A DNA stretch of 64,000 nucleotides from contig JAEURR010000003.1 in assembly GCA_016788115.1 (NCBI GenBank), forward strand, positions 124,001 to 188,000, in the 5' to 3' direction. Below are positions 1 through 64,000 of the stretch, piece by piece. The notes beneath the pieces are model-generated. The model was not told the DNA's origin. It searched no databases and saw only the letters and a program-made list of their open reading frames with translations. Origin of the DNA: Chthonomonas sp. (GTDB taxonomy: Bacteria; Armatimonadota; Fimbriimonadia; Fimbriimonadales; Fimbriimonadaceae). A program made the position numbers and the translations under genes. Numbering within the stretch: the first letter of the stretch is position 1; every line of letters begins with the position of its first letter.

Positions 1-2
1 TC

Positions 3-89
3 CCTCAGGACGGAGGAAGCGGGGGTGCATCGAGCGCGGGCGACCCCGGCACCGGAGATCCCGTAGAAACGCCACCGACGGGTCAGTAG
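3..89 (+). CDS. C-terminal tail of a gene entering from the left edge (partial)
   Basis: Reading from base 3, one frame stays open to a TAG at 87-89 and encodes a Gly/Pro/Asp/Thr-rich tail (PQDGGSGGASSAGDP..., ending PPTGQ). Such a composition suits the disordered end of a larger protein, but no domain is present, so function cannot be assigned. It would converge on the DUF2779 gene and overlap its stop codon by 7 bases. The alternative is that this is simply non-coding sequence past the minus-strand gene. Confidence 0.35.
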   Translation, partial: PQDGGSGGASSAGDPGTGDPVETPPTGQ

Positions 90-1564
90 TTCGCGATTCG
101 TTGCAGCTCGCGGATCAGCGCGATCAGCGCTTCTGTGTCCCGTTTGCAGTACTCAAGCAGGTTCGCCGCGATGTCGTCTGCGACTTCGGGCGGCGTTTCG
201 GGCAACATCAGCTCTGCGTACATCGCCTGGGCCGTCCCGCCATCGCGGATCTCCAGATCGCCGTACCCAAGCTCTGGTATGAGAGTGCCGATCACCGTCT
301 TGAGCCGGACGTTGCCGCGAAACCCGGGACGATAAATGCATTCGCGAACAATCGCAAGCAAGTCCACCACCCCTGACTCGAAGTAGGGGAGTAGCGCACT
401 TGCACCGGCGACGTGGTCCCGGGCCAGATCCTGGATCTGAGAACGCTCGAACGTCAAGTTGTACACCACGCGGGTCTTTGAGCCTTCCACGGCCGCGAGC
501 AGCGCGGACGCGAATGGCTCTCGCGGGTCGCCCGGCTCTCGCCAAAGAAACTCGCTATGAACGGGAATCGCGTCTTCTGAATCTAACCGATGGGCCGAAA
601 ACTGTACGCTCACTTGCTGGTTCGGGCGGGTGTTCTGAAGCCGTGGAATAGCCCATTTCGCCGCCTCGAAGTCGACGCAAACGGCGGGGTACTCGATCTC
701 TGCGAGTCGACGCGTTAGGTTAGGCGAGTTGAACCCCTCACCCGTCTGGAAAACTCCCCACGCAAGCTTCTGGGTCGGCGTGACTTCTACTTCGCTCAGC
801 TGTGTGATCGAAGACTTGCCGCAGTCCTGAAACCTCTTGAACTTGCTCGCGGTAAGGCCCGGGAGGAAGAGAATGCTGTCGATCGGGATCTCGCCCACAC
901 AGTGCTCACGAAAGTCGCACTCCTTGCAGGCGGGTTTAAGCTCCGCCGCGGGCATTTCCGCGTCGGCGAGGATGTCGAGGACCTCGTCCGACCGATCCCA
1001 TAGTTCCGGTCCTCGCTCTTCGGCGAGACCGGTCACGTCAACCCGCACGAAGAGATCTTCCAATCGATGCTCGCCGCCGGGGTAGACGTATGCCTTGTCA
1101 AACATGAGAAGATCGCAACCAACGACTGGCACCCCGGCTCGTCGCAGAACTTCGTATTGGAACGTGATGTCCACGGTCGCGGTGCCCTTCACCTCGGCCT
1201 TCTCCACGTCGTATCCGGCGGACTTGACCTCGACGATACGCCATCCGCCCTCGACAGGCTCCAAGATGTCTACCCGCGCCATCCGACGGTCGTGCACGAA
1301 GGTCGCCTCGAACAGCGGCACCCTTTGCTCCATCAATTCGAAGCACCGCGCCATGCCCGCTTCCATGTCGCGGTCAACCCGCATTGCCTCGATCCCGCCG
1401 GGGAAAAGCCGGCGCGCAACCATGCCCACTTCCCGCCCTTCGGCGAATCGTTGTTGCAGACTCGCATCGGGTGGACGCTGAAGCTCGCGGTGGTAGGTCG
1501 CGTAGTGGACCTTCCTCGCGCAGTCCTGAGCGATCATGTACAGCCGTTTGTTCAGGACGAACAT
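83..1564 (-). CDS. DUF2779 family protein, Cas4/AddB-like nuclease joined to a DEDD-like domain
   Basis: This 493-residue protein has the hallmarks of a PD-(D/E)XK nuclease with an iron-sulfur cluster. Asp99 (RVDI) and Glu112-x-Lys114 (VEVKSAG) match the nuclease core. Cys15 together with Cys213, Cys216 and Cys222 (C-x2-C-x5-C) match the four-cysteine cluster of Cas4 and AddB. The C-terminal half (about 290-490) is the DUF2779 region; VDFE at 297-300, VDLL near 400 and CKRDTEAL near 473-480 resemble DEDD 3'-5' exonuclease motifs (inference). It is the last gene of a minus-strand run, only 3 bases after fumarylacetoacetase. A role in DNA or RNA processing is likely; the substrate is unknown. 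There are no cas genes nearby. Confidence 0.8.
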   Translation of the reverse strand: MFVLNKRLYMIAQDCARKVHYATYHRELQRPPDASLQQRFAEGREVGMVARRLFPGGIEAMRVDRDMEAGMARCFELMEQRVPLFEATFVHDRRMARVDILEPVEGGWRIVEVKSAGYDVEKAEVKGTATVDITFQYEVLRRAGVPVVGCDLLMFDKAYVYPGGEHRLEDLFVRVDVTGLAEERGPELWDRSDEVLDILADAEMPAAELKPACKECDFREHCVGEIPIDSILFLPGLTASKFKRFQDCGKSSITQLSEVEVTPTQKLAWGVFQTGEGFNSPNLTRRLAEIEYPAVCVDFEAAKWAIPRLQNTRPNQQVSVQFSAHRLDSEDAIPVHSEFLWREPGDPREPFASALLAAVEGSKTRVVYNLTFERSQIQDLARDHVAGASALLPYFESGVVDLLAIVRECIYRPGFRGNVRLKTVIGTLIPELGYGDLEIRDGGTAQAMYAELMLPETPPEVADDIAANLLEYCKRDTEALIALIRELQRIANY

Positions 1565-1567
1565 GCG

Positions 1568-2881
1568 TTACAGCGCTGGCTCGATGGTGCTTCGCACTTC
1601 GCCGAAACCGATGCGGACTCCGTCCTTCTCACCCCAAGCGCGCATGACGACCGTATCCCCGTCCTCGATGAACGACCGCTGTTCGCCCGTTTCTTTCATG
1701 ACGAGCGGCTTGGTCCCGCGCCAACTCAACTCCAGCATCGAACCAAACTGATCTTCCTCGGGTCCGCTTATGGTCCCGCTAGCATACAGATCGCCCGGCT
1801 CAATCGGGGTGCCGTTGCTCAGCTGGTGCGCCAATTGCTGGGTCATGGACCAATACAGGTAACTCATGTTGCTGCGGCAAATCACCTGTTCCTCGCTCAT
1901 CTTTTCGGTCTGCAACGAGACCTCAAGCTGGATGTCGTAGTGGCACGGGCCCTTGGTCCGCAGGTACTCCAGTGGCGCAGGGTCCTGGGTCATGCCCTGC
2001 ACTCGGAACGGCTCTAGCGCATCGAGCGAGACAAGGAACGGGCTGATACTCGTGGCGAAGCTCTTGGCAAGGAACGGTCCCAGCGGCTGGTACTCCCACC
2101 GCTGGATGTCGCGCGCGGACCAGTCGTTCACGATGACAAGGCCGTTGATCATCGACTCAGCATCCTCAATCCCCACCTTGGAACCGAGACTCACCTCTTC
2201 TCCGACGAAGAACCCCATTTCAAGTTCAAAGTCGAGTTCGCGAGTCGGTCCGAAAATGGGCGGACCGTCGGCGGGCTTCAGTTGGCCATTTGGACGCACG
2301 ATGTTCTCGCCACTCGTCACCACGCTGCTGGCCCGGCCGTTGTAGCCGATGGGCAAATGCTTATAGTTCGGGAGTAGCGGCGGCTGGTCGGGGCGGAACA
2401 TCTTGCCTACGTTGCTGGCATGATGAATCCCTGAATAGAAATCCACAAACGCCCGCAGTGCGCCCGGCGGATCGAGCCACACACCCGATTGCGGGATCAA
2501 GGCCTGCTGCATTGCCTCGTGGTCGCGGATGAACACCCGATCAAATCGGAGCAGTTCAAAAGCAAAACTGCGCAGTTCTCGCAGGTCGTAGACCGTCGGA
2601 GAGAAGAACGCATCGAAGGCGCGAATATTCTCGGCAAACTCTTCTTGGCGGAAGGCCGCAAGTTCGGTGCCTAACGGAATGTACGAGGTCAGTTCGCTAT
2701 CGAGAATCGGCTGGAAATCTAGGATGTAGTCGCCGATGGCCACGCCCACAAACAGCCCTTCCTCGGCACTGCGGTCCTTACGCTGTCCGGTCACGAACGG
2801 AAGGTTCTGAATCGGAAAATCAGACCCGGCAGAGACATCGACCCAGGTGCGGGCATTGGCGGGAATGATAAAGCGTTCCAT
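1568..2881 (-). CDS. fahA: Fumarylacetoacetase
   Basis: The 437-residue protein matches fumarylacetoacetase (EC 3.7.1.2), which hydrolyses 4-fumarylacetoacetate to fumarate and acetoacetate, the last step of tyrosine and homogentisate catabolism. Visible family segments are HHASNVGKMFRP with the catalytic-region histidine, the metal-binding ELDFELEMGFFVG acidic stretch and NDWSARDIQRWEYQPLGPF. Length fits the bacterial and eukaryotic enzymes. It lies 5 bases downstream of an unrecognised gene and 3 bases upstream of the DUF2779 gene, so the three are probably cotranscribed. Homogentisate dioxygenase and maleylacetoacetate isomerase are not in the window. Confidence 0.95.
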   Translation of the reverse strand: MERFIIPANARTWVDVSAGSDFPIQNLPFVTGQRKDRSAEEGLFVGVAIGDYILDFQPILDSELTSYIPLGTELAAFRQEEFAENIRAFDAFFSPTVYDLRELRSFAFELLRFDRVFIRDHEAMQQALIPQSGVWLDPPGALRAFVDFYSGIHHASNVGKMFRPDQPPLLPNYKHLPIGYNGRASSVVTSGENIVRPNGQLKPADGPPIFGPTRELDFELEMGFFVGEEVSLGSKVGIEDAESMINGLVIVNDWSARDIQRWEYQPLGPFLAKSFATSISPFLVSLDALEPFRVQGMTQDPAPLEYLRTKGPCHYDIQLEVSLQTEKMSEEQVICRSNMSYLYWSMTQQLAHQLSNGTPIEPGDLYASGTISGPEEDQFGSMLELSWRGTKPLVMKETGEQRSFIEDGDTVVMRAWGEKDGVRIGFGEVRSTIEPAL

Positions 2882-2886
2882 GGTCG

Positions 2887-3768
2887 TTAGTTGAGGAGGC
2901 CGAAGGCGTTGAGATCGTCATTGGGCTCGTCGATCGAACACGAGCCAATCGAAGCAAAGACTTGCCGGAAGTCGTGAATTTGGGAAGTGGTGACGGAGTG
3001 CTCTCGCCAACCGATCGTCTCCGAATCAAACCGGAATGCGTCAATGGCGGTCTCTTCGAGCAGCGCAGCGAGTTCGGATCGCGACAAATCGTGCTGCATC
3101 GCCAAGCAACCGCCGATGAGGACGTTAAGGAACCCATGCTCGCACGCGTCAAGGGTGGGGTGCTTGTGGCGCACCGGATGGTGCAGGCCCGCGGTCATCT
3201 TGTAGGTGAGGTCCAGCTGGGTGCACTCCTGAATGAACGAAGCGAGCTGATCCGGAGCAGGGTAGGCCGCCGCCTCCAGTCCGCCCACCCGCGCCTTCGC
3301 GCCCAGCGTATCGGCCTCCGCGAGCATGTGAAGCGACTCCTCAAATCCCTCGCCCAGAGGAACCTCCACGAACGCCTCTTCGAAACCCGCCGTGGCGATA
3401 TGGTCCAGCTGCTTCGCACTCATTTCGCCCGTTTGACCCTTGACTTCGTACCCCTCGACGTAGGCCGCGCCTTTCGCACCTGCCTCGAACATCTCGATCG
3501 CCAGCAGGTCCTGACGGAACCCCTCAATCGACGTCCCGAGCACCGTTAGTCGGAACGGATCGTCGGAGTTCGCAACCGATTTTGCCTCTGCCCAGAAGTC
3601 GTTCAGCCAGGCAATAGGGCACACCATGCGCCGGACGAGCCAGGCTTGGTCGCTCGTGCGCAGCTGGGCGTATTCGTGCACGGCCGAATCCATCGACAAG
3701 GCTGCCGGTGGGAAAAGGCCCGCATAATCGAAAACGCTATGCAACAAGGCACGAATCGGCGGATTCAT
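2887..3768 (-). CDS. Conserved protein of unknown function upstream of fumarylacetoacetase
   Basis: A 293-residue soluble protein with no signal peptide or membrane segment. It has alternating hydrophobic strands and acidic helices that could form a TIM-barrel-like fold (inference), and a distinctive segment MTAGLHHPVRHKH followed by HGFLNVL, rich in histidines that could bind a metal or a phosphate. I do not recognise the family. It sits 27 bases after glpX and 5 bases before fahA, so a link to aromatic amino acid breakdown or central carbon metabolism is possible, but only by position. Confidence 0.8.
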   Translation of the reverse strand: MNPPIRALLHSVFDYAGLFPPAALSMDSAVHEYAQLRTSDQAWLVRRMVCPIAWLNDFWAEAKSVANSDDPFRLTVLGTSIEGFRQDLLAIEMFEAGAKGAAYVEGYEVKGQTGEMSAKQLDHIATAGFEEAFVEVPLGEGFEESLHMLAEADTLGAKARVGGLEAAAYPAPDQLASFIQECTQLDLTYKMTAGLHHPVRHKHPTLDACEHGFLNVLIGGCLAMQHDLSRSELAALLEETAIDAFRFDSETIGWREHSVTTSQIHDFRQVFASIGSCSIDEPNDDLNAFGLLN

Positions 3769-3795
3769 GCCTAGAAGGTACCTGTTTGGGGGGCC

Positions 3796-4740
3796 TCAAT
3801 CCCGGTGCATCGTCGCGATTCTGCGGACCGTATGGGTCGCCGAATTCATGACGATCGATTCGGTCATTGCGTAGTCGCGACCGTACCGCACGCCCTTCAG
3901 CATGTCGCCGCTGGTAACGCCCGTCGCACAGAAAATCAGGTCGCCAGAAGCCAGATCATCGGTGTTGAAAACACGGTCAATGTCACCTTCGACCATCTGC
4001 TCGGCGCGACGTCGCTGCTCGTCCGTTGAGAACTTCAGACGGGCCTGGATTTCTCCACCCATGCACTGGACGGCCGCGGCCGAGATCACACCTTCGGGAG
4101 CGCCACCGATGCCCATTAGACCGTCGACGCCGCTATCGGGGTCCAACGCCGCAATCGCAACGCTCAGATCTCCGTCTGGGATGAGGTGAACGCGCGCACC
4201 CGCATCCCGGATTTCTTTGATCAGGTCGTCGTGCCGGGGTCGTTCCAAGATGCCGATCGTGAGTTCGTCCATTTCCTTGCCAAGCGCTTTGGCCATGAGG
4301 CGGAGATTGACGCGCGGCGGGACGGTGATGTCGATCACGCCCCGACACTCTGCGCCGACAGCGAGCTTCTCCATGTAGCAGTCGGGCGCGTGCATGAGTT
4401 TGCCGCTCCCTTCGATACAGGCGGCGAGAACGGAGATCGAGTTCGGGGTCCCGTTCGCGCAGAGGTTGGTTCCCTCCAGCGGGTCAACGGCGATATGGAC
4501 GTTTGGCCCTTCGCCACCGCCGAGCTTCTCACCGATGTAGAGCATCGGCGCTTCGTCGCGCTCGCCCTCACCAATGACGATCGTGCCGCACATCGGCAGC
4601 TCGTTCAGCGTTTGGCGCATGGCGGTGCAGGCGGCATCGTCTGCCTCATCCCGCTTCCCCTTCCCTACCCAGCGCGCGCACGCAAGCGCGGCGGCTTCGG
4701 TGACCGACAGAAACTCAAGATCAAAACTACCCTTCTTCAT
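3796..4740 (-). CDS. glpX: Class II fructose-1,6-bisphosphatase
   Basis: The 314-residue protein is a GlpX-type fructose-1,6-bisphosphatase (EC 3.1.3.11), which makes fructose 6-phosphate in gluconeogenesis. Family motifs include GTIVIGEGERDEAPML near 55-70, the metal-site DPLEGTNLCANG and the PDGDLSVAIAAL segment. The length is typical. The ATG at 4740 is preceded by AAGGGG with about 7 bases of spacing, a convincing ribosome binding site. It is probably the first gene of the minus-strand run leading into the unknown gene and fahA. A sedoheptulose bisphosphatase side activity, seen in some GlpX enzymes, cannot be excluded. Confidence 0.95.
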   Translation of the reverse strand: MKKGSFDLEFLSVTEAAALACARWVGKGKRDEADDAACTAMRQTLNELPMCGTIVIGEGERDEAPMLYIGEKLGGGEGPNVHIAVDPLEGTNLCANGTPNSISVLAACIEGSGKLMHAPDCYMEKLAVGAECRGVIDITVPPRVNLRLMAKALGKEMDELTIGILERPRHDDLIKEIRDAGARVHLIPDGDLSVAIAALDPDSGVDGLMGIGGAPEGVISAAAVQCMGGEIQARLKFSTDEQRRRAEQMVEGDIDRVFNTDDLASGDLIFCATGVTSGDMLKGVRYGRDYAMTESIVMNSATHTVRRIATMHRD

Positions 4741-4803
4741 GTTCGAACCCCTTTGTTCGGCAAAGTGTTGCTACAAGGGTAGCACGAATCGGGTCGCGCC
4801 CCC

Positions 4804-5457
4804 TCAGAACGTACAACCCGCAGCCGGCTTGTCCGGTGCCCCAGTCAGGTCGATTTGCGGGCCAGTTTTTTCGCCCAGTTGCCGCGCGAGCACGTCCGAC
4901 ATCGCTTGCACCATGGTCCGCGAGTACCCGGGAAAGACCTCGACAATCTTACGATCCTTGCTCACCACCACACTGTAGGCGGCGGTGGCGATCTTGTAGC
5001 TCTGAATGATCATCAAGTCGGGATCGCTCAAGATGGGCGCGGGGAACGTGTTCAGCCGCTTCCACTTTGCGGCTTCTTCCGGGATCGTATTCGCGATCCC
5101 GATCACCGCCACTCGATCCCCGTACGCCTTGGCAATTTGCTCGATGAACGGCTCGGCGGAAACGCAGCAAGGACAGTCCTTCTGGATGAAATAGAGCAGC
5201 GCGGGCTTACCCTTCGCAAGGTTATCCAGGGACTGAGGATTGCCGTTCTCGTCGGGCAGTTTGAAGTCCGGAGCGGTCGCGCCCGCCTGCAGGAACGCCG
5301 TCTTCTTCATGTCCGGAGTCACCGGGTGGACAACGCTCGGATCCACGATTGCCGATTTCGGGTCCGTGGAGCTGTGCCGCTCTTGGGTCACATCGGCCGG
5401 GGGCGACGAACAGCCTCCGAGGATGCACAGACAAGCGACGAAAAAAAGGCTTCGCAT
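4804..5457 (-). CDS. Thioredoxin-fold (redoxin/TlpA-like) lipoprotein
   Basis: The protein of about 217 residues begins with a lipoprotein signal peptide (MRSLFFVACLCILGGC), so it is likely tethered to the outer face of a membrane. I chose the start at 5457 because it begins the signal peptide; an ATG 6 codons upstream is possible. The mature part is a redoxin domain: LQAGATAPDFKLPDENG, then KKDCPCCVSAEPF with a CPCC active-site region in place of the usual CxxC, then AVIGIANTIPEEAAKW. It may reduce disulfides or peroxides in the periplasm. It ends in a Cys-containing tail (AAGCTF). It stands alone, divergent from pspA. Confidence 0.85.
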   Translation of the reverse strand: MRSLFFVACLCILGGCSSPPADVTQERHSSTDPKSAIVDPSVVHPVTPDMKKTAFLQAGATAPDFKLPDENGNPQSLDNLAKGKPALLYFIQKDCPCCVSAEPFIEQIAKAYGDRVAVIGIANTIPEEAAKWKRLNTFPAPILSDPDLMIIQSYKIATAAYSVVVSKDRKIVEVFPGYSRTMVQAMSDVLARQLGEKTGPQIDLTGAPDKPAAGCTF

Positions 5458-5536
5458 AGGTCCACTTACGAGCATATCCGAACCTATGGGTACCTCGCCG
5501 GTCCTACTCCTGCAACCTAGCCAAGTGGGGGGTGTG

Positions 5537-5542
5537 TATAAT
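5537..5542 (+). promoter_or_regulatory. Likely -10 element of the pspA promoter
   Basis: A perfect TATAAT lies 44 bases before the TTG start chosen for pspA. It overlaps a GTG codon at 5532 in the same frame, which argues that the GTG is not the translation start because transcription would begin near 5549. No good -35 hexamer is visible at the expected distance, so activation by a regulator or an alternative sigma factor is possible. Confidence 0.5.
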
Positions 5543-5585
5543 TGACGCTAGCCCGCCGCAGCGTCGCCGGGCTAGGAACACCGTT

Positions 5586-6347
5586 TTGAAAAGATTCTTT
5601 GCATGGCTAAAAGCTCTCTTTAACCGAGGCATGGACAAACTCGAAGACCCCGAGCTGATGCTCGATCAGGCTCGACGCGACATGTCCGAGGCCCTTCGTC
5701 AGAATCGGGAGAAGGCCGTGCAGGCCATCACTCAGAAGAACCGGCTCCAGACGATGCTCGACGAGCAAACCCGCCGCAGCGCACAACTGGAGCAGCAAGC
5801 GACCGTCGCCCTCAAGCAAGGCAACCGCGACCTCGCTCGCCAGTTCATGCGCGAGAAGCAGAGCGCCGACACCGCCGTAGAGCAGCTCAAGGGAACGTAC
5901 GCTGCTGCACTCGAGACGGTCGAGCAGGTGAAGGTAGCCATCAAGCGCCAGGAAGAGGAAGTTCGCAAAAAGACCGCCGAGGCCCTTGCGATGAAGGCCC
6001 AATGGAAGCAGGCGCAGATTCAAGAGTCAATCACCAAAGCGCTGCAGGGTCTGACTTTCGAGAGCGAATACGAAGGCTCGTTTGCCGCCGCACGCGAGAA
6101 GATCCAGAACAAGCAGGCCGAGGCTTCGGCTCGCACCGAGATGTTCAGCGGAAGCGTACAGGGCAAGATGATGAGCATGGAAGACCAGGCGATGGACATG
6201 GCCGCCGAAGAAGAGCTAAAGAAGCTTGAGGAGCGACTTGGCGTCGCAACCCCAACCGTCGCCGAAGCTGGCACCGTCGAGGTGACCACCGATGTCGATG
6301 CCCAACTCGACGAACTGGAGAAGAAGCTGAATCAGGGTCAGTCGTAA
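5586..6347 (+). CDS. pspA: PspA/IM30 family membrane-stress protein
   Basis: About 253 residues, almost entirely charged coiled coil, starting with the amphipathic helix MKRFFAWLKALFNRG typical of PspA/IM30/Vipp1 proteins. These ESCRT-III-like proteins bind and protect damaged inner membranes. The PEDPELMLDQ-type motif just after the helix (LEDPELMLDQARRDM) is the family signature. The TTG at 5586 is the best start: AGGA lies about 8 bases upstream and a TATAAT box upstream excludes the earlier GTG. There is no pspBC or sigma-54 activator next to it. A terminator hairpin follows directly. Confidence 0.92.
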   Translation: MKRFFAWLKALFNRGMDKLEDPELMLDQARRDMSEALRQNREKAVQAITQKNRLQTMLDEQTRRSAQLEQQATVALKQGNRDLARQFMREKQSADTAVEQLKGTYAAALETVEQVKVAIKRQEEEVRKKTAEALAMKAQWKQAQIQESITKALQGLTFESEYEGSFAAAREKIQNKQAEASARTEMFSGSVQGKMMSMEDQAMDMAAEEELKKLEERLGVATPTVAEAGTVEVTTDVDAQLDELEKKLNQGQS

Positions 6348-6367
6348 GAGTTTCTTACCCAAACGAG

Positions 6368-6402
6368 AATGGGCGGCCTGGAATCGATCCAGACCGCCCA
6401 TT
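6368..6402. terminator. Bidirectional terminator between pspA and the WD40 gene
   Basis: An inverted repeat AATGGGCGG...CCGCCCATT, extended inward by CTGGA/TCCAG, is followed on the plus strand by TTTTGTTTTG and preceded by A-containing sequence for the minus strand. It separates two convergent genes and can serve both. Confidence 0.85.
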
Positions 6403-6416
6403 TTGTTTTGTGCGAC

Positions 6417-7367
6417 TTACTTTGCTTGCGATGGGCTGACGGTGTTGATCTGAATCATGTCGCTCACCGTGCTGGAGATCATGTACTTCCCGTCCGCAGT
6501 GAAAGCGAGCGGAGCACCCACGGCCGACTGATCGTCCAGCCTGCCGACGGGCTTGAATCCGCTCAAGCTCCAGATGCGTACCGTCCGGTCTATGCTGCTG
6601 CTTGCGACAACGCGACCGTTCGGGGCGATTGCCACATGCATGACCATATCGTCATGGCCCGCCATGGTGCCGAGCGATTTGCCCGTCATCACGTCCCAGG
6701 CCGTGACGGCGTTGTCGCGCCCGCCGGTCACTCCGCGCGTCCCAGCCGCATTGATGGCAAAGTCTGAGATGCCGAGCCCTCTGTGGCCGCCGTACGACTT
6801 CTGGCCACCCGCCTTCGGATACACCATGAGACCCTGGCCAAGCGTCGCCGCGTAGAAGTTGCCGTTCTTAAGGTTGTAGGCGGCGGAAGCGACGTTCGCA
6901 CCCCCTCCGGGGATCTTCTTTAGTGGCTTGCCAGTGGCCACATCCCATACAATCAAAAAGTCGTCCCGCCCCGAGGTCACCAGCCGCTTGCCGTCCGAAC
7001 TGAAGCTGATTGAAATCACCCCGCGCGTATGGGCTGAAGTCCGAGTGAACTCTCGGATTTTCGCGCCGGTCTTCACGTTCCAAAGGTAGATGCGCGCGGT
7101 CTCATCGCCCGTGGCCAGAATCGTCCCCGCCGGGTTGAAGCCGAGGCCGTACACCGGCTGAGGATGGCCGACAAAGGACCGAACGGTACGCCCAGATACG
7201 GCATCGAAAATGCGGACCGAGCTGTCCTCCATGCTCGCCGCAAAGGTAGCTCCCTTGGGTGCGGCGCACACATTCAGAACTTGAAGGCCCGAGAGCACTT
7301 GTCGGCGGTTGACCGTGATCGGTTGCTGCGCCAAGAGCGCGGTGGTTATTACTGCGGTGATCATCAA
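6417..7367 (-). CDS. Exported WD40 repeat protein
   Basis: A 316-residue protein with a short hydrophobic N-terminus (MMITAVITTALLAQQ) that looks like a signal peptide. It then has five or six WD40 blades, for example GHPQPVYGLGFNPAGTILA ending in YLWNVKTG, HTRGVISISFSSDGKRL ending in IVWDVATG, and GHDDMVMHVAIAPNGRV ending in RIWSLSG. WD40 propellers are protein-interaction scaffolds; nothing identifies the partner. With about six blades it could form a small propeller by itself. It is monocistronic, convergent with pspA and divergent from the glucan phosphorylase gene. Confidence 0.88.
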   Translation of the reverse strand: MMITAVITTALLAQQPITVNRRQVLSGLQVLNVCAAPKGATFAASMEDSSVRIFDAVSGRTVRSFVGHPQPVYGLGFNPAGTILATGDETARIYLWNVKTGAKIREFTRTSAHTRGVISISFSSDGKRLVTSGRDDFLIVWDVATGKPLKKIPGGGANVASAAYNLKNGNFYAATLGQGLMVYPKAGGQKSYGGHRGLGISDFAINAAGTRGVTGGRDNAVTAWDVMTGKSLGTMAGHDDMVMHVAIAPNGRVVASSSIDRTVRIWSLSGFKPVGRLDDQSAVGAPLAFTADGKYMISSTVSDMIQINTVSPSQAK

Positions 7368-7405
7368 TCTGAAGACGCCTTGGCCATCGATTCAGCATGG
7401 TGATT

Positions 7406-7435
7406 TTGCGGAGTCCGTCCTGTGCGTGACATACT
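7406..7435 (+). promoter_or_regulatory. Possible promoter of the glucan phosphorylase gene
   Basis: TTGCGG (7406-7411) and CATACT (7430-7435) are separated by 18 bases, a reasonable match to a sigma-70 promoter. Transcription would start near 7442, leaving a leader of about 19 bases before the ATG at 7461. Pattern-based only. Confidence 0.35.
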
Positions 7436-7460
7436 GAATACGTATTCTCGGTGGTGATCC

Positions 7461-9611
7461 ATGCTTCTCGATTCGATCAAAACGGCACCTCATTCGACCC
7501 TTTGCGTACCCGCTGAGCTCGCCGACCTCCAGCGGCTTGCCTTTAACTTCTGGAGCACTTGGGATCCTGGTGCTGTCGCGCTCTTCCGATCGATCGCGCC
7601 CGCACGCTGGGATGCCGGAATTGGGCCCGTCCAGCTCCTCGCTGAATCGACCCATCTCGATCATCTCGCATCGGATGCGGCATTCATGCAGTTGTTGAAC
7701 GAGGTCGCCAGGCGTTTCGAAGCCATGCTCGCGACCCAACCCGCTGCGCCCGCCCGCATGGAGCACACCCGGCCCGTCGCCTACTTCTGCGCCGAGTACG
7801 GCCTACACGAGAGCTTCGCGCAATACTCCGGGGGACTCGGAATCTTGGCGGGCGACCATACGAAGGAAGCGTCCGATTTCGGGCTGCCCTTCGTGGGGAT
7901 CGGCTGCTTTTACCGGCTCGGGTTCTTCCGCCAAATTCTCGATCCCAACGGACGCCAAGAGCACCTGTACCCGGAATTCGACGCGGCCCTCTGTCCAGTC
8001 GAGCGTGTCCTCCACCCGCGTGACGGCACGCCGCTGACCATCCAAGTCGAGATGCCTGGCCGCAACGTCCACGTCGCCGTGTGGAAGGTCTCAGTCGGGC
8101 GCACGCCGCTGCTACTACTCGATACCAACGTCTCCGAAAACGACGCGGCAGATCGCGCCATCACCGCCCAGCTGTATATGCGTGGCCGGGACATGCGGTT
8201 CATCCAAGAGTTGATCCTCGGTGTCGGGGGCGTGCGGGTACTCCGCGCGCTAGGGATCGAGCCCTCGGTTTATCACATGAACGAGGGCCACAGCGCCCTT
8301 CTTCTCGTCGAGCGACTCCGCGAAGCGGTCACGACCGGCGCAAGCTTTGCGCAAGCGCAAAGAAGTATCCGCAGCCAGTCGGTGCTTACTATCCACACGC
8401 CCGTGCCGGCTGGTAATGAGAGGTTCGACGCCAAGCTCGTCAAGCACACGCTCGTCCCGATGCTCGAAGGGTGCAGCATCCGCCCGCCGGCTCTTTTGAA
8501 GCTGGGAATCGGCGACGACGGGGACGCGAAGGTCTTCGACATGACCGCCTTCGCTCTGCGACTCTCGCGCGCCGCCAACGGCGTGAGCCTGCTCCATGGC
8601 CGCACCGCCAACGACACTTGGCGAAGCGTGGTTGGGCTGGGCGTCTCGGGCGTGACCAATGGCGTCCACATGCCCACTTGGCTTGGGCCGCACATGCGCG
8701 AGACGTTTGAACGTGCCGGAGCTGATATCCTCGGCGGTACCCATCTCAAATTGAAAGAGCGCAAGGACGCACGCGCCACCTGGGACGGCGTGCATGAAAT
8801 CTCCAATGCGGACCTCTGGCAAGCGCACTGCGAGCAGAAGCGAGTCCTCATTGAACTAGCCAACTCACGGCTTCTGCGGCAGTTCACAAGGCATGGGCGA
8901 TCACCGGACGAACTACGGGTACTCACCCAACAGTTGAACCCCGAGGCGTTTATCATCGGCTTCGCGCGCCGATTCGCTCCCTACAAGCGGGCCTCGCTTC
9001 TCTTCCGCGATCCCAAGCGGCTGATGCGGATCCTGAACAACCGCGACCAGCCGGTACAAGTGGTCTTCGCGGGCAAAGCCCACCCGGCCGACACCGAGGG
9101 CCAAGCGCTCATCGCCGAAGTGTATCGGTTCACGCAGGACCCGCGATTCCGTGGCAAGGTCTTCCTCATCGAAGATTACGACATGGCGGTAGGCCGGGCG
9201 ATGGTCCAAGGCGTGGACCTATGGATCAACAACCCACGTCGCCCGCTTGAGGCCAGCGGCACTAGCGGGATGAAAGCCGCCGCCAATGGCGTGCCCAATG
9301 CGTCCATCCTCGACGGTTGGTGGGACGAAGCGTGTGAAGAGGGGAACGGATTCGCGGTGGGCCAACGCGCCGACCAGCGGAATCTGCGAATGCAGGATCG
9401 CTTCGACGGCGAGAGCCTCCTTGCGACGCTCGAGCAGCACGTCCTTCCCCGCTATGCCAAGCGGGACGCGGCAGGAATCCCTCTTGACTGGGTCAAGATA
9501 ATGAAGGGATCGATTGCGACGAGCTTGTACGCGTTCTCAACCCGTCGGATGCTGGAAGACTACGTGCAAGAAATCTACGCTACGGACTCAACGTCGTCCA
9601 GCGGCGTATGA
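7461..9611 (+). CDS. glgP: Alpha-glucan phosphorylase (GT35)
   Basis: The 716-residue protein is a glycogen/starch phosphorylase of the shorter Thermus-like type (EC 2.4.1.1). It releases glucose 1-phosphate from alpha-1,4 glucans. The PLP-lysine region EASGTSGMKAAANGVPNAS is intact near residue 600. Also visible are the N-terminal WNPWWSW-like segment (FNFWSTWDPGAVALF), YFCAEYGLHESFAQYSGGLG and FARRFAPYKRASLL. The ATG follows a GGTGGTG motif. Its 3' end overlaps the convergent AI-2E family gene by 37 bases. No other glycogen genes are in the window. Confidence 0.94.
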   Translation: MLLDSIKTAPHSTLCVPAELADLQRLAFNFWSTWDPGAVALFRSIAPARWDAGIGPVQLLAESTHLDHLASDAAFMQLLNEVARRFEAMLATQPAAPARMEHTRPVAYFCAEYGLHESFAQYSGGLGILAGDHTKEASDFGLPFVGIGCFYRLGFFRQILDPNGRQEHLYPEFDAALCPVERVLHPRDGTPLTIQVEMPGRNVHVAVWKVSVGRTPLLLLDTNVSENDAADRAITAQLYMRGRDMRFIQELILGVGGVRVLRALGIEPSVYHMNEGHSALLLVERLREAVTTGASFAQAQRSIRSQSVLTIHTPVPAGNERFDAKLVKHTLVPMLEGCSIRPPALLKLGIGDDGDAKVFDMTAFALRLSRAANGVSLLHGRTANDTWRSVVGLGVSGVTNGVHMPTWLGPHMRETFERAGADILGGTHLKLKERKDARATWDGVHEISNADLWQAHCEQKRVLIELANSRLLRQFTRHGRSPDELRVLTQQLNPEAFIIGFARRFAPYKRASLLFRDPKRLMRILNNRDQPVQVVFAGKAHPADTEGQALIAEVYRFTQDPRFRGKVFLIEDYDMAVGRAMVQGVDLWINNPRRPLEASGTSGMKAAANGVPNASILDGWWDEACEEGNGFAVGQRADQRNLRMQDRFDGESLLATLEQHVLPRYAKRDAAGIPLDWVKIMKGSIATSLYAFSTRRMLEDYVQEIYATDSTSSSGV

Positions 9612-10687
9612 GCCCCGCGCGCTTCTCGGATCACATCTTGCAGGCCGATCAGTGCCGTGAGTACGACCGGTCCGGCCATGATGCCGACCGGCCCGAACAC
9701 GAGCACACCCCCGAGGAGGCTGAAGAAGATCCCCATCGGGTGGAGTTGCACCTTCGCTCCGATCACAAACGGTCGAAGCAAGTTGTCCACCTGACTGACA
9801 ATGCCAAATCCGACGCCGAGCAGCACGATTCCCTCGACCGTCTTGCCCTGCGACAGCAGCATCAGGGAAAGCGGGACGTAAACTACCGGCCCGCCCAATA
9901 GAGGGATCACGCACAGAATGAAAGTTGCGATTCCGAACAGAAACGGTGACGGCACCCCGCACAGCACGTAGGTCGTCGTGGCGATGGCCGCTTGAATCGC
10001 CGCAACGAGCACAACCCCCACGAAAACGGCACGGATCGTATTGCCCATGCGATCGATGAGTGCACGCGCCTTTGGCTTGGGGATCGGCAACAAATCCAGT
10101 GCGGGCTCAAGCAGCCTGTGCCCATCACGGACCATGAAGAACATCGTGAGCATCGCCACGACCAGGGTGAAAATCCCAAAACCGAGCGTCTTGGCGAAGT
10201 GCGGGACGAACGTCGAAAGCTGCGATGTGATCTCGCCGCGGTTCTCGCCGTACCATTTCATGATGTCGAACTTGACGCCGAAGCGCTCGACGACCGGTGT
10301 GGCCAGGTTCGAAATCGTCTTGGCGATGCCAAGCCCAGGGTCCGACTCTTGCACAGTCCCCGCGTTCGCGGTGGTTGCCGCTTGGAGTTCGGCGACGGTG
10401 CCACTGAATTGCGTGAAGAGCATCAGCCCAATCAGCACCAGCGGGACAATGATCACCGCAAGCGTGCCAAGCACGGTGAAGGTCGCGGCCAGGTTAGAGT
10501 GCATCCGCTTGTTGAAGTAGGCGTAAGCGGGGTGGGTGAGCACGCTCAACACAATTGCCCAGGCGATGGCCGCAAAGAAAGGCTGCAGCAGGAGGATGCT
10601 TAGCAGCAAGATGAGCGCCGAAATGACCCAAAACGCGGTTGGGCGGTAGTGTTTCTCGAAACCTGTTTCCGTTGAGCTCATAGACAA
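9575..10687 (-). CDS. AI-2E family transporter (UPF0118, PerM-like permease)
   Basis: A 370-residue integral membrane protein with about eight hydrophobic segments: two near the N-terminus (AFWVISALILLLSILLLQPF and AAIAWAIVLSVL), one near 75, and a cluster in the C-terminal half. The C-terminal PVVYVPLSLMLLSQG and FGPVGIMAGPVVLTAL segments are typical of the family. Members export autoinducer-2, act as sodium/proton antiporters or have unknown roles, so the substrate is not inferred. It probably follows prfA (19 bases) in the same minus-strand unit. The last 12 codons overlap the end of glgP. Confidence 0.88.
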   Translation of the reverse strand: MSMSSTETGFEKHYRPTAFWVISALILLLSILLLQPFFAAIAWAIVLSVLTHPAYAYFNKRMHSNLAATFTVLGTLAVIIVPLVLIGLMLFTQFSGTVAELQAATTANAGTVQESDPGLGIAKTISNLATPVVERFGVKFDIMKWYGENRGEITSQLSTFVPHFAKTLGFGIFTLVVAMLTMFFMVRDGHRLLEPALDLLPIPKPKARALIDRMGNTIRAVFVGVVLVAAIQAAIATTTYVLCGVPSPFLFGIATFILCVIPLLGGPVVYVPLSLMLLSQGKTVEGIVLLGVGFGIVSQVDNLLRPFVIGAKVQLHPMGIFFSLLGGVLVFGPVGIMAGPVVLTALIGLQDVIREARGAHTPLDDVESVA

Positions 10688-10706
10688 CCAAACTGATTCT
10701 GGCTCT

Positions 10707-11786
10707 TTATCGTTGCAGAGAGGGCTCTTGGCCTACTTCGCTGAGCTTTCTAGCCTGGTCGTCCTGAATGAGTGCATCGATCATCTCCTGGATGTCCCCG
10801 TCCATGTATGCCGGGATATTGTGGACGTCTTTGCCGATGCGGTGGTCGGTGATACGGTTCTGATTGTAGTTGTAGGTTCGGATTTTCTCGCTCCGATCAC
10901 CGCTTCCGATGAGTCCGCGCCGCATGTCTCCACGCTCCTTTGCCTTGCGGTCCTCTTCCAGTTGATAGAGCTTGGCGCGCAAAACGGCCATCGCTTTCAG
11001 CTTGTTTTGAGCCTGGCTCCGCTCGTCCTGGCACGTGACGACCGTGCCCGTCGGACGGTGAATGATACGGATCGCCGTTTCGTTCTTCTGCATATGCTGG
11101 CCACCGGCGCTGCTACTGCAAAAGGTACTGACCTCTAGGTCGTCGTCCCGGATTTCGAGCTCAACTTCTTCGATTTCGGGCATCACCGCCACGGTAACCG
11201 TCGAAGTGTGCGTGCGGCCGCCGCTTTCCGTGGCTGGGACCCGCTGGACGCGATGGACTCCAGATTCAAACTTTAACTGCGAATACGCCCCGACTGCATC
11301 GATCGTGAAGACAACCTTTGAGTACGAGTTCATGCCGTCCGAGTCCATCTCGACGACCTCGGTCTTCCACTTGCGGCGCTCTGCATACCGCGAGTACAGG
11401 CGAAACAGGTCGCCCGCGAAGATTCCCGCTTCGTCCCCACCCGCTGCGGGTCGGATTTCCACGATGACGGAGTGGCTGTCGTTGGGATCCTTTGGCAGGA
11501 GCATGACCTTTAGGTCCTCTTCGATCTGGGCACGCCGCTGCTTCAGGTCCGGGAGCTCCTCTTGCGCAAGCACCCGCATCTCAGGGTCTGCCAGCAACTC
11601 CTCCGCATCTTCGATTCCGCGCAGGATCGTCCGGTAGCGGCGGGTCACTTCGACAATGTCGACCAGTTCGGACCGTGCTTTGCCCAGCCGCTTAAGTTCG
11701 CTCGGATCGCGGGCGACCTGCGGGTCCTGCAGAGCCTGTTCGATCTGATCGAATCGCGATTCAATTTCTTCTAGCTTGGCAAGCAT
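10707..11786 (-). CDS. prfA: Peptide chain release factor 1
   Basis: The 359-residue protein is RF1, which reads UAA and UAG stop codons and triggers peptide release. It has the RF1 specificity tripeptide Pro-Ala-Thr at 184-186 (VPATESGG) and the catalytic GGQ at 228-230. The surrounding sequence is SSSAGGQHMQKNETAI, which differs from the commoner GAGGQHVN-T. The PAAGGDEAGIFAGDLFRLY signature near 113-131 is also present. prmC, which methylates the GGQ glutamine and often sits beside prfA, is not adjacent. Confidence 0.96.
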   Translation of the reverse strand: MLAKLEEIESRFDQIEQALQDPQVARDPSELKRLGKARSELVDIVEVTRRYRTILRGIEDAEELLADPEMRVLAQEELPDLKQRRAQIEEDLKVMLLPKDPNDSHSVIVEIRPAAGGDEAGIFAGDLFRLYSRYAERRKWKTEVVEMDSDGMNSYSKVVFTIDAVGAYSQLKFESGVHRVQRVPATESGGRTHTSTVTVAVMPEIEEVELEIRDDDLEVSTFCSSSAGGQHMQKNETAIRIIHRPTGTVVTCQDERSQAQNKLKAMAVLRAKLYQLEEDRKAKERGDMRRGLIGSGDRSEKIRTYNYNQNRITDHRIGKDVHNIPAYMDGDIQEMIDALIQDDQARKLSEVGQEPSLQR

Positions 11787-11869
11787 AAGGCAGGTTCAAT
11801 TGTACCTACGCCTGGTTTCGTGTCCTGATTTCCATGGTTGCAGATTCAATCGGTGTCCGTGCGTCGTCT

Positions 11870-11893
11870 GTTCGTGCGAACAACGTTTGTTCG
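11870..11893. promoter_or_regulatory. Nested GTTCG/CGAAC palindromes upstream of mscL
   Basis: Two overlapping dyads share one CGAAC arm: GTTCG-TG-CGAAC (11870-11881) and CGAACAA-CGT-TTGTTCG (11877-11893). They lie directly before the Shine-Dalgarno of mscL. They could be an operator for a dimeric repressor or alternative RNA hairpins controlling ribosome access. The spacing differs from the classic LexA box (GAAC-N4-GTTC), so an SOS assignment is not supported. Confidence 0.4.
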
Positions 11894-11909
11894 TTCGGAG
11901 GAGGATTGT

Positions 11910-12260
11910 ATGTCACTGGTGTCTGAATTCAGGGATTTCATCAATCGTGGGAATGTTCTCGACCTCGCCGTTGGTGTGGTCATTGGCGGTGCATTTGGCA
12001 AGATCGTCGACTCAGGCGTGAAGGACCTGATCACCCCACTTATTCCATCGGGTCCAGAAGGGTTCAAGTCGTTCAAGCTCGGCCCAATGGCTGTTGGGAA
12101 CTTTATCAATGAGATCATCTCGTTCCTAATCATCGCGTTTGCAGTCTTCATGATCGTGAAGGCGGCCAACAAGATGAAGAAGCCGGTCGAAGCGGCACCC
12201 GCTGGTCCCAGCGAGGTCGATCTCCTGACCGAGATTCGCGACGCGCTAAAGGCTCGCTAA
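11910..12260 (+). CDS. mscL: Large-conductance mechanosensitive channel
   Basis: The 116-residue protein is MscL, the homopentameric channel that opens under membrane tension to release solutes on osmotic downshock. The first transmembrane helix carries the family signature GNVLDLAVGVVIGGAFGKIV; the second is NEIISFLIIAFAVFMIVK; the C-terminal amphipathic helix is EVDLLTEIRDALK. The ATG at 11910 was chosen over an upstream in-frame start because GGAGGAGGA precedes it at correct spacing and the protein then begins at the usual position (MSLVSEFRDFI). It is a single gene, followed by a strong hairpin. Confidence 0.96.
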   Translation: MSLVSEFRDFINRGNVLDLAVGVVIGGAFGKIVDSGVKDLITPLIPSGPEGFKSFKLGPMAVGNFINEIISFLIIAFAVFMIVKAANKMKKPVEAAPAGPSEVDLLTEIRDALKAR

Positions 12261-12267
12261 CAAAAGC

Positions 12268-12299
12268 GTTGGCCCCAGAGACTCTTCTCTGGGGCCAAC
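12268..12299. terminator. Terminator between mscL and malate dehydrogenase
   Basis: A perfect 14-bp stem (GTTGGCCCCAGAGA / TCTCTGGGGCCAAC) with a four-base loop lies between two convergent genes. There is no long T-run on the plus strand, but the stem is very stable and likely stops transcription from both sides. Confidence 0.8.
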
Positions 12300-12321
12300 T
12301 TGCGTCTCAGCTTCCTTTCGC

Positions 12322-13248
12322 TTACTGAATCTGGGCGAAGACCTCTTTCAGACTTGCGGCCGACTTCTGCAGCAGCTCCTTCTCGGTATCGCTGACCGCT
12401 GGCTCCATGATGCTCACAACACCGTGGCGACCGACGACTGTAGGAAGCGACAGCGAGATATCGCTGATGCCGAGCGCTCCGCTTTGAACGGCGGATACCG
12501 GCAGCAATCGGCCCTGATCGAGCGCAATCGCCTCGACGACTTCCTTGATCGATACACCGACGGCCCGACCGGCACCACCCTTGAGTCGGATGACTTCCGC
12601 ACCGGACTTCTTCGTGAAGTCGAAGATACCGTTCGCGACATCCTGACTGAAGCCCTTAATGCTCGCGAGGCCGACGCCACCCACGGTAGCGGTGCTCCAG
12701 ATGGGCACCATCGAATCGCCGTGCTCACCCAGGATGAGCGCCTTGACGTCGGTGGCTCCGACCTTGAAGTGGTCTGCAAGCAGCGATCGGAATCGGCACG
12801 TGTCCAACACGGTGCCCAAACCAAGCACTTGGCGCTCGGGCAGAATTCCGGACTTAGCGGCCAGGTGGGTGAGGATGTCAACTGGGTTCGAAACGACTAG
12901 GATCGTCGCCCCGTCGGCGAGCTTGCACCCCTTGAGCGATTCGAGAATTTGCTTGAACAGGCCCACGTTGCGGTTGATCAGTTCAAGTCGACTCTCGTCC
13001 GGCTTGCGTCGCAGGCCCGCGGTGATGACCACACAGTCGCTGCCATTGACTACGTCGTAGTCGCCACTCGTGATGATCTGGCTGCTGGTGAGCGCGCTAC
13101 CGTGGCGTAAGTCGAGGGCCTCGCCGTCGGCCATGTCGCGGTTGGCGTCGACGAGCGCGATTTCGCGGACAATGCCACCCAACTGGAGCGCGTAAGCGGC
13201 ATCCGAACCCACGCGGCCACCACCGCCGATAATGCTGACTTTGATCAT
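12322..13248 (-). CDS. mdh: Malate dehydrogenase (LDH/MDH superfamily)
   Basis: A 308-residue NAD-dependent dehydrogenase interconverting malate and oxaloacetate. The Rossmann motif is IIGGGGRVGSDAA near 6-18. The substrate loop reads AGLRRKPDESR, with Arg where malate dehydrogenases have Arg and lactate dehydrogenases have Gln. The catalytic histidine sits in GEHGDSMVPIWS. I chose the ATG at 13248 rather than an earlier in-frame codon because AGGAGA lies about 6 bases upstream and the protein then starts right before the Rossmann fold. It appears monocistronic. A lactate dehydrogenase is less likely given the loop residue. Confidence 0.9.
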   Translation of the reverse strand: MIKVSIIGGGGRVGSDAAYALQLGGIVREIALVDANRDMADGEALDLRHGSALTSSQIITSGDYDVVNGSDCVVITAGLRRKPDESRLELINRNVGLFKQILESLKGCKLADGATILVVSNPVDILTHLAAKSGILPERQVLGLGTVLDTCRFRSLLADHFKVGATDVKALILGEHGDSMVPIWSTATVGGVGLASIKGFSQDVANGIFDFTKKSGAEVIRLKGGAGRAVGVSIKEVVEAIALDQGRLLPVSAVQSGALGISDISLSLPTVVGRHGVVSIMEPAVSDTEKELLQKSAASLKEVFAQIQ

Positions 13249-13320
13249 GAAAATTCTCCTAGGTTTGCCGTAAGGCTTCGCCAATTATGGCACTTTTGAA
13301 CCTGGGAGAGTGCGAGATAC

Positions 13321-14172
13321 CTATTCGAGGTCGTACAGGTACAGGCTGGAGTTGCGAATACTGCCCATCCAATTCTTGCGGACTTCGCACCCGTTCTCAA
13401 GCGCTGCGGGGCGCAGCTTTTGCACGTGCCCATCGGCGAACGCGGTGGTGAGCATGCCACTGTGCCAGGGCCACGCACCGCCGTAGGAGTCCTCCGAGGG
13501 CGACTGACCCGGGTTCCAGCCGATTACTTCTCCGAGCCCGCCCGCCTGGTCAATGCTTCCGTCGATCTCACGGCCGAACTCGATTCGGATGCGGCACGGC
13601 GGTTGGATCAAATAGCGTCCGCCACCGGTCGGGCGACCATTCACCACATCCCATACTGAATCGACTAACTGAACCGTGTCGGCCGGGTAGGCGAGGCTTG
13701 AGTAACTCGTCGGTACGGCGATGAACCCTCGGTCGGACTGGATCATTGGAGCGAGGAAGACGCCGTTGTAACCGTAGTTCGTACGCTGGGCGATCACGTA
13801 GGAGCGGGTCACTGGATCCGCAAGCGAGAGGTCGGCATTGAAGACGCTTTCGACAGTTGGTCTGATCTCGTGATCTTCCGGGCACGTAAAGCTACTGTAT
13901 CCTCTCACATACGGTTGGAGCAGCTGAGGCCACTTTCGGTCGGTGATCGGGTCTCCACCATTGGGTCCGCGATAAGAACTGGGAACGAAACGGTCGTCGT
14001 AATCCGACATATACAGTAGATGCCCCGCAACGACTGATTTGGCCTGAGCCAAACAAGCGGCAGAGAGAGCGCTAGCTCTCGCGGAGCGGAACACAGGCAA
14101 AAGCAATGCGCTCAAGATCGTGACGATCACGAGCACCACCATAAGCTCTACCAGTGTGAAGGCGCGTTTCAT
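13321..14172 (-). CDS. Prepilin-type N-terminal methylation domain protein (pseudopilin-like)
   Basis: A 283-residue protein starting MKRAFTLVELMVVLVIVTIL, a type III prepilin signal cleaved before Phe5, with Glu at mature position 5 and a hydrophobic helix. The rest is a globular domain with YMSDYDDRFVPSSY, a family-typical early segment, and a FADGHVQKLRP element near the C-terminus as in the large pseudopilin families of Planctomycetes and Armatimonadota. It may assemble into a secretion or pilus-like fibre, probably through the GspF-like proteins 5 kb away (inference). It is monocistronic. Confidence 0.88.
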   Translation of the reverse strand: MKRAFTLVELMVVLVIVTILSALLLPVFRSARASALSAACLAQAKSVVAGHLLYMSDYDDRFVPSSYRGPNGGDPITDRKWPQLLQPYVRGYSSFTCPEDHEIRPTVESVFNADLSLADPVTRSYVIAQRTNYGYNGVFLAPMIQSDRGFIAVPTSYSSLAYPADTVQLVDSVWDVVNGRPTGGGRYLIQPPCRIRIEFGREIDGSIDQAGGLGEVIGWNPGQSPSEDSYGGAWPWHSGMLTTAFADGHVQKLRPAALENGCEVRKNWMGSIRNSSLYLYDLE

Positions 14173-14204
14173 AGTCGCCCAAATGTCCTATCTGTTCTAG
14201 TCTA

Positions 14205-14969
14205 TCAAAGAATTCGGCTGCCAATGCCATAAGTTTCGACAAAACCGAACGATCTGAATCCGTTATTCTCATACCAAGGCACGAGTCGCGCCTCTGTTTG
14301 TAGTACGAGCGCCTTCGAGCGCGTATCCGCTTTTTGCGCGCAAGCTTGCACAATTCTAGTTCCGACCCCTCGCTTTCGGCGTCGAGGCTCGACGCAAAGA
14401 TTGTACAAGCCCATCGACCGTGCGGTCTCGCTGAGCATCACCGCGCCCACTAACTCCTGACCGATCCACGCGCCGTACAACTGGTGCGGCGAACTCACGG
14501 TCGCCTCGACGATGGTGGTCCGCAGAACCATTTCCCGTCTCCAAAAGAAGTTTGCCACCATGAACTTGGCCAGCCGCGTCCGTTCCTCTTCGTTCGAGGA
14601 CAATACCAATTCGATGCTCGGTCCTGCCTGCTCCGAATAGACCATCTGCGTCAGTACACCAAGCTTCGTCAGCCCACAATCCGTGAGCGCACGACCGATG
14701 CCTGCGGGCTGATCGCCGTCAACCACAAATATCCGCATGTGGGGTCGCTCCCGGTTGAGCTGCGCGAGCTGATCGGCAAGCTCGCCGAGTTCCTCGGAGG
14801 TCGTACGGAAGTCAATCGCGAAGTTGCACAGGGATAGGGGAGTCTTGTGGGTAAAGAGTCGGCAACCGTCCAATTGCGCCTCGCGAACGCCGACGACGGA
14901 GGCGGCCAAACCACTGTAGGTCTCGACCACGTTTTCGTGCCCGATGGCCGTCCAACTAGCCGCCGTCAT
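14205..14969 (-). CDS. GNAT family N-acetyltransferase with an extra N-terminal domain
   Basis: A 254-residue protein. The C-terminal half (about 120-254) is a GNAT fold: YNLCVEPRRRKRGVGTRIV supplies the acetyl-CoA pyrophosphate-binding loop (R-R-K-R-G-V-G), and ARLVPWYENNGFRSFGF is the usual end of the domain. The N-terminal 120 residues may be a degenerate second GNAT domain (inference). The ATG overlaps the stop of the upstream hydrolase gene by 4 bases, so the two are translationally coupled. The acyl acceptor is unknown. Confidence 0.85.
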   Translation of the reverse strand: MTAASWTAIGHENVVETYSGLAASVVGVREAQLDGCRLFTHKTPLSLCNFAIDFRTTSEELGELADQLAQLNRERPHMRIFVVDGDQPAGIGRALTDCGLTKLGVLTQMVYSEQAGPSIELVLSSNEEERTRLAKFMVANFFWRREMVLRTTIVEATVSSPHQLYGAWIGQELVGAVMLSETARSMGLYNLCVEPRRRKRGVGTRIVQACAQKADTRSKALVLQTEARLVPWYENNGFRSFGFVETYGIGSRIL

Positions 14970-16162
14970 AGCACGAAGCTCCAGAAGAGTCCAAAGCTGA
15001 CCCGTTTGGGGGTGCCGATCGCCCCCAATGACAGTCCACCCCCGAGGTTAGTGCCCAGATACAAGCGAGGACCGCGTGGGCTCAGCACTGCGGAGAAGAA
15101 CTGATCTGCCTTGGCGTTCGATCGCCAGAGATCGACCGACGCTGCCACCTGCAAACGGTCGACGCCATCGTAGAGCGATCCCAGCCGGATGGTCGGTGCA
15201 GAAAGGGTTCGCGTGAGCGTCGCGCGCCCGACCCCGAAGAATCTCTGCTGGTAGAACTCCGCTACGGCATTGAGGATCGGGCGCTCGGCAAACACTCCGC
15301 CGAAATGCCCGGTCTTTAGAACGATCACCTGAGGATCGTTGAGAAGAGAGACGAGCTGGTCGGTGCATTCGGAAGGCACCACCGTGTCGAATTGAGCCCG
15401 AATGACCAGCGCCGGGCGCGGGGCCGCGCTGCCTAGATACTCCGAGGGCTCGACTGGCTTCAACGCTTCGCGCAGGCTCGACTCCGTGATCCCGCTCCGC
15501 CGCAGGGTCTCACGCTGGGAGACCACCCTGGAACTATTCCAGAGCATCTTGGCGAGATCAACGCCACCCAAGATGAAGCACATGTGGGTGATCCTCGGCT
15601 CGACACCCGCGGCCAAACTCCCGACGATGCTCCCCAGACTTGTGCCGGAGAGGCCGATGCGGGATGAGTCGATCTCGGGCCGCGTCGCCATCCAATCGAT
15701 GGTCCGCCGGATGTCTAGGACCGACTGGATCATGGTCTGGCGCAATTTGACCGGATCGGGCTGGATCGCAAGCGCCCCACTGGCGAATCCCGCAGGGGTC
15801 CGCGAAAGGTGGTACGGAAGCTGGATCAGAATCGCTCCGACACGGCGGCGATTCAATCGCGCCGCAAGCCGCTCCTCCAGCCGTTGGTCCGATGCGCCCC
15901 AGTAGTGGAGCAGAATGACCGTCGGAACTTGACCGACCGAGTCCGCGGGAAGCAGCGCCCTCACGTACACCGTGTCGTTCTCGGGGATCCCGCTTGAGTA
16001 CGCGCTGGGGAAGCTGGTTGAGTATTCGCGGGTCACTTCGTCGCTGCGGCCCGCTTGCCACGGCAAGAACGCAATCGGCGGAGGAGCTTGCGTCACCGGT
16101 GGCTCCTGCGCAACAATGAACTGAACCCCCATTAGCATCATGAGGATCAAACTTGCCTTCAT
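14966..16162 (-). CDS. Exported alpha/beta hydrolase with a beta-rich C-terminal extension
   Basis: About 398 residues with a signal peptide (MKASLILMMLMGVQFIVAQ). The hydrolase core includes VILLHYWGASDQRLE (oxyanion region) and the nucleophile elbow GLSGTSLGS, a G-x-S-x-G motif. A later Asp (RAQFDTVVPSECT) and His (KTGHFGGVF) complete a likely triad. The last 90 residues look like amphipathic strands (LQVAASVDLWR, RLYLGTNLGGGLSLG, VSFGLFWSFVL) and may form part of a small beta structure. With the start at 16162, its first 8 codons overlap the start of the divergent repeat protein; starts at 16141 or 16138 would remove nearly all of the overlap. Substrate unknown. Confidence 0.82.
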   Translation of the reverse strand: MKASLILMMLMGVQFIVAQEPPVTQAPPPIAFLPWQAGRSDEVTREYSTSFPSAYSSGIPENDTVYVRALLPADSVGQVPTVILLHYWGASDQRLEERLAARLNRRRVGAILIQLPYHLSRTPAGFASGALAIQPDPVKLRQTMIQSVLDIRRTIDWMATRPEIDSSRIGLSGTSLGSIVGSLAAGVEPRITHMCFILGGVDLAKMLWNSSRVVSQRETLRRSGITESSLREALKPVEPSEYLGSAAPRPALVIRAQFDTVVPSECTDQLVSLLNDPQVIVLKTGHFGGVFAERPILNAVAEFYQQRFFGVGRATLTRTLSAPTIRLGSLYDGVDRLQVAASVDLWRSNAKADQFFSAVLSPRGPRLYLGTNLGGGLSLGAIGTPKRVSFGLFWSFVL

Positions 16163-18140
16163 CACCTTAGTCGCACTTCCGTGCCTGAGCGCCGCCACGT
16201 TTCCACCCAGTTTAGACAACGACTTGGACATTGCGCTCGGGACGGCGGGATTAGACAAGCTCAGTGCGCGATTCGATACGGGCATCATGCGCTTCTACCA
16301 GGAGTCGGAATTCCAGACCCCTTTCTACCGCAGTTGCCACGAAAATCCGTGGCGCACTCCCTTCTACGCGGAGCAGTGGAAGCGGCAATTCAAGGGCAAC
16401 GTCGCCGATCCGTCCGAGACCCTTGCGACTGCGGGCCGCATGCTCGGCGTGGGCACGCAGCGGTCCCTCTTGGGCAATCCCATCCAAAGCGCCATTGACG
16501 CGGGCATCAAAGCTAATGCGCTGCGGGCAACCCTGGAGAGCATGAAGAAGCGGGGGTTGCTGAACGGAGCGATCCCTGACCTCGGTGGCGTCCCGGGCAC
16601 CGTGCAAGAAGGAGCTGCTGTGGTCCTCCAGGTCGCGATGCAGTCCATCGGCTATCGACGTGCGACCTTTGCCGATGCCCCCGATTTTTCCAAGCTCTTC
16701 GACCGCGCTATCCAAGACAAGATCGAAACCGCAGACGCCGAGCAAAACCAGAGCGACCTGAACTTCTACCGCAAGGTCGATATGCGATACCTGCTCGCAG
16801 CGGGCGGCGACCTCGTGGCCGCGACCAAGCATGCCCAAGTCGTGATCCAGTCGACAGATCCCAGCGCAAAGTACAAGGTCACCATCCCCACTTACTGGGG
16901 CAAGATCGTCCTGAGTGGTGGAACGAACGACACCTACCCGAACGAGCCGACGCTGCTTGTCATCGACACGGGTGGATCCGACACCTACATCAACGGCGCA
17001 AGCAACCGCTCAGTTTTGAACTGGTTCAGCGCGGTGATCGATACCGCAGGAAACGACGCCTACGTCAGCGATCCCGCTCTTGCCAATACGCCGATCGCCT
17101 CGTACTCTGGACGAAAGGCGGCAGGGCCTTACGGCCCGGCGAGCGCGCTGTGTGGAGTGTCGGTGCTCATCGACTCGGACGGCAAGGACCTCTACCGTTC
17201 GCATCGGCCGGGACTCGCATCCAGCTTCATGGGCGCATCGTATTTGGAAGACTCGACCGGCGATGACACGTACGATGGTTACAGCTCGTGCCAGGGCTCG
17301 GCTCGGTTCGGCGTGGCCGTGCTCGAAGATTGGAAAGGCAACGACACCTACCGATCGTTCACGTACAGCCAGGGGTTCGGCGGAGTGCTCGGCATGGGCA
17401 TGCTGATGGACCGTCTCGGCGACGACAAGTTCGAAGCCAATGTGGACATGGTGGAGTTCCCCTCCCCGCAGAGCGCGCAACAGAACATGAGCATGTCGCA
17501 GGGCGCGGCCAGCGGGCGGCGCGCGGACTACCTCGACGGTCACAGCCTCAGCGGTGGCATCGGAGTCTTGCTGGACGAAGATGGGGATGATGCGTATACG
17601 TGCGCGGTCTTCGGCCAAGGCGTCGGCTATTGGGAAGGCTGCGGGATGCTCTGGGACGAAGGCGGCAAGGACAACTACGAGGGGGCCTGGTACGTCCAAG
17701 GCGCATCCGCTCACTTTGGCATCGGCGTGCTCGAAGACGGCGGCGGCGACGACCAACTGACCGCGACCATGAGCAGCGCTCAGGGAATTGGGCACGATTT
17801 TGGAGTCGGCTTCCTCATGAACTGGGGAGGTAACGACAAGTACAAAGCCCCGAACCTGAGCCTCGGCGCAGGGAATGCGAACGGTATGGGAATTTGCATG
17901 GACTCCAGCGGCGATGACACCTACGAGACCTCGGGGATTACGCTTGGCCGTTCGTCCGAAGCGCCGAAGGGGAGTTTGCGCGAGCGAGCGCTCACCCTCG
18001 GGGTGTTTGTGGACGGGGGAGGAAACGACATTTACCCCGCCGCGATGACATGGGCGCAGAACGCACGGCGACTCCCCAATTGGACCGACCGCCGCACCCC
18101 CGCAAACGAGAGCCAAGCGGGAATCTTCTGGGATCGCTAA
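16140..18140 (+). CDS. Exported protein with twelve or more D-x-x-G-x-D-x-Y repeats
   Basis: A 666-residue protein with a signal peptide (MRIKLAFITLVALPCLSAA). Residues 20-245 are a mostly helical region without a recognised domain. From about residue 257 a repeat of roughly 20-45 residues recurs: a hydrophobic strand, D-x-x-G-x-D-x-(Y/F), then often S/Q-Q-G-x-G. Examples are VIDTGGSDTYI, YLEDSTGDDTYD, VLLDEDGDDAYT and VFVDGGGNDIYP. The pattern recalls calcium-binding beta-roll (RTX) repeats but is not the GGxGxD consensus. A secreted or outer-surface beta-solenoid is a reasonable inference. Its stop overlaps the convergent DnaJ gene by 4 bases. I do not know a characterised homologue. Confidence 0.85.
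   Translation: MRIKLAFITLVALPCLSAATFPPSLDNDLDIALGTAGLDKLSARFDTGIMRFYQESEFQTPFYRSCHENPWRTPFYAEQWKRQFKGNVADPSETLATAGRMLGVGTQRSLLGNPIQSAIDAGIKANALRATLESMKKRGLLNGAIPDLGGVPGTVQEGAAVVLQVAMQSIGYRRATFADAPDFSKLFDRAIQDKIETADAEQNQSDLNFYRKVDMRYLLAAGGDLVAATKHAQVVIQSTDPSAKYKVTIPTYWGKIVLSGGTNDTYPNEPTLLVIDTGGSDTYINGASNRSVLNWFSAVIDTAGNDAYVSDPALANTPIASYSGRKAAGPYGPASALCGVSVLIDSDGKDLYRSHRPGLASSFMGASYLEDSTGDDTYDGYSSCQGSARFGVAVLEDWKGNDTYRSFTYSQGFGGVLGMGMLMDRLGDDKFEANVDMVEFPSPQSAQQNMSMSQGAASGRRADYLDGHSLSGGIGVLLDEDGDDAYTCAVFGQGVGYWEGCGMLWDEGGKDNYEGAWYVQGASAHFGIGVLEDGGGDDQLTATMSSAQGIGHDFGVGFLMNWGGNDKYKAPNLSLGAGNANGMGICMDSSGDDTYETSGITLGRSSEAPKGSLRERALTLGVFVDGGGNDIYPAAMTWAQNARRLPNWTDRRTPANESQAGIFWDR
16908..18036 (+). 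repeat. Coding repeat array (D-x-x-G-x-D-x-Y units)
   Basis: At the protein level 12 clear units and one degenerate leading unit (VLSGGTNDTYP) can be counted. At the DNA level the units are diverged, with no long identical blocks, so the array is old rather than a recent tandem expansion. Confidence 0.75.
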
Positions 18141-19261
18141 GCGCGGAGGCTGTCGCTGAACATCCAGCCGCAAAGCAGGCCCGTGTAGATCACGTTGCCG
18201 CCCCACAGTAGCGTCTGCTCGGCGGCAAGTCCCGGCGAGTACGCGCTCGCGAGCGAGAGGACCAGGGTGATGCCAGCGGTGGTCCCAATCGTCCGCGATG
18301 TCGTTCGGTTAAAGGAGTCTTGCGTGACCGCGATCACAAAGTACAAAAGCGCCGCCACCCAAAAGTTCAGCGCGGCGATTGCACCGATCATAAAGCCGGG
18401 CGAGATGCGGCTTAGTGCAGAGCCATGCTGGATCACGAACGGCTCAAGGTTCCGCGACAGCGAAAGTGAGGCCCCCGTGACGATCCCGGAGATGAGTAGC
18501 ATGCCGACGAGTCCCAGCGTCCAGGTGTCAATCAATGGGACTCCGCGGAAGAGCGCTGGCTCGCGGCCGAGCGCAACGTAGCATGCAGCGAGGATGGTGA
18601 CGACGACCGGCGCGACCGCCGCATTGGCAAGCGCAGCGTCCGACGGTGCACCCGGTGTCACCTGCACCGCCGCCCGAGTCATCGCCTCCAGCACTTGTTC
18701 GTGCTTTTGCTGGTACATCGCATTGCCGGGAGACATTTGAGCGGCGAAGCTGTACATCTCGGCTGCCTTCTTGAGTTCGCCTTTGAACCGGAAGACATCG
18801 CCGAGCACCGCGTATGGAATCGGATGAGCCGGATCCTGCTCCAGCATCTTGCGCGCGAGCCGCTCGGCATCAAGAAACCGACCCTTTGCGAGGAGGCTCG
18901 TTAGTCGCAGCATCTCGGGGGTCGCGGTCTTGACACTCTGATTCGCAAATCGGACCCGTGGGTCCGGCGCAGGGCCGCTCTTTGGCGGGCGCGGGATGTC
19001 TGCCTCGCGCTGAACCCGGCTTGCCTGAGACCGGGGTTTGGGGGCGTTTGCCGCCCGGAGTTCCGCGTCGTAGGCACGGCGCTTTGCCCGATCCATCAAC
19101 ACCTCGTACGCCCGGTTGACCTCGATGAACATCTCAGTCGCCTCGGGCGATGGGTTCCGATCCGGGTGCAATTGTGCCGCCAGCTTGCGATACGCAACCC
19201 GAATCTGAGTTTCGGTGGCGGTTGTCAGGACACCCAGTGTCTGGTAGTGATTCTTCGGCAC
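18137..19261 (-). CDS. J-domain protein with C-terminal membrane segments
   Basis: A 374-residue protein starting with a J domain (KNHYQTLGVL..., HPD motif in AAQLHPDRNPSPEA), so it can stimulate an Hsp70 ATPase. A basic linker follows, then a TPR-like helical stretch (about 135-215) and four or five membrane segments to the end. I chose the GTG at 19261: it overlaps the TAG of the upstream GspF-like gene as TAGTG, GGGGAGG precedes it, and the J domain begins at residue 5. The N-terminal part of the longer open frame is out-of-frame sequence of that gene. It may help fold or localise secretion components (inference). Confidence 0.85.
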   Translation of the reverse strand: MPKNHYQTLGVLTTATETQIRVAYRKLAAQLHPDRNPSPEATEMFIEVNRAYEVLMDRAKRRAYDAELRAANAPKPRSQASRVQREADIPRPPKSGPAPDPRVRFANQSVKTATPEMLRLTSLLAKGRFLDAERLARKMLEQDPAHPIPYAVLGDVFRFKGELKKAAEMYSFAAQMSPGNAMYQQKHEQVLEAMTRAAVQVTPGAPSDAALANAAVAPVVVTILAACYVALGREPALFRGVPLIDTWTLGLVGMLLISGIVTGASLSLSRNLEPFVIQHGSALSRISPGFMIGAIAALNFWVAALLYFVIAVTQDSFNRTTSRTIGTTAGITLVLSLASAYSPGLAAEQTLLWGGNVIYTGLLCGWMFSDSLRA

Positions 19262-20535
19262 TAGCCTCCCCAGATCATGGCTGTGTCGACCATTTCCTGG
19301 TAGTGTCCGCCGATCCCGGCGAGATTGGTGATGTAGACGTATCCGACGTAGACGGCGACCGCCAGCAGGCACAGGACTCCGAAGATCCAGCCGAGCTGGG
19401 TCGCCCGCGTCTCGGCCTCTTGTTCGTAATACTCGCTGACCTTTTGCAGCATGCCGTCCAAGTTCCCGGTTTGCTCGCCTGTGTCGGCCATGTTGAGCAC
19501 GATTTCGTCGAACGCGCCTGTCGCGCGAAGAGTTTGAGCAATGCCACCACCTTCTTGCAGCGGGGCGAGGCCGTGGTACATCTTCGCTCGCAAGTACTCA
19601 TTGCCAGTGGCGTCCGCCGACAGCTGAAACGCGCGATGGATGGGCACGCCAGCTCGGTACAGCGCTCCGAGAGCGCGCCCGAACTTTGCCATCGAGAATT
19701 GGCGCACGGTCTTTCCTATGCCAGGCAGGTACGCCAGGAACAGGTCCCAGTTGTACTTGATCCGGGGGTTATGCAAGCCGACGCGCAGGAAGAGGAACAG
19801 GCCGATCAGAACGGGCAGCAACACTATCCAAACACCGATGTTCGTGAGAGGAGAAGTCAACCGGATCGGCGACTGAGGGGCTACAGACTTGATAATCTCA
19901 TTCGCAGCTAGAAAGATGACAATCGCCGCAGCGATCACGAGTTTGGGATAGATCGTCACCCGTCGAATCAGATTGCGGAGCGCAATCTCTCGGTCGGCGT
20001 AGTCGGCGATCTGGGTGAAAGCCTGGGCAAGAAATCCACCCTCTTCCCCCGCACGGACGATGCTCATGGTCAGCGGGTTGAACACCTCGGCGTATTTCTG
20101 CATCGCAGCCGACATCGGGTGGCCTGCCTCGACATAGTTCGCCATCTCCTTGCTGATGGACTTAAGCTTGGGCGAGGCTGACTGACGGCCGAGCGTCTCC
20201 AGCGCCTGGCGCGGATTGACGCCAGCGTCCAGCATCGTGCCCAGCTGACGGAAAAAGAAGGAGAACGGGGCGAGACCGACCCGGCCGAAAATGGGAGCAA
20301 GCACCTCAGTGACGACCGCGTTACGCTGGGTATAGCCATCAGGCAGGGATGCTTCGGAGGTCGCAGTCGGGGGCTGTGGTCGCGGGGCTCGATCGTCCCC
20401 GGCAATATGCACTTCCGATACCGCGTAGCCTCTGTCCGCAAGATCTCGCGATGCCGCATCAAGCGTGGATCCGTGGACGGTCCCGCGGATCGGACGGCCA
20501 GTGGGGTCGATGGCTTGGTATTCAAAGATGGGCAT
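19261..20535 (-). CDS. Type II secretion/type IV pilus inner-membrane platform protein (GspF/PilC family)
   Basis: A 424-residue protein. The N-terminus MPIFEYQAIDPTGRPIRGTV is the typical GspF/PilC opening. Two T2SSF domains follow: FSFFFRQLGTMLDAGVNPRQAL near 150 and FGRALGALYRAGVPIHRAF near 285. Three transmembrane helices are predicted near 225, 255 and the C-terminus. It would anchor the assembly ATPase and pseudopilins in the inner membrane. It overlaps the J-domain gene by one base and lies 63 bases after a second family member. No GspE ATPase or GspD secretin gene is nearby. Confidence 0.9.
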   Translation of the reverse strand: MPIFEYQAIDPTGRPIRGTVHGSTLDAASRDLADRGYAVSEVHIAGDDRAPRPQPPTATSEASLPDGYTQRNAVVTEVLAPIFGRVGLAPFSFFFRQLGTMLDAGVNPRQALETLGRQSASPKLKSISKEMANYVEAGHPMSAAMQKYAEVFNPLTMSIVRAGEEGGFLAQAFTQIADYADREIALRNLIRRVTIYPKLVIAAAIVIFLAANEIIKSVAPQSPIRLTSPLTNIGVWIVLLPVLIGLFLFLRVGLHNPRIKYNWDLFLAYLPGIGKTVRQFSMAKFGRALGALYRAGVPIHRAFQLSADATGNEYLRAKMYHGLAPLQEGGGIAQTLRATGAFDEIVLNMADTGEQTGNLDGMLQKVSEYYEQEAETRATQLGWIFGVLCLLAVAVYVGYVYITNLAGIGGHYQEMVDTAMIWGG

Positions 20536-20598
20536 GGCTACTCGGATTGTCGGATAAAGTTGCTAGGTTGTGTAAGGTTTCTACGCTTTTTCGGGAGC

Positions 20599-22002
20599 TT
20601 ACGGCTCCAGACCTTCGAGCACTTGCGCGGGAAGGGTCTTGAACCACCAATACACCACTACGATCAGCACAATGCCAGCGGCGAGAATCATCAAGTTCAT
20701 CGCCAGCGAACAGCCGAGCCCCTTGGCGGCAAGTTCGCTATGCTCTCGGGACTGGTCAGAGATCGCGCTTAGTCGGTCGAAAACCTGAGAAACTTCTCCG
20801 GTGAGTTCGCCAGTCTGGACCATAAGCGCGTACTCCGGTGCGACGACCTTAGATTTGGCGACGGCTTGGCTAAGAGTCATGCTATCAGCCATCCCATTGG
20901 CCACCGAAAGCAATCTCGTTCTAAGTTCGAAGTTTGGGACGGCCTCGGAGCAAGCGATCCAAGACTGTCGGGGCGATATGCCTCGCGCGCTCAGCTTCGC
21001 TAAGGTCCAACACAGAGTGCCCACACTCTCGTGGGTTGCCCGGCGGCCGATCACCGGGAGCTTCAGCGTCAGGCGATGCCGTAGGGGTAATCGCTTGGGA
21101 TGCAGAAGCCACCGTGCGATGAGCCACAGGATGGCAAAGACCGCGATCGTAATCGGGAGGACCGTAAAGAGCATCATGTCGAAGAGCGTCTTCGCGATCA
21201 CCGTGAGCGCCGAACCTCCCGTGTCCGCTTCAGTGGCGCGGTAGGCTTGGGTCATCGCACGCGGAAATGCGAGTCCAAGTGGCAGCGTGAGGACCATGTT
21301 CACCACGGCGAACGCCACGACCCAAAAGTGTTTCAGGAACTTCAACTGGCGCATTGACTGCTCCGCAATGAGGTTCGTGCCCTCGGGCAAGAACCCACCC
21401 AACTCGGACGCGCGCATCATCCCAACCAGGCCAGGCGGATAGATGCCAGGATACAGGGCGAGTACATCGCTGATTCGGCCACCCTCGGCTGCCCAATGAC
21501 TCGCGTGGGTGAGGCTTTGTGTCACCGCAGGGAACGGGCAGTTCTGAGCGAGCTTGCTCAGCGCGTCAAAGGGAGTGAATCCGGCTCGGAGCAGGTCCCC
21601 GAGCTGAGCAAAGAGCACGTGAAGTTGCCGATCCGAAGCGCGCGAATGCTGATCAATCCACTCACGTCCCGCAGAATCGACCAAAGACCAGGGAGTCTTC
21701 CCCTCGTCCAAAAGCTTGGACGCTGCGTGCTCGGCGCGGGTGACGTGCTCCACCCCAGTAACCTGGGCGTCACCCGCCCCGTAAGTCTTGAAACGAAACA
21801 CGTTCCGTTGTGCAACGGGAGCTGGAGACACTGAAGCGGTCGCCACAACTCTGGGCGAAGTCATGCCTGTCAGCGGCCGCACGGCTTTCAATAGCACTCC
21901 CCGCTGGGTCAGGATTTCGACGGCATGGTTTGCGCTCGTGGCATCGACGACGCCACGGACCGGGCTCCCCGCATGCTCCGTGCCTTCGAACTCAAACTGC
22001 AT
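20599..22002 (-). CDS. Second, divergent GspF/PilC-like membrane protein
   Basis: A 467-residue paralogue of the next gene. It opens MQFEFEGTEHAGSPVRGVVD, with a swapped-in GVLLKAV element as in GspF N-domains. Two T2SSF-type domains can be seen (LHVLFAQLGDLLRAGFTPFDAL near 155; GTLCWTLAKLSARGISPRQSW near 330) with three hydrophobic helices near 235, 275 and 445. It is more diverged than its neighbour and may have a different partner. Its first 11 bases overlap the end of folK. Tandem F proteins without other secretion genes suggest a scattered secretion or pilus system. Confidence 0.85.
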   Translation of the reverse strand: MQFEFEGTEHAGSPVRGVVDATSANHAVEILTQRGVLLKAVRPLTGMTSPRVVATASVSPAPVAQRNVFRFKTYGAGDAQVTGVEHVTRAEHAASKLLDEGKTPWSLVDSAGREWIDQHSRASDRQLHVLFAQLGDLLRAGFTPFDALSKLAQNCPFPAVTQSLTHASHWAAEGGRISDVLALYPGIYPPGLVGMMRASELGGFLPEGTNLIAEQSMRQLKFLKHFWVVAFAVVNMVLTLPLGLAFPRAMTQAYRATEADTGGSALTVIAKTLFDMMLFTVLPITIAVFAILWLIARWLLHPKRLPLRHRLTLKLPVIGRRATHESVGTLCWTLAKLSARGISPRQSWIACSEAVPNFELRTRLLSVANGMADSMTLSQAVAKSKVVAPEYALMVQTGELTGEVSQVFDRLSAISDQSREHSELAAKGLGCSLAMNLMILAAGIVLIVVVYWWFKTLPAQVLEGLEP

Positions 22003-22489
22003 GTGTATGAAGACGGATCGGCGGGTCCGTAAGGTTGAGTAGCAAGTCCGAGATCACCCCACATCCCGGTAGCACGAATCGGGGGTCAATCTCGGCGACA
22101 GGTTCTAGGACGAATCGCCGCTCTGTCGCACGCGGGTGGGGGACGATGAGTTCGGAGCGGTCCTCGAACGCGAAAACATATCGCAATGAACCGTAGGCGA
22201 TGAGATCGAGATCGATCTCGCGTGGGCCCATGAAGAACGTCTCGGTCCTGCCAAGCTCAAGCTCAAGCTGCCGTAATCGACGCCATGCTTCAAGAGGAGA
22301 AAGGTCGGTCTCCGCAACGCACACAGCATTCATAAAGCTCGGCTGGTCCGTGAAGTACATGGGCTCAGACGCGTAAATCGAGCTGCTCTGGAGCGAGGAG
22401 AACTGACCTCGGAGTAACTCTACCGCCGCCGAGATAGTCCGCTCGGCGTCACCCAGATTCGCACCGATGGCAATACAGATGGGAACCAC
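21992..22489 (-). CDS. folK: 2-amino-4-hydroxy-6-hydroxymethyldihydropteridine pyrophosphokinase
   Basis: The 165-residue enzyme (EC 2.7.6.3) pyrophosphorylates 6-hydroxymethyl-dihydropterin in folate synthesis. The family signature GPREIDLDLIAYG is intact, as are IAIGANLGDAERTI at the start, ASEPMYFTDQPSFMNAV and VPHPRATERRFVLEPV. The length is standard. Neighbouring folP or folB genes are absent; it is instead the likely first gene of the run into the GspF-like genes. The start at 22489 gives the normal N-terminus. Confidence 0.95.
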   Translation of the reverse strand: MVPICIAIGANLGDAERTISAAVELLRGQFSSLQSSSIYASEPMYFTDQPSFMNAVCVAETDLSPLEAWRRLRQLELELGRTETFFMGPREIDLDLIAYGSLRYVFAFEDRSELIVPHPRATERRFVLEPVAEIDPRFVLPGCGVISDLLLNLTDPPIRLHTHAV

Positions 22490-22585
22490 TGCCCGGGTTT
22501 ACCTTCCTACGATTCGTTCCAGCCCAGCGGAAGCAGCGATGAACTAGTCTCAGGCACCTGTAATTGAGTAAACTACCCCCTGCGC

Positions 22586-22662
22586 GGCGGGTGTAGCTCA
22601 GTGGTTAGAGCGCCTGACTGTGACTCAGGAGGCCGCGGGTTCAAGTCCCGTCATCCGCCCCA
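22586..22662 (+). tRNA. tRNA-His (anticodon GTG)
   Basis: A complete cloverleaf: acceptor GCGGGTG/CATCCGC, D arm with TAGCTCAGTGGTTAGAGC, anticodon stem CCTGA/TCAGG around loop CTGTGAC (anticodon at 22620-22622), and T arm GCGGG-TTCAAGT-CCCGT. The extra G at 22586 pairs with C73 at 22659, the identity feature of histidine tRNA. CCA (22660-22662) is encoded. TAAACT at 22569-22574 could be its -10 element. Confidence 0.97.
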
Positions 22663-22670
22663 AATCTTCC

Positions 22671-23207
22671 TTACCGCGCAGCTCTCTTGACCAAGATTTC
22701 AAGCGCCGACATGATGGCACTGAGCTCCTGCTGAATCGGTTGGTTTGCACCCATTACCAGCATCGAATGCGGCGTCAATTGCAGCGTGCGTGTCATGGCA
22801 CCCCCGATACTCGACTCGTGCTTGGGCTCGTAGGCCTCGATGGCCTCTCGAACCGAATCCGAAAGCTCGGGCATCTCGTTGCGAGTAAGCCAGTCTTCCA
22901 CGACCGATTCAATGCGCGACACCTGACCACGGGAGAGGTCTGAGAGCTCGTGCTTGATCTGCTCCAGCTTCAATCCCTGATCCTGCAGAGCGCGGGAGGC
23001 GAGAAGGGAGAGGAGATGGTCGTAGCCGTACCGAGCAAACTTCGGCGAACCGAGCGGACGAGGCACCACCCCTTGTGTGGTGTAGAAGCGCAGCGTGCGC
23101 TTGGTCATGAGGGGTAGGGCTCGCGAACCTAGTATTGCGTTAGCGGAATTGATGAGTTTGTCCGCGGTATATGGTGCGTAGCGTCGGTAACTAGATAGAA
23201 GCGACAT
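22671..23207 (-). CDS. MerR-type helix-turn-helix regulator
   Basis: About 178 residues. The region LMTKRTLRFYTTQGVVPRP followed by FARYGYDHLLSLLASRALQDQG is the MerR winged helix-turn-helix. A short helical linker and a C-terminal domain without metal-binding cysteine clusters follow. I use the ATG at 23207 (MSLLSSYRRYAPY), preceded by GAGAG. The effector is unknown. MerR proteins usually act at adjacent promoters with long spacers; the nearest candidates are its own promoter in the AT-richer region upstream and fabG beyond it. It ends 8 bases from the tRNA-His CCA. Confidence 0.82.
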   Translation of the reverse strand: MSLLSSYRRYAPYTADKLINSANAILGSRALPLMTKRTLRFYTTQGVVPRPLGSPKFARYGYDHLLSLLASRALQDQGLKLEQIKHELSDLSRGQVSRIESVVEDWLTRNEMPELSDSVREAIEAYEPKHESSIGGAMTRTLQLTPHSMLVMGANQPIQQELSAIMSALEILVKRAAR

Positions 23208-23498
23208 ATGTTGTTCTCTCGTAAGGCGAGATTCTATCTCCCGTGAACCTCGGCCTCTGTCTTTGGCGAGCATCCATGTCTATAGGTTCCAAGACAATGG
23301 TGCAACACCGTTATCATGCTCTATTTTCCCTCAAATTGTTGGACTGCAAATAAACTAGCTAGAAATTACCCGCCAATCTACTTGCCGCCCCACGTTGTTC
23401 GCAGAAATCAAGCCAGAACTTGCACTCTGGTGGCTGTTTCTCATCATCTTTCTACGTTTCGAATGCCACTGCGGTGCTCAACTTGCGTGTTAAACCTA
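23208..23498. other. Non-coding, AT-richer gap between the MerR gene and fabG
   Basis: This is one of the longest gaps in the window and is visibly lower in GC than its surroundings. I see no credible gene. It should hold the promoter of the merR gene; TTGCAC and TATAGA on the minus strand (about 23282-23308) are possible elements at a 15-base spacing. No clear terminator for fabG was found. Confidence 0.5.
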
Positions 23499-24239
23499 TT
23501 AAAGATACAGTCCGCCATCGACCGTGAGGGTCTGCCCGGTGATGTATCCCGCCGCATCGGAAGCCAGGAAAGCGACTACCGGCGCAATGTCCTCGGGCGT
23601 ACCGAGCCGCCCGAGCGGAGCCGACTTCACCACGTTCTCCCGCATCTCGGCGCTCAAATCCTGGGTCATCTCGGTCTCAATGAAACCGGGAGCGACCGCG
23701 TTGCACGTGATCCCGCGGCTTCCAAGCTCGCGCGCGACGCTCATCGTCAAACCGATCAGTCCGGCCTTGCTCGCTGCGTAATTCGCCTGACCTGCACCTC
23801 CGTGCAGCCCAATCACGCTCGCGACGTTCACGATGCGACCCCAACGCGCTTTCATCATGGCGCGGCTTGCGGCACGGATCGTCTGGAATGCCCCGAAGAG
23901 GTTGACCTCCAGCACCCGCTGCCAATCCTCGTCCTTCATGCGAAGCAGCAACGTGTCGCGCGTGATACCAGCATTGTTCACGAGCACGAGAGGATCTCCA
24001 AGCGTCTTGGCCACATCCGCAAAGAGCTGTTCTACTTGGTCCGGCTGCGACACGTCCGCGGCGAACGCATGTGCTTTGCCACCGTTCTGCAAAATGAGGT
24101 CAGCCGTAGGTTGCGAGTTCTTGAGCGTCGTCGCAACGCATGCCACCTGTGCCCCGTTCCGGGACAGTTGGAGGGCGATCTCGCGACCGATGCCGCGGCT
24201 TGCGCCCGTTACCAGAGCTAACTTTCCTTCCAGACTCAT
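23499..24239 (-). CDS. fabG: 3-oxoacyl-[acyl-carrier-protein] reductase
   Basis: A 246-residue short-chain dehydrogenase (EC 1.1.1.100) reducing 3-ketoacyl-ACP with NADPH in fatty acid elongation. The cofactor motif TGASRGIGREIA is near 12-23 and the NNAG motif near 88. The catalytic Ser is in VNVASVIGLHGG and the Tyr-x-x-x-Lys in YAASKAGLIG. The C-terminal YITGQTLTVDGGLYL is typical of FabG. It overlaps the end of fabD by 4 bases, giving a fabD-fabG unit. The acyl carrier protein and fabH genes are not adjacent. Confidence 0.95.
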   Translation of the reverse strand: MSLEGKLALVTGASRGIGREIALQLSRNGAQVACVATTLKNSQPTADLILQNGGKAHAFAADVSQPDQVEQLFADVAKTLGDPLVLVNNAGITRDTLLLRMKDEDWQRVLEVNLFGAFQTIRAASRAMMKARWGRIVNVASVIGLHGGAGQANYAASKAGLIGLTMSVARELGSRGITCNAVAPGFIETEMTQDLSAEMRENVVKSAPLGRLGTPEDIAPVVAFLASDAAGYITGQTLTVDGGLYL

Positions 24240-25189
24240 CTCTTCACCCCACGCGACGAGATTGATTCGGCGGCCGCATCCCGAGTCGCACCATCCACCA
24301 CCACAGCACCGTCCGAGTCGCGGCTGATCCGCTTAAGCAGCGACGTCAGCACTTCCCCGCTCCCGCACTCCACGAAGAGCGAAACGCCTTCAGAGACCAT
24401 CCGCTCGACGCTGCGCTGCCAAAGGACTTGGCTCTTCAGTTGCCGGGTGAGCAGGTCCGGCCACTGGCTCGAATCGCTGTTGGGGGCGGCGGTGACGTTG
24501 CAGACGACTGGGGTGCGCATCGGTTGAAGGCTCACCGTCTTGAACGTCTCGGCGAGCGCCGCCGCGCTCTCTTCCATGAGCGGACTGTGGAACGCGCCGC
24601 TGACATTGAGAGGGAGTACCCGCTTCGCGCCTCGTTCGCTGGCGAGCGCACTGGCTCGGCTGACCGCGTCGAGGTCGCCGGAAATCACCAATTGTCCAGG
24701 ACTGTTCTGGTTGGCGATGACAACGACTTCCGTGTCGTTCGAAGACTCTTCGCAGACGGTTGCCAGATCGGCGTCGGACATTCCGATCACCGCCGCCATG
24801 CCGCCTGTACGCACTGCTCCGCTCGCCGCCATGAGATCGCCGCGGCGTTGGACCAACCGAGCGCCATCTTCGACTGAGAGCGCGCCCGAAGCGACGACCG
24901 CCGCGTACTCGCCCACGCTGTGACCGGCGAAGAAGCTGATCGCCCGCGCATCGATACGTTCGAGAAGCGCTGCCCAGGCCGCGACACTGCACGTGTAAAG
25001 CGCGATCTGAGTGTTTTGGGTGAGCCGCAATTGGTCTTCGTCCGACTCAAAGCAGAGCTTGGCCATGTCGCGACCCGTGGATTCGGAAACCCGCTCGAAG
25101 ATGCGGGCTGCCGCGCTGGAGGCTTCGAACAGCTCTTTGCCCATGCCCGATCTCTGCGAGCCTTGGCCTGGAAATGTGATCGCTACCAT
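24236..25189 (-). CDS. fabD: Malonyl-CoA:ACP transacylase
   Basis: A 317-residue FabD (EC 2.3.1.39), which loads malonyl groups on acyl carrier protein. It begins with the family opening MVAITFPGQGSQRSGMGKEL. Its nucleophile Ser91 is in FFAGHSVGEYAAVVASGA, and the second His region is NVSGAFHSPLM. I chose the ATG at 25189 because the PGQGSQ motif then lies at the usual position; the longer frame adds 16 residues with no support. It is cotranscribed with fabG and divergent from the DegT aminotransferase. Confidence 0.95.
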   Translation of the reverse strand: MVAITFPGQGSQRSGMGKELFEASSAAARIFERVSESTGRDMAKLCFESDEDQLRLTQNTQIALYTCSVAAWAALLERIDARAISFFAGHSVGEYAAVVASGALSVEDGARLVQRRGDLMAASGAVRTGGMAAVIGMSDADLATVCEESSNDTEVVVIANQNSPGQLVISGDLDAVSRASALASERGAKRVLPLNVSGAFHSPLMEESAAALAETFKTVSLQPMRTPVVCNVTAAPNSDSSQWPDLLTRQLKSQVLWQRSVERMVSEGVSLFVECGSGEVLTSLLKRISRDSDGAVVVDGATRDAAAESISSRGVKR

Positions 25190-25232
25190 TGCGGGAAGTT
25201 GTACCCCCGAATCTAGCGGGGCCCGCATAAGA

Positions 25233-25238
25233 TACAAT
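25233..25238 (+). promoter_or_regulatory. Possible -10 element of the DegT aminotransferase gene
   Basis: TACAAT lies 42 bases before the TTG start at 25280, in the divergent gap with fabD. The matching -35 hexamer is weak. A short stem (CGGGA...TCCCG, about 25239-25260) lies in the presumed leader. Confidence 0.35.
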
Positions 25239-25279
25239 CGGGATCGGGGACAGAGTCCCGTCTAAGGCAGGAAACAACG

Positions 25280-26380
25280 TTGCGCGTACCTTTTCTCGAT
25301 ATTCCCGCTCAGCACAACGAGGTGGCGAGCGAAACGGAATCTGCGGTCCTCGACATTCTCCGCACCGGCGCATACGTCGTCGGCACGCACAATCGCGAAC
25401 TCGAAAATGAGATCGCCACGTTACACGGGTGCGAGTACGGCATCGCGCTGAACAGCGGCACCGACGCCCTCCGTATCGCCATGCAAGCGGCCGACATTGG
25501 CCCCGGCGACGAGGTGATCACCACCGCGTTTACATTTGTAGCGACAATCGAGGCGATCCTACAAGTAGGTGCACGACCGGTGTTCGTGGATATCGATCCG
25601 GTCAGTTTCCAGATGGATCCCGCATTGATCCAATCAGCGATCTCGGATCGGACCAAGGCCCTGTGCCCGGTCCACCTGTTCGGCCAGATGTGCGATATGT
25701 CGGTGATCAAGCCGCTCGCCGATCAGCACGGTTTGCTCGTCATCGAGGATGCAGCGCAAGCGATTCTTTCGCACCACCACGGCACCTATGCGGGCAACTT
25801 CGGGATCGCGGCAGGATTCAGCTTCTACGTAACCAAGAACCTCGGCGCGGCGGGGGATGGCGGACTGGTCCTCACCAACTCCGAGGAGATGAACCAGCGC
25901 TGCCGATCCCTGCGCATCCACGGTATGGGCAAGGAGCGGTACTACTACGACTCCATCGGCTACACCAGCCGTATGGCCGAGATCCAGGCAGCGGTGCTGC
26001 GGCACAAACTGACCCGACTGGAGGCATGGACCGCGCGACGCCAAGAGATCGCGGCAAAGTACAACGCCGCCTTCGAAGACAGTTCCGTCGTCGCGCCTAA
26101 GACCTTGGAAGGAAACAACCACACCTGGCACCAGTACACCTTGCGTTCAACCAAGCGCGACCAGTTGCAGGCGCACTTGAAGGGACTGGAGATCGACTCG
26201 ATGATTTACTATCCGGTCCCGCTGCACTTCCATGAGCCGTACAAGTTCCTTGGATACGGCCTCGGCGACCTGCCCGAGACCGAGTGCGCCGCGCTGGAAG
26301 TCCTGAGCCTGCCCATCCATCAGCACCTGACCGAAGCGCAGATCGATCACGTCATCGCTTCGGTACTGAAGTTCAGCTAA
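25280..26380 (+). CDS. DegT/DnrJ/EryC1/StrS family sugar aminotransferase
   Basis: A 366-residue PLP enzyme of the DegT family, which makes aminosugars from nucleotide-linked ketosugars. The PLP lysine lies in FSFYVTKNLGAAGDGG (Lys near 190), with the cofactor contact LVIEDAAQA before it. The N-terminus VPFLDIPAQHNEV and the SGTDALRIAM motif are typical. The start is TTG, supported by AGGAAA at good spacing; no ATG gives the full N-terminus. The product is probably for cell-surface polysaccharide, but no other sugar genes are adjacent. Confidence 0.92.
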   Translation: MRVPFLDIPAQHNEVASETESAVLDILRTGAYVVGTHNRELENEIATLHGCEYGIALNSGTDALRIAMQAADIGPGDEVITTAFTFVATIEAILQVGARPVFVDIDPVSFQMDPALIQSAISDRTKALCPVHLFGQMCDMSVIKPLADQHGLLVIEDAAQAILSHHHGTYAGNFGIAAGFSFYVTKNLGAAGDGGLVLTNSEEMNQRCRSLRIHGMGKERYYYDSIGYTSRMAEIQAAVLRHKLTRLEAWTARRQEIAAKYNAAFEDSSVVAPKTLEGNNHTWHQYTLRSTKRDQLQAHLKGLEIDSMIYYPVPLHFHEPYKFLGYGLGDLPETECAALEVLSLPIHQHLTEAQIDHVIASVLKFS

Positions 26381-26413
26381 CAAAACGGGAGCAAGTGTCT
26401 ACCTATCCTGTGC

Positions 26414-26419
26414 TATTCT
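26414..26419 (+). promoter_or_regulatory. Extended -10 just before uvrA (leaderless transcript?)
   Basis: TGC-TATTCT ends 7 bases before the uvrA ATG at 26427, and no Shine-Dalgarno is visible. If this is the promoter, transcription begins at or next to the start codon. No clear -35 or LexA-type SOS box is seen upstream. Confidence 0.35.
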
Positions 26420-26426
26420 CTTCCTT

Positions 26427-28436
26427 ATGGCGCAGGATAAAATCGTGGTCGTCGGGGCCCGAGAGAATAACCTCAAGAACATCACGGTGGAAATCCCGCG
26501 CGACAAGCTCGTGGTCATTACCGGCCTGAGCGGCAGCGGCAAGTCCAGCCTGGCTTTCGATACCATTTATGCCGAGGGCCAGCGCCGGTACGTCGAGAGT
26601 CTGAGTGCGTACGCGCGCCAGTTCTTGGGCCAGATGGATAAGCCCGATGTGGACCACGTGGATGGACTCTCGCCCGCCATCTCGATCGACCAAAAGAGCG
26701 CGAGCAAGAACCCACGATCCACCGTCGGCACCGTGACCGAGATCTACGACTACTTGCGCATCCTCTTCGCGCGCGTCGGAATCCCCCACTGCCCCAATGA
26801 CGGGACGGCCATCGAGCGGCAATCCACCGACCAGATCACCGAGGCCACGCTTTCTCTGCCCGAGGGCACACGGCTGCAGGTCCTTGCTCCGCTCGTCCGC
26901 GGCCGGAAAGGCGAGTACAAGTCGGTCATTCAGGACGCCCAGCGTGCCGGCTACGTTCGAGTCCGGGTCGACGGCCAAAGCTACGAAGTCACCGACGACA
27001 TCCCGATGGACCGGTACAAGCAGCACACGATTGAGGTCGTCGTGGACCGACTGGTGATGAAAGAGGGGATCGACCGCCGTCTGACCGACTCGATCGAGGC
27101 CGCACTGAAGATGGCCAAGGGACTCGTCTGCCTCAGCTACCAGTTTTCGGATCCTGTCCCCGACGTCATCCGTAAGACGGCCGTGCCGGGCCCAGACGGA
27201 TGGTTTGACGAACTGTTCTCCGAGGCGTACGCGTGCGCGCTGTGCGGTTTCAGCATGCCTGCGATGGAGCCGCGCATGTTCTCGTTCAACTCGCCGTACG
27301 GCGCATGCCCTGACTGCACGGGCCTAGGCACCAAGACCGAGTTCGACCCAATGCTGATCGCGCCGGACATGAACAAGATCGTACGGGATGGAGCGATCGC
27401 ACCGTTCGTGTACAAGTCGGGCGAGACCAAAGACTGGTGGCCCGATGTGCTGGACGCAGTCGGCAAAACGGTCGGTTTTGACGCCCGCGCACGACTGCGC
27501 GACCTAGAACCGGCGCATCTCGACGCCATCTGGAACGGTCTCCCCGACCCGATTAGGGTCACGATGCGCTACGGCTCGCGCGAGCGCACCTTCAACTACA
27601 CATGGGATGGCGTGCTGGCGGTCCTCCGAAAGCGGTTTGACCAGACCGAGAGTGAGTGGGTCAAGAACGACTTGTCGCAGTACATGAGCACCAAGCCGTG
27701 TCCGACCTGCCATGGCAAGCGCCTGAAGCCCGAAGTCCTCGCAGTACGCGTCGCCGAGAACGACATGAGCCAGGTGACGACCATGTCCGTGGACGATGCC
27801 GTGGAGTTCTTCGAGGGTCTCGCGGGCAAGCTGAACGAGCGTCAGTTGGTCATCGCCGAGCGTGCGGTGAAGGAGATCGGCAAGCGACTGCGCTTCCTCA
27901 AGGATGTTGGCCTCGGCTACCTCACGCTGGATCGCAACGCCCGGACCCTCGCGGGCGGCGAAGCCCAGCGGATTCGGCTCGCGACGCAGATCGGCAGCGG
28001 ACTGATGGGATGTCTTTACATCTTGGACGAGCCGAGCATCGGTCTCCACCAGCGCGACAATCGGAGACTGATCGACACCTTGGTGCGGCTGCGGGACCTT
28101 GGAAACACCGTGCTCGTCGTCGAGCACGACGAAGACACGATGCTCGCCGCCGACTGGCTCATCGACATGGGTCCCGGCGCAGGCGAACATGGCGGCTACG
28201 TGGTGAACCAAGGACCAGTAGACGAGTTCCTCAAGCACGATTCACCAACCGCGCGGTACCTGTCCGGCAGCGATCGCATCGAAGTTCCCTCGGACCGACG
28301 TAAGCCTCGCACGCCCGATCCACTCACACTCCCTAAGGTTGTCGCTGCGATGGTCGCCGAGGGAGGGAGCGACTACGAGCCGAGCGCGTCAGCAACAACC
28401 CGCAAACCGAGAGCCACCAAGCGCGTCAAGAAATGA
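26427..28436 (+). CDS. uvrA: Half-length UvrA: complete NBD-I half, NBD-II absent
   Basis: A 669-residue UvrA homologue; normal UvrA is about 940 residues. It has the first Walker A (GLSGSGKSS, 33-41), the UvrB-binding region (about 130-245), zinc cysteines C270/C273 and C294/C297, a CPTC at 425/428, signature LAGGE (508-512), Walker B LYILDEPS (530-537) and His567. The signature has Ala509 where UvrA normally has Ser (LSGGE). The protein follows UvrA up to [16 protein letters not shown], then ends in a basic tail ([12 protein letters not shown]) exactly where the linker to NBD-II should be. The second ABC domain and its damage-sensing zinc finger are missing. The last 48 bases overlap convergent dapF, and no NBD-II remnant follows. 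Confidence 0.9.
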
Positions 28437-29270
28437 CGGTGTAAGGTCGCCCTGGAACGTCTCGAACGCCTCACCGGTGACCACGGGCGCGGACTGCCAC
28501 GAATCGGCAGAGACGAGCAGCGTCCCGCCCGGGTTCTCGACCGTCACTTCGCCGCCCTGCCCATTGATCCGCATCCAATGGATCGCGGACGCCACCGAGC
28601 CCGTGCCGCACCCAAGAGTCTCGCCTGCTCCGCGCTCCCAGATCCTGAGCTTGAGGTGCGCAGGCGCGATCTCTTGTGCCCACATGATCGACGTCCTCTC
28701 AGGAAACAGTGGGTGATGCTCCAACTCAGGCGAAACCCGTGCAAAGTCGGCATCGCTCAGCGGCGTGGCAATTGGGATGACCAGATGGGCCGTTCCCGTT
28801 GAAATCGCGGATGCCACCCAGACCTTTCCCGCCGCCTCGATCTCGCCCAGGAACAGTTCTCGGTCCGAGAGGATGGGCACCTGGTGCGGATCGAACGAAG
28901 CTGGTTCGAGAGTGGTCGCGATACGGCCATCGGGTAGCAGCTCGACCGACACCTCGCGCCCGAAGTGCTCGATCGGGAACCGATCCTGTACCCACCCCTG
29001 ACTCCTCGCGAGAGCCGCCGCGCAGCGTATCCCGTTGCCGCAGAAGTCTTCGCTCCCATCCGGGTTGAACATGCGCAGGAACAGCCCGTTGTCCCGCTGC
29101 TCCAGAACAAGCAGACCATCGGAACCGATCCCGTAGTTCCGATCGCACGTCGCAGTGCACAGAGTTTCAATCGCGACCCCACGCGTCTGCAGCCGAACCA
29201 CCGCGTCCGCCATCACGAGTACGAAGTCGTTCCCGACGGATTGGTACTTCCAGAAGTGCACGGATCTCAT
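28389..29270 (-). CDS. dapF: Diaminopimelate epimerase
   Basis: A 293-residue DapF (EC 5.1.1.7) converting LL- to meso-diaminopimelate for lysine and peptidoglycan. Both catalytic cysteine motifs are present: EDFCGNGIRCAAA and GETLGCGTGSVAS. The ATG at 29270 (MRSVHFWKYQSVGNDFV) is chosen because it overlaps the stop of the upstream gene as ATGA and places the conserved GNDF correctly. About 20 residues beyond the usual end ([15 protein letters not shown]) are encoded in the stretch that overlaps the tail of uvrA. Confidence 0.94.
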   Translation of the reverse strand: MRSVHFWKYQSVGNDFVLVMADAVVRLQTRGVAIETLCTATCDRNYGIGSDGLLVLEQRDNGLFLRMFNPDGSEDFCGNGIRCAAALARSQGWVQDRFPIEHFGREVSVELLPDGRIATTLEPASFDPHQVPILSDRELFLGEIEAAGKVWVASAISTGTAHLVIPIATPLSDADFARVSPELEHHPLFPERTSIMWAQEIAPAHLKLRIWERGAGETLGCGTGSVASAIHWMRINGQGGEVTVENPGGTLLVSADSWQSAPVVTGEAFETFQGDLTPSFLDALGGSRFAGCC

Positions 29271-31225
29271 CGTAGGGGCTCGAGAGAATAGGTAGCTTGC
29301 TCGTGGGTCTCGCGGAACCACAGTCCGCTGGGACAGACCATGGGGAACCACCATGCGCTCGGTCGCCAAGCCGCGCGCTGCAGTCCCCAGGAGATGATGA
29401 TCGCTTGTCGGGCCAATTTTAGTTTTTTGAGCTCCGCTTCAAGTTCAATGTTTCGCCGTTGCGCATGGATTTCCAGGACCCGATCGCTGCCCACGATCGT
29501 CTCTTGAGCCGCACGGAGTTGCCGCCACTCGTCGAGATGTGCCTTTGCTTCGGTGGCGGCAGCTTCGATTTGTGTTTGAAGCTCGGCACGGTGCGCAAGG
29601 TCGGCTTCCGACGGAGTTTTCTCAAAGATGGCCGTGCGCCAGTGCCGTCCTTTCTCGTGTTCCAGCGCGTTCCGGCGTGCACGGGCAGCCCGAACCAGAC
29701 CCATCACACGCTGCCGTTCGGTTCGCAATTGCTGCACTTCTAAGCTCATCGCTTCGAACTCCGCATGGAGTCGCGCGTATTCGTCGCTCAGGAATCGCCA
29801 ACTTCCCAGGCCGCGTTGCGCGAGCCAGCGGATGAACTGCACCGGGCTACGCAGCGTCGGGAGTTCTTCCACGAGTGCACGTTGCTCCGCCGCAACATCC
29901 CGCCATCGCGCAGCAAAGCTCGGCGCGCACATTTCGTCGCCGCCGAACGCCTGCTGCATCGGCTGGGGCACCCGAAACCAGGCACTGCAGACGTGGAGCG
30001 CATCCCAAGGTTCCAGCCGAACGCGCAGAATCGGGTGGAGCGGCTTCTCGGGGGGCTCGGGGTACAGCCGCTTATGCAGTTCCCGCGAGTGGCGGACGTA
30101 CATGCTGGCCCCCTCATGGAAGACAAACACAAACTCGCGGGCGAGCATCCCGATGAGGGTGATCGCCTTACCCACCAGCGCGCAGTCCGCACCAAACTTC
30201 CCTTCGATCGCCTGGGCGAGTTCGCGGGCACAGGTCACCGGACGTTTGAGCGTGATGAAGAGCGGTTCGGGCGTCATGATGACGACCGCTTTGGGAGCAA
30301 TTCGCACGGTACCACGACCGCGGCCAGGCACGATCAGATCGAAGGGGATCGCCCATGAGCCGAACCGATCCAGCGGGTACACCTCGGTACCCGCGACCGT
30401 CTCGTTGTACGCTCTAACTGCCTCGCCGCGGGTTACGGGATTGAGAAATTGCTCAAGTAGCAAGAACCGATCTTGCTGCGCGGTCAAGGTGTTGAACTTC
30501 AGCAGCTTCGTTGTGGTCGTCGTTTCGATGGGGCCGGTGTCGCCCGATGAAAAGCGGTAGAGCGACGGCAGCAGGTTCTCGTAGTAGCTGCTGAGCGATT
30601 GATCCGTGCTCGTCGCAGCGTGCAGGACCAGATCGTTCAGTGCGTCGGCCGCGCCGACGGCTTTTGCCTGGGACGAACCGGCGAGCTGGTCGACCGTCGC
30701 CCCGAGCGCCCATGCCAAAGTCCGCTGGATCTCGGGCAGGACAGCCTTCAGAGGCGTTTCCGCGACGACGTGCGTTTCTTGGTCTACCGCTGCGATCCCC
30801 CGCCAGCCCCACGCTTCGGTGGCGGTGTCGAGAATTCCGGGACGCGCGTTCTGCAAGCGGTGCAGGCGAATACCCGCCGCGGTCAGGGCGTCGCGTGTGA
30901 TGACCGTCTCCGAGCCGAACAGTTGAGCGAACTCGGCGGCGGCGCTCCAAAGCGACTGGGTGGTGGTGTCATTGTGCGGGAGAGCGTGGTAACCCGGCTC
31001 GCCGATCTTCCCTGGCAGCTTGGCGAAATAGTCCGCGTCGTGAATCCCGGCGACAAAGCGACGTTCGTGGCCAAGCTCGCGCGCTCGGGCGGCGACGCCA
31101 GCCTTGACCGGCTCATCCCAGAAGATGGTCTGCCCAAGCGCAAGGAACGGCGCATCGGGCGCAAGACGATCCAGCGCCTCTAAGATATCTTGCTGACTGG
31201 TACAAGGCACATCGAGCGAAGACAC
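29267..31225 (-). CDS. Large protein of unknown function with C-terminal coiled coil
   Basis: A 652-residue cytoplasmic protein that I do not recognise. The N-terminal 100 residues contain FLALGQTIFWDEPVKAG, GIHDADYFAKLPGK and ALPHNDTTTQSLWSAAAEF, which look like conserved active-site or ligand-binding loops. The middle contains WAIPFDLIVPGRGRG and YVRHSRELHKRLYP. Residues about 480-620 are strongly charged heptad-like helix. The last 40 residues are Trp-rich (AAWRPSAWWFPMVCPSGLWF). A weak general similarity to the BshC bacillithiol ligase architecture was considered but no BshC motif is visible. Its stop overlaps the start of dapF, so the pair is coupled. Confidence 0.78.
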   Translation of the reverse strand: MSSLDVPCTSQQDILEALDRLAPDAPFLALGQTIFWDEPVKAGVAARARELGHERRFVAGIHDADYFAKLPGKIGEPGYHALPHNDTTTQSLWSAAAEFAQLFGSETVITRDALTAAGIRLHRLQNARPGILDTATEAWGWRGIAAVDQETHVVAETPLKAVLPEIQRTLAWALGATVDQLAGSSQAKAVGAADALNDLVLHAATSTDQSLSSYYENLLPSLYRFSSGDTGPIETTTTTKLLKFNTLTAQQDRFLLLEQFLNPVTRGEAVRAYNETVAGTEVYPLDRFGSWAIPFDLIVPGRGRGTVRIAPKAVVIMTPEPLFITLKRPVTCARELAQAIEGKFGADCALVGKAITLIGMLAREFVFVFHEGASMYVRHSRELHKRLYPEPPEKPLHPILRVRLEPWDALHVCSAWFRVPQPMQQAFGGDEMCAPSFAARWRDVAAEQRALVEELPTLRSPVQFIRWLAQRGLGSWRFLSDEYARLHAEFEAMSLEVQQLRTERQRVMGLVRAARARRNALEHEKGRHWRTAIFEKTPSEADLAHRAELQTQIEAAATEAKAHLDEWRQLRAAQETIVGSDRVLEIHAQRRNIELEAELKKLKLARQAIIISWGLQRAAWRPSAWWFPMVCPSGLWFRETHEQATYSLEPLR

Positions 31226-31340
31226 AATGAAACATTCTACGGCAAACTACGCTCGTAGCGTTCGACTCGGGTTGATGCTTCGCCGGATGCACCCCTAGCG
31301 GGTACCATCGGGCCGGTCCAGAGCCACTCTGAGAACGCCT

Positions 31341-31781
31341 ATGTCGATGAACGTAACCGAGATCATGAAGCATCTGCCGCATCGCTACCCGATGCTGCTC
31401 GTCGACCGAATCGTCGAATTCGAACCGGGCAAACGGTGCGTCGGTTTGAAGAATGTGACGATGAATGAGGCGTTCTTCCAGGGCCACTACCCAGGCTTGC
31501 CCATCATGCCGGGCGTGCTCATCATCGAAGCGATTGCCCAGGCAGGCGCAGTGATTCTGCTCTCCGAAGAGAGGTTCGCGGGGCTGGTCCCCGTCATCGG
31601 CGCAATCGATGCCGTCAAGTTTCGGCGACCGGTGGTACCGGGCGACCAGTTGTTGAGCGAAGTCGAGCTGATGTGGTTCAAGAGTGGCGTCGGTCGCATC
31701 AAAGGGACCGCGCGGGTGGATGGTGAAGTCGCCGCGTCCATCGAGTTGACTTTCAAACTGTCCAGGGGGCAGGGACTCTAA
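31341..31781 (+). CDS. fabZ: 3-hydroxyacyl-[acyl-carrier-protein] dehydratase
   Basis: A 146-residue hotdog-fold FabZ (EC 4.2.1.59). The catalytic His is in [13 protein letters not shown], and the second catalytic region is [20 protein letters not shown] with Glu. The length is standard. It is the first gene of fabZ-lpxA-lpxB; lpxA begins one base after its stop. FabZ next to lpx genes is the classical arrangement because both use 3-hydroxyacyl-ACP. Confidence 0.96.
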
Positions 31782-31782
31782 A

Positions 31783-32571
31783 GTGACTGAAGTTCACCCG
31801 ACTGCCGTCGTTGAACCCGGAGCTGAGCTAGGATCCGGAGTCAAGGTCGGACCGTTTTGCCACGTTGAAGCCGGGGCAGTGCTGGGTGACGGGTGCAAGC
31901 TGGAGTCGTATGCGACGGTGCGGAATGGCACCACTATGGGTGCGCGCAATACGGTTTGCCAAGGCGCGGTCATCGGAGGCGATCCCCAGGACCGAAAGTA
32001 CAGCGGCGAGCCGACTTTCCTGCGCATCGGCGAGGACAATACGTTCCGCGAGTACGTCACGATCCACCGCGCCACGGGCGAGGGGAATTCCACCGTCGTC
32101 GGGAGCCGATGCTTCCTCATGGCGTTTGTCCATTTGGGCCACAACTGTCATCTGATGGACGACATCACCATCGCGAACAACGTCGGATTGGCGGGCCACG
32201 TCACGGTCGAGAGTCTGTCCAGCATCATGGGCATGACCGGTGTGCACCAGTTCGCCCGAGTGGGGCGCGCCGCCTTCGTGGCGGGCATGAGCCGGATTGT
32301 GAAGGACTGTCCGCCGTTCATGATCTCGGGCGGCATGGATCAACAAGTTTACGATATCAACGCGATTGGCCTTCGACGGCTGGGCATTGGCCAAGAGACC
32401 CGCCTCGCGCTGCACAAAGTCTGCAAGCTCATGTTTAAGAGCCAGCTTTCGTTCCGGCACGCGCTCGAGGTTGTCCTCCGAGAAGTCAACCAGCTTCCGG
32501 AAGTCGAGGAGCTGGTCAAGTTCGCCGAGCGCTCTGCCGCAGGTAAGAACGGTCGCCAAGACCAGCCATGA
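31783..32571 (+). CDS. lpxA: UDP-N-acetylglucosamine acyltransferase
   Basis: A 262-residue LpxA (EC 2.3.1.129), the first step of lipid A synthesis. The left-handed beta-helix hexapeptide repeats are evident in the first 190 residues (HPTAVVEPGAELGSGVKVGP onwards). The catalytic His lies in FLMAFVHLGHNCHL, and the GMTGVHQFARVGR segment follows. The C-terminal helical domain is also present. The start is GTG at 31783, one base after fabZ. Its stop overlaps the start of lpxB as ATGA. Confidence 0.95.
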   Translation: MTEVHPTAVVEPGAELGSGVKVGPFCHVEAGAVLGDGCKLESYATVRNGTTMGARNTVCQGAVIGGDPQDRKYSGEPTFLRIGEDNTFREYVTIHRATGEGNSTVVGSRCFLMAFVHLGHNCHLMDDITIANNVGLAGHVTVESLSSIMGMTGVHQFARVGRAAFVAGMSRIVKDCPPFMISGGMDQQVYDINAIGLRRLGIGQETRLALHKVCKLMFKSQLSFRHALEVVLREVNQLPEVEELVKFAERSAAGKNGRQDQP

Positions 32572-33656
32572 GGCTGCTGATCTCCGCGGGCGAGGCGAGC
32601 GGAGACGCTTACGCCGCTGCGCTGGTACAGGGTCTTCACTCCTCCAACGCGCCCTTCGAATCGATCACTGGTATCGGCGGGCGAAAGCTCGCGGCAACGG
32701 GCGTGCCGTTGCTGGCAGACTCTTCGGACTGGGGGGCCATTGGCATCCTGGAAGCAGTGAGAGTCGGACCGCGCGTTTACAAGCAGTCGCGTCCGATGGT
32801 CCGCGCGCTGAGCCAGGGGCCTCCGGGCCTTTTCATCCCCATCGACTTTGGCTACCTAAACGTGAGTCTCGCACGGTCCGCAAAGGCGCTTGGCTGGAAG
32901 GTCCTGTACTTCGCTCCCCCGGGGAGCTGGCGACGGGGCAAACAAGGCAAGCATCTGCCCGAGATCACCGACGCGATCGTAACTCAGTTCTCTTGGTCAG
33001 CCCAGCTCCTCAAGGATGCGGGCGCAAACGCGCACTGGTTCGGCCACCCGCTGAAAGAAATGCTCGCCGAGATCGTTTCTCCCGAGGCACGCACGGGCAT
33101 CGCCATTCTCCCCGGCAGCCGGACCCACGAGGTCAAGTACAACCTGCAGGCGATCATTCCCGCCATCGCAGGTCTTCCCGGTCCGTTCCGCGTGGCCGTC
33201 GCGGCCTCCATTGATGCGGGCGCGCTCAGGGCCAAGTGGGAATCGATGGGTGGCCCGACCGAGGTCCACTGGGAGACTCAGGGGGCGGCACGTGCCCTCG
33301 CGTCGTCTCGGGTCGCCGTCGTTTGCAGCGGCACCGCAACTTTGGAAGCGGCGCTCGTGGCGTGCCCCAGCGTCGTGGTCTACCGAGGATCGCGCCTGAT
33401 GGAGATGGAGTATCGGCTGCGCAAACCCAAGTTTGAGTTCATCGCGCTGCCGAACTTACTGATGCAGCGTGAGGTCGTTCCGGAGTTGCTGCAGCACCAG
33501 GCGTCCCCTGCCCGGATTCGCCACGAGCTCGACTCACTCCTCCGCAATCCCGAAAAGCAGCTTGCGGCCTTCGCGGAGCTCAACGAGGTGCTCGGTCCGA
33601 CCGAGGGAATCTCGGGAGCGGTGAAGCTCGCCATCGACATGGCGCAGTCGGCATAA
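32568..33656 (+). CDS. lpxB: Lipid-A-disaccharide synthase
   Basis: A 362-residue GT19 glycosyltransferase (EC 2.4.1.182) joining UDP-2,3-diacylglucosamine and lipid X. It opens MRLLISAGEASGDAYAAALV, the LpxB signature. GNP-type loops (GHPLKEMLAEI, ILPGSRTHEVKYNL) and the donor-site SGTATLEAALVACPSVVVYR are intact. The C-terminus lacks the long tail of some homologues but is not truncated. Together with lpxA it shows this organism makes lipid A. lpxC and lpxD are outside the window. Confidence 0.94.
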   Translation: MRLLISAGEASGDAYAAALVQGLHSSNAPFESITGIGGRKLAATGVPLLADSSDWGAIGILEAVRVGPRVYKQSRPMVRALSQGPPGLFIPIDFGYLNVSLARSAKALGWKVLYFAPPGSWRRGKQGKHLPEITDAIVTQFSWSAQLLKDAGANAHWFGHPLKEMLAEIVSPEARTGIAILPGSRTHEVKYNLQAIIPAIAGLPGPFRVAVAASIDAGALRAKWESMGGPTEVHWETQGAARALASSRVAVVCSGTATLEAALVACPSVVVYRGSRLMEMEYRLRKPKFEFIALPNLLMQREVVPELLQHQASPARIRHELDSLLRNPEKQLAAFAELNEVLGPTEGISGAVKLAIDMAQSA

Positions 33657-33690
33657 AAAATCCCGCATCAGACCGGAGTCTCAAGCGGGA
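33655..33690 (-). terminator. Intrinsic terminator of the rplU-rpmA operon
   Basis: On the minus strand, TCCCGC (33690-33685) pairs with GCGGGA (33666-33661) and is followed by TTTTTT (33660-33655). It also overlaps the end of lpxB, so it may dampen plus-strand read-through. Confidence 0.8.
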
Positions 33691-33713
33691 CTTGGTTCGC
33701 GCGGCGCGCGGGG

Positions 33714-33971
33714 TTAAGCCTGATCGGCGTAGACGCTGATGCGACGCTTGTTGTCCGGACCTTCGAACTTCACGATGCCATCGACAAGCGCGAAGAGCGT
33801 GAAGTCGTTGCCTCGGCCACAGTTTGCGCCAGGGTGGAACTGGGTGCCACGCTGACGAACTAGGATGGTTCCAGCCTTCACGACCTGTCCTGCATAGCGC
33901 TTCACACCGAGCCGCTTGGAATTCGAATCGCGACCATTGCGCGAGGAGCCTTGACCTTTTTTATGTGCCAT
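33714..33971 (-). CDS. rpmA: 50S ribosomal protein L27
   Basis: An 85-residue L27, the protein that reaches toward the peptidyl transferase centre. It opens [20 protein letters not shown] and continues with [23 protein letters not shown]. There is no Firmicute-type N-terminal cleavage extension. It lies 6 bases after rplU, the usual order. Confidence 0.98.
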
Positions 33972-33977
33972 GAGTCG

Positions 33978-34295
33978 TTACTTGCCTCCCACCACTTCGA
34001 GCACGCGCAGGGTCGTCTGCGGCTGGCGATGACCCCATCGCTTGCGCTCGTTCTTCTTGGGTTTGTAGTTGAAGCCGTTGATCTTCGGGCCTTTGGCTTG
34101 GCGGACGATCTCAGCCGTCACCTTGGCACCGGTCACAAACGGGGAGCCGAGTTTGACCTTCGCGCCGTCGCAGACCATCACGACCGAATCCAGGTCGATC
34201 TTCGTTCCTGGCTCGCCTTCGATCTTCTCAACGATGATCAGCTCGCTCTTCTCAGCCTTGTATTGCTTTCCGCCCGTCTTAACAATTGCGTACAT
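33978..34295 (-). CDS. rplU: 50S ribosomal protein L21
   Basis: A 105-residue L21 starting MYAIVKTGGKQYKAEKSELI, with the C-terminal NYKPKKNERKRWGHRQPQTT segment. I chose the ATG at 34295 because it is the universal N-terminus; the longer frame adds 43 unsupported residues. A small CCC-GAC-GGG hairpin followed by ATTTTTGG lies in the leader, possibly autoregulatory. obg, often next, is not downstream. Confidence 0.97.
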   Translation of the reverse strand: MYAIVKTGGKQYKAEKSELIIVEKIEGEPGTKIDLDSVVMVCDGAKVKLGSPFVTGAKVTAEIVRQAKGPKINGFNYKPKKNERKRWGHRQPQTTLRVLEVVGGK

Positions 34296-34449
34296 GGTTC
34301 CAAAAATTCCCGTCGGGATTGTCGAGTCAGACAAGCGTCCGAGTCGCAATTCGAAAGTATGACACAGACTCGCGGGCGGCTGCAAGCGATTCGAGCGGCT
34401 TTCCGCCTTGAACTGTGCTACCATCCATCCAGAGGAAAGCTTGCAAAGG

Positions 34450-34710
34450 ATGGCAAAACGACTTCTCGCCGTAGTATTTCTCGCGTCCGCCGTGGGCGTG
34501 GGTCTCTATTTCAGCTCTGCCCCCCGCGTGCAGCGTCACAAGCAGGCCGAATCAGCCAGGGCCGCCGACGCATCCATGCGTCAATCGCAAGCCGAAGCGG
34601 CCCGACTCTCTGAGGACCGCGCGCGGCTGCAAAGTCCCGCAGGCCGTGAAGAGGCGGCCCGAACGCGCGGCTATCTCAAGCCCGGAGAGAAGCGTCTCGA
34701 TTCACGGTGA
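34450..34710 (+). CDS. Small DivIC/FtsB-like septum formation protein
   Basis: About 86 residues: a single N-terminal membrane helix (RLLAVVFLASAVGVGLYF), a short charged helical region (about 35-65), and a C-terminal SPAGREEAARTRGYLKPGEKRL. The last segment matches the E-x-x-A-R-x-x-x-G-x-V-K-P-G-E end of DivIC/FtsB divisome proteins. The ATG at 34450 starts just before the membrane helix. It is upstream of an exported protein and comM. The assignment rests mainly on the C-terminal motif and the architecture. Confidence 0.68.
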   Translation: MAKRLLAVVFLASAVGVGLYFSSAPRVQRHKQAESARAADASMRQSQAEAARLSEDRARLQSPAGREEAARTRGYLKPGEKRLDSR

Positions 34711-34743
34711 CATCCGTCGCTCTCGGTCGTCCAACTCTCGACC

Positions 34744-35484
34744 ATGACGCTCGCCACACTCGTTTGTCTTGCCGCGCTCGCCCCTCCTCGCGAGCAAGTG
34801 ACACTCGTCTTTAAGCCCGCACTCAACGACAAAGCGACCTACGAACGAACGATGGCGTTCAAATCGACCGACGGCACCGAGACGTACGAGCGGGTCGATC
34901 GAGTGTCGACCCGAATCTCCCAGCGTGACTCGAAGGGTCGCTTCGGAGTCGAAACAAGCTACACGCTTCTGAAGGAGTCGATCGACGGCGAACAGTTGGA
35001 CGTTCCGACCAACATGAAGCCCGGCGTGACCCGCGAAACCCGCACACCCCAAGGGGCCCTCGCCATCCGAAGCGTCGTCGCGACCGATAACCCGCTAGAC
35101 GTCTTCTATGCCGCGCTCGCGACACCCGCGCTGAACCAGGTACCAGTCGGAATCGGCGACACATGGACCCATGCGTACAACCTGTTCAGTGACGAAGACC
35201 TCCCGGTGTTCCAGGGGACGTTCCAGTTGATCAAACTGCTACCCGTCGAGAAACCCACGCAAGCCGTCTTGCGCGCGTCCTTTGCCGACTCTTCACCCAA
35301 GCCGCTGACCGCCGAGGGCACGATCACCGTACGCCTGGACGACGGCGCGCTGGTCGGTCTCGATCTCCAGCTCCCCCGCGCGTACATCCCCGGCGGGGAC
35401 GCGACCACTTACCAACTGCACCTTACCTGGAACCTAATTGCCCGAAACCCCGCAACAAAACCGAAGCCCGTCGTGCGAGAATAG
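34744..35484 (+). CDS. Exported protein of unknown function, DUF6263-like beta protein
   Basis: A 246-residue protein with an N-terminal hydrophobic stretch (MTLATLVCLAALAPP) that could be a short signal peptide. The remainder alternates polar and hydrophobic residues, suggesting a beta-rich exported domain (SFADSSPKPLTAEGTITVRL, TYQLHLTWNLIAR). The general pattern of bacterial secreted proteins that report quantities such as AYNLFSDEDLPVFQGTF is seen, but no catalytic motif. It sits between the DivIC-like gene and comM (5-base gap). Function unknown. Confidence 0.7.
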   Translation: MTLATLVCLAALAPPREQVTLVFKPALNDKATYERTMAFKSTDGTETYERVDRVSTRISQRDSKGRFGVETSYTLLKESIDGEQLDVPTNMKPGVTRETRTPQGALAIRSVVATDNPLDVFYAALATPALNQVPVGIGDTWTHAYNLFSDEDLPVFQGTFQLIKLLPVEKPTQAVLRASFADSSPKPLTAEGTITVRLDDGALVGLDLQLPRAYIPGGDATTYQLHLTWNLIARNPATKPKPVVRE

Positions 35485-35489
35485 GGACT

Positions 35490-37004
35490 ATGGTCGCGCA
35501 GGCGCATGGCGCTACGCTCAACGGCATCGAAGCGCTCTCGGTTCTTGCAGAGGTCGATTTTGTCGCGACCCGCGAACCTGGCATTCGGATTGTCGGACTG
35601 CCCGACAAGGCGGTATCCGAAAGCGCCGAGCGAATTCGCAGCGCCCTGCGCAACAGCGATTTCCGCACTCCGAACCAGCTTATGGTGGTGAACCTGGCGC
35701 CCGGCGACGTGCGTAAAGAGGGCTCGATTCTCGATCTGACCATCGCCGCCGCGATCCTTGCGGGCAGCGGCCAAACCGCGGTCGATGAACTCAGCGACAC
35801 GATCATCGTGGGTGAGCTCGGGCTCGATGGGAGCGTCCGCAACATTGACGGTGCAGTGAATATCGCCCTCATGGCGGCCGCCCAAGGCAAGAAGCGACTC
35901 ATCCTGCCCAAGTCGAACGCACTTGAGGCGGCGGTTGTGACCGGGATCGACGTTTACGGCGTTCAGACGCTCGCCGAAGTCGCGGAGATCCTGAATGGCA
36001 GCATGCTCTACCAGCCGTGCGCCCTCACCGAAGCGCAGCGCGATGCCGCCCCCCAATACGATATTGACTTTGGCGACGTGAAGGGCCAGCGGCACGCCAT
36101 CCGCGCACTTGAGATCGTCGCCGCGGGCGGGCACAACGTGCTGATGGTCGGCCCTCCGGGCTCGGGCAAGACCATGCTCGCGCGACGACTGCCCACCATC
36201 CTCCCTCAATTGTCGCTGCAAGAGAGTATCGAAGTCACCCGCATCTACTCGGCGAGCGGCGCAAAGGGGAATCGCGAAGGTCTGATTTGGGAGCGTCCGT
36301 TCCGATCGCCGCACCACACCGCGAGCTACGCCGCCGTGGTCGGAGGGGGCAAGAACCCGAAGCCGGGTGAGATTTCGCTCGCCCACCTCGGAGTCCTCTT
36401 CATGGACGAGATGCCGGAGTTCGACCGAGGCGTACTCGAGTCTTTGCGCCAGCCGCTTGAAGACGGCGTGAGTACCGTCGCCCGCGTTCAGGACACCCAG
36501 ACGTTTCCCGCCGAGTGCATCCTGGTGGGTGCCATGAACCCGTGCCCGTGTGGTTTCAAGGGGTACCCCGAAGCGCAGTGCGTGAGTTCGCCCGCGCTCT
36601 GCGGCAAGTACGCAGCCAAGATCAGTGGGCCGCTGCTCGATCGGATCGATCTACACATCACCGTCCCCCGGCTGAAGCCCGACGAACTCATGGGGACCAC
36701 CGTGGGCGAGTCGTCCGAGGCGATCCGTGCGCGAGTTTTGCGCGCCCGAGAAAAGCAATCCAAACGATTGGGGCACGCACGCGTGAATGCCAAGATGTCG
36801 CCGCGCGAGATTCGCGACACCATCGAGCTGAATGCCGAATCGGAGGCGTTTATGAGGCAAGTCATCCACAAGATGAACCTCTCCGCACGGGTCTTTGACC
36901 GGATCTTGAAGGTGGCGCGCACCATCGCCGATTTGGCCGAGAGTGATTGCATCGTGAAGCAACATTTGGCCGAAGCGGTCCAGTATCGTGAACAAGGCAC
37001 GTGA
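35490..37004 (+). CDS. comM: YifB/ComM family magnesium chelatase-like AAA+ ATPase
   Basis: A 504-residue protein. The N-terminal ChlI-like domain (AQAHGATLNGIEALSVLAEV) precedes an AAA+ module with Walker A GPPGSGKTML near 218 and Walker B VLFMDEMPEFDR. The Cys-containing loop MNPCPCGFKGYPEAQC and the C-terminal Mg_chelatase_C domain follow. ComM is a hexameric helicase that promotes branch migration during natural transformation in characterised species. It overlaps the glycosyltransferase start as GTGA. The presence of comM hints at natural competence but is not proof. Confidence 0.94.
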   Translation: MVAQAHGATLNGIEALSVLAEVDFVATREPGIRIVGLPDKAVSESAERIRSALRNSDFRTPNQLMVVNLAPGDVRKEGSILDLTIAAAILAGSGQTAVDELSDTIIVGELGLDGSVRNIDGAVNIALMAAAQGKKRLILPKSNALEAAVVTGIDVYGVQTLAEVAEILNGSMLYQPCALTEAQRDAAPQYDIDFGDVKGQRHAIRALEIVAAGGHNVLMVGPPGSGKTMLARRLPTILPQLSLQESIEVTRIYSASGAKGNREGLIWERPFRSPHHTASYAAVVGGGKNPKPGEISLAHLGVLFMDEMPEFDRGVLESLRQPLEDGVSTVARVQDTQTFPAECILVGAMNPCPCGFKGYPEAQCVSSPALCGKYAAKISGPLLDRIDLHITVPRLKPDELMGTTVGESSEAIRARVLRAREKQSKRLGHARVNAKMSPREIRDTIELNAESEAFMRQVIHKMNLSARVFDRILKVARTIADLAESDCIVKQHLAEAVQYREQGT

Positions 37005-37717
37005 ATTGCGTGTCAACGAATCACGGTATGCCGAACCCCGATGTCTCGATCTTGGTACCCGCACTGAACGAAGAGCACACCCTTGCGGAGTTGCTTGATC
37101 GTCTGTTGGCACTCCCGGTCGCGGCCGAGATCATCGTCATCAATGACGGAAGCGACGACCGGACGGCCGAGATCCTCGCAACGTACGACGACCGGGTCCA
37201 TATCATCACCAACCCGCAACGAGGCGGGAAAGGGGCGGCGATTCGTCAGGGACTCGCGCTCGCGACCGGCAAGGTCGTCGTCATCCAAGACGCGGATCTG
37301 GAGTACGTCCCCGAAGAGCTGCCGAAGCTCATCGAGCCGATCCTAAACGGCCAAAGTGGAGTCGTCTACGGAAGCAGATTTCAAAAGGGCTACCCCCAGG
37401 GCATGGCGCTACCCAACAAAATCGTCAACGTCCTGCTCGTGTGGGCAGTGGCGCTACTCTTCGGGAAGAAACTGACAGACGAGGCGACCTGTTACAAGGC
37501 GTTTCGGCGGGATTTGTTGGAGCGGATGAACTTGGAGTGTCACCGGTTCGAGTTTTGCCCCGAAGTCACCGCGAAGAGCTTCCGACTGAAGGAAAAGATC
37601 GACGAGGTCCCGATCTCGTACGAACCCCGGTCCAAAGAGGCGGGGAAAAAGATCCGCTGGACCGATGCCCCAGAAGCGTTCTGGACGCTCCTGAAGCACC
37701 GGTTCAAGTCCTTTTAG
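37001..37717 (+). CDS. Family 2 glycosyltransferase (DPM1/GtrB-like)
   Basis: A 238-residue GT2. It has the N-terminal VSILVPALNEEHTLAEL, the VINDGSDDRTAEIL nucleotide-binding loop, the metal-binding D-x-D region QDADLEYVPEELPKL and YGSRFQKG. These resemble polyprenyl-phosphate mannosyl/glucosyltransferases. A single hydrophobic segment near 145-160 may touch the membrane. Either the GTG at 37001, overlapping the comM stop, or an ATG at 37028 could be the start; I prefer GTG because AAGG precedes it. It overlaps the convergent NTF2-like gene by 4 bases. Confidence 0.9.
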   Translation: MNCVSTNHGMPNPDVSILVPALNEEHTLAELLDRLLALPVAAEIIVINDGSDDRTAEILATYDDRVHIITNPQRGGKGAAIRQGLALATGKVVVIQDADLEYVPEELPKLIEPILNGQSGVVYGSRFQKGYPQGMALPNKIVNVLLVWAVALLFGKKLTDEATCYKAFRRDLLERMNLECHRFEFCPEVTAKSFRLKEKIDEVPISYEPRSKEAGKKIRWTDAPEAFWTLLKHRFKSF

Positions 37718-38205
37718 CGACCCATCGGCTTGCCGTCTTGGGTGACAGACATGGCCTTCTGCTCAACCAGCTTCATGAGCCACTTACCGTTCTGCTTTAC
37801 CCAGTTGTTGACCGACTCCGTGCGGATGGCGAACTTTACATCCTTCTTAGTGTTCGGGTTGACCGCCACGACGGTACCGACGTTCACCGTGACGGCAGTG
37901 GCCGTGTTTCCGGTGATCTTCAGGCTCTTCACGGTGGTCTTGCTCGAAATGGACTTCGCCATCTTGAACTGCGCTTCCATCGCCTGAAGGGCATCGGCAG
38001 CCTTGATCGGCTGCCCGTTCTTGGGCTTAAACGTGCAGTCCGATGCCAGCATTGCCTTAACCGGGGAGATCTTGCGCGCGTTCAGAGCTTTGTCATAGGC
38101 GGCATAGTTGGCCATGATCGCCTTCTTATCGGCCTCAGTGGCCATAGCGAGCGCAGACATGCCGAGAGCGAGGACGGGCAAGAGGGTTCGGGTGAGCATC
38201 TTCAT
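37714..38205 (-). CDS. Exported NTF2-like (SnoaL-type) protein
   Basis: A 163-residue protein with a signal peptide (MKMLTRTLLPVLALGMSALAMA). The mature part has the NTF2-like cone pattern: helix (ADKKAIMANYAAYDKALNAR), loop, then strands ending in WVKQNGKWLMKLVEQKAM. No catalytic residues are evident. It probably binds a small ligand or a protein in the periplasm. The single gene ends inside the glycosyltransferase tail. Confidence 0.8.
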   Translation of the reverse strand: MKMLTRTLLPVLALGMSALAMATEADKKAIMANYAAYDKALNARKISPVKAMLASDCTFKPKNGQPIKAADALQAMEAQFKMAKSISSKTTVKSLKITGNTATAVTVNVGTVVAVNPNTKKDVKFAIRTESVNNWVKQNGKWLMKLVEQKAMSVTQDGKPMGR

Positions 38206-38317
38206 CTTATGTCGTTATACTCGCGGCGGCCATCGAAAGTGCCCCCTGCCGGGACTTCGGACCCCTTGCGTTCGGAACCGTAGTCACCGATGATTTGGGT
38301 TAGACTGACTGAACAGC

Positions 38318-38767
38318 ATGGAAGCTCGCAAACCAATCAAGAAGCGCTGGCTAACGGGATTTGGCGTGGTCATGCTCTTCCTCCTGGCCGGGGCACTCCT
38401 TTTCCAGAGAAGTGTCGTCACCGTTCAGGTCTCCGGAAACTCCATGGCGACGACGTTCCGCAGCGGCCAACGCCTACTCGCTTCTAGCGCCTACTGGCTC
38501 GTCGGCCCCATCGAACGGAACGACATCATCGTCTTCCGACTTAAACCGGGGGGCGAGACGTTCATCAAGCGCGTCTACAAGATGGGCGGTGACGAGGTCG
38601 ATTGGCTGAACGTTCCCCGCGACTGGCGAATCGAAAACGGGCCGTATCGTGTCCCACCCGGCAGTTTGTACGTCTTAGGGGATAATCGCGGAGAATCGGA
38701 GGATAGTCGGGCATTTGGCCCCCTCTCGCCGAATCAAGTGCTGGGCAAGGTCGTCATCGCGAACTGA
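38318..38767 (+). CDS. lepB: Signal peptidase I
   Basis: A 149-residue, unusually short type I signal peptidase (EC 3.4.21.89). One N-terminal membrane helix (TGFGVVMLFLLAGALLF) precedes the catalytic Ser42 in VSGNSMATTF and Lys84 in ETFIKRVYKMGG. The box E region VLGDNRGESEDSRAFGPL is intact. The large non-essential insert of the E. coli enzyme is absent. The next gene, a Nudix hydrolase, starts 4 bases later. Confidence 0.93.
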   Translation: MEARKPIKKRWLTGFGVVMLFLLAGALLFQRSVVTVQVSGNSMATTFRSGQRLLASSAYWLVGPIERNDIIVFRLKPGGETFIKRVYKMGGDEVDWLNVPRDWRIENGPYRVPPGSLYVLGDNRGESEDSRAFGPLSPNQVLGKVVIAN

Positions 38768-38771
38768 GATT

Positions 38772-39254
38772 TTGAAACGGTTCCCTTCGGGTCGATACGG
38801 TAAGCAAAGACTGGAGTTCTTCCCCGCTCCATTCCAGGCCCCGTTGCGCGCTTTTGCGGCACTGGTCTTCCCTTGGCAGGGCGAACAAATCCTCCTGTGC
38901 GACATCGAGGATCGCGGGTGGTGTATACCCAGCGGCCGTGTCGAGCCTTATGAAGAGCCGTTTGAAGCAGCGCACCGCGAAGCCGCAGAGGAAGCTGGCG
39001 CGGTGTTGCGCGACCTTCAGTACATCGGTTGCTACCGAATCACCGAACGGTCGGAGATCCGCTGGGCCGACGTCTTCGTCGCCGAAGTGGTCGATTTGAT
39101 CGAAATCGGATGCCCAAACGAGTCCCATGGTCGGCGACTTACCGATTTCGCCGAGCTCCCCGGCATGTACCACCAGTGGAACCCTCTGATGGAAGAGGTC
39201 TTCATCCACTCTCGCGAGGTGCTCCAAAGGCACCTCGAGTTCCGCTCCGAGTGA
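38772..39254 (+). CDS. Nudix hydrolase
   Basis: About 160 residues with the full Nudix box GRVEPYEEPFEAAHREAAEEAG, which binds Mg2+ for hydrolysis of a nucleoside diphosphate linked to another group. The substrate is unknown. The only start giving the full domain is the TTG at 38772, 4 bases after lepB. The longer reading frame overlaps lepB and is not supported. RWADVFVAEVVDLIEI shows the usual strand after the box. Confidence 0.85.
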   Translation: MKRFPSGRYGKQRLEFFPAPFQAPLRAFAALVFPWQGEQILLCDIEDRGWCIPSGRVEPYEEPFEAAHREAAEEAGAVLRDLQYIGCYRITERSEIRWADVFVAEVVDLIEIGCPNESHGRRLTDFAELPGMYHQWNPLMEEVFIHSREVLQRHLEFRSE

Positions 39255-39288
39255 GCCAATTTCGGGTTCCTGCGGGTAAACCGCGTCC

Positions 39289-40416
39289 ATGCAGTTCGAT
39301 CTGGGATTCCTCGGCGGGGGGCAGCTTGCGCGTATGTCGATCATGGCCGCGCAGCGCATGGGCCTGAGTTGCGTCAGCATTGATCCTGCGGACCCTTCTC
39401 CTGCGGGCATGGTCGCACCCGGAGCGGTCGCCAAGCTCAATGACCCCGAAGCCCTTGCCGGGATGATCGCGAACTGTAGCAGAGTCACGCTGGAGAATGA
39501 GTTCATTCCCGCAGGGGCGATCGCTGAAGCTCTGCAACTCTGTCACCGTGAGCCTGAGATACTTACGCCCGGTCTCGAAACCCTCGCGATCATCCAAGAC
39601 AAGCTCAAACAACGCGAGGCGCTACACAAAGCGGGGGTCCCAAGCCCCCATGCCGTCGCGGTCCAGCTTGATGGGACCAACGCAATCTCCAAGATCGGAT
39701 TCCCCATGGTGCTCAAGGCTCGATTCGGCGGCTATGATGGCCGGGGCACCCGCATGGTCGAGAATGCCCGGGAGTTCGCCGACCAAGCGAGCGAGATCGA
39801 CGATGGCAACTGGCTTGCCGAAGAGTTCGTACCGTTCAAGCGGGAACTGGCGGTCATGGTCTATCGCTCCCACCGAGAGTTCGGCTGCTTCCCCACCGTC
39901 GAGACTTCGCAGAAGAACTTCGTCTGCGACGTCGTTTTCCCCGCCGAGACCGACGCAAGCGAGATTGCCAAAGCTGCCGTTGAGGCGATCGACGGTTACG
40001 GACTGTTCGGAGTCGAGATCTTTGAAACTGCCGACGGCAAGCTGTCCGTGAATGAGATCGCTCCGCGCCCACACAACACAGGCCACTACACACTCGATTG
40101 GGGCGGCCCCTCGCAGTTTGAGTTCCACGTTCGGCTCAGCCTGGGACTTCCTTTGCCCCCGCTCGACGGAGTGCCAACGGCGATGGCCAATTTGCTGGGA
40201 CAACTCGACGCCCGCGATTGGCGGTCGGGCCTTCAAGCGGCCTTGGAGCACGACCCAGGAGTCGCTGTGCACTGGTACGGCAAACTCAAGTCGAGCCCGG
40301 GTCGCAAAATGGGACATATCAACGCGACAGGTCCGGACGCATTGGCCCGGGTCAAGTCCGCGCGCGATGCGTTCTACGCGGCATGGTGCCAGCCCGAAGA
40401 AGCAGCTCGTCGGTAG
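39289..40416 (+). CDS. purK: 5-(carboxyamino)imidazole ribonucleotide synthase
   Basis: A 375-residue ATP-grasp enzyme (EC 6.3.4.18) of purine synthesis. It begins with LGFLGGGQLARMSIMAAQRM, the PurK signature. ATP-grasp segments (FPMVLKARFGGYDGRGT, EEFVPFKRELAVMVYR, VNEIAPRPHNTGHYTLD) follow. The length is typical. purE, usually adjacent, is not in the window. The imperfect repeat GTTTTGGA...TCCAAAC about 40 bases downstream could be a terminator. Confidence 0.96.
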   Translation: MQFDLGFLGGGQLARMSIMAAQRMGLSCVSIDPADPSPAGMVAPGAVAKLNDPEALAGMIANCSRVTLENEFIPAGAIAEALQLCHREPEILTPGLETLAIIQDKLKQREALHKAGVPSPHAVAVQLDGTNAISKIGFPMVLKARFGGYDGRGTRMVENAREFADQASEIDDGNWLAEEFVPFKRELAVMVYRSHREFGCFPTVETSQKNFVCDVVFPAETDASEIAKAAVEAIDGYGLFGVEIFETADGKLSVNEIAPRPHNTGHYTLDWGGPSQFEFHVRLSLGLPLPPLDGVPTAMANLLGQLDARDWRSGLQAALEHDPGVAVHWYGKLKSSPGRKMGHINATGPDALARVKSARDAFYAAWCQPEEAARR

Positions 40417-40562
40417 TTTTCCCGACGGACGAGACCGCAAGAACTACCAGGTTTTGGATACTTCGTTGTCCAAACAGCCGACAAGCTGAGCTCCCGAACC
40501 CGGCGCTCCAGTATTCTTAGGTGAGTGACCGGCGTATCTGCCAGGTCCAGTGAGAGGAAAGA

Positions 40563-41258
40563 ATGCGATCACTCATTTCGATTTGCTTTGTTGCTGCGGT
40601 CACCTCTGCTGCCTACGCAGGCACGCTGTCGGCCACCTACGCCAGCTCGTTTGGCAAGAACGTCCAGTTCACGCTGAGCAGCGCGAACAAAGACCAGGGC
40701 ACGGTCCAGTGGAACGGTACGCGCACCGGCGGTACCGATACGCTCGTCCCGGCCACTTACAACGCCTACTGCGTGGAGCTCGGCGAGTTCATCAACACCG
40801 GTGTCAACACGACCCACCAGAACGTCACTCCACTTCTTGGTTCGTCCACCGTGCCGGGCGGCGTGGTCTTCAACAGCGGCCGCACCGATGCGATGGAGCG
40901 ACTTTGGGGTAGCTACTTCGGACTCGTGAACACCGCCGAGAAGTCCGCTGCCTTCCAACTCGCCGTTTGGGAGATCGCATTCGACAACGACCTTTCGCTC
41001 ACCAATGCAAGCGGAAACCTCGTTGGCCGTGATCGCGACGCTTCGATGAGCGGAATCCAATTGGATCCCGTTTCGCAGATCGCCCAGGGTTGGCTGATGA
41101 ACGTCGCAACAGGTGCAGCTACCCAGCGACAAAAGCTCCTGCTTCTCAGCGGTCAAGGCACTCAGGACCTCATTACTCCGGTTCCCGAGCCCGCTTCCAT
41201 CTTCGCGATTGCCGTTGGCGCAGCGATGCTCGCTCGCCGACGCAAGAATCGAGCCTAA
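40563..41258 (+). CDS. PEP-CTERM sorted surface protein
   Basis: A 231-residue protein with a signal peptide (MRSLISICFVAAVTSAAYAG) and a C-terminal PEP-CTERM cassette: VPEPASIFAIAVGAAMLA then RRRKNR. The body has a single Cys in YCVELGEFINTG and FQLAVWEIAFDND, a segment common in PEP-CTERM proteins of this type. Exosortase would cleave and anchor it at the outer surface. No exosortase is in the window. AGAGG precedes the ATG. The promoter may include TATTCT at 40512-40517. Confidence 0.9.
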   Translation: MRSLISICFVAAVTSAAYAGTLSATYASSFGKNVQFTLSSANKDQGTVQWNGTRTGGTDTLVPATYNAYCVELGEFINTGVNTTHQNVTPLLGSSTVPGGVVFNSGRTDAMERLWGSYFGLVNTAEKSAAFQLAVWEIAFDNDLSLTNASGNLVGRDRDASMSGIQLDPVSQIAQGWLMNVATGAATQRQKLLLLSGQGTQDLITPVPEPASIFAIAVGAAMLARRRKNRA

Positions 41259-41277
41259 TACTCTAAAGAACGGCAGG

Positions 41278-41306
41278 TCGCCCGCGGTGATTTTCACGGC
41301 GGGCGA
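41278..41306. terminator. Hairpin between the PEP-CTERM gene and a metallophosphoesterase
   Basis: TCGCCCGCGGTG pairs with CACGGCGGGCGA with one mismatch, across a five-base loop, followed by TTTGCTTCATTT. It lies between convergent genes and probably ends both transcripts. Confidence 0.75.
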
Positions 41307-41312
41307 TTTGCT

Positions 41313-42116
41313 TCATTTGAGCGTAAGGATCGTCACTTCGGGGCGACAAAAGAGCCTGCTCGGCGGACCGGTAGTACCCAGCCCTCGACTCACGTAGAGG
41401 GGAGTCGGCGCATCGGGGAAGAATCCTCGCAGGTACTTCGAGCCGTTCCGGCTGCGGATCGGTGCCCAGCCCCAGGGAGTCGTGAACTGCCCTCCGTGCG
41501 AGTGCCCACTGAGCATAAGCGCGCACCCTTCGGGAAGCCACTCGACGAGATCCGGCTCGTGCCACAACGCGATCACCGGCTCAGGCCCCTCGATCGTCTC
41601 CATCGCCCCGATCGGATCCGCCTCGCCCACATTGGCCGAGTCGATTCCGAGCCAGGTGATCCCCTGGTGAGTCCAGGATTCGTTTCGCAGCAGGTGGATA
41701 TTGAGGTGATCCAGCACCGGCACCAGATTGGACGCATCGGCGCCGTAGTAGTCGCGGTTCCCAGGGATCGCCACGACGTTGCCGTCCATCATCAGTAGGG
41801 GATCAAGGGCTTGCCGCAACAGCGCCTCCGATTTGGGCGTCCAGCAGCTGACCAGATCGCCCGCGATGACGACCATGTCGGGCATCTCGTCGAGCAAGAT
41901 ATCGACGGCGCGTTGGGTGAGCTGCAACGTCCCGTGGTCGCGCAGATGCAAGTCCGCGATGAGGCCGATTCGGAACCCGCGCAGTGCCTCCGGCCAATCC
42001 GCAAGTATCAGGGTGCGTCGAGTCAACTCCAGCCGATTGACCTCGACCAGTGCGCCGTACAGCAACGCACCTGCGCTCGCTGCGACCACCGTCCCTAGTG
42101 CCTTCGCAAACTTCAT
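41313..42116 (-). CDS. Metallophosphoesterase with N-terminal membrane anchor
   Basis: A 267-residue calcineurin-like phosphoesterase. Motifs appear in order: IADLHLRDHG (D-x-H), GDLVSCW (G-D), GNRDYYG (G-N-x-D form), LWHEPDLVEW and LSGHSHGGQF (G-H-x-H). The N-terminus (GTVVAASAGALLYGALVEVN) may anchor it. It resembles YkuE-type enzymes. It is a paralogue of the upstream gene, 13 bases away, and ends with VTILTLK as that gene ends with VSILTLN, which suggests duplication. Substrate unknown. Confidence 0.9.
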   Translation of the reverse strand: MKFAKALGTVVAASAGALLYGALVEVNRLELTRRTLILADWPEALRGFRIGLIADLHLRDHGTLQLTQRAVDILLDEMPDMVVIAGDLVSCWTPKSEALLRQALDPLLMMDGNVVAIPGNRDYYGADASNLVPVLDHLNIHLLRNESWTHQGITWLGIDSANVGEADPIGAMETIEGPEPVIALWHEPDLVEWLPEGCALMLSGHSHGGQFTTPWGWAPIRSRNGSKYLRGFFPDAPTPLYVSRGLGTTGPPSRLFCRPEVTILTLK

Positions 42117-42129
42117 GCTGTCTTTGAGG

Positions 42130-42942
42130 TTACCCGTCAGCTGAGTTAAGGGTCAGGATGCTGACTTCCGGCGGGCAATAGAGCCTAACATTCAGCGTAA
42201 CCGAGGTCCCAACCCCGCGAGTCACGAACAGCGGCGCGCGGGCGGTGGGATAGAAACCGGAGATGTACCGCCGCGCCCCGTAGGGCGAGAAGATCGGCAA
42301 CCCGAATGGCAAACAGATTTGGCCACCATGCGAGTGGCCGGCGATCATGAGACTCGTTCGCGGGTCGATCCGGCTGACGAAATCCGGCTCGTGGAAGAGT
42401 GTGATAAGCGAATCGGGGGCTTCGCTTCCGAAGAGGTCGTGACGGTCCATTCCGTAAACTCCGTCGTCGATGCCGGCGATGGTCACGCCTTGGAAAACCG
42501 CTGACTGATTCGAGAGCATCTCCACACTGGAGCGATTGATGACCTCGCTGATGATCTCCGGTCCCCTCGAACCATAGTCGTGGTTCCCAAGCGTGGCATA
42601 GGTCTTGATCCCAAGCGAATCAACTTCCTCCATCACCGCTCGGAGGTACCTCAGGTTGGGGGCATGAACCTTGTTTAGGAAGTCACCGGGCATGACCAGG
42701 ACATCCGGTTTCTCAGGTTCTACGAGGCGCACCGCCTGGATCGCTCGATCTCGCTCGAAGGGGGTATTGCAGTGGATATCGGCAATGACCGCGACCTTGA
42801 AACCGTTGGCGCGCCAGCGCGGCAGTTCGAGCGTCCGCCGCTCAACGCGCAATTCGTGGCTTGACTCGCCGAAGTATCCCAGGCTAGCGCTTCCCGCCAT
42901 TGCCGCCGCCATTCCCAAAACCTGGCGACGCGTGACGCTCAT
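42130..42942 (-). CDS. Metallophosphoesterase with Tat-type signal
   Basis: A 270-residue paralogue of the next gene. It starts MSVTRRQVLGMAAAMAGSAS, a twin-arginine signal typical of the YkuE group. Motifs are IADIHCNTPFER, MPGDFLNKVH, LGNHDYGSRG, LFHEPDFV and IAGHSHGGQICLP. It is exported folded, with metals bound. It overlaps the methyltransferase/MTHFR gene by 4 bases. Confidence 0.92.
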   Translation of the reverse strand: MSVTRRQVLGMAAAMAGSASLGYFGESSHELRVERRTLELPRWRANGFKVAVIADIHCNTPFERDRAIQAVRLVEPEKPDVLVMPGDFLNKVHAPNLRYLRAVMEEVDSLGIKTYATLGNHDYGSRGPEIISEVINRSSVEMLSNQSAVFQGVTIAGIDDGVYGMDRHDLFGSEAPDSLITLFHEPDFVSRIDPRTSLMIAGHSHGGQICLPFGLPIFSPYGARRYISGFYPTARAPLFVTRGVGTSVTLNVRLYCPPEVSILTLNSADG

Positions 42943-44774
42943 TCGTTCACAGCTTCCATCACCCGCACGGCAATGGTCGGATTTCCAAACGGCGGCATCA
43001 AGTACAGTCCTTGCGCCTGGCTCCGGACTTTGCTCGCCAGCGCCTGAGCTTCTTCGATCCCAAAGTTCATGGCCTGCTCATCATCAATCGCTGCGGCCAT
43101 CTTGGCGCGCAAGCGCTCAGGAACTTCGATACCCGGCACCTCGTTGTGCATGAACTCTGCATGGCGCGACGATCGTAGCGGCAGCACCCCAACGAAGATG
43201 GGCAGACCCGCACGCACGGCACATTCGATCGCGCGGTCGATGTGTTCGGGCTCAAAAATCGGCTGAGTGTAGATCACGTGGGCTCCCGCATCCACCTTGC
43301 GTGCAAGCCGGTCCAACTCTAGGACCATGTCGTGGGCCAGCGGATTGAAGGCGATCGCGATGGTAAATGCGCATTTCATTCCAACCGTGTTGCCCGCCAA
43401 ATCGATCCCGTCATTGAATCTGCTGAGGATCCGGACCAGGCCGATGCTATCGACGTCGTAAACGCTCGTCGCGCTGGGGTAGTCGCCGATATTGGCCGGG
43501 TCGCCGGTGACCGCAAGGATGTTCTTGACTCCCAAAGCGTGTGCCCCAAGCAGGTCGGCCTGGACCGCGAGCAAGTTTCGATCGCGGCAGGCGAAGTGCA
43601 TCATCACTTCGACGTCCACCGAATCTTGGATGATCTTCGAGACGGAAAGCGGATTCATCCGCAACCGCGCTCGCGCGCCATCCGAGATGTCGATCAAGTG
43701 TGCGCCTCGTTCGGCGAGCAGTTTGCTACCGTCGAGCACCTTTTGGACGTTCAGGCCGCGCGGCAGGTCCATCTCGACGGCGATGGTGAATTGCCGCTGG
43801 GCCAGTCGTTCGGCTAGACGGGTCGGCTCGGCTTGCACGAGTGGCTTGGCAGCACGCGGCTCGGCACTTGTCGCGGGTCGCGCTTGCTTCTTGCGAATGC
43901 CCGCCTCGACCACAGTGCGCAACGCGTGGATGTGGTCGGGCGACGTACCGCAGCAGCCGCCAACAATGGCCGCACCCTCTTCGACTAACCGGGCACACGC
44001 CTTTCCGAAGTACTCGGGGCTGGTGTCGTACACCACGGTCCCCTTCACCAATTGGGGGAGCCCGGGGGTCGGGAAGGCCATCACCGGCAAGTCCGTCGCC
44101 TCGGAGAGTTGACGCACGATATCCACCATGCGTTGGGGTCCCACAACACAGTTCGCACCGAGGGCATCCACGCCCATCTGTGCGATCCTGGCGGCACAGA
44201 TCCCCGGCAGTCCCTCGCTCAAGGCTTCACCATCTTCGATGAACGCCTTGCTCACGATCACCGGGAGCGGACATGCGTCCCGGACCGCGCGGACGGCAGT
44301 GGCGATCTCGTCGAGGTCAATGTAGGTCTCCAGCAAGATCGCGTCGGCACCACCTTCGGCCAGCGCCTGGGCTTGTTCGAACACCGATTCGTACACTTGT
44401 TCGTGGGTGAGCGTTCCGATGGGAGCGAGCGCCTTTCCTGCAGGCCCAATGGCTCCGACCACGAGCTTGTCCGGACCTGCCGCCTCGCGCGCGATTTCGG
44501 CGGCGCGGCGGTTCAGCTCGCGTACGTCCCAGTTCGTGTGCTCCAAACGGATGCGGCTTGCAGCAAAAGTATTGGTCTCGACGAAGTCACTTCCCGCCGC
44601 GAAATACTCCTGGTGGACCCGGAGCACGAGATCGGGATCGAGCAGACACGCCAGGTCGTAGGGGGTCTTGTCGAACCCCAGCATTTGCAGTCGGGTTCCG
44701 GTGGCGCCGTCGCCAACAAGCACTCCGCGGGCAAGTGCGTCCATAAATCGTGAAGTCATCGGTTGGGCCATCAT
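42939..44774 (-). CDS. Bifunctional homocysteine S-methyltransferase / 5,10-methylenetetrahydrofolate reductase
   Basis: A 611-residue fusion. Residues 1-300 are a homocysteine methyltransferase with zinc cysteines in GANCVVGP and GGCCGTSPDH. Residues about 320-611 are a methylenetetrahydrofolate reductase with NILAVTGDPANIGDYP, YTQPIFEPEHIDRAI and VGVLPLRSSRHAEFMHNEVPG. The same architecture exists in Bacillus YitJ. It makes methyl-folate and transfers methyl to homocysteine; whether the cobalamin-dependent second half of MetH exists elsewhere is unknown. The ATG at 44774 is followed closely by alternative ATGs. Confidence 0.93.
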   Translation of the reverse strand: MMAQPMTSRFMDALARGVLVGDGATGTRLQMLGFDKTPYDLACLLDPDLVLRVHQEYFAAGSDFVETNTFAASRIRLEHTNWDVRELNRRAAEIAREAAGPDKLVVGAIGPAGKALAPIGTLTHEQVYESVFEQAQALAEGGADAILLETYIDLDEIATAVRAVRDACPLPVIVSKAFIEDGEALSEGLPGICAARIAQMGVDALGANCVVGPQRMVDIVRQLSEATDLPVMAFPTPGLPQLVKGTVVYDTSPEYFGKACARLVEEGAAIVGGCCGTSPDHIHALRTVVEAGIRKKQARPATSAEPRAAKPLVQAEPTRLAERLAQRQFTIAVEMDLPRGLNVQKVLDGSKLLAERGAHLIDISDGARARLRMNPLSVSKIIQDSVDVEVMMHFACRDRNLLAVQADLLGAHALGVKNILAVTGDPANIGDYPSATSVYDVDSIGLVRILSRFNDGIDLAGNTVGMKCAFTIAIAFNPLAHDMVLELDRLARKVDAGAHVIYTQPIFEPEHIDRAIECAVRAGLPIFVGVLPLRSSRHAEFMHNEVPGIEVPERLRAKMAAAIDDEQAMNFGIEEAQALASKVRSQAQGLYLMPPFGNPTIAVRVMEAVNE

Positions 44775-44787
44775 CGCGGGGGAGGCC

Positions 44788-45414
44788 CTATTGTACTGGA
44801 CTCAGCAATCCGCGCTCACGACAGGCCGCCTTCATCTGCTCGACGGGCCCATTCTCGGGGTCGATCCGTACCGCGTCCCAACCCACCTCCCGAGCCCCGG
44901 CGACGTTCGGGGCGAGGTCGTCGAAGAAGAGAATCTCGTCGGCTTCGACCCCGGCGAGAGCCTCGTAGGCGCGATAGATTTGTAGGCTCGGCTTTTCTAG
45001 GCGCATCACGTGCGAGAGCCCGGGGACTTGCAGCATGGCGATCGCCGGGAAGTTGGCGGAATCGGACATCACGTCCCAATGAGCAGCGTTCGTATTGCTA
45101 AGGCAACCAGTGCGGATGCCCGCTGCGTGGAGTTGACGGACGAAGTCGAGCGACCCGAGGGTCGGTCGCAGCAGAATCCCATCGTGGGCGAGCAGCGCCT
45201 GCAGCTCGGACTCCAAACCGAGGTATCCGCGGAGACTCTCTAGGTAGGCACTCTGGCCCACTGCGCCCGCCTGGTAATCGACAAACTGAGGACAGTGATC
45301 GAGGGGGACATCGAGGTTTTGGAGCGTCTGGGTCGGCAATGCGGCCCTCTCGACGGCTTGACGCCATCGTTGCGCCACGTGCACTAGGACCCCGCCAAGA
45401 TCGAAGACGACCAT
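44788..45414 (-). CDS. HAD superfamily hydrolase
   Basis: A 208-residue HAD-type phosphatase. Motif I is VVFDLGGVL (nucleophile Asp as D-L-G), motif II is CLSNTNAAHWD and motif III/IV is EILFFDDLAPNVAGAREVGW. The cap is helical (class IA). It resembles the YihX/epoxide hydrolase N-terminal group. It lies 13 bases upstream of the methyltransferase gene. Substrate unknown; sugar phosphates are typical. Confidence 0.9.
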   Translation of the reverse strand: MVVFDLGGVLVHVAQRWRQAVERAALPTQTLQNLDVPLDHCPQFVDYQAGAVGQSAYLESLRGYLGLESELQALLAHDGILLRPTLGSLDFVRQLHAAGIRTGCLSNTNAAHWDVMSDSANFPAIAMLQVPGLSHVMRLEKPSLQIYRAYEALAGVEADEILFFDDLAPNVAGAREVGWDAVRIDPENGPVEQMKAACRERGLLSPVQ

Positions 45415-45510
45415 CTCGAGACTCTACCCACTGGCAACAATCTGCAGAAGCATGCTAAGGTAGGAACTGGAGCGTTGGTATGAAATACATGCCACGCCAT
45501 ATTTTCTGCG

Positions 45511-45768
45511 GTGGGTATGTGCATGAAAGATCTTGGTGAATGCTTTTACGGATCCGTAACCGTCGGTGAGCGCGGACAGATCGTCATCCCCGCCGAGGCA
45601 CGGGCAGACCTGGACATCAAGCCAGGCGAGAAATTGCTAATCCTGCGGCATCCGGTACACAACGGGCTGATGGTCGCCAAGCTGGAAGAGACAATGGGGT
45701 TCTTTGAAGAAATGAACGCACGATTGCAGAACCTGAAATCGAAAACCGCCGACGAGGATAACCCATGA
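45511..45768 (+). CDS. AbrB/SpoVT/MazE-type DNA-binding protein
   Basis: An 85-residue protein whose residues about 12-55 form a swapped-hairpin AbrB domain: YGSVTVGERGQIVIPAEAR, then LDIKPGEKLLIL. A helix (ETMGFFEEMNARLQNL) follows. The start is uncertain: GTG at 45511 or ATG at 45517 or 45523. An imperfect inverted repeat lies across 45487-45520 and may be its own operator. The stop overlaps the TolC start as ATGA, so it is the likely local regulator of the efflux operon. No toxin gene accompanies it. Confidence 0.85.
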   Translation: MGMCMKDLGECFYGSVTVGERGQIVIPAEARADLDIKPGEKLLILRHPVHNGLMVAKLEETMGFFEEMNARLQNLKSKTADEDNP

Positions 45769-47054
45769 ATTTGCTTATCTATGCAGTGCTAGCCACGGTG
45801 CTCGGACCCGAACCCGGCGCAGTTTTGACGCTGGACGTTGCCATCCAGACCGCACTCAGCAACTCGCCGGCCATCAAGATCGCGCAGTCCAATGTCCGCA
45901 AGAGCGAGGCGCAAGTTGACCAGGCAAAAGCTGGTACCTTGCCGCAGGGCGGGCTTCAAGGAACGTACACTCGCTACGACTCCAAACAGCCCTTCAGCGG
46001 GCGCAACGACAGCAAGACCGTCGGCGCACAACTCACGTGGAACTTGGACCTTTCGGGTTCGATCAGCACCGCGGTGCGCGCGGCGTCATTCGCCGTTCGT
46101 GCGCAGCAGGCCGGTGTGGATTCCGCCGCCAACACCTTGCGAGCTGACGTCCGGACCGCGTACTACTCCGTGCTTCGCGCGCAGTGGGTGGTGAAGACGA
46201 ACTCGGAAGCGGTCGAGAACTCGCAGCGTCGACTGGACATCGGTCGCCAGAAGTTCGCGGTTGGCAGCGTCGCTCAATTCGACGTCGTTCGGCTTGAAAC
46301 TGCGCTCACGCAGGCTCAATCCGACCTCGTGACGGCGGAGAACGGGCTGAAAACGGCGAAGCAGCTCCTCAACAATTTGCTGTTCCGACCGATTGAGACC
46401 GACTACGAAGTCGCCGAGATCGAACCGGGTGCTAAGCCGGTACCAGAACGTGACGCAACGGTCCGCATCGCCTTGAATAATCGGCCCGAGCTCATCGCAC
46501 TTCAGTACCGGAAAGTGTCGCTGGAGAACATCCGGCGCATTCGTGAGCGCGGCCTGGCACCGAACCTTACGGTCGGCGTCAGCGCGCAGCACGTCGTCGA
46601 TGCAGGCGCGTTCCAGCGCAAGAACACGGTCTCGGGTTCTCTCACCCTGAACTGGCCGGTGCTCGACGGCGGACTCACTCGCGCCCGGGTGAACGAGGCA
46701 AAGGAAGACGAGGCTCAGGTCGAGCTAGCGCTGCAACAGACAACGTTGGGCGTCTCGCTGGAAGTCCAAGTCGCGCTCAACCAGCTCATCACCGCTCAGG
46801 AGCAACAGCGGTTGGCGCAGCAGCAAACGAAAGAAGCCGCAGAGGCTCTGCGGATCGCCAATGTGCTCTTCGAGAGCGGCCGCGGGATCCTGCTCGACGT
46901 GACCACCGCCCAGGAGGTTTCGACCCGAGCCTCGCTGGCACTCTACAACGCCAACTACAACGTGCTGACCGCCTGGTGTGCGCTGCAGAAGGCGACGGGA
47001 CGCGACGACTTTTCAACGGCCAACGCGCCGAAGCAACAGGGGAACAAAGAATGA
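45765..47054 (+). CDS. TolC family outer-membrane efflux channel
   Basis: A 429-residue outer-membrane factor. After a signal peptide come two repeated helical modules of the TolC fold, for example LDVAIQTALSNSPAIKIAQ near 25 and DATVRIALNNRPELIALQY near 230. The long amphipathic helices rich in Ala and Gln (ALTQAQSDLVTAENGLKTAK) form the periplasmic tunnel. It is placed between the AbrB gene and the adaptor with 4-base overlaps, so the pump is made from one transcript. Confidence 0.92.
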   Translation: MNLLIYAVLATVLGPEPGAVLTLDVAIQTALSNSPAIKIAQSNVRKSEAQVDQAKAGTLPQGGLQGTYTRYDSKQPFSGRNDSKTVGAQLTWNLDLSGSISTAVRAASFAVRAQQAGVDSAANTLRADVRTAYYSVLRAQWVVKTNSEAVENSQRRLDIGRQKFAVGSVAQFDVVRLETALTQAQSDLVTAENGLKTAKQLLNNLLFRPIETDYEVAEIEPGAKPVPERDATVRIALNNRPELIALQYRKVSLENIRRIRERGLAPNLTVGVSAQHVVDAGAFQRKNTVSGSLTLNWPVLDGGLTRARVNEAKEDEAQVELALQQTTLGVSLEVQVALNQLITAQEQQRLAQQQTKEAAEALRIANVLFESGRGILLDVTTAQEVSTRASLALYNANYNVLTAWCALQKATGRDDFSTANAPKQQGNKE

Positions 47055-48502
47055 AATCAATCCGATGGATGATGATGCTGGCTCTGGCAGTGACCATGGC
47101 CGGATGCGTTGACCGCGAGTCGCAACAGCAGGCCAAGCGAACGCAGGAGAATCTGAACGACAAGTCGGTGCTGGTTCAGACCCTCCCTGTTCGCGAGTCC
47201 CAACTTCAAAACACCATTGAAGTGACCGGACAGTTCGTCGCCGGCCTCGACGCCCAAGTCGGCGCGAAGATCGGCGGGCGACTGGTTTCCGTCCTGGTCA
47301 AAGACGGTGATCCGGTCCAAGCGGGCCAAGTCGTGGCGCGGCAAGAGACCACTGACTTGGGACCGCGTGTCCGCCAGGCAACGGCGGCGGTCTCGGCGGC
47401 GAGGGCGCAATACAACCAGGCGCTCGCCACCGCCAAGCAAGGCCCCCAACGCACGAGCGCCGGGCTGCAAGCCGCGGAGGCGAGACTCAAGCAAGCGCGA
47501 GCCTCTTTGGAGAAGATCCGCTCGGGAGCCCGGACCGAGGAACGCAAACAAGCGCGCGCCGCCGTTGAAGCCGCGCGCACCGGCATGGAAGTCGCACGCA
47601 AGGAGATGGAGCGCGATATCGAGCTCCTCGCACAGGGAGCCATCTCTCAGAGTCAAGCCGACCGAAGCCGGGCGGCGTACGCCGCATCGCTCGCCCAGTA
47701 CGAGCAGGCGATGGAAGGTGAACGAATTCTGACGAACGGCGCACGGACCGAAGACATCACCGCCGTCGAGCAAGAGGTTCGGGCCGCCGAGCAGGCTGTA
47801 CGCTCGGAACGCGCCAACAAGGCCCTGGACGTGCAGTTCACCTACGCAGTCCAATCCGCTCGCGCGGCGCTCGATGGAGCGCTTGAGCAACTCGCCCTCG
47901 CGCAGTCGGCCATGAGCGATGCCAACATCCGCTCCCCCTTCTCAGGAACTGTGTCCGGGCGGCCGATGCAAGCAGGCACCTACGCGGGTCCGGGCACCCC
48001 GATCCTGCGAGTCGTCGATACCGGCAGCGTGTACTTCGAAGCCGACGTGACCGAGGACCAAGTGAGCGAGATGACCACCGGACTGGCGGTCCAGATCTCG
48101 GTCAAGTCCTCGAGCAGAGATCCGATCCCGGGGCGTGTCGTCGCGGTGAACCCAGTCGCCACTCAGACCGGACGACTCTTCAAGGTTCGCATCTCGGTGG
48201 AGGCGGCGGGTGTCGTGAAGGCAGGCATGTTCGGGACTGCGAGCATTCAGCTCGGCACGCCCGTGCAAGCAATCACCGTTCCGATGAGCGCGGTGCTGGG
48301 TAGCGGTTCAGACCGGTATGTCTTCGTCATACAGAAACTGAAGGCGGTCCGCAAGGATGTCGCCGTAGTCTCGCAACGAGACGGCCAGCTCCAAGTCGAG
48401 GGGATCCAACCCGGCGAGGCGTTGGTCATCGAAGGTCAGACGAGCCTACGCCCCGGCGCTGAAGTCAAACTCGACGCGCCAGCCAAGGAATCCAAAGGCT
48501 AA
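47051..48502 (+). CDS. RND efflux periplasmic adaptor lipoprotein (MFP)
   Basis: About 483 residues. It has a lipoprotein signal (MKSIRWMMMLALAVTMAGC), a biotinyl-lipoyl half (VGAKIGGRLVSVLVKDGDPVQ), a long alpha hairpin (about 95-250, with ARAQYNQALATAK), the second lipoyl half (NIRSPFSGTVSGRPMQAG) and beta-barrel and membrane-proximal domains. The ATG at 47051 overlaps the tolC stop. The hairpin is longer than in AcrA and carries two similar modules, which would suit a long channel gap. It lies 5 bases before the pump gene. Confidence 0.92.
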   Translation: MKSIRWMMMLALAVTMAGCVDRESQQQAKRTQENLNDKSVLVQTLPVRESQLQNTIEVTGQFVAGLDAQVGAKIGGRLVSVLVKDGDPVQAGQVVARQETTDLGPRVRQATAAVSAARAQYNQALATAKQGPQRTSAGLQAAEARLKQARASLEKIRSGARTEERKQARAAVEAARTGMEVARKEMERDIELLAQGAISQSQADRSRAAYAASLAQYEQAMEGERILTNGARTEDITAVEQEVRAAEQAVRSERANKALDVQFTYAVQSARAALDGALEQLALAQSAMSDANIRSPFSGTVSGRPMQAGTYAGPGTPILRVVDTGSVYFEADVTEDQVSEMTTGLAVQISVKSSSRDPIPGRVVAVNPVATQTGRLFKVRISVEAAGVVKAGMFGTASIQLGTPVQAITVPMSAVLGSGSDRYVFVIQKLKAVRKDVAVVSQRDGQLQVEGIQPGEALVIEGQTSLRPGAEVKLDAPAKESKG

Positions 48503-48507
48503 CCAAG

Positions 48508-51500
48508 ATGGGACTTACAAAAATCGCCATCGAGCGACCCGTTTTCATCCTGATGCTGATGCTCTTGTGCATCTTCGGTGGGTTCAACGCCTACTTCTCG
48601 ATGCGCAAGGAAGAGAATCCGGATGTCTCGTTCGGCGTGGCTACCGTCACGACCATCTATCCTGGCGCGGGCCCCGAGGAGATGAACACCCTCGTATCGC
48701 GCAAGGTCGAAGAGGCGGTCGCGGGCATCAGCAACCTCTTGGAAGTCACTTCGAATTCGCAGGAAGGCGTCTCGGTCGTCGTGCTGAACTTCAACGTGGG
48801 CACGAACATGGACACCGCACTCAGCGACATCCGGGCCAAGGTGGACGGGATTGTCGGCGAGCTTCCGCGTGATGCTGAGAAGCCCACGGTATCCAAGTTT
48901 GACTTCTCGGCGGGTGCGGTCCTGACGTTGGCGGTGAACTCGGACACCCTCAACAGCCAGCAGCTCCGCGACCTGATGGACCAGAAGGTCAAGGACCGAT
49001 TCGGCCAGATTCCGGGCGTCGCCGCAGTCACGGTTACCGGTGGCGACATTCGCGAGATTCAAGTTCAGCTCAAGCGCGATCGATTGCTGACGTACGGAAT
49101 CGGGATCACCGAAGTCCAGCGGGCGCTAGCGGTAGCATCGCTGAACGCTCCAGCGGGCCGCATGGTCGGCACCGACCGCGAGACCTCGGTCCGCGTCCTC
49201 GGCGAGTTCAAGAAGGTCGCCGACATTGAGAACATGGTGCTGTCGATCCAGTCTCCGGACCGGCAGGGCCGTGCGACCTCGGTACGCCTGGGCGACATCG
49301 CGACGGTACGCGATGCCGTTGCTGAGCGCCGCAGCTTCAGCCGCCTAAATGGAAGCGATGCGATCACCATCGGCATCCTCAAAGCTCGCGACGGCAACGC
49401 GATTGAGATTACGAAGCAAGCACGCGCGCTCTTGCCGAAGCTCAAGGATGAGTACGGCGTCACGTTTGTCCAGACCTTTGCATCAGCCACCCGCATCGAG
49501 GAGTCCCTGTTCGACCTCAACCTGACCCTGATCATCGGCATCCTGCTGGTCGCGGCCATCGTCTATCTCTTCCTGCACAACGTGCGAGGGATGATCATCG
49601 TCGCCATCGCCATTCCGGTCTGTCTGCTCGCGACGTTGATGTTCTACAAGCTGTTCGGCTTCACCGTCAACAACTTGTCCATGCTCGCCTTGTCGCTGGC
49701 CGTTGGTGTTCTCGTCGATGATGCCATCGTCGTCTTGGAGAACATCTATCGTCACCTCAAGATGGGAGAGGGTCCGGTGGAAGCGGCCATCAACGGACGA
49801 TCTGAGATCGGCCTCGCAGCCATCGCCATCACGCTCGCAGACGTCGTCGTGTTCCTCCCGGTCGGATTCATGGGCGGCGTGGTCGGACAGTTCTTCCGAC
49901 CGCTGGGCATCGGCTTTGCCATCGCGGTCATGCTCTCGCTCTTCGTGTCGTTCACCGTGACGCCGATGCTGGCCTCGCGCTGGTACCGCCAGGGCGAAGA
50001 CGCCGAAGCACTTGGAGGCAAGTTCGCACGTCGGTTCGAGCAGATCTTTGGCCGCGCCGAACATTCGTATCGCCGATCGCTGGAGTGGTCGCTGAACCAC
50101 CGATGGTTCGTGTTCATCATGGGGTGGATCGCCCTTATCGGGATCATCATGTTCATGTTCGCTGGCAGCGCCAAGAAGTTCAGCGACATCATGCCGATGA
50201 TCATGGGCGGTATCGTGGCATCTGTCGCCCTCTGCCTCGTCGCGATGGGCATCAGCTACTGGAGCAAGCGTGTCCAGAAGTTCGCCATTTGGGGGACGCT
50301 GTTCGTGTTCTTCTTTGGCCTGGGGCCGCTCAGCATTATCGGCAAAATGTTGCCAGAAGGGAGCGGGATGAAGCCCATGCTCACGCCGCCTGCTAGTTTG
50401 GTGGTCGCGCTCCTGATCATGGGGCTCGCGGCTTTGATCGCAAACATCAATCGCCCGCTCATCCGGACGCGTATGGTTGCTAACGCGATTGGCTTCGGAC
50501 TGATCCTCGCTCTTTTCCCCATCGGCGGATTTGCTTACGGCCAGTGGAAGCAGGATCAACTCTTCAAGTTCCAGTTCTTCCCCGTCGCCGACGGCGGCAA
50601 GGTCTCCGCGACGGTACAACTCCCGCCCGGGGCGAGCCTTGACGCCACCAAGAAAGTCGTCGAGCGGATCGAGAACATCGTCATGAAGCACCCGGACACT
50701 CGCTACGTGGTGTCGCGCGTCGGACAGAAGGGCGGCGGAAACTCCGCGGCCGACCAAGGTACGAACTACGCACAGGTCGACATCACGCTCAACGACAAGA
50801 CCGCGCTCCTCGACTCCGTTATGTTCTGGGTCAAGCATGAGGGCAAACTCCGGACCCGCCGAGACACCGCCGTCGCCGCCGACATGCTCGAAGCGATCGG
50901 GCGCGTCCCCGGTGCCAACGTCACTGTTTCCGCTTCGGATGCCAGCGGCTTTGGCGCGGCCATCCAGATGTCCTTCCGAAGTGACGACCGCGAGAAGCTC
51001 CTCGCCGCCGCCAACAAGATCAAAGATCGACTGGCCGAAGGCGCGGTGGAGGGGGTCATCAACGTGGACATCAGTTCGAAGGGCGGCAAACCCGAAGTTC
51101 AGGTTGTCCCCGACCGACCGCGCCTGGCAGACGCCGGCTTGAGCGTCGGCGAAGTCTCCCAAGCTCTGCGCGCCCTCTACGAAGGCAACACCGACACGCG
51201 GTTCCGGGTACTTGGCCAAGAGTATGACATTCGGCTGATGATGGATTTGGGAGACCGGAACAACCCGGACCTCCTCGGCCAAGTCCCGATCGCCTTCCAG
51301 CAAGGCAACCCCATCTTCGTGGATAGCGTGACGACTCGTCGCGATGGAACGAGTGTTGATAAGATCGAACGCCGCGATCGCCAGGAGGAAGTAAAGGTCA
51401 CCGCAGACCTGTTGCCTGGCAAGGCGGCAGGCACTGTTCAACAGCAGATCAACGACCTGATCCAAAAGGAGAAGCTTATGCCGGACGGCGTTGTGCTCAA

Positions 51501-52071
51501 GCCACTCGGCCAAGCCGACGTGCAACAACGTGAGAGCCAGTACCTGATGAGTGCGCTGTTCGTCGGGCTGCTGCTCGTCTACATGCTCCTTGCCTCGCTC
51601 TACGACAACCTGCTATCGCCGTTCATCATCCAGTTGGCGCAGCCGCAGGCACTCGTCGGTGCCCTGTTTGCGCTGGTGCTCACCGACAAGTCGCTCAACA
51701 TCGTCGGATTCATCGGCTTGATCGCGCTTGTGGGTCTGGTTGGTAAGAACGCCATCCTGCTCGTGGACTACACGAATACGCTCCGGAGCAGAGGTATGAA
51801 TCGGCACGATGCGATCGCGCAAGCCGGTCCGACCCGGCTGCGGCCCATTACGATGACAACCTTGGCAGTGCTGCTGGGCATGCTCCCGGTCGCACTTGCC
51901 ATCGGCCGCGGGTCTGAGTTCCGCGAGACCATTGGCATCACCATCATCGGAGGTATCGCACTTTCGACGCTCCTGACCCTGCTGGTCATCCCGTGCTCGT
52001 ACACGATCTTCGATGATCTTGGACAGCGACTTGCCAAGAAGCAGACTGAACCGGAGACGAGCGCAAGCTAA
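48508..52071 (+). CDS. RND family efflux pump with an extra hydrophobic insert
   Basis: A 1187-residue AcrB/MdtB-like inner-membrane pump; the usual length is about 1030-1050. It starts GLTKIAIERPVFILML, has the proton-relay pair in VGVLVDDAIVVLENIYRH and the second-half EPEFRET-like region RGSEFRETIGITIIGG. Residues about 553-680 carry four additional hydrophobic stretches (PMIMGGIVASVALCLVAMG, FAIWGTLFVFFFGLGP, SLVVALLIMGLAALI, NAIGFGLILALFPIGGFAYG) between the seventh helix and the second periplasmic loop, which resumes at FQFFPVADGGKVSATV. The substrate cannot be predicted. Confidence 0.92.
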   Translation: MGLTKIAIERPVFILMLMLLCIFGGFNAYFSMRKEENPDVSFGVATVTTIYPGAGPEEMNTLVSRKVEEAVAGISNLLEVTSNSQEGVSVVVLNFNVGTNMDTALSDIRAKVDGIVGELPRDAEKPTVSKFDFSAGAVLTLAVNSDTLNSQQLRDLMDQKVKDRFGQIPGVAAVTVTGGDIREIQVQLKRDRLLTYGIGITEVQRALAVASLNAPAGRMVGTDRETSVRVLGEFKKVADIENMVLSIQSPDRQGRATSVRLGDIATVRDAVAERRSFSRLNGSDAITIGILKARDGNAIEITKQARALLPKLKDEYGVTFVQTFASATRIEESLFDLNLTLIIGILLVAAIVYLFLHNVRGMIIVAIAIPVCLLATLMFYKLFGFTVNNLSMLALSLAVGVLVDDAIVVLENIYRHLKMGEGPVEAAINGRSEIGLAAIAITLADVVVFLPVGFMGGVVGQFFRPLGIGFAIAVMLSLFVSFTVTPMLASRWYRQGEDAEALGGKFARRFEQIFGRAEHSYRRSLEWSLNHRWFVFIMGWIALIGIIMFMFAGSAKKFSDIMPMIMGGIVASVALCLVAMGISYWSKRVQKFAIWGTLFVFFFGLGPLSIIGKMLPEGSGMKPMLTPPASLVVALLIMGLAALIANINRPLIRTRMVANAIGFGLILALFPIGGFAYGQWKQDQLFKFQFFPVADGGKVSATVQLPPGASLDATKKVVERIENIVMKHPDTRYVVSRVGQKGGGNSAADQGTNYAQVDITLNDKTALLDSVMFWVKHEGKLRTRRDTAVAADMLEAIGRVPGANVTVSASDASGFGAAIQMSFRSDDREKLLAAANKIKDRLAEGAVEGVINVDISSKGGKPEVQVVPDRPRLADAGLSVGEVSQALRALYEGNTDTRFRVLGQEYDIRLMMDLGDRNNPDLLGQVPIAFQQGNPIFVDSVTTRRDGTSVDKIERRDRQEEVKVTADLLPGKAAGTVQQQINDLIQKEKLMPDGVVLKPLGQADVQQRESQYLMSALFVGLLLVYMLLASLYDNLLSPFIIQLAQPQALVGALFALVLTDKSLNIVGFIGLIALVGLVGKNAILLVDYTNTLRSRGMNRHDAIAQAGPTRLRPITMTTLAVLLGMLPVALAIGRGSEFRETIGITIIGGIALSTLLTLLVIPCSYTIFDDLGQRLAKKQTEPETSAS

Positions 52072-53483
52072 TCTCGCCAACCGGGGTAGAGCGCGAGCGC
52101 GGCTGCCCCGTAGAGTCCCGCATGGGGACCGAACGGAGTCCTGGCGGCGTCCAGCTCAAGCCAGTCGCTGAGCCCGACGCCGCCGCAGACAACAATCGCC
52201 TCGGGATAGTAGATCGTGCGGACGATCTGTAGGGCCGTGTCGCATGCTGCCTGAGCGCGCTGACGCTGCTCGGCCGAGGGATTCGGGGTCAGAGCCGCCC
52301 CTCCGAGCGCGTCTTCGAAGGTCGATCCATCCGGGAGCGCGAGATCGTTCAGGCGCGGATAGCCACCCTGCGGCCCCATCAGAATCTTGCCTCGGTCCAC
52401 CACGCCGCATCCGACACCCGTTCCCAGGGCCAATGTCACGACACGTATGCCGGCAAAGTCGGCGTGGCAGGCGTGTCCCCATGCGGTGGCCAATCCATCG
52501 TTCAGCGCGACCACCTTGTGGTCCGGGAGCGCGGCTGCAAAGTTCGTTCCTACGTGGTTGGGGATGATCGGCTTCGCTTCAACGACTCGGGTGGTTCCAG
52601 GCGCGACGGTGCCACCGGTTCCGATGCCGATTCGCCGCACGTTCCATTTCTCGGCGACCTCGCGAATCCAGTGGGTGCGCGCATCGCGCTCCTGCGGCAG
52701 CTCGACCTTTTCGAGGTCGATCATCTGCCAGTTGGTATCAAATCGAGCGGCGCGCAACCACGTACCGCCTATGTCCACCGCCATCACCGATTCGTGCGGA
52801 TTGGCCGCCGCTGCCGAAAAGACTCGCGTCTGCTTGATCGGGTCGTTGAGTGCTCCCCCGACCACGACCGCACACGCACCCGCTCTGCGCGCGGCGGAGA
52901 CTTCCCAAGGCTGCGCATAACGACCTTCGGCGATGACCGGGATGTCGGTCCGAGCGCGAATCTCTCGCACCAGACTGATCGCTGGCCCGGGAGGAATCAT
53001 GCTGCTCTCCTCGGTATATCCCGCGAGCGTGGTGCCGATGAGGTCCACTCCGGCGCGGGCTGAAGCCATCGCCGAGGCGAGCGTGTCGCAATCGGCCATC
53101 GCGAGCCGCCCCGCCTCGTGGATGCGACGGACGAGGTCCGAAAGCTGGGCATCTCCGGGGCGGTAGCGCATGGTCCCATCGAGCGCGATCACCTCGCAGC
53201 CAGCTTCGATGAGCACGTCCACCTCGGCCAGGGTAGGGGTGATGTACACCCGGCTGTCGGCATACTCACGCTTGACCAGACCAATCGTAGGAACGCCTGC
53301 GGCTGACCGTATCAGCGCGATAGCTTCGAGCCCCTGCAATCGCAGGAAGCGCACCCCTTCTTGCACCGAAGCTTTGGCGAGTGGCAGGAGTGCGGCTGGC
53401 GGCTCCAAGGGGCCCGTGCTGGCCTGGACGCTGGCGATCAGCGGCGAGTCCGCAAGGATGGCCAGGAGTTCGGATCGTGTCAT
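52068..53483 (-). CDS. NanE-ROK fusion: ManNAc-6-P epimerase plus ROK-family sugar kinase
   Basis: A 471-residue fusion. Residues 1-225 are NanE-like TIM barrel (SPLIASVQASTGPLEPP, EVIALDGTMRYRPGD, PVIAEGRYAQPWEVSAA). Residues about 233-471 are a ROK kinase opening AVDIGGTWLRAARFD, with VALNDGLATAWGHA and LALGTGVGCGVV. The usual ROK zinc motif (C-x-C-G-x-x-G-C) is missing: the region reads GGYPRLNDLALPDG. NanK plus NanE would convert N-acetylmannosamine to GlcNAc-6-P in sialic acid or amino sugar use. The start at 53483 overlaps the deacetylase stop. Confidence 0.9.
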   Translation of the reverse strand: MTRSELLAILADSPLIASVQASTGPLEPPAALLPLAKASVQEGVRFLRLQGLEAIALIRSAAGVPTIGLVKREYADSRVYITPTLAEVDVLIEAGCEVIALDGTMRYRPGDAQLSDLVRRIHEAGRLAMADCDTLASAMASARAGVDLIGTTLAGYTEESSMIPPGPAISLVREIRARTDIPVIAEGRYAQPWEVSAARRAGACAVVVGGALNDPIKQTRVFSAAAANPHESVMAVDIGGTWLRAARFDTNWQMIDLEKVELPQERDARTHWIREVAEKWNVRRIGIGTGGTVAPGTTRVVEAKPIIPNHVGTNFAAALPDHKVVALNDGLATAWGHACHADFAGIRVVTLALGTGVGCGVVDRGKILMGPQGGYPRLNDLALPDGSTFEDALGGAALTPNPSAEQRQRAQAACDTALQIVRTIYYPEAIVVCGGVGLSDWLELDAARTPFGPHAGLYGAAALALYPGWRD

Positions 53484-54391
53484 GGCTGCACGAATGGTTT
53501 GGTCTTGCCCGATTTCAGTCGCGTCAACCAATCGTTGATGCCCAGCGGACCGTCATAGGCCCAGACGCGGGGCAAGTTCAGTAGCCTTCGCTTGGGGTCA
53601 TAGCAAGAGCGGGCCGGTCCACTCCCAGCGAGCACGACGGCTTCATAGTCCTTGAGCAGCGCGCGGTTCTTGGGGAATATCCCGTAGGGGAGCGCCAGGG
53701 TCCGGACCGTCAGCCCGTGCTGGCGAAGGAAGCCGTTGGTCTTATCAAAATCGGCCATGATCTCGGCGTCGGTCAGTTTGCTGAGATTGCTGTGGCGCCA
53801 GGTGTGCGCGGCGATCTCGCATCCCCATGCCTGCAACTGCTTCAGTTTGGGGATCCCCTGCTCCATCTTGCCGAACAGTCGATAGGGGTTCACGAAGAAG
53901 GTGGCGCGCGCTCGGAAGTCCGGGTACTGCCTCTCGAACCCCTTCATGATCCCAATCGCGCAATTGGGATCGAGCGAGCCGTCTTTGAGCGTGGCGTACT
54001 GCGTGGGGTCTGAGTCGTCGAACGTGATGACGACCGGCGAAGCTCCTGGCGGGATGTCGATCTTCTTGTCGATGTACTGGGCGAGCGTGATCGGTCGATA
54101 GCCCAAGCGATACAATCGCTCCAGATCCTTGCGGAAATTGGCGTACGAGCGATCGTACGGTCCGTCCGTTGGCAGGATGCGGTGGTACATCAGAATCGGG
54201 ATCACGCCCATCTTGTTGGCCTTTCGGCTGGTCACCCGCGCCGGTTCCGGCGGCTTCGGGGGAGGCGTGCTAGCGGCTCGCAGCGTGGTCGCGGTCACGA
54301 TTGCTGGCTCGACCGCCACGCGAGGGCTCGAAGAACAACCGACGAGGCAGACCGCAAGCATTGCTGCGGCGGTACATCGGCGCAGGTTCAT
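53480..54391 (-). CDS. Polysaccharide deacetylase lipoprotein
   Basis: A 303-residue CE4-type deacetylase with a lipoprotein signal (MNLRRCTAAAMLAVCLVGC). NodB motifs are VVITFDDSDPTQY (catalytic and metal Asp) and AAHTWRHSNLSKL (H-x3-H). The YHRILPTDGPYDRSYANF segment is characteristic of secreted CE4 proteins. It may remove acetyl groups from peptidoglycan or an exopolysaccharide. It overlaps the response regulator stop and the NanE-ROK start, so the three are coupled. Confidence 0.9.
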   Translation of the reverse strand: MNLRRCTAAAMLAVCLVGCSSSPRVAVEPAIVTATTLRAASTPPPKPPEPARVTSRKANKMGVIPILMYHRILPTDGPYDRSYANFRKDLERLYRLGYRPITLAQYIDKKIDIPPGASPVVITFDDSDPTQYATLKDGSLDPNCAIGIMKGFERQYPDFRARATFFVNPYRLFGKMEQGIPKLKQLQAWGCEIAAHTWRHSNLSKLTDAEIMADFDKTNGFLRQHGLTVRTLALPYGIFPKNRALLKDYEAVVLAGSGPARSCYDPKRRLLNLPRVWAYDGPLGINDWLTRLKSGKTKPFVQP

Positions 54392-54840
54392 TGCTTGCTG
54401 ACGGCTTTCGCAACGCGCTCCCACCGTTCGATGGTGCGCATATCTTGGCGTCGCCGCTCCAAGGCGTTCTCTACTTTCATCGCAAGCAACTCGTAAACGT
54501 CCACGCCGGGCATGTTCTTCTCGACGTAGTCAAATGCGCCGCGCCGCATGCACTCTACTGCGTTCGCAACGTTGCCGTACGCGGTCATGACCAGCACCTC
54601 GGCGAAGAGGTCGCGCTCAAACGCGGAATTCAGAACTCTCATGCCCGAGTCCGGAGTCTCGATGCTCATGTCGGTGATGATCACGTCGAAGGAGTGCTCA
54701 GCCTCGTTGAGCAGACGCATCCCTTCCTCGGCAGAGCTCGCCGCGGTGACGGTCAAGCCGGCGCGCTCAAGCCTTCGCTTGATGGAGCTTAGTACGGCAT
54801 CTTCGTCATCGATCACAAGTGCGGTGGGCATTGTGACCAA
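54388..54840 (-). CDS. Single-domain response regulator
   Basis: A 150-residue receiver domain: acidic pair in LVIDDEDAV, phosphoacceptor Asp57 in VIITDMSIETPDSG, conserved Thr in VMTAYG and Lys in DYVEKN. It has no DNA-binding output, only a C-terminal helical tail (ENALERRRQDMRTIERWERV) that could dimerise. The cognate kinase is not in the window. ATG at 54840 or 54831 could be the start. It lies 15 bases after dxs. Confidence 0.9.
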   Translation of the reverse strand: MVTMPTALVIDDEDAVLSSIKRRLERAGLTVTAASSAEEGMRLLNEAEHSFDVIITDMSIETPDSGMRVLNSAFERDLFAEVLVMTAYGNVANAVECMRRGAFDYVEKNMPGVDVYELLAMKVENALERRRQDMRTIERWERVAKAVSKQ

Positions 54841-54855
54841 GTATACCGACCGGGT

Positions 54856-56757
54856 CTAGCGCATTCGAACCTGATTTGCGATAACGCTTCGCACCGCGGC
54901 GACGATCGCGTCTGGGCCAATGCCCGCTTCGGCGCGAATCAGCGGTTGTGCGCCGTGCTCCACGAAGTGGTCCGGCAACGCTACGATCTTCGAGCGTATG
55001 TGCCCGAGGCCCAGCTCCTGCAGTCCATCGCGCACTTGCTGGCCGAACCCACCCGTGCGCACATTCTCTTCCGCGAGCACTAAGGATCCCGTCTTCTCAG
55101 CAAAGAAGGCGATCGTTTCCATGTCGATGGGCTTGGCAAACCGAGCGTTGATTACGTTGCACTCGATCCCTTCGGCTCGGAGTTGCTCCACCGCCTCCCA
55201 AGCGACGCTCACCATGCTCCCAAGCGCGGCGATGGTCACCTGAGCGTTCGCAGATTCGTGGACCACTTCGGCCTTGCCCAGGGTAATCGGCGTGCGCGCT
55301 TCCGGGAGACGATCGTCACTAGCTCCGCGCGGGTAGCGCACGGCCAGCGGGCCGTCCTGGTACCCGGCAGCGAATCGCGCCATCTCCTTCAACTCCGTCG
55401 TATCGCGCGGGGCCAGGACCACGATGCCGGGAATGTGCGTGAGGTAGCTGACGTCGAATGCACCGTGGTGCGTGGGGCCATCGTCGCCCACCAGCCCTGC
55501 GCGGTCCATGAAGAACCGGACCGGGAGGTGCTGGATGCACGCATCGTGCAGCACCTGGTCGTATCCGCGCTGTAAGAACGTGGAGTAGATCGCGCAGAAC
55601 GGCTTGATGCCGCCTGCAGCGAGCCCCGCCGAAAACGTAACTGCGTGCTGCTCGGCGATGCCGGTGTCGTAGTAACGATCCGGGAACATCTCCGCAAACG
55701 GATTGAGTCCCGTGCCATCGGGCATGGCCGCGGTGATCGCCACGACTGCCGGGTCGGCCTCGGCCAGTTCACACATTACTTCGCCGAAGGCTTGCGTATA
55801 CGTCACGGGCCCCGTACTGCGCGTCAGTTCGCAGTTCTTCGCATCAAACGGAGTGACGCCGTGCCACTTGCGAGCATCGTCCTCGGCGACCTTGTACCCC
55901 TTCCCCTTCACGGTGATCGCGTGGACGAAGATGGGGCCGCTCAGTTCGCGGACGTTCCGGAAGATCTCAAGGAGCGTGGGCAGATCGTGACCGTCAATGG
56001 GGCCGATGTACTCAAATCCCATCTCCTCGAAGATCGCGCCCGTAGGCTCAGGGGCGAAATAGTGGGTGATGCTGTGACGCAAACCAGAGGCCACGCGCTG
56101 CATCGGATTCGGCATGCGCTCGGCCACGGACTTTGCGCGCTGAGCCCAGTCCTGGATGAGCGGGCGCGAGCGGAGCCTCGTGAAGTGGGTCGTAAGAGCG
56201 CCGACATTGGGGGCAATCGACATGCGATTGTCGTTCAAAACGACCGCCAAGTCGGTGCGCATCTCCCCCGCGTGATTGAGTGCTTCCCAACTCATGCCGC
56301 TGCAGATCGCGGCGTCTCCGGCGACGGCAATCACGCGTTCATCGGTGCCCAGCCGGTCGCGCGCGGCAGCAAAACCGAGGGCCGCTGAGATCGCAGTGCC
56401 TGCATGTCCCGCGCCGAAGGCGTCGAGTTCGTGCTCTTCTCGCTTCAAGAACCCGGACAGCCCCTTGTGCTTGCGGAGGGTATCGAACCGGTCCATGCGG
56501 CCAGTGAGCATCTTGTGGGGGTAAGCTTGGTGGCCCGTGTCCCAAACCACTTTGTCGGGCGGAATCGAGTAAGCCGCGTACATGGCGACGGTCAACTCCA
56601 CCGTTCCCAAGTTCGAACTGAAGTGCCCCCCAGTTTTGCTCACCCTCTCGACAATGCACTGGCGAAGCTCGTCGGCCACCTGGCCGAGCTCTTTGTCACT
56701 TAGTTTGTGTAGGTCAGTGGGTTGAACAATCTGGGAAAGCAATTCATATGAGTTCAT
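54856..56757 (-). CDS. dxs: 1-deoxy-D-xylulose-5-phosphate synthase
   Basis: A 633-residue ThDP enzyme (EC 2.2.1.7), the first step of the MEP isoprenoid pathway. The ThDP/Mg motif is AVAGDAAICSGMSWEALNHA, where Dxs usually has GDGA/GDGS. Also visible are VWDTGHQAYPHKMLTGR, FEEMGFEYIGPIDGHDLP and the transketolase C-domain VLAEENVRTGGFGQQV. The length is standard. It is preceded by the GAF protein (32 bases) and followed by the response regulator, an unusual setting for dxs. Confidence 0.95.
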   Translation of the reverse strand: MNSYELLSQIVQPTDLHKLSDKELGQVADELRQCIVERVSKTGGHFSSNLGTVELTVAMYAAYSIPPDKVVWDTGHQAYPHKMLTGRMDRFDTLRKHKGLSGFLKREEHELDAFGAGHAGTAISAALGFAAARDRLGTDERVIAVAGDAAICSGMSWEALNHAGEMRTDLAVVLNDNRMSIAPNVGALTTHFTRLRSRPLIQDWAQRAKSVAERMPNPMQRVASGLRHSITHYFAPEPTGAIFEEMGFEYIGPIDGHDLPTLLEIFRNVRELSGPIFVHAITVKGKGYKVAEDDARKWHGVTPFDAKNCELTRSTGPVTYTQAFGEVMCELAEADPAVVAITAAMPDGTGLNPFAEMFPDRYYDTGIAEQHAVTFSAGLAAGGIKPFCAIYSTFLQRGYDQVLHDACIQHLPVRFFMDRAGLVGDDGPTHHGAFDVSYLTHIPGIVVLAPRDTTELKEMARFAAGYQDGPLAVRYPRGASDDRLPEARTPITLGKAEVVHESANAQVTIAALGSMVSVAWEAVEQLRAEGIECNVINARFAKPIDMETIAFFAEKTGSLVLAEENVRTGGFGQQVRDGLQELGLGHIRSKIVALPDHFVEHGAQPLIRAEAGIGPDAIVAAVRSVIANQVRMR

Positions 56758-56789
56758 AAAATGGGGCTCCGCTTACTAAGCTATACGGT

Positions 56790-57251
56790 TCAGACCGACG
56801 GAAACGGTGCAGCGGGTTCATCCCATCGTTGGGCGAGGAGTGCTGCCAGTTCCTCCAAGTGCGTTTCATCTTCAACGGTGAATCGGCCAACTTCGTGTCC
56901 GTCGATATCAATTTGGCCGAGGACCTCATCTCCGCGCCGGATGAGTACAACGATCTCGCTCCGTGTCTGGGTGCTACAGGCCAAGTAGTTCGAAAGGTTC
57001 CGGACGTCGTCGATGACCTGGTTCGCATTCTCGGCGACCGCAGTGCCGCAGACTCCGACCCCGACAGCGATGTGCGTGTGGTCCGTCTCGGCTCCAACGT
57101 AGGCGTCGAGGACCAAGGTGCCTGCTTCCAATCGGTAGATCCCGGACCAGTCGTAGCCCGCGAGCGCGTCGAGCATCTCCATGGCACGTTGACGAAGGGC
57201 TCGCCCGGAAAGATCGCTCGCACGCAGGACGTCCAAGTCGATCTTACTCAT
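56790..57251 (-). CDS. GAF-domain protein, free methionine-(R)-sulfoxide reductase-like
   Basis: A 153-residue single GAF domain resembling fRMsr (E. coli MsrC/YebR). GVCGTAVAENANQVIDDV and YLACSTQTRSEIVVLI carry the two cysteines equivalent to MsrC Cys94 and Cys118. The third, MsrC Cys84, is not conserved here (HIAVGVGVCG). Family members reduce free Met-R-sulfoxide. The D of the HIACD motif is Ser, so activity is not certain. The start overlaps the stop of the upstream gene by 8 bases (ATGAGTAA). Confidence 0.8.
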   Translation of the reverse strand: MSKIDLDVLRASDLSGRALRQRAMEMLDALAGYDWSGIYRLEAGTLVLDAYVGAETDHTHIAVGVGVCGTAVAENANQVIDDVRNLSNYLACSTQTRSEIVVLIRRGDEVLGQIDIDGHEVGRFTVEDETHLEELAALLAQRWDEPAAPFPSV

Positions 57252-58119
57252 GCTCTTCTCTCCAAGCCGCGAGGCAATCGGCTACTGTGGTGTGGTCGAG
57301 CGGAACGAGCTCCAACACCTTTGGGGTTTGCCCTGGAGTTGTGGGCGCGGTGGCCACGAGGAAACGAGCGCGCGCGGCACCGACGTGGTCTTCCACGTTG
57401 AGTCGCCCACGCTGGAAGTGCGTGGCGGCCAGACTCAGCAGAAACGCCTGGGCAAGCGGCACCAAGTCCGGCGGAACTGCCGAAAGCCGAATCTCGGGCA
57501 ACGCAAACTTGCTGATACCGCGGGTTTCGAGCACCAACATGCCGTCGCCGCTTGCGACCACGACCCCTACATGCTGATCGATGGCGAAGCCGTCCAGGAC
57601 CATTTCTTCGGGTAACTCGTACGACTCGCGAAGGGGATCGGCGATGACGCCCTGCGTTAGGAGCGCGGCGCGGTGGGCGCACTGCAAGGTGAACATCAAT
57701 GTTGGAACAACGGCTGCGTCGTGTGAATGCAGCGTCAACTGAATGAGACTCCACGTCGCCGCAAGACGGCTGCGCAGTTCGGGATCCAATCTCTGCGCGA
57801 ATTCCGAGCGCAAGAAGACATCCGGATCGAACCGGGCTTCGTCGCGGCTGAACACGGTCATGCGGAGCACGCTCTTGCGATCGCTGCTCGCCACGGCAAA
57901 GTGGCCACGACTGAGACTGACGTCAAGCGCAGACTTATCACCTACCTCGGGAACGATAAACCCGGGTACCGCACCTCCTTCACCTTTCGGGTTCACCAAT
58001 TGGCGCGGGGTCGGCAGTTGGGCCTGCGGCACCATGACCGTGAGGTAGTACCCCTTGCTCAGCCCGAACCCGGGGCCAGCCGGCCTCGAGAAGCGGAATA
58101 GGTCACCCAGGCGACTCAA
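57244..58119 (-). CDS. Unknown protein translationally coupled to the HTTM gene
   Basis: A 291-residue protein. The open frame extends much further upstream, but that part is the shadow of the HTTM gene. The TTG at 58119 is the best start: AGGAG lies 8 bases upstream and it overlaps the HTTM stop (TTGA). Visible segments are GYYLTVMVPQAQLPTPRQLV, FAVASSDRKSVLRM and EMVLDGFAIDQHVGVVVASG. No domain or membrane segment is recognised. It may be a partner of the HTTM protein. Confidence 0.75.
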   Translation of the reverse strand: MSRLGDLFRFSRPAGPGFGLSKGYYLTVMVPQAQLPTPRQLVNPKGEGGAVPGFIVPEVGDKSALDVSLSRGHFAVASSDRKSVLRMTVFSRDEARFDPDVFLRSEFAQRLDPELRSRLAATWSLIQLTLHSHDAAVVPTLMFTLQCAHRAALLTQGVIADPLRESYELPEEMVLDGFAIDQHVGVVVASGDGMLVLETRGISKFALPEIRLSAVPPDLVPLAQAFLLSLAATHFQRGRLNVEDHVGAARARFLVATAPTTPGQTPKVLELVPLDHTTVADCLAAWREEHE

Positions 58120-59060
58120 ATGGCTTGCTCCTGACCCATCCAACTCGGCACCCATCGAAGGAGCTTGTATCGCTCGCTCATGCGCCTGAGCCACCCGGCC
58201 ATCTCTTCTCCTTCGTAGAACGTCAAGTAGCCGCTCATCATCAGGAACGCAAAGAGAGGGATATTCAGTCGCCACTCGATACCTAGGTGCAGCAAAACTC
58301 CGCTCAGGAGCACCCACTTGCGCCATGGTCGCGAGAAAACAAGCGTCGCGAGCGCCACCTCCACGATCAGCGTGCCGTAAGTCAGGATTGCCATCATCGG
58401 TTGCTGATCGATGAACGCAGGGACGTTGAACCGGTGAAACTCGCTGATCTGCGGCGGATACCAAACGGCTGTGCCATCGTGCCATGTGTGTCCGTACGCC
58501 TTTGCCCATGCGGTCGTGAGGTAGACGAGCGCCCATTGGTACTGAAGCAACCGCTGCGGCCACAGAGAGATTGCGGGCAGTGGTGCCTCTGGGTTCTTGC
58601 GCAGGATGAGCATCCGATCGAGCGAGCAAGCCAGCCCGCTGGGTGCGATGGCCAAGTAAATGCACACCGACCGCATCAGCGTGTCGCCTCCGTGCAGAAT
58701 GTACGGGTTCCGGTGATGCAGCGTGACCATGCCAACCGCCAGGACAATCGTCGCAACTCGGCTAAACAGCCCGAGCGCGCTCAAGACACCGGCTACGATC
58801 ACCAGCATCATGAATGCCATCGTAATGCGCGAGTCGGTCACACTCGTCAGCGGTGAGAAGAACCAGTCACGCCCCTGCCAAACCTTGGCGAGCCCGGCGG
58901 GAACGTACCCATCCTCCGTAAACCATGCGCCGAAGTCGATGCTGATCATCAGCAGATTGATGGTCACCAGCGAGCAGAAGACCGCCCGAAAGAACCCCAA
59001 AGTCACGGGTGAGCCCCAGCCGAAGATCGCAGTGTTCAGATCAGAGAGCGCCTTCTTCAT
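58116..59060 (-). CDS. HTTM-domain membrane protein (vitamin K-dependent carboxylase-like)
   Basis: A 314-residue polytopic protein with about seven or eight membrane segments (GFFRAVFCSLVTINLLMI, MAFMMLVIVAGVLSALGLF, ATIVLAVGMVTL, and others). The motif LHHRNPYILHGGDTLMRSV is characteristic of HTTM domains, related to gamma-glutamyl carboxylase. The catalytic role of bacterial HTTM proteins is largely unknown. Both neighbours overlap it by 4 bases, so the trio is a tight unit. Confidence 0.88.
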   Translation of the reverse strand: MKKALSDLNTAIFGWGSPVTLGFFRAVFCSLVTINLLMISIDFGAWFTEDGYVPAGLAKVWQGRDWFFSPLTSVTDSRITMAFMMLVIVAGVLSALGLFSRVATIVLAVGMVTLHHRNPYILHGGDTLMRSVCIYLAIAPSGLACSLDRMLILRKNPEAPLPAISLWPQRLLQYQWALVYLTTAWAKAYGHTWHDGTAVWYPPQISEFHRFNVPAFIDQQPMMAILTYGTLIVEVALATLVFSRPWRKWVLLSGVLLHLGIEWRLNIPLFAFLMMSGYLTFYEGEEMAGWLRRMSERYKLLRWVPSWMGQEQAI

Positions 59061-59707
59061 GGCTTGGCCTCGGACCCCGTGAACTCGTAGCGATAGAACT
59101 TAAAGGTTTGAAATGGTCCGATGGGTTTGCCCGGTCCATTCAGCTTGCGAAAATGTCGCACGAGTGTGACCGACGCGATCGGCTGGTTGTACTCCGCCTT
59201 GGCCAGCTTTCCGAGTCTCTTGGCGATGCTGGGCCAAAGAACGGAATAGTCCTCGAGGTGTCCGCGCTCGATGAACTTGCGGTACCGCTCCTTCACGTAC
59301 CGCAAGGGGTACGACATTTGCGACATGCGGGGATAGGGATACGTGACCTTCTTGCCGTCCAGAAACTCGATCTCGGCGTCCACCCAAATGTCCATGCTCA
59401 TGGGATCGGGGGCGAACATGTCCCAGTACTGCCAAGTCCCCGAACCCAGCAAGTACTTCCGGACAAATGAATCGCGCCGAATGGTCGTGTCGTTCCAGAT
59501 TTGAAACCGAGTGACCAAGGACGGGGTCGGTGCGGTGGCTCGCTGACGGGGCGTGGAGTTCGGGTCAGTGAAAGCGGTGTATCGCTTGTCCGTGATGGGA
59601 ACGGACCACAAGGAGATGGCCACTACGTGGAATCCGAGGAGGACCTTGACGATCCAGTGCACGCGTCGTCCTGAAAAATCGTGCGAACTACTGGGTTCCT
59701 TACCCAT
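59057..59707 (-). CDS. Single-pass membrane protein, HTTM partner
   Basis: A 216-residue protein with one membrane helix near 20-40 (VKVLLGFHVVAISLWSV) and a likely extracytoplasmic domain. The segment SGTWQYWDMFAPDPMSMDIWV is the kind found in proteins encoded with HTTM genes. I chose the ATG at 59707 because it comes just before the basic segment and helix; the longer frame runs into the divergent promoter region. It is the first gene of the eight-gene minus-strand run. Confidence 0.82.
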   Translation of the reverse strand: MGKEPSSSHDFSGRRVHWIVKVLLGFHVVAISLWSVPITDKRYTAFTDPNSTPRQRATAPTPSLVTRFQIWNDTTIRRDSFVRKYLLGSGTWQYWDMFAPDPMSMDIWVDAEIEFLDGKKVTYPYPRMSQMSYPLRYVKERYRKFIERGHLEDYSVLWPSIAKRLGKLAKAEYNQPIASVTLVRHFRKLNGPGKPIGPFQTFKFYRYEFTGSEAKP

Positions 59708-59749
59708 GTCTACGAGTATGTCTGATTCGAGTGTGGGGTGGGTTTGGCT

Positions 59750-59777
59750 TTGATATTGCTGTAACTTGCCGTACACT
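59750..59777 (+). promoter_or_regulatory. Likely promoter of the metalloprotease gene
   Basis: TTGATA (59750-59755) and TACACT (59772-59777) with a 16-base spacer resemble a sigma-70 promoter. Transcription from about 59784 would leave a leader of roughly 45 bases before the ATG at 59830. Confidence 0.5.
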
Positions 59778-59829
59778 CTTTGAAATACTTTCCGTCGCTT
59801 CATGGGCGACCGGAGTGAAGATAGCTATC

Positions 59830-62796
59830 ATGAACTCATCCCAACTTAACCGGGCAGGTTCCCGGATTTTCTTGGTCGTCCTTGCATGTCTTGCCGGGGC
59901 GTCTTCGTTTGCGCAAATCAAGGGCTGGAAAGACCTCAAGGTCACCAGCAAGCTTGCTGAGAAGAGCACCATCCTTGGTCGCGTCAGCGACGCCAAAACG
60001 TATTCGCTAGATCTCGCGACGCTAAGGCAGTCGCTTGCGAATGCGCCCGAAGAGCGGGCGGTGGGTCTCTTCTCAAGCCCCGCTGTGATCACGCTCCCGA
60101 TTTCGGACGGGACCTGGCAACGCTTCGCCGTCGCTGAATCGTCGATTTTGAGCCCGGAACTCCAGGCCAAGCTCCCCTACATCAAGACGTACCTCGTCCA
60201 AGGTCTCGATGACCGGACACGCAACGGCCGAATCAGTGTCACCGCACTCGGGTTCCACGCCATGGTTTTCAGCCCGAACGGCACGGAGTACATCGATCCA
60301 ATCGCCGTTGGTAACACCCGCGATTACGTGGTGTACAACCGCGAGAACCTCTCAAGGATCCCCGGTTGGACGTGCTACGTTACCGAGTTCGACGAGAACT
60401 TCATCAACTCGGAGCGCGAGGGGTCAGGCGACCTCTTCCCGATGGCCACTGGCGCAAACTTGAAGACGTACCGGTTGGCGATGAACGCCACCGGCGAGTA
60501 CTGCAACTACTTCGGTTCGAATACTGGGACCGGCTCGGCGGCGGCCGTATCGGCGATGGGCGTCACGATCAACCGCGTGACCGGTATCTACGAGCGAGAC
60601 TTCTCCATCCGGCTCAATGCCGTGTACCTTGGCCCCGCTTCCGAGCCTGCAGTGCTCGACCCGGCCACGGACGGATTTACGAACTCAAACGTCTCGACCC
60701 TCCTTGGACAGAACCAGACCCGCTGCGACACGAACGTAGGTAACGCAAGCTACGACGTCGGACACATCATGGGCACCGGAGGTGGCGGTGTCGCTGGACT
60801 CGGCGTGGTCGGGGTCACCGGCCAAAAGGCTCGCGGCGCGACTACCGGCAGCCCTCCGACGACCGACGCATTTGATATCGATTACGTCGCACACGAATTG
60901 GGTCACCAGTTCAACGGAGACCACACATTCGCAGGGACAACAGGAAGCTGTGCTGGAAACGGCAATCCGTCTACCGCTTTCGAGCCAGGCAGCGGTTCGA
61001 CGATCATGGCTTACGCAGGCATCTGCACGGGCCAGAATGTCCAAAGCAACTCAGACGATTACTTCCACCACGTGAGCTACCAAGAGGTGCTCACGCTGCG
61101 CGCCTTGGCAACGGGCACCTCGACTGCAAACGGTAACAGTGCCCCGGTCGTCACCGTTCCGGCAACCAGCTACACGATTCCGTTGAGCACGCCGTTCGTG
61201 CTTTCGGCGTCGGCGACGGACGCCAATGGCGATGCGCTGACGTACTGCTGGGAGCAGTACGCCACCACGCCGCTTTTCCGCAGCATCAAGCCCGTCACTG
61301 TCGGTTACCGGGTGTTCCCGAAGCTGACGACGATTTTGGGCACGGCCGTGGCGAACTACGAGACGCTCGCCACGACAACGCGGACGATCCCGTTCCGCGT
61401 GAGCGTGCGTGACAACCGCGCCGGCGGCGGTGAACTGGAATGGAAGTCCGTTTCGGTCACCATGTCCGGTACGGCATTCACCGTGGATACCGCCAATTCC
61501 GCTACGGCATGGGTCCCGGGTGCTACGGTCCCCGTCGCTTGGACGGTGGGCGGATCCGGTGCCACTGCAAATGTAAACATCACGATGTCCACAAATGGTG
61601 GGACAAGCTTCTTCACTGGCGCGGAAACGACGCTACTGGCCTCAACCGCCAACTCGGGTAGCGCTTCGATCACCGTTCCCTGGGTGAACACCACCACGGG
61701 TCGCATCAAGATTCAAGGAGTTAACAACATCTTCTTTGACATCAACAATGCGAGCATCACGATCAATGAGAGCGCGGCCGTCAACATGACGGTGCCCGCG
61801 ACGATCAAGTCGGGTGCTACGGGCACAGGCACGATCTTGCTCGCCAATCCGGCTCCGGCGGGAGGTCTTACCGTCAACTTGACTGAAGCGAGCTCGTACA
61901 TGTCGGTGCCGAGCACGGTCGTGGTGCCTGCCGGTGCGACGAGCGCGGACTTTGCGATCACGACGGTGGCCGCACCCTCGAATCAGAACGTTCAAATCGG
62001 CTACAACCGATCGGGCTGGTCGAAGGCCTCGTCCACGTTCGTGATCCAGAAGAACACTGCGCCTGGCGGTGTCGCGGATAGCTACAACACGCCGTACGCA
62101 ACCACCCTGAATATCGGGGCTCCGGGCGTGCTGGGCAATGACACCGATGCCGAACTCGACACGTTGACCGCGGCTCTGCTCACGACCACGGCGAACGGCT
62201 CCCTGACGCTGAACGCGAACGGTAGCTTCACCTACACCCCGAACGCTGGTTTCTCGGGTGTGGATAGCTTCACTTACCGCGCGAGCGACTCGGCGCTGTT
62301 TAGTCCGTCGACCACCGTGCAGATCACGGTCGGTCCGCGACCTCAGCTGTTGGGCACGGTCACGCTCTCCGGTTGGACGGCTCCTGTGACTGGGCAGCCA
62401 GTCGAGGTCCAGATCCGGACGGTGGGTTCGCCCGCTCCGCTCTACACGTTCAACGTAGCCCTCAGCGCCAGTGGCCAGTTTGTGATCAATCTGGTTCCGC
62501 CGACTCTGTCGGGCAACTACGACGTGGCGATCAAGGGCCAGAAGTGGCTGCGAGGCACGGTGGCAAGTGTGAACTTCTCAACGACCGTGGCCACGGCCAA
62601 TATCAGCCTGATCAACGGAGACGTGAACAACGACAACCAAATCGACTTTTTCGACTACCTCATCATGAGCGATACGTTCGAAAAGTCACTGGGGGACTCG
62701 GGTTACGATGCCCGGGCCGACCTCAACGGAGATAATACGGTCGACTTCTTCGACTATCTCATCTTGAGCGCCGGCTACGACCTAGAAGGCAACTAG
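59830..62796 (+). CDS. Secreted reprolysin-like metalloprotease with cadherin-like and dockerin domains
   Basis: A 988-residue protein with a signal peptide (RIFLVVLACLAGASSFAQ). A propeptide-like region precedes a zinc protease domain: AHELGHQFNGDH (H-E-x-x-H-x-x-G-x-x-H) and the Met-turn STIMAYAG. Then follow Ig-like regions, a cadherin-like/VCBS domain (VADSYNTPYATTLNI..., GSFTYTPNAGFSGVDSFTYR) and a C-terminal dockerin type I with two calcium loops (DVNNDNQIDFFDYLIMSD and DLNGDNTVDFFDYLILSAGY). The ATG at 59830 starts the signal peptide; longer frames are unsupported. No cohesin is in the window. Confidence 0.9.
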   Translation: MNSSQLNRAGSRIFLVVLACLAGASSFAQIKGWKDLKVTSKLAEKSTILGRVSDAKTYSLDLATLRQSLANAPEERAVGLFSSPAVITLPISDGTWQRFAVAESSILSPELQAKLPYIKTYLVQGLDDRTRNGRISVTALGFHAMVFSPNGTEYIDPIAVGNTRDYVVYNRENLSRIPGWTCYVTEFDENFINSEREGSGDLFPMATGANLKTYRLAMNATGEYCNYFGSNTGTGSAAAVSAMGVTINRVTGIYERDFSIRLNAVYLGPASEPAVLDPATDGFTNSNVSTLLGQNQTRCDTNVGNASYDVGHIMGTGGGGVAGLGVVGVTGQKARGATTGSPPTTDAFDIDYVAHELGHQFNGDHTFAGTTGSCAGNGNPSTAFEPGSGSTIMAYAGICTGQNVQSNSDDYFHHVSYQEVLTLRALATGTSTANGNSAPVVTVPATSYTIPLSTPFVLSASATDANGDALTYCWEQYATTPLFRSIKPVTVGYRVFPKLTTILGTAVANYETLATTTRTIPFRVSVRDNRAGGGELEWKSVSVTMSGTAFTVDTANSATAWVPGATVPVAWTVGGSGATANVNITMSTNGGTSFFTGAETTLLASTANSGSASITVPWVNTTTGRIKIQGVNNIFFDINNASITINESAAVNMTVPATIKSGATGTGTILLANPAPAGGLTVNLTEASSYMSVPSTVVVPAGATSADFAITTVAAPSNQNVQIGYNRSGWSKASSTFVIQKNTAPGGVADSYNTPYATTLNIGAPGVLGNDTDAELDTLTAALLTTTANGSLTLNANGSFTYTPNAGFSGVDSFTYRASDSALFSPSTTVQITVGPRPQLLGTVTLSGWTAPVTGQPVEVQIRTVGSPAPLYTFNVALSASGQFVINLVPPTLSGNYDVAIKGQKWLRGTVASVNFSTTVATANISLINGDVNNDNQIDFFDYLIMSDTFEKSLGDSGYDARADLNGDNTVDFFDYLILSAGYDLEGN

Positions 62797-62816
62797 AGTT
62801 CGCCAACAACCAGCGA

Positions 62817-62851
62817 GCTAGCCCGCGTGACTTCGGTCATCGCGGGCTAGC
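62817..62851. terminator. Terminator with UUCG tetraloop after the protease gene
   Basis: GCTAGCCCGCG and CGCGGGCTAGC form an 11-bp stem, continued past a bulged A by TGAC/GTCA closing a TTCG loop. It ends both the protease gene and the convergent rhomboid-like gene. Confidence 0.85.
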
Positions 62852-62852
62852 T

Positions 62853-63611
62853 TTAGTCTTCTTGCCCTCCCTCGAAGAGCTTTCGAAGTCTCTCGCGTTC
62901 GGCACGCTCTTTCTCACGATCCTTCACCTTGTCCAGGTACTCGCGTTCCGCCCTCTCTTGTCGCTTGGGATCGGCGGAAAACTTGAACGTAGTGCCCGCA
63001 TGCTTGCGCGTCGCACTGAACGGAATCGGTAATCGGTCCAGCGCCCAGTAGTACGAGAGCACCACGGGAACCGTCACCAGGACGGCGGCAAGGGGTGGCG
63101 ACTGCTGCAACAGTGAGATGACCGCTGTCAGGAGAGCGATCCCCCACGCCGGAACGGGCAACATACCGAACAGATTGATGCTGGCGGTCGGGAATCGGCC
63201 GCACCAAATCATGACCGCGAACGAAACGAGCATCGTCATCCCGCCCATCACCACCGGGACACCAAGCATCGATGCGACGAAACCCACCGCGCCTGAGAGG
63301 GTCAACCAGACCAGGAGCATGAGCCCATACTGCCTGGACCCGAGCTGTGTCTCAAGCTGGCCGCCGAACTGCCAAAGGATAAATGAACCGAGCAAGAGCG
63401 CGAGGATGGAAGAGGTCGGTGCGAGCCAGTACGTGAGCATGACCCAAGGGCTTTGGCTGGCGTTTTGTCCAACGAACATCAGAGAGGGGTAAATCGCCGT
63501 CCAATCAAAGGCGCGAAACCAGACGGCCAGGAACAGGACCAAGCTGACCGCAATGATCCCGAACGTCACGGGATCAGAGGACACGGCTCTTCGCGCCGAA
63601 CTCGCTTTCAT
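62853..63611 (-). CDS. Rhomboid-like membrane protein lacking catalytic residues
   Basis: A 252-residue protein with about six membrane segments and a charged C-terminal helix (EREYLDKVKDREKERAERER). The rhomboid frame is recognisable (WVMLTYWLAP, WQFGGQLETQLGS), but the serine motif G-x-S-G reads MGGMTM and the HLxxN and His positions are replaced. It therefore looks like a pseudoprotease or derlin-type protein. It lies 15 bases before the M55 gene in transcription order reversed: the M55 gene starts outside the window and ends just upstream of this gene. Confidence 0.78.
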   Translation of the reverse strand: MKASSARRAVSSDPVTFGIIAVSLVLFLAVWFRAFDWTAIYPSLMFVGQNASQSPWVMLTYWLAPTSSILALLLGSFILWQFGGQLETQLGSRQYGLMLLVWLTLSGAVGFVASMLGVPVVMGGMTMLVSFAVMIWCGRFPTASINLFGMLPVPAWGIALLTAVISLLQQSPPLAAVLVTVPVVLSYYWALDRLPIPFSATRKHAGTTFKFSADPKRQERAEREYLDKVKDREKERAERERLRKLFEGGQED

Positions 63612-63626
63612 GATTCTACTGACGAG

Positions 63627-64000
63627 CTAGCGGTCCATCCCGTGGCCGAGGTCGGCAAAACTGATGATTTGCCACGCGGCCTGGTGCACCTCGGCCCAAG
63701 AATCGCCGGTGTACTCGACCGTGTAGCCGTCGAGCCGTCGAGTCCCGATCAGCTTCAACGCCGCGTCGGTTTCCTCGGTTCGGTTGAACTCGATGCGTAC
63801 CGTGGTGGGCACGTCTGGCAACCAGGGATCGAAACGCCCGCACTCTTCCACTCCATGCCTCGCGGCCTCCTCGATCATCGGTCCGGTCTCGGCTGGGTGC
63901 AAGACCCGCCCCATGAACCGTCCGAACCCTTCCTTCACGACCGCAGTCGCGATGCCCGGGATCAAAGCAGCAGCCTCTTCGCAACCTGCGCGGTCACTCG
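63627..64000 (-). CDS. C-terminal part of an M55 (DppA-like) D-aminopeptidase, truncated by window edge
   Basis: The frame is open from the right edge of the window to the stop at 63627, about 124 residues. The segment PGIATAVVKEGFGRFMGRVL followed by HPAETGPMIEEAA is the typical end of M55 peptidases, zinc-dependent self-compartmentalising D-aminopeptidases such as Bacillus DppA. The catalytic metal site lies in the missing N-terminal part. The TTG within the frame at 63965 is not the start. The rhomboid-like gene follows 15 bases downstream. Confidence 0.8.
   Translation of the reverse strand, partial: SDRAGCEEAAALIPGIATAVVKEGFGRFMGRVLHPAETGPMIEEAARHGVEECGRFDPWLPDVPTTVRIEFNRTEETDAALKLIGTRRLDGYTVEYTGDSWAEVHQAAWQIISFADLGHGMDR

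What the first reader, a model, noticed from the sequence alone, without database searches (positions are those of the whole stretch)
50165..50550. RND pump with about 125 inserted residues and four extra hydrophobic stretches
Between the seventh transmembrane helix and the second porter loop lies an insert absent from AcrB-type pumps. It may form extra helices that bind a partner or change pump stoichiometry. An even number of helices keeps topology.
Basis: partly seen in the sequence, partly recalled or inferred. Interest (0 to 1): 0.55.

Follow-up and report, generated by a model that had tools for sequence, protein, structure and literature searches.

The report
Efflux pump with extra membrane helices
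An AcrB-type drug pump of an Armatimonadota-like bacterium carries four extra membrane helices at one spot beside the pump's drug entrance, and in its relatives the number of extra helices varies between none, two, four and probably six, although this pump class is normally described with a fixed set of twelve.

Summary
The RND permease at 48508-52071 (1187 aa) has about 135 residues (553-688; 50164-50571) between TM7 and porter subdomain PC1 that AcrB-type pumps lack, with four hydrophobic helices and a positive-inside pattern. It is not a quirk of one gene. Most relatives in the window's family carry a two-helix version; related families have zero or two; one relative probably has six. On trees built without the insert, four-or-more helices versus fewer needs at least ten changes, and insert versus none at least six. 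Two relatives about 94% identical in the flanking core differ by one hairpin. In the window, the second hairpin is the common one. The first is homologous to that of other four-helix pumps, but is not a detectable duplicate of the second. No match for the insert was found in Pfam, NCBIfam, PDB sequences or plasmids, nor in seven literature searches. The pump itself looks ordinary and active: relay residues, fold and OMP-MFP-RND operon are kept. The insertion lies just before the residue matching AcrB Phe563, the reported guard of the TM7/TM8-groove entrance. I therefore infer a built-in accessory at that entrance, at modest confidence. A tolerated ornament is the main rival.

The parts
45765..47054 (+). 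TolC-type outer membrane efflux protein, first gene of the operon
   Evidence: PF02321 195.8 bits
46976..48502 (+). RND periplasmic adaptor (membrane fusion protein); a likely later start is at MKSIRW, with a lipoprotein-like signal (read by eye)
   Evidence: TIGR01730 190.6 bits
48508..52071 (+). RND permease, 1187 aa, with inserted helices
   Evidence: PF00873 810 bits in two stretches; proton relay D404 D405 K1080 R1110 T1117 aligned to AcrB D407 D408 K940 R971 T978
50101..50163 (+). TM7, residues 532-552
   Evidence: helix 532-552 in the model; alignment to AcrB
50164..50571 (+). the insert, residues 553-688
   Evidence: gap between the two halves of all RND profile matches
50191..50262 (+). 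extra helix a, residues 562-585 (first hairpin)
   Evidence: model; hydropathy
50284..50349 (+). extra helix b, residues 593-614 (first hairpin; low model confidence)
   Evidence: model; hydropathy
50386..50442 (+). extra helix c, residues 627-645 (second, common hairpin)
   Evidence: model; hydropathy; profile of two-helix relatives 34.5 bits over helices c-d
50455..50550 (+). extra helix d, residues 650-681, with conserved Gly674 and Lys681, running into PC1
   Evidence: model; conservation over 47 family sequences
50575..50577 (+). Phe690, matching AcrB Phe563 at the TM7/TM8-groove (channel 1) entrance
   Evidence: alignment, 18 of 18 rows F; role of Phe563 from PMC8242077

Best explanation
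The gene encodes a normal proton-driven, tripartite AcrB-type pump into which a pair of membrane hairpins (four helices) has been built between TM7 and PC1 (shown). The chain leaves TM7 on the periplasmic side, crosses the membrane four more times and returns to the periplasm to start PC1, so the rest of the fold is unchanged (supported by sequence, charge pattern and models). Because the graft point is a few residues before the position of AcrB Phe563, which guards the entrance of channel 1 in the TM7/TM8 groove, the helices most likely pack against that groove and reshape lateral entry of lipophilic substrates, or of lipid, from the membrane: a fused accessory subunit, comparable in role to AcrZ, with helix number changed repeatedly as substrates or membranes differ (inferred).
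For: Graft position relative to AcrB: residue 688 aligns to AcrB S561 and 690 to F563; TM7/TM8 groove as entrance of channel 1 and Phe563 as guarding residue (PMC8242077, passages read). Intact relay; AcrB-like fold of the two-helix relative, Z about 52 to AcrD and AcrB, with its hairpin helices 567-587 and 591-619 at pLDDT about 77-86; operon OMP-MFP-RND on one strand in 67 of 68 loci; only AcrB-type pump gene found in the window's genome. Constraint in the last helix: Gly674 47 of 47, Lys681 46 of 47. Repeated change of helix number. Precedent: AcrZ, one helix bound to AcrB's membrane part, changes activity for some drugs (PMC7267776, passages).
Against: No coordinates of the models could be read, so packing of the hairpins on TM7/TM8 was not seen; the middle of the insert is poorly modelled. 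Relatives with none (7 of 7 read in family f2) keep the same operon, so the helices are not needed for the basic pump. The two conserved residues sit next to PC1 and may only serve the linker. In family two-helix forms the last helix is less conserved (mean identity 0.45) than TM7 (0.57) or the core helices TM4, TM5, TM9, TM10 (0.85).
Confidence: 0.42

Rival explanations
1. Tolerated ornament: the TM7-PC1 junction is a permissive site where a membrane hairpin can be gained or lost without much effect; the helices sit in lipid and do little.
For: Helix number changes at least ten times in 62 orthologs and presence at least six times at phylum scale; family f2 works with none; low conservation of most hairpin columns.
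Against: 82 of 85 family genomes keep a match to the flanked insert profile, the 3 without one being 72-89% complete; every one of the 47 family sequences read has two or more extra helices; one Gly and one Lys nearly invariant.
Confidence: 0.3
2. Docking platform: the extra helices bind another membrane protein (for example a small AcrZ-like protein) or an additional pump.
For: Membrane-embedded, variable surface on a pump; partner binding by AcrB's membrane part is known (AcrZ, PMC7267776).
Against: No further gene was seen to be required: only the OMP-MFP-RND set was tested for conservation and no partner candidate was looked for systematically.
Confidence: 0.13
3. Trimer reinforcement: the helices fill the lipid-filled space between protomers and stabilise the trimer in a particular membrane.
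For: Helices added at the membrane domain; AcrB is a trimer with membrane domains that hold lipid (established knowledge).
Against: Not testable here; nothing places the hairpins at the protomer interface.
Confidence: 0.1
4. Artefact: frameshift, misassembly, or duplication of a normal part of the fold.
For: None found.
Against: Open frame with a positive-inside pattern; homologous inserts in many genomes; helices of the first hairpin score 14.5 bits with a profile of other long forms against a best decoy hairpin of 1.7.
Confidence: 0.02

Closest known systems
AcrB of E. coli (PF00873, HAE-type RND permease)
   Same: Fold, two porter loops, proton relay residues, operon with adaptor; TolC-type gene in the operon here
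   Different: AcrB has no helices between TM7 and PC1; the window pump has four and 1187 instead of 1049 residues
MdtB (PDB 9lyq, best sequence match among solved structures)
   Same: Both halves align, best E 3e-120
   Different: 4 residues where the window has 138
NCBIfam NF033617 RND_permease_2 (best NCBIfam model)
   Same: 754.6 bits in two stretches
   Different: Below its cut-off of 1250; the model has no insert
AcrBZ complex (AcrB with the one-helix protein AcrZ)
   Same: Extra membrane helix material associated with the pump's membrane part (works-like comparison only)
   Different: AcrZ is a separate one-helix protein; here two hairpins are fused into the permease. No sequence relation shown
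Two-helix and no-insert orthologs in Armatimonadota-like genomes
   Same: Same operon and same graft site
   Different: Two or zero extra helices instead of four

Membership tests
ACR_tran / AcrB-type RND permease | Match to PF00873 over both halves | tested here: met
   810.4 bits, cut-off 28, two stretches
ACR_tran / AcrB-type RND permease | Proton relay Asp-Asp in TM4, Lys in TM10, Arg and Thr in TM11 | tested here: met
   D404, D405, K1080, R1110, T1117
ACR_tran / AcrB-type RND permease | Operon with adaptor and outer membrane channel | tested here: met
   67 of 68 loci
ACR_tran / AcrB-type RND permease | AcrB fold | tested here: met
   Foldseek to AcrD 8f3e_B E 5.6e-66, TM 0.77/0.88; two-helix relative Z 52.3, rmsd 3.3, 987 aligned to 8f56_A
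ACR_tran / AcrB-type RND permease | Exactly twelve membrane helices | tested here: not met
   Four further helices by hydropathy and model; filed as a variant for that reason
ACR_tran / AcrB-type RND permease | Homotrimer | not testable with these tools
   Only monomers could be modelled
NCBIfam named RND subfamilies (RND_permease_1, RND_permease_2, 2A0602, 2A0601, MdtB, MdtC, AcrB, AcrD, OqxB) | Curated score cut-off | tested here: not met
   All below cut-off, each in two stretches
AcrZ-like accessory protein | Sequence relation to AcrZ | tested here: inconclusive
   Hairpin profile A5 against PDB sequences to E 10 gave only 7b0q_A at E 7.4; AcrZ was not compared directly

The most novel reading that the evidence does not exclude
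The TM7-PC1 junction of one AcrB-type pump lineage is an evolutionary cassette site: paired membrane helices are gained, lost and probably exchanged between pumps (0, 2, 4, 6), and each pair acts as a built-in lateral-gate subunit that sets which lipophilic substrates enter by the TM7/TM8 groove. The twelve-helix plan of RND pumps would then not be fixed.
Probability: 0.27. Interest if true: 0.72.

Novelty: new variant of a known kind. Interest (0 to 1): 0.5.

Why it matters
RND permeases are described with twelve membrane helices, and substrate entry from the membrane through the TM7/TM8 groove is an open and medically relevant question. Here nature has repeatedly added and removed helices within a few residues of that entrance, in otherwise nearly identical pumps (about 94% identical in the flanking core). 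These pairs are ready-made natural experiments: comparing a two-helix and a four-helix pump, or cutting the hairpin out, would show directly what the membrane side of the entrance contributes. If the helices turn out to be idle, the case shows instead that the fold tolerates whole hairpins at that joint, which is useful for protein design.

Tried and rejected
Duplication of the normal fold: rejected; decoy hairpins of the pump core score at most 4.8 bits with the profile of the common hairpin, against 34.5 for the window's second hairpin. Tandem duplication of the common hairpin as the source of the window's first hairpin: not supported (1.1 bits, 52 of 200 shuffles as high). It has support in some other long forms (L179 16.6 bits, L176 8.9, L135 7.2, 0 of 200 shuffles each; L175 6.4, 1 of 200), not in L172, L124, L180, L177, L178. 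Hairpin boundaries were set by hand.

One origin of the long form with vertical descent: held together as one clade, five long forms (window, L172, L124, L174, L179) lose 650 log-likelihood units, p-AU 2e-5; the group was chosen after seeing the tree, so the p value is indicative. So homologous first hairpins sit on unrelated branches: many losses or exchange between genes; I could not decide which. Nearest-neighbour identities by region gave no clear sign of exchange.

My interim reading that the two-helix insert is universal in the phylum was wrong: the first 20 loci outside the order had been picked by a profile that spans the insert. A search with the N-terminal half alone, from which I read 20 loci chosen by hand for short or doubtful frames, gave 14 without and 6 with an insert. 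A known domain in the insert: Pfam and NCBIfam gave nothing near a cut-off. Occurrence on plasmids: 2 records of 72,556, both flank only.

Literature: seven searches listed no paper on such an insert; only listings were seen, plus passages of PMC8242077, PMC7267776, PMC3924187 and one irrelevant passage of PMC8277102. Subscription papers are not covered.

Full report
WHAT IS THERE. The gene at 48508-52071 (+) encodes a 1187-residue RND permease, third gene of a TolC-type / adaptor / permease operon. Every RND profile or solved relative that matches it does so in two stretches, the first ending near residue 551 and the second starting near 689-690. Against MdtB 138 residues stand where MdtB has 4. 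Aligned to AcrB, residue 688 matches S561 and residue 690 matches F563.

IT IS FOUR HELICES. A simple hydropathy caller finds four helices in the insert. AlphaFold with 28 aligned sequences gives helices 562-585, 593-614 (broken), 627-645 and 650-681; confidence is low for the middle (pLDDT 40-55 from about 588 to 650) and fair for the last (63-86). The model of a two-helix relative from the same genus code (L146) shows a clean hairpin, 567-587 and 591-619, at pLDDT about 77-86. Of 75 insert-bearing proteins read, 73 give an even number of helices; the exceptions are L135 (called five, six by eye) and one short form called three. Loops that should be cytoplasmic carry 2.97 K+R per 10 residues, those that should be periplasmic 0.62 (84 loops each).

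THE PUMP IS OTHERWISE NORMAL. The proton relay of AcrB is intact (D404, D405, K1080, R1110, T1117). Foldseek gives AcrD and AcrB as nearest folds; the two-helix relative aligns to AcrD with Z 52.3, rmsd 3.3 over 987 residues. The three genes lie together on one strand in 67 of 68 loci of the family and order; the exception, L135, begins inside the permease gene. In the window's genome this is the only AcrB-type gene; the one other hit is a 33-bit match on another contig.

HOW IT IS DISTRIBUTED. In the order (113 genomes) the flanked-insert profile is matched in 82 of 85 genomes of the window's family f1 (the 3 without are 72-89% complete), in 8 of 8 of f5, 1 of 1 of f3 and 1 of 1 of f4. In f2, 16 of 18 match, but only by the flanks, and 7 of 7 read lack the insert. 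Of 47 distinct f1 sequences read, 35 have the short, two-helix form and 12 a long form; 2 fragments (L139, L149) and 12 duplicates were dropped before. The 33 named relatives carry Armatimonadota-type titles except one titled as an archaeon, so I infer that the window is from Fimbriimonadales or near it. Beyond the order, 20 loci picked by a profile that spans the insert all have two helices, while among 20 picked by hand from a search with the N-terminal half 6 have an insert and 14 do not.

HELIX NUMBER CHANGES OFTEN. On a tree of 62 orthologs built without the insert columns, long versus not long needs ten changes; for the eleven four-helix forms nine are forced by well-supported branches. 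L177 (four helices) and L193 (two) are 94-95% identical in both flanking core parts. The window's nearest relatives on the tree, L173 and L143, have two. On a phylum-scale tree insert versus none needs at least six changes. Quick trees were used throughout, with SH-aLRT support only. The sequences are mostly from metagenome-assembled genomes.

WHERE THE EXTRA HAIRPIN COMES FROM. A profile of 35 two-helix forms scores 34.5 bits on the window's second hairpin and 1.1 on its first (52 of 200 shuffles as high), so the second is the common one and the first is not a detectable copy. In a leave-one-out test the window's first hairpin scores 14.5 bits with a profile of the other long forms (best of 300 shuffles 8.2, best decoy hairpin 1.7); L172, L124, L174, L179 and L175 also pass with 0 of 300 shuffles as high; L176 (2 of 300), L181 (3), L178 (6), L177 (15) and L135 (97) are weak or fail. 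The homologous ones are not one clade on the core tree. Either a four-helix form is old and was lost many times, or the segment moves between genes; some long forms may be separate gains or local duplications (L179, L176, L135, L175).

HOW IT MOST LIKELY WORKS. In AcrB the TM7/TM8 groove is the entrance of channel 1 for small lipophilic drugs and detergent, with Phe563 as a guard (PMC8242077, passages). The window's helices are grafted onto the end of TM7, a few residues before the matching Phe690, which is Phe in 18 of 18 rows compared. The last helix carries a Gly conserved in 47 of 47 and a Lys in 46 of 47 family sequences. I infer that the hairpins shield or shape that entrance from the membrane side, as a built-in accessory; AcrZ is a precedent for a membrane helix that tunes AcrB (PMC7267776, passages). 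What is shown: the graft, the helices, the conserved residues, the changing number. What is inferred: packing on TM7/TM8 and any effect on transport. Against it: the no-insert relatives keep the same operon, the last helix is less conserved than TM7 (0.45 versus 0.57 mean identity among two-helix forms), and I could not read model coordinates.

KNOWN OR NEW. It is a member of the AcrB-type RND permeases by profile, relay, fold and operon, but breaks the twelve-helix plan, and it falls below the cut-off of every NCBIfam RND model it matches. The insert matches no Pfam or NCBIfam family and no solved chain at a meaningful level. Seven literature searches listed nothing on it. I file it as a new variant of a known kind. 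Occurrence in other phyla was not tested with genomes.

Noticed in passing
L145 (JADZEW010000031.1): Record titled Methanoregulaceae archaeon carries the operon and a permease nearly identical to L144 of a Fimbriimonadaceae MAG: probably a mislabelled or contaminated bin.
   Followed up: partly
L135:2-3220: Relative with an even longer insert (199 residues between the anchors where the window has 156, short forms about 93); by eye six helices.
   Followed up: partly
   Followed up: no
G146, contigs 17 and 40 (L265): One genome holds two pumps of this group, one matching the insert profile over its length and one without insert: a natural pair for comparison.
   Followed up: no
52068-53531 (-): Fusion of N-acetylmannosamine-6-phosphate epimerase (NanE) with a ROK-family kinase in one ORF.
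   Followed up: no
42939-44774 (-): Homocysteine S-methyltransferase fused to methylenetetrahydrofolate reductase.
   Followed up: no
59731-62796 (+): Reprolysin-like metallopeptidase with a cadherin-like domain and a C-terminal type I dockerin, outside the usual cellulosome setting.
   Followed up: no
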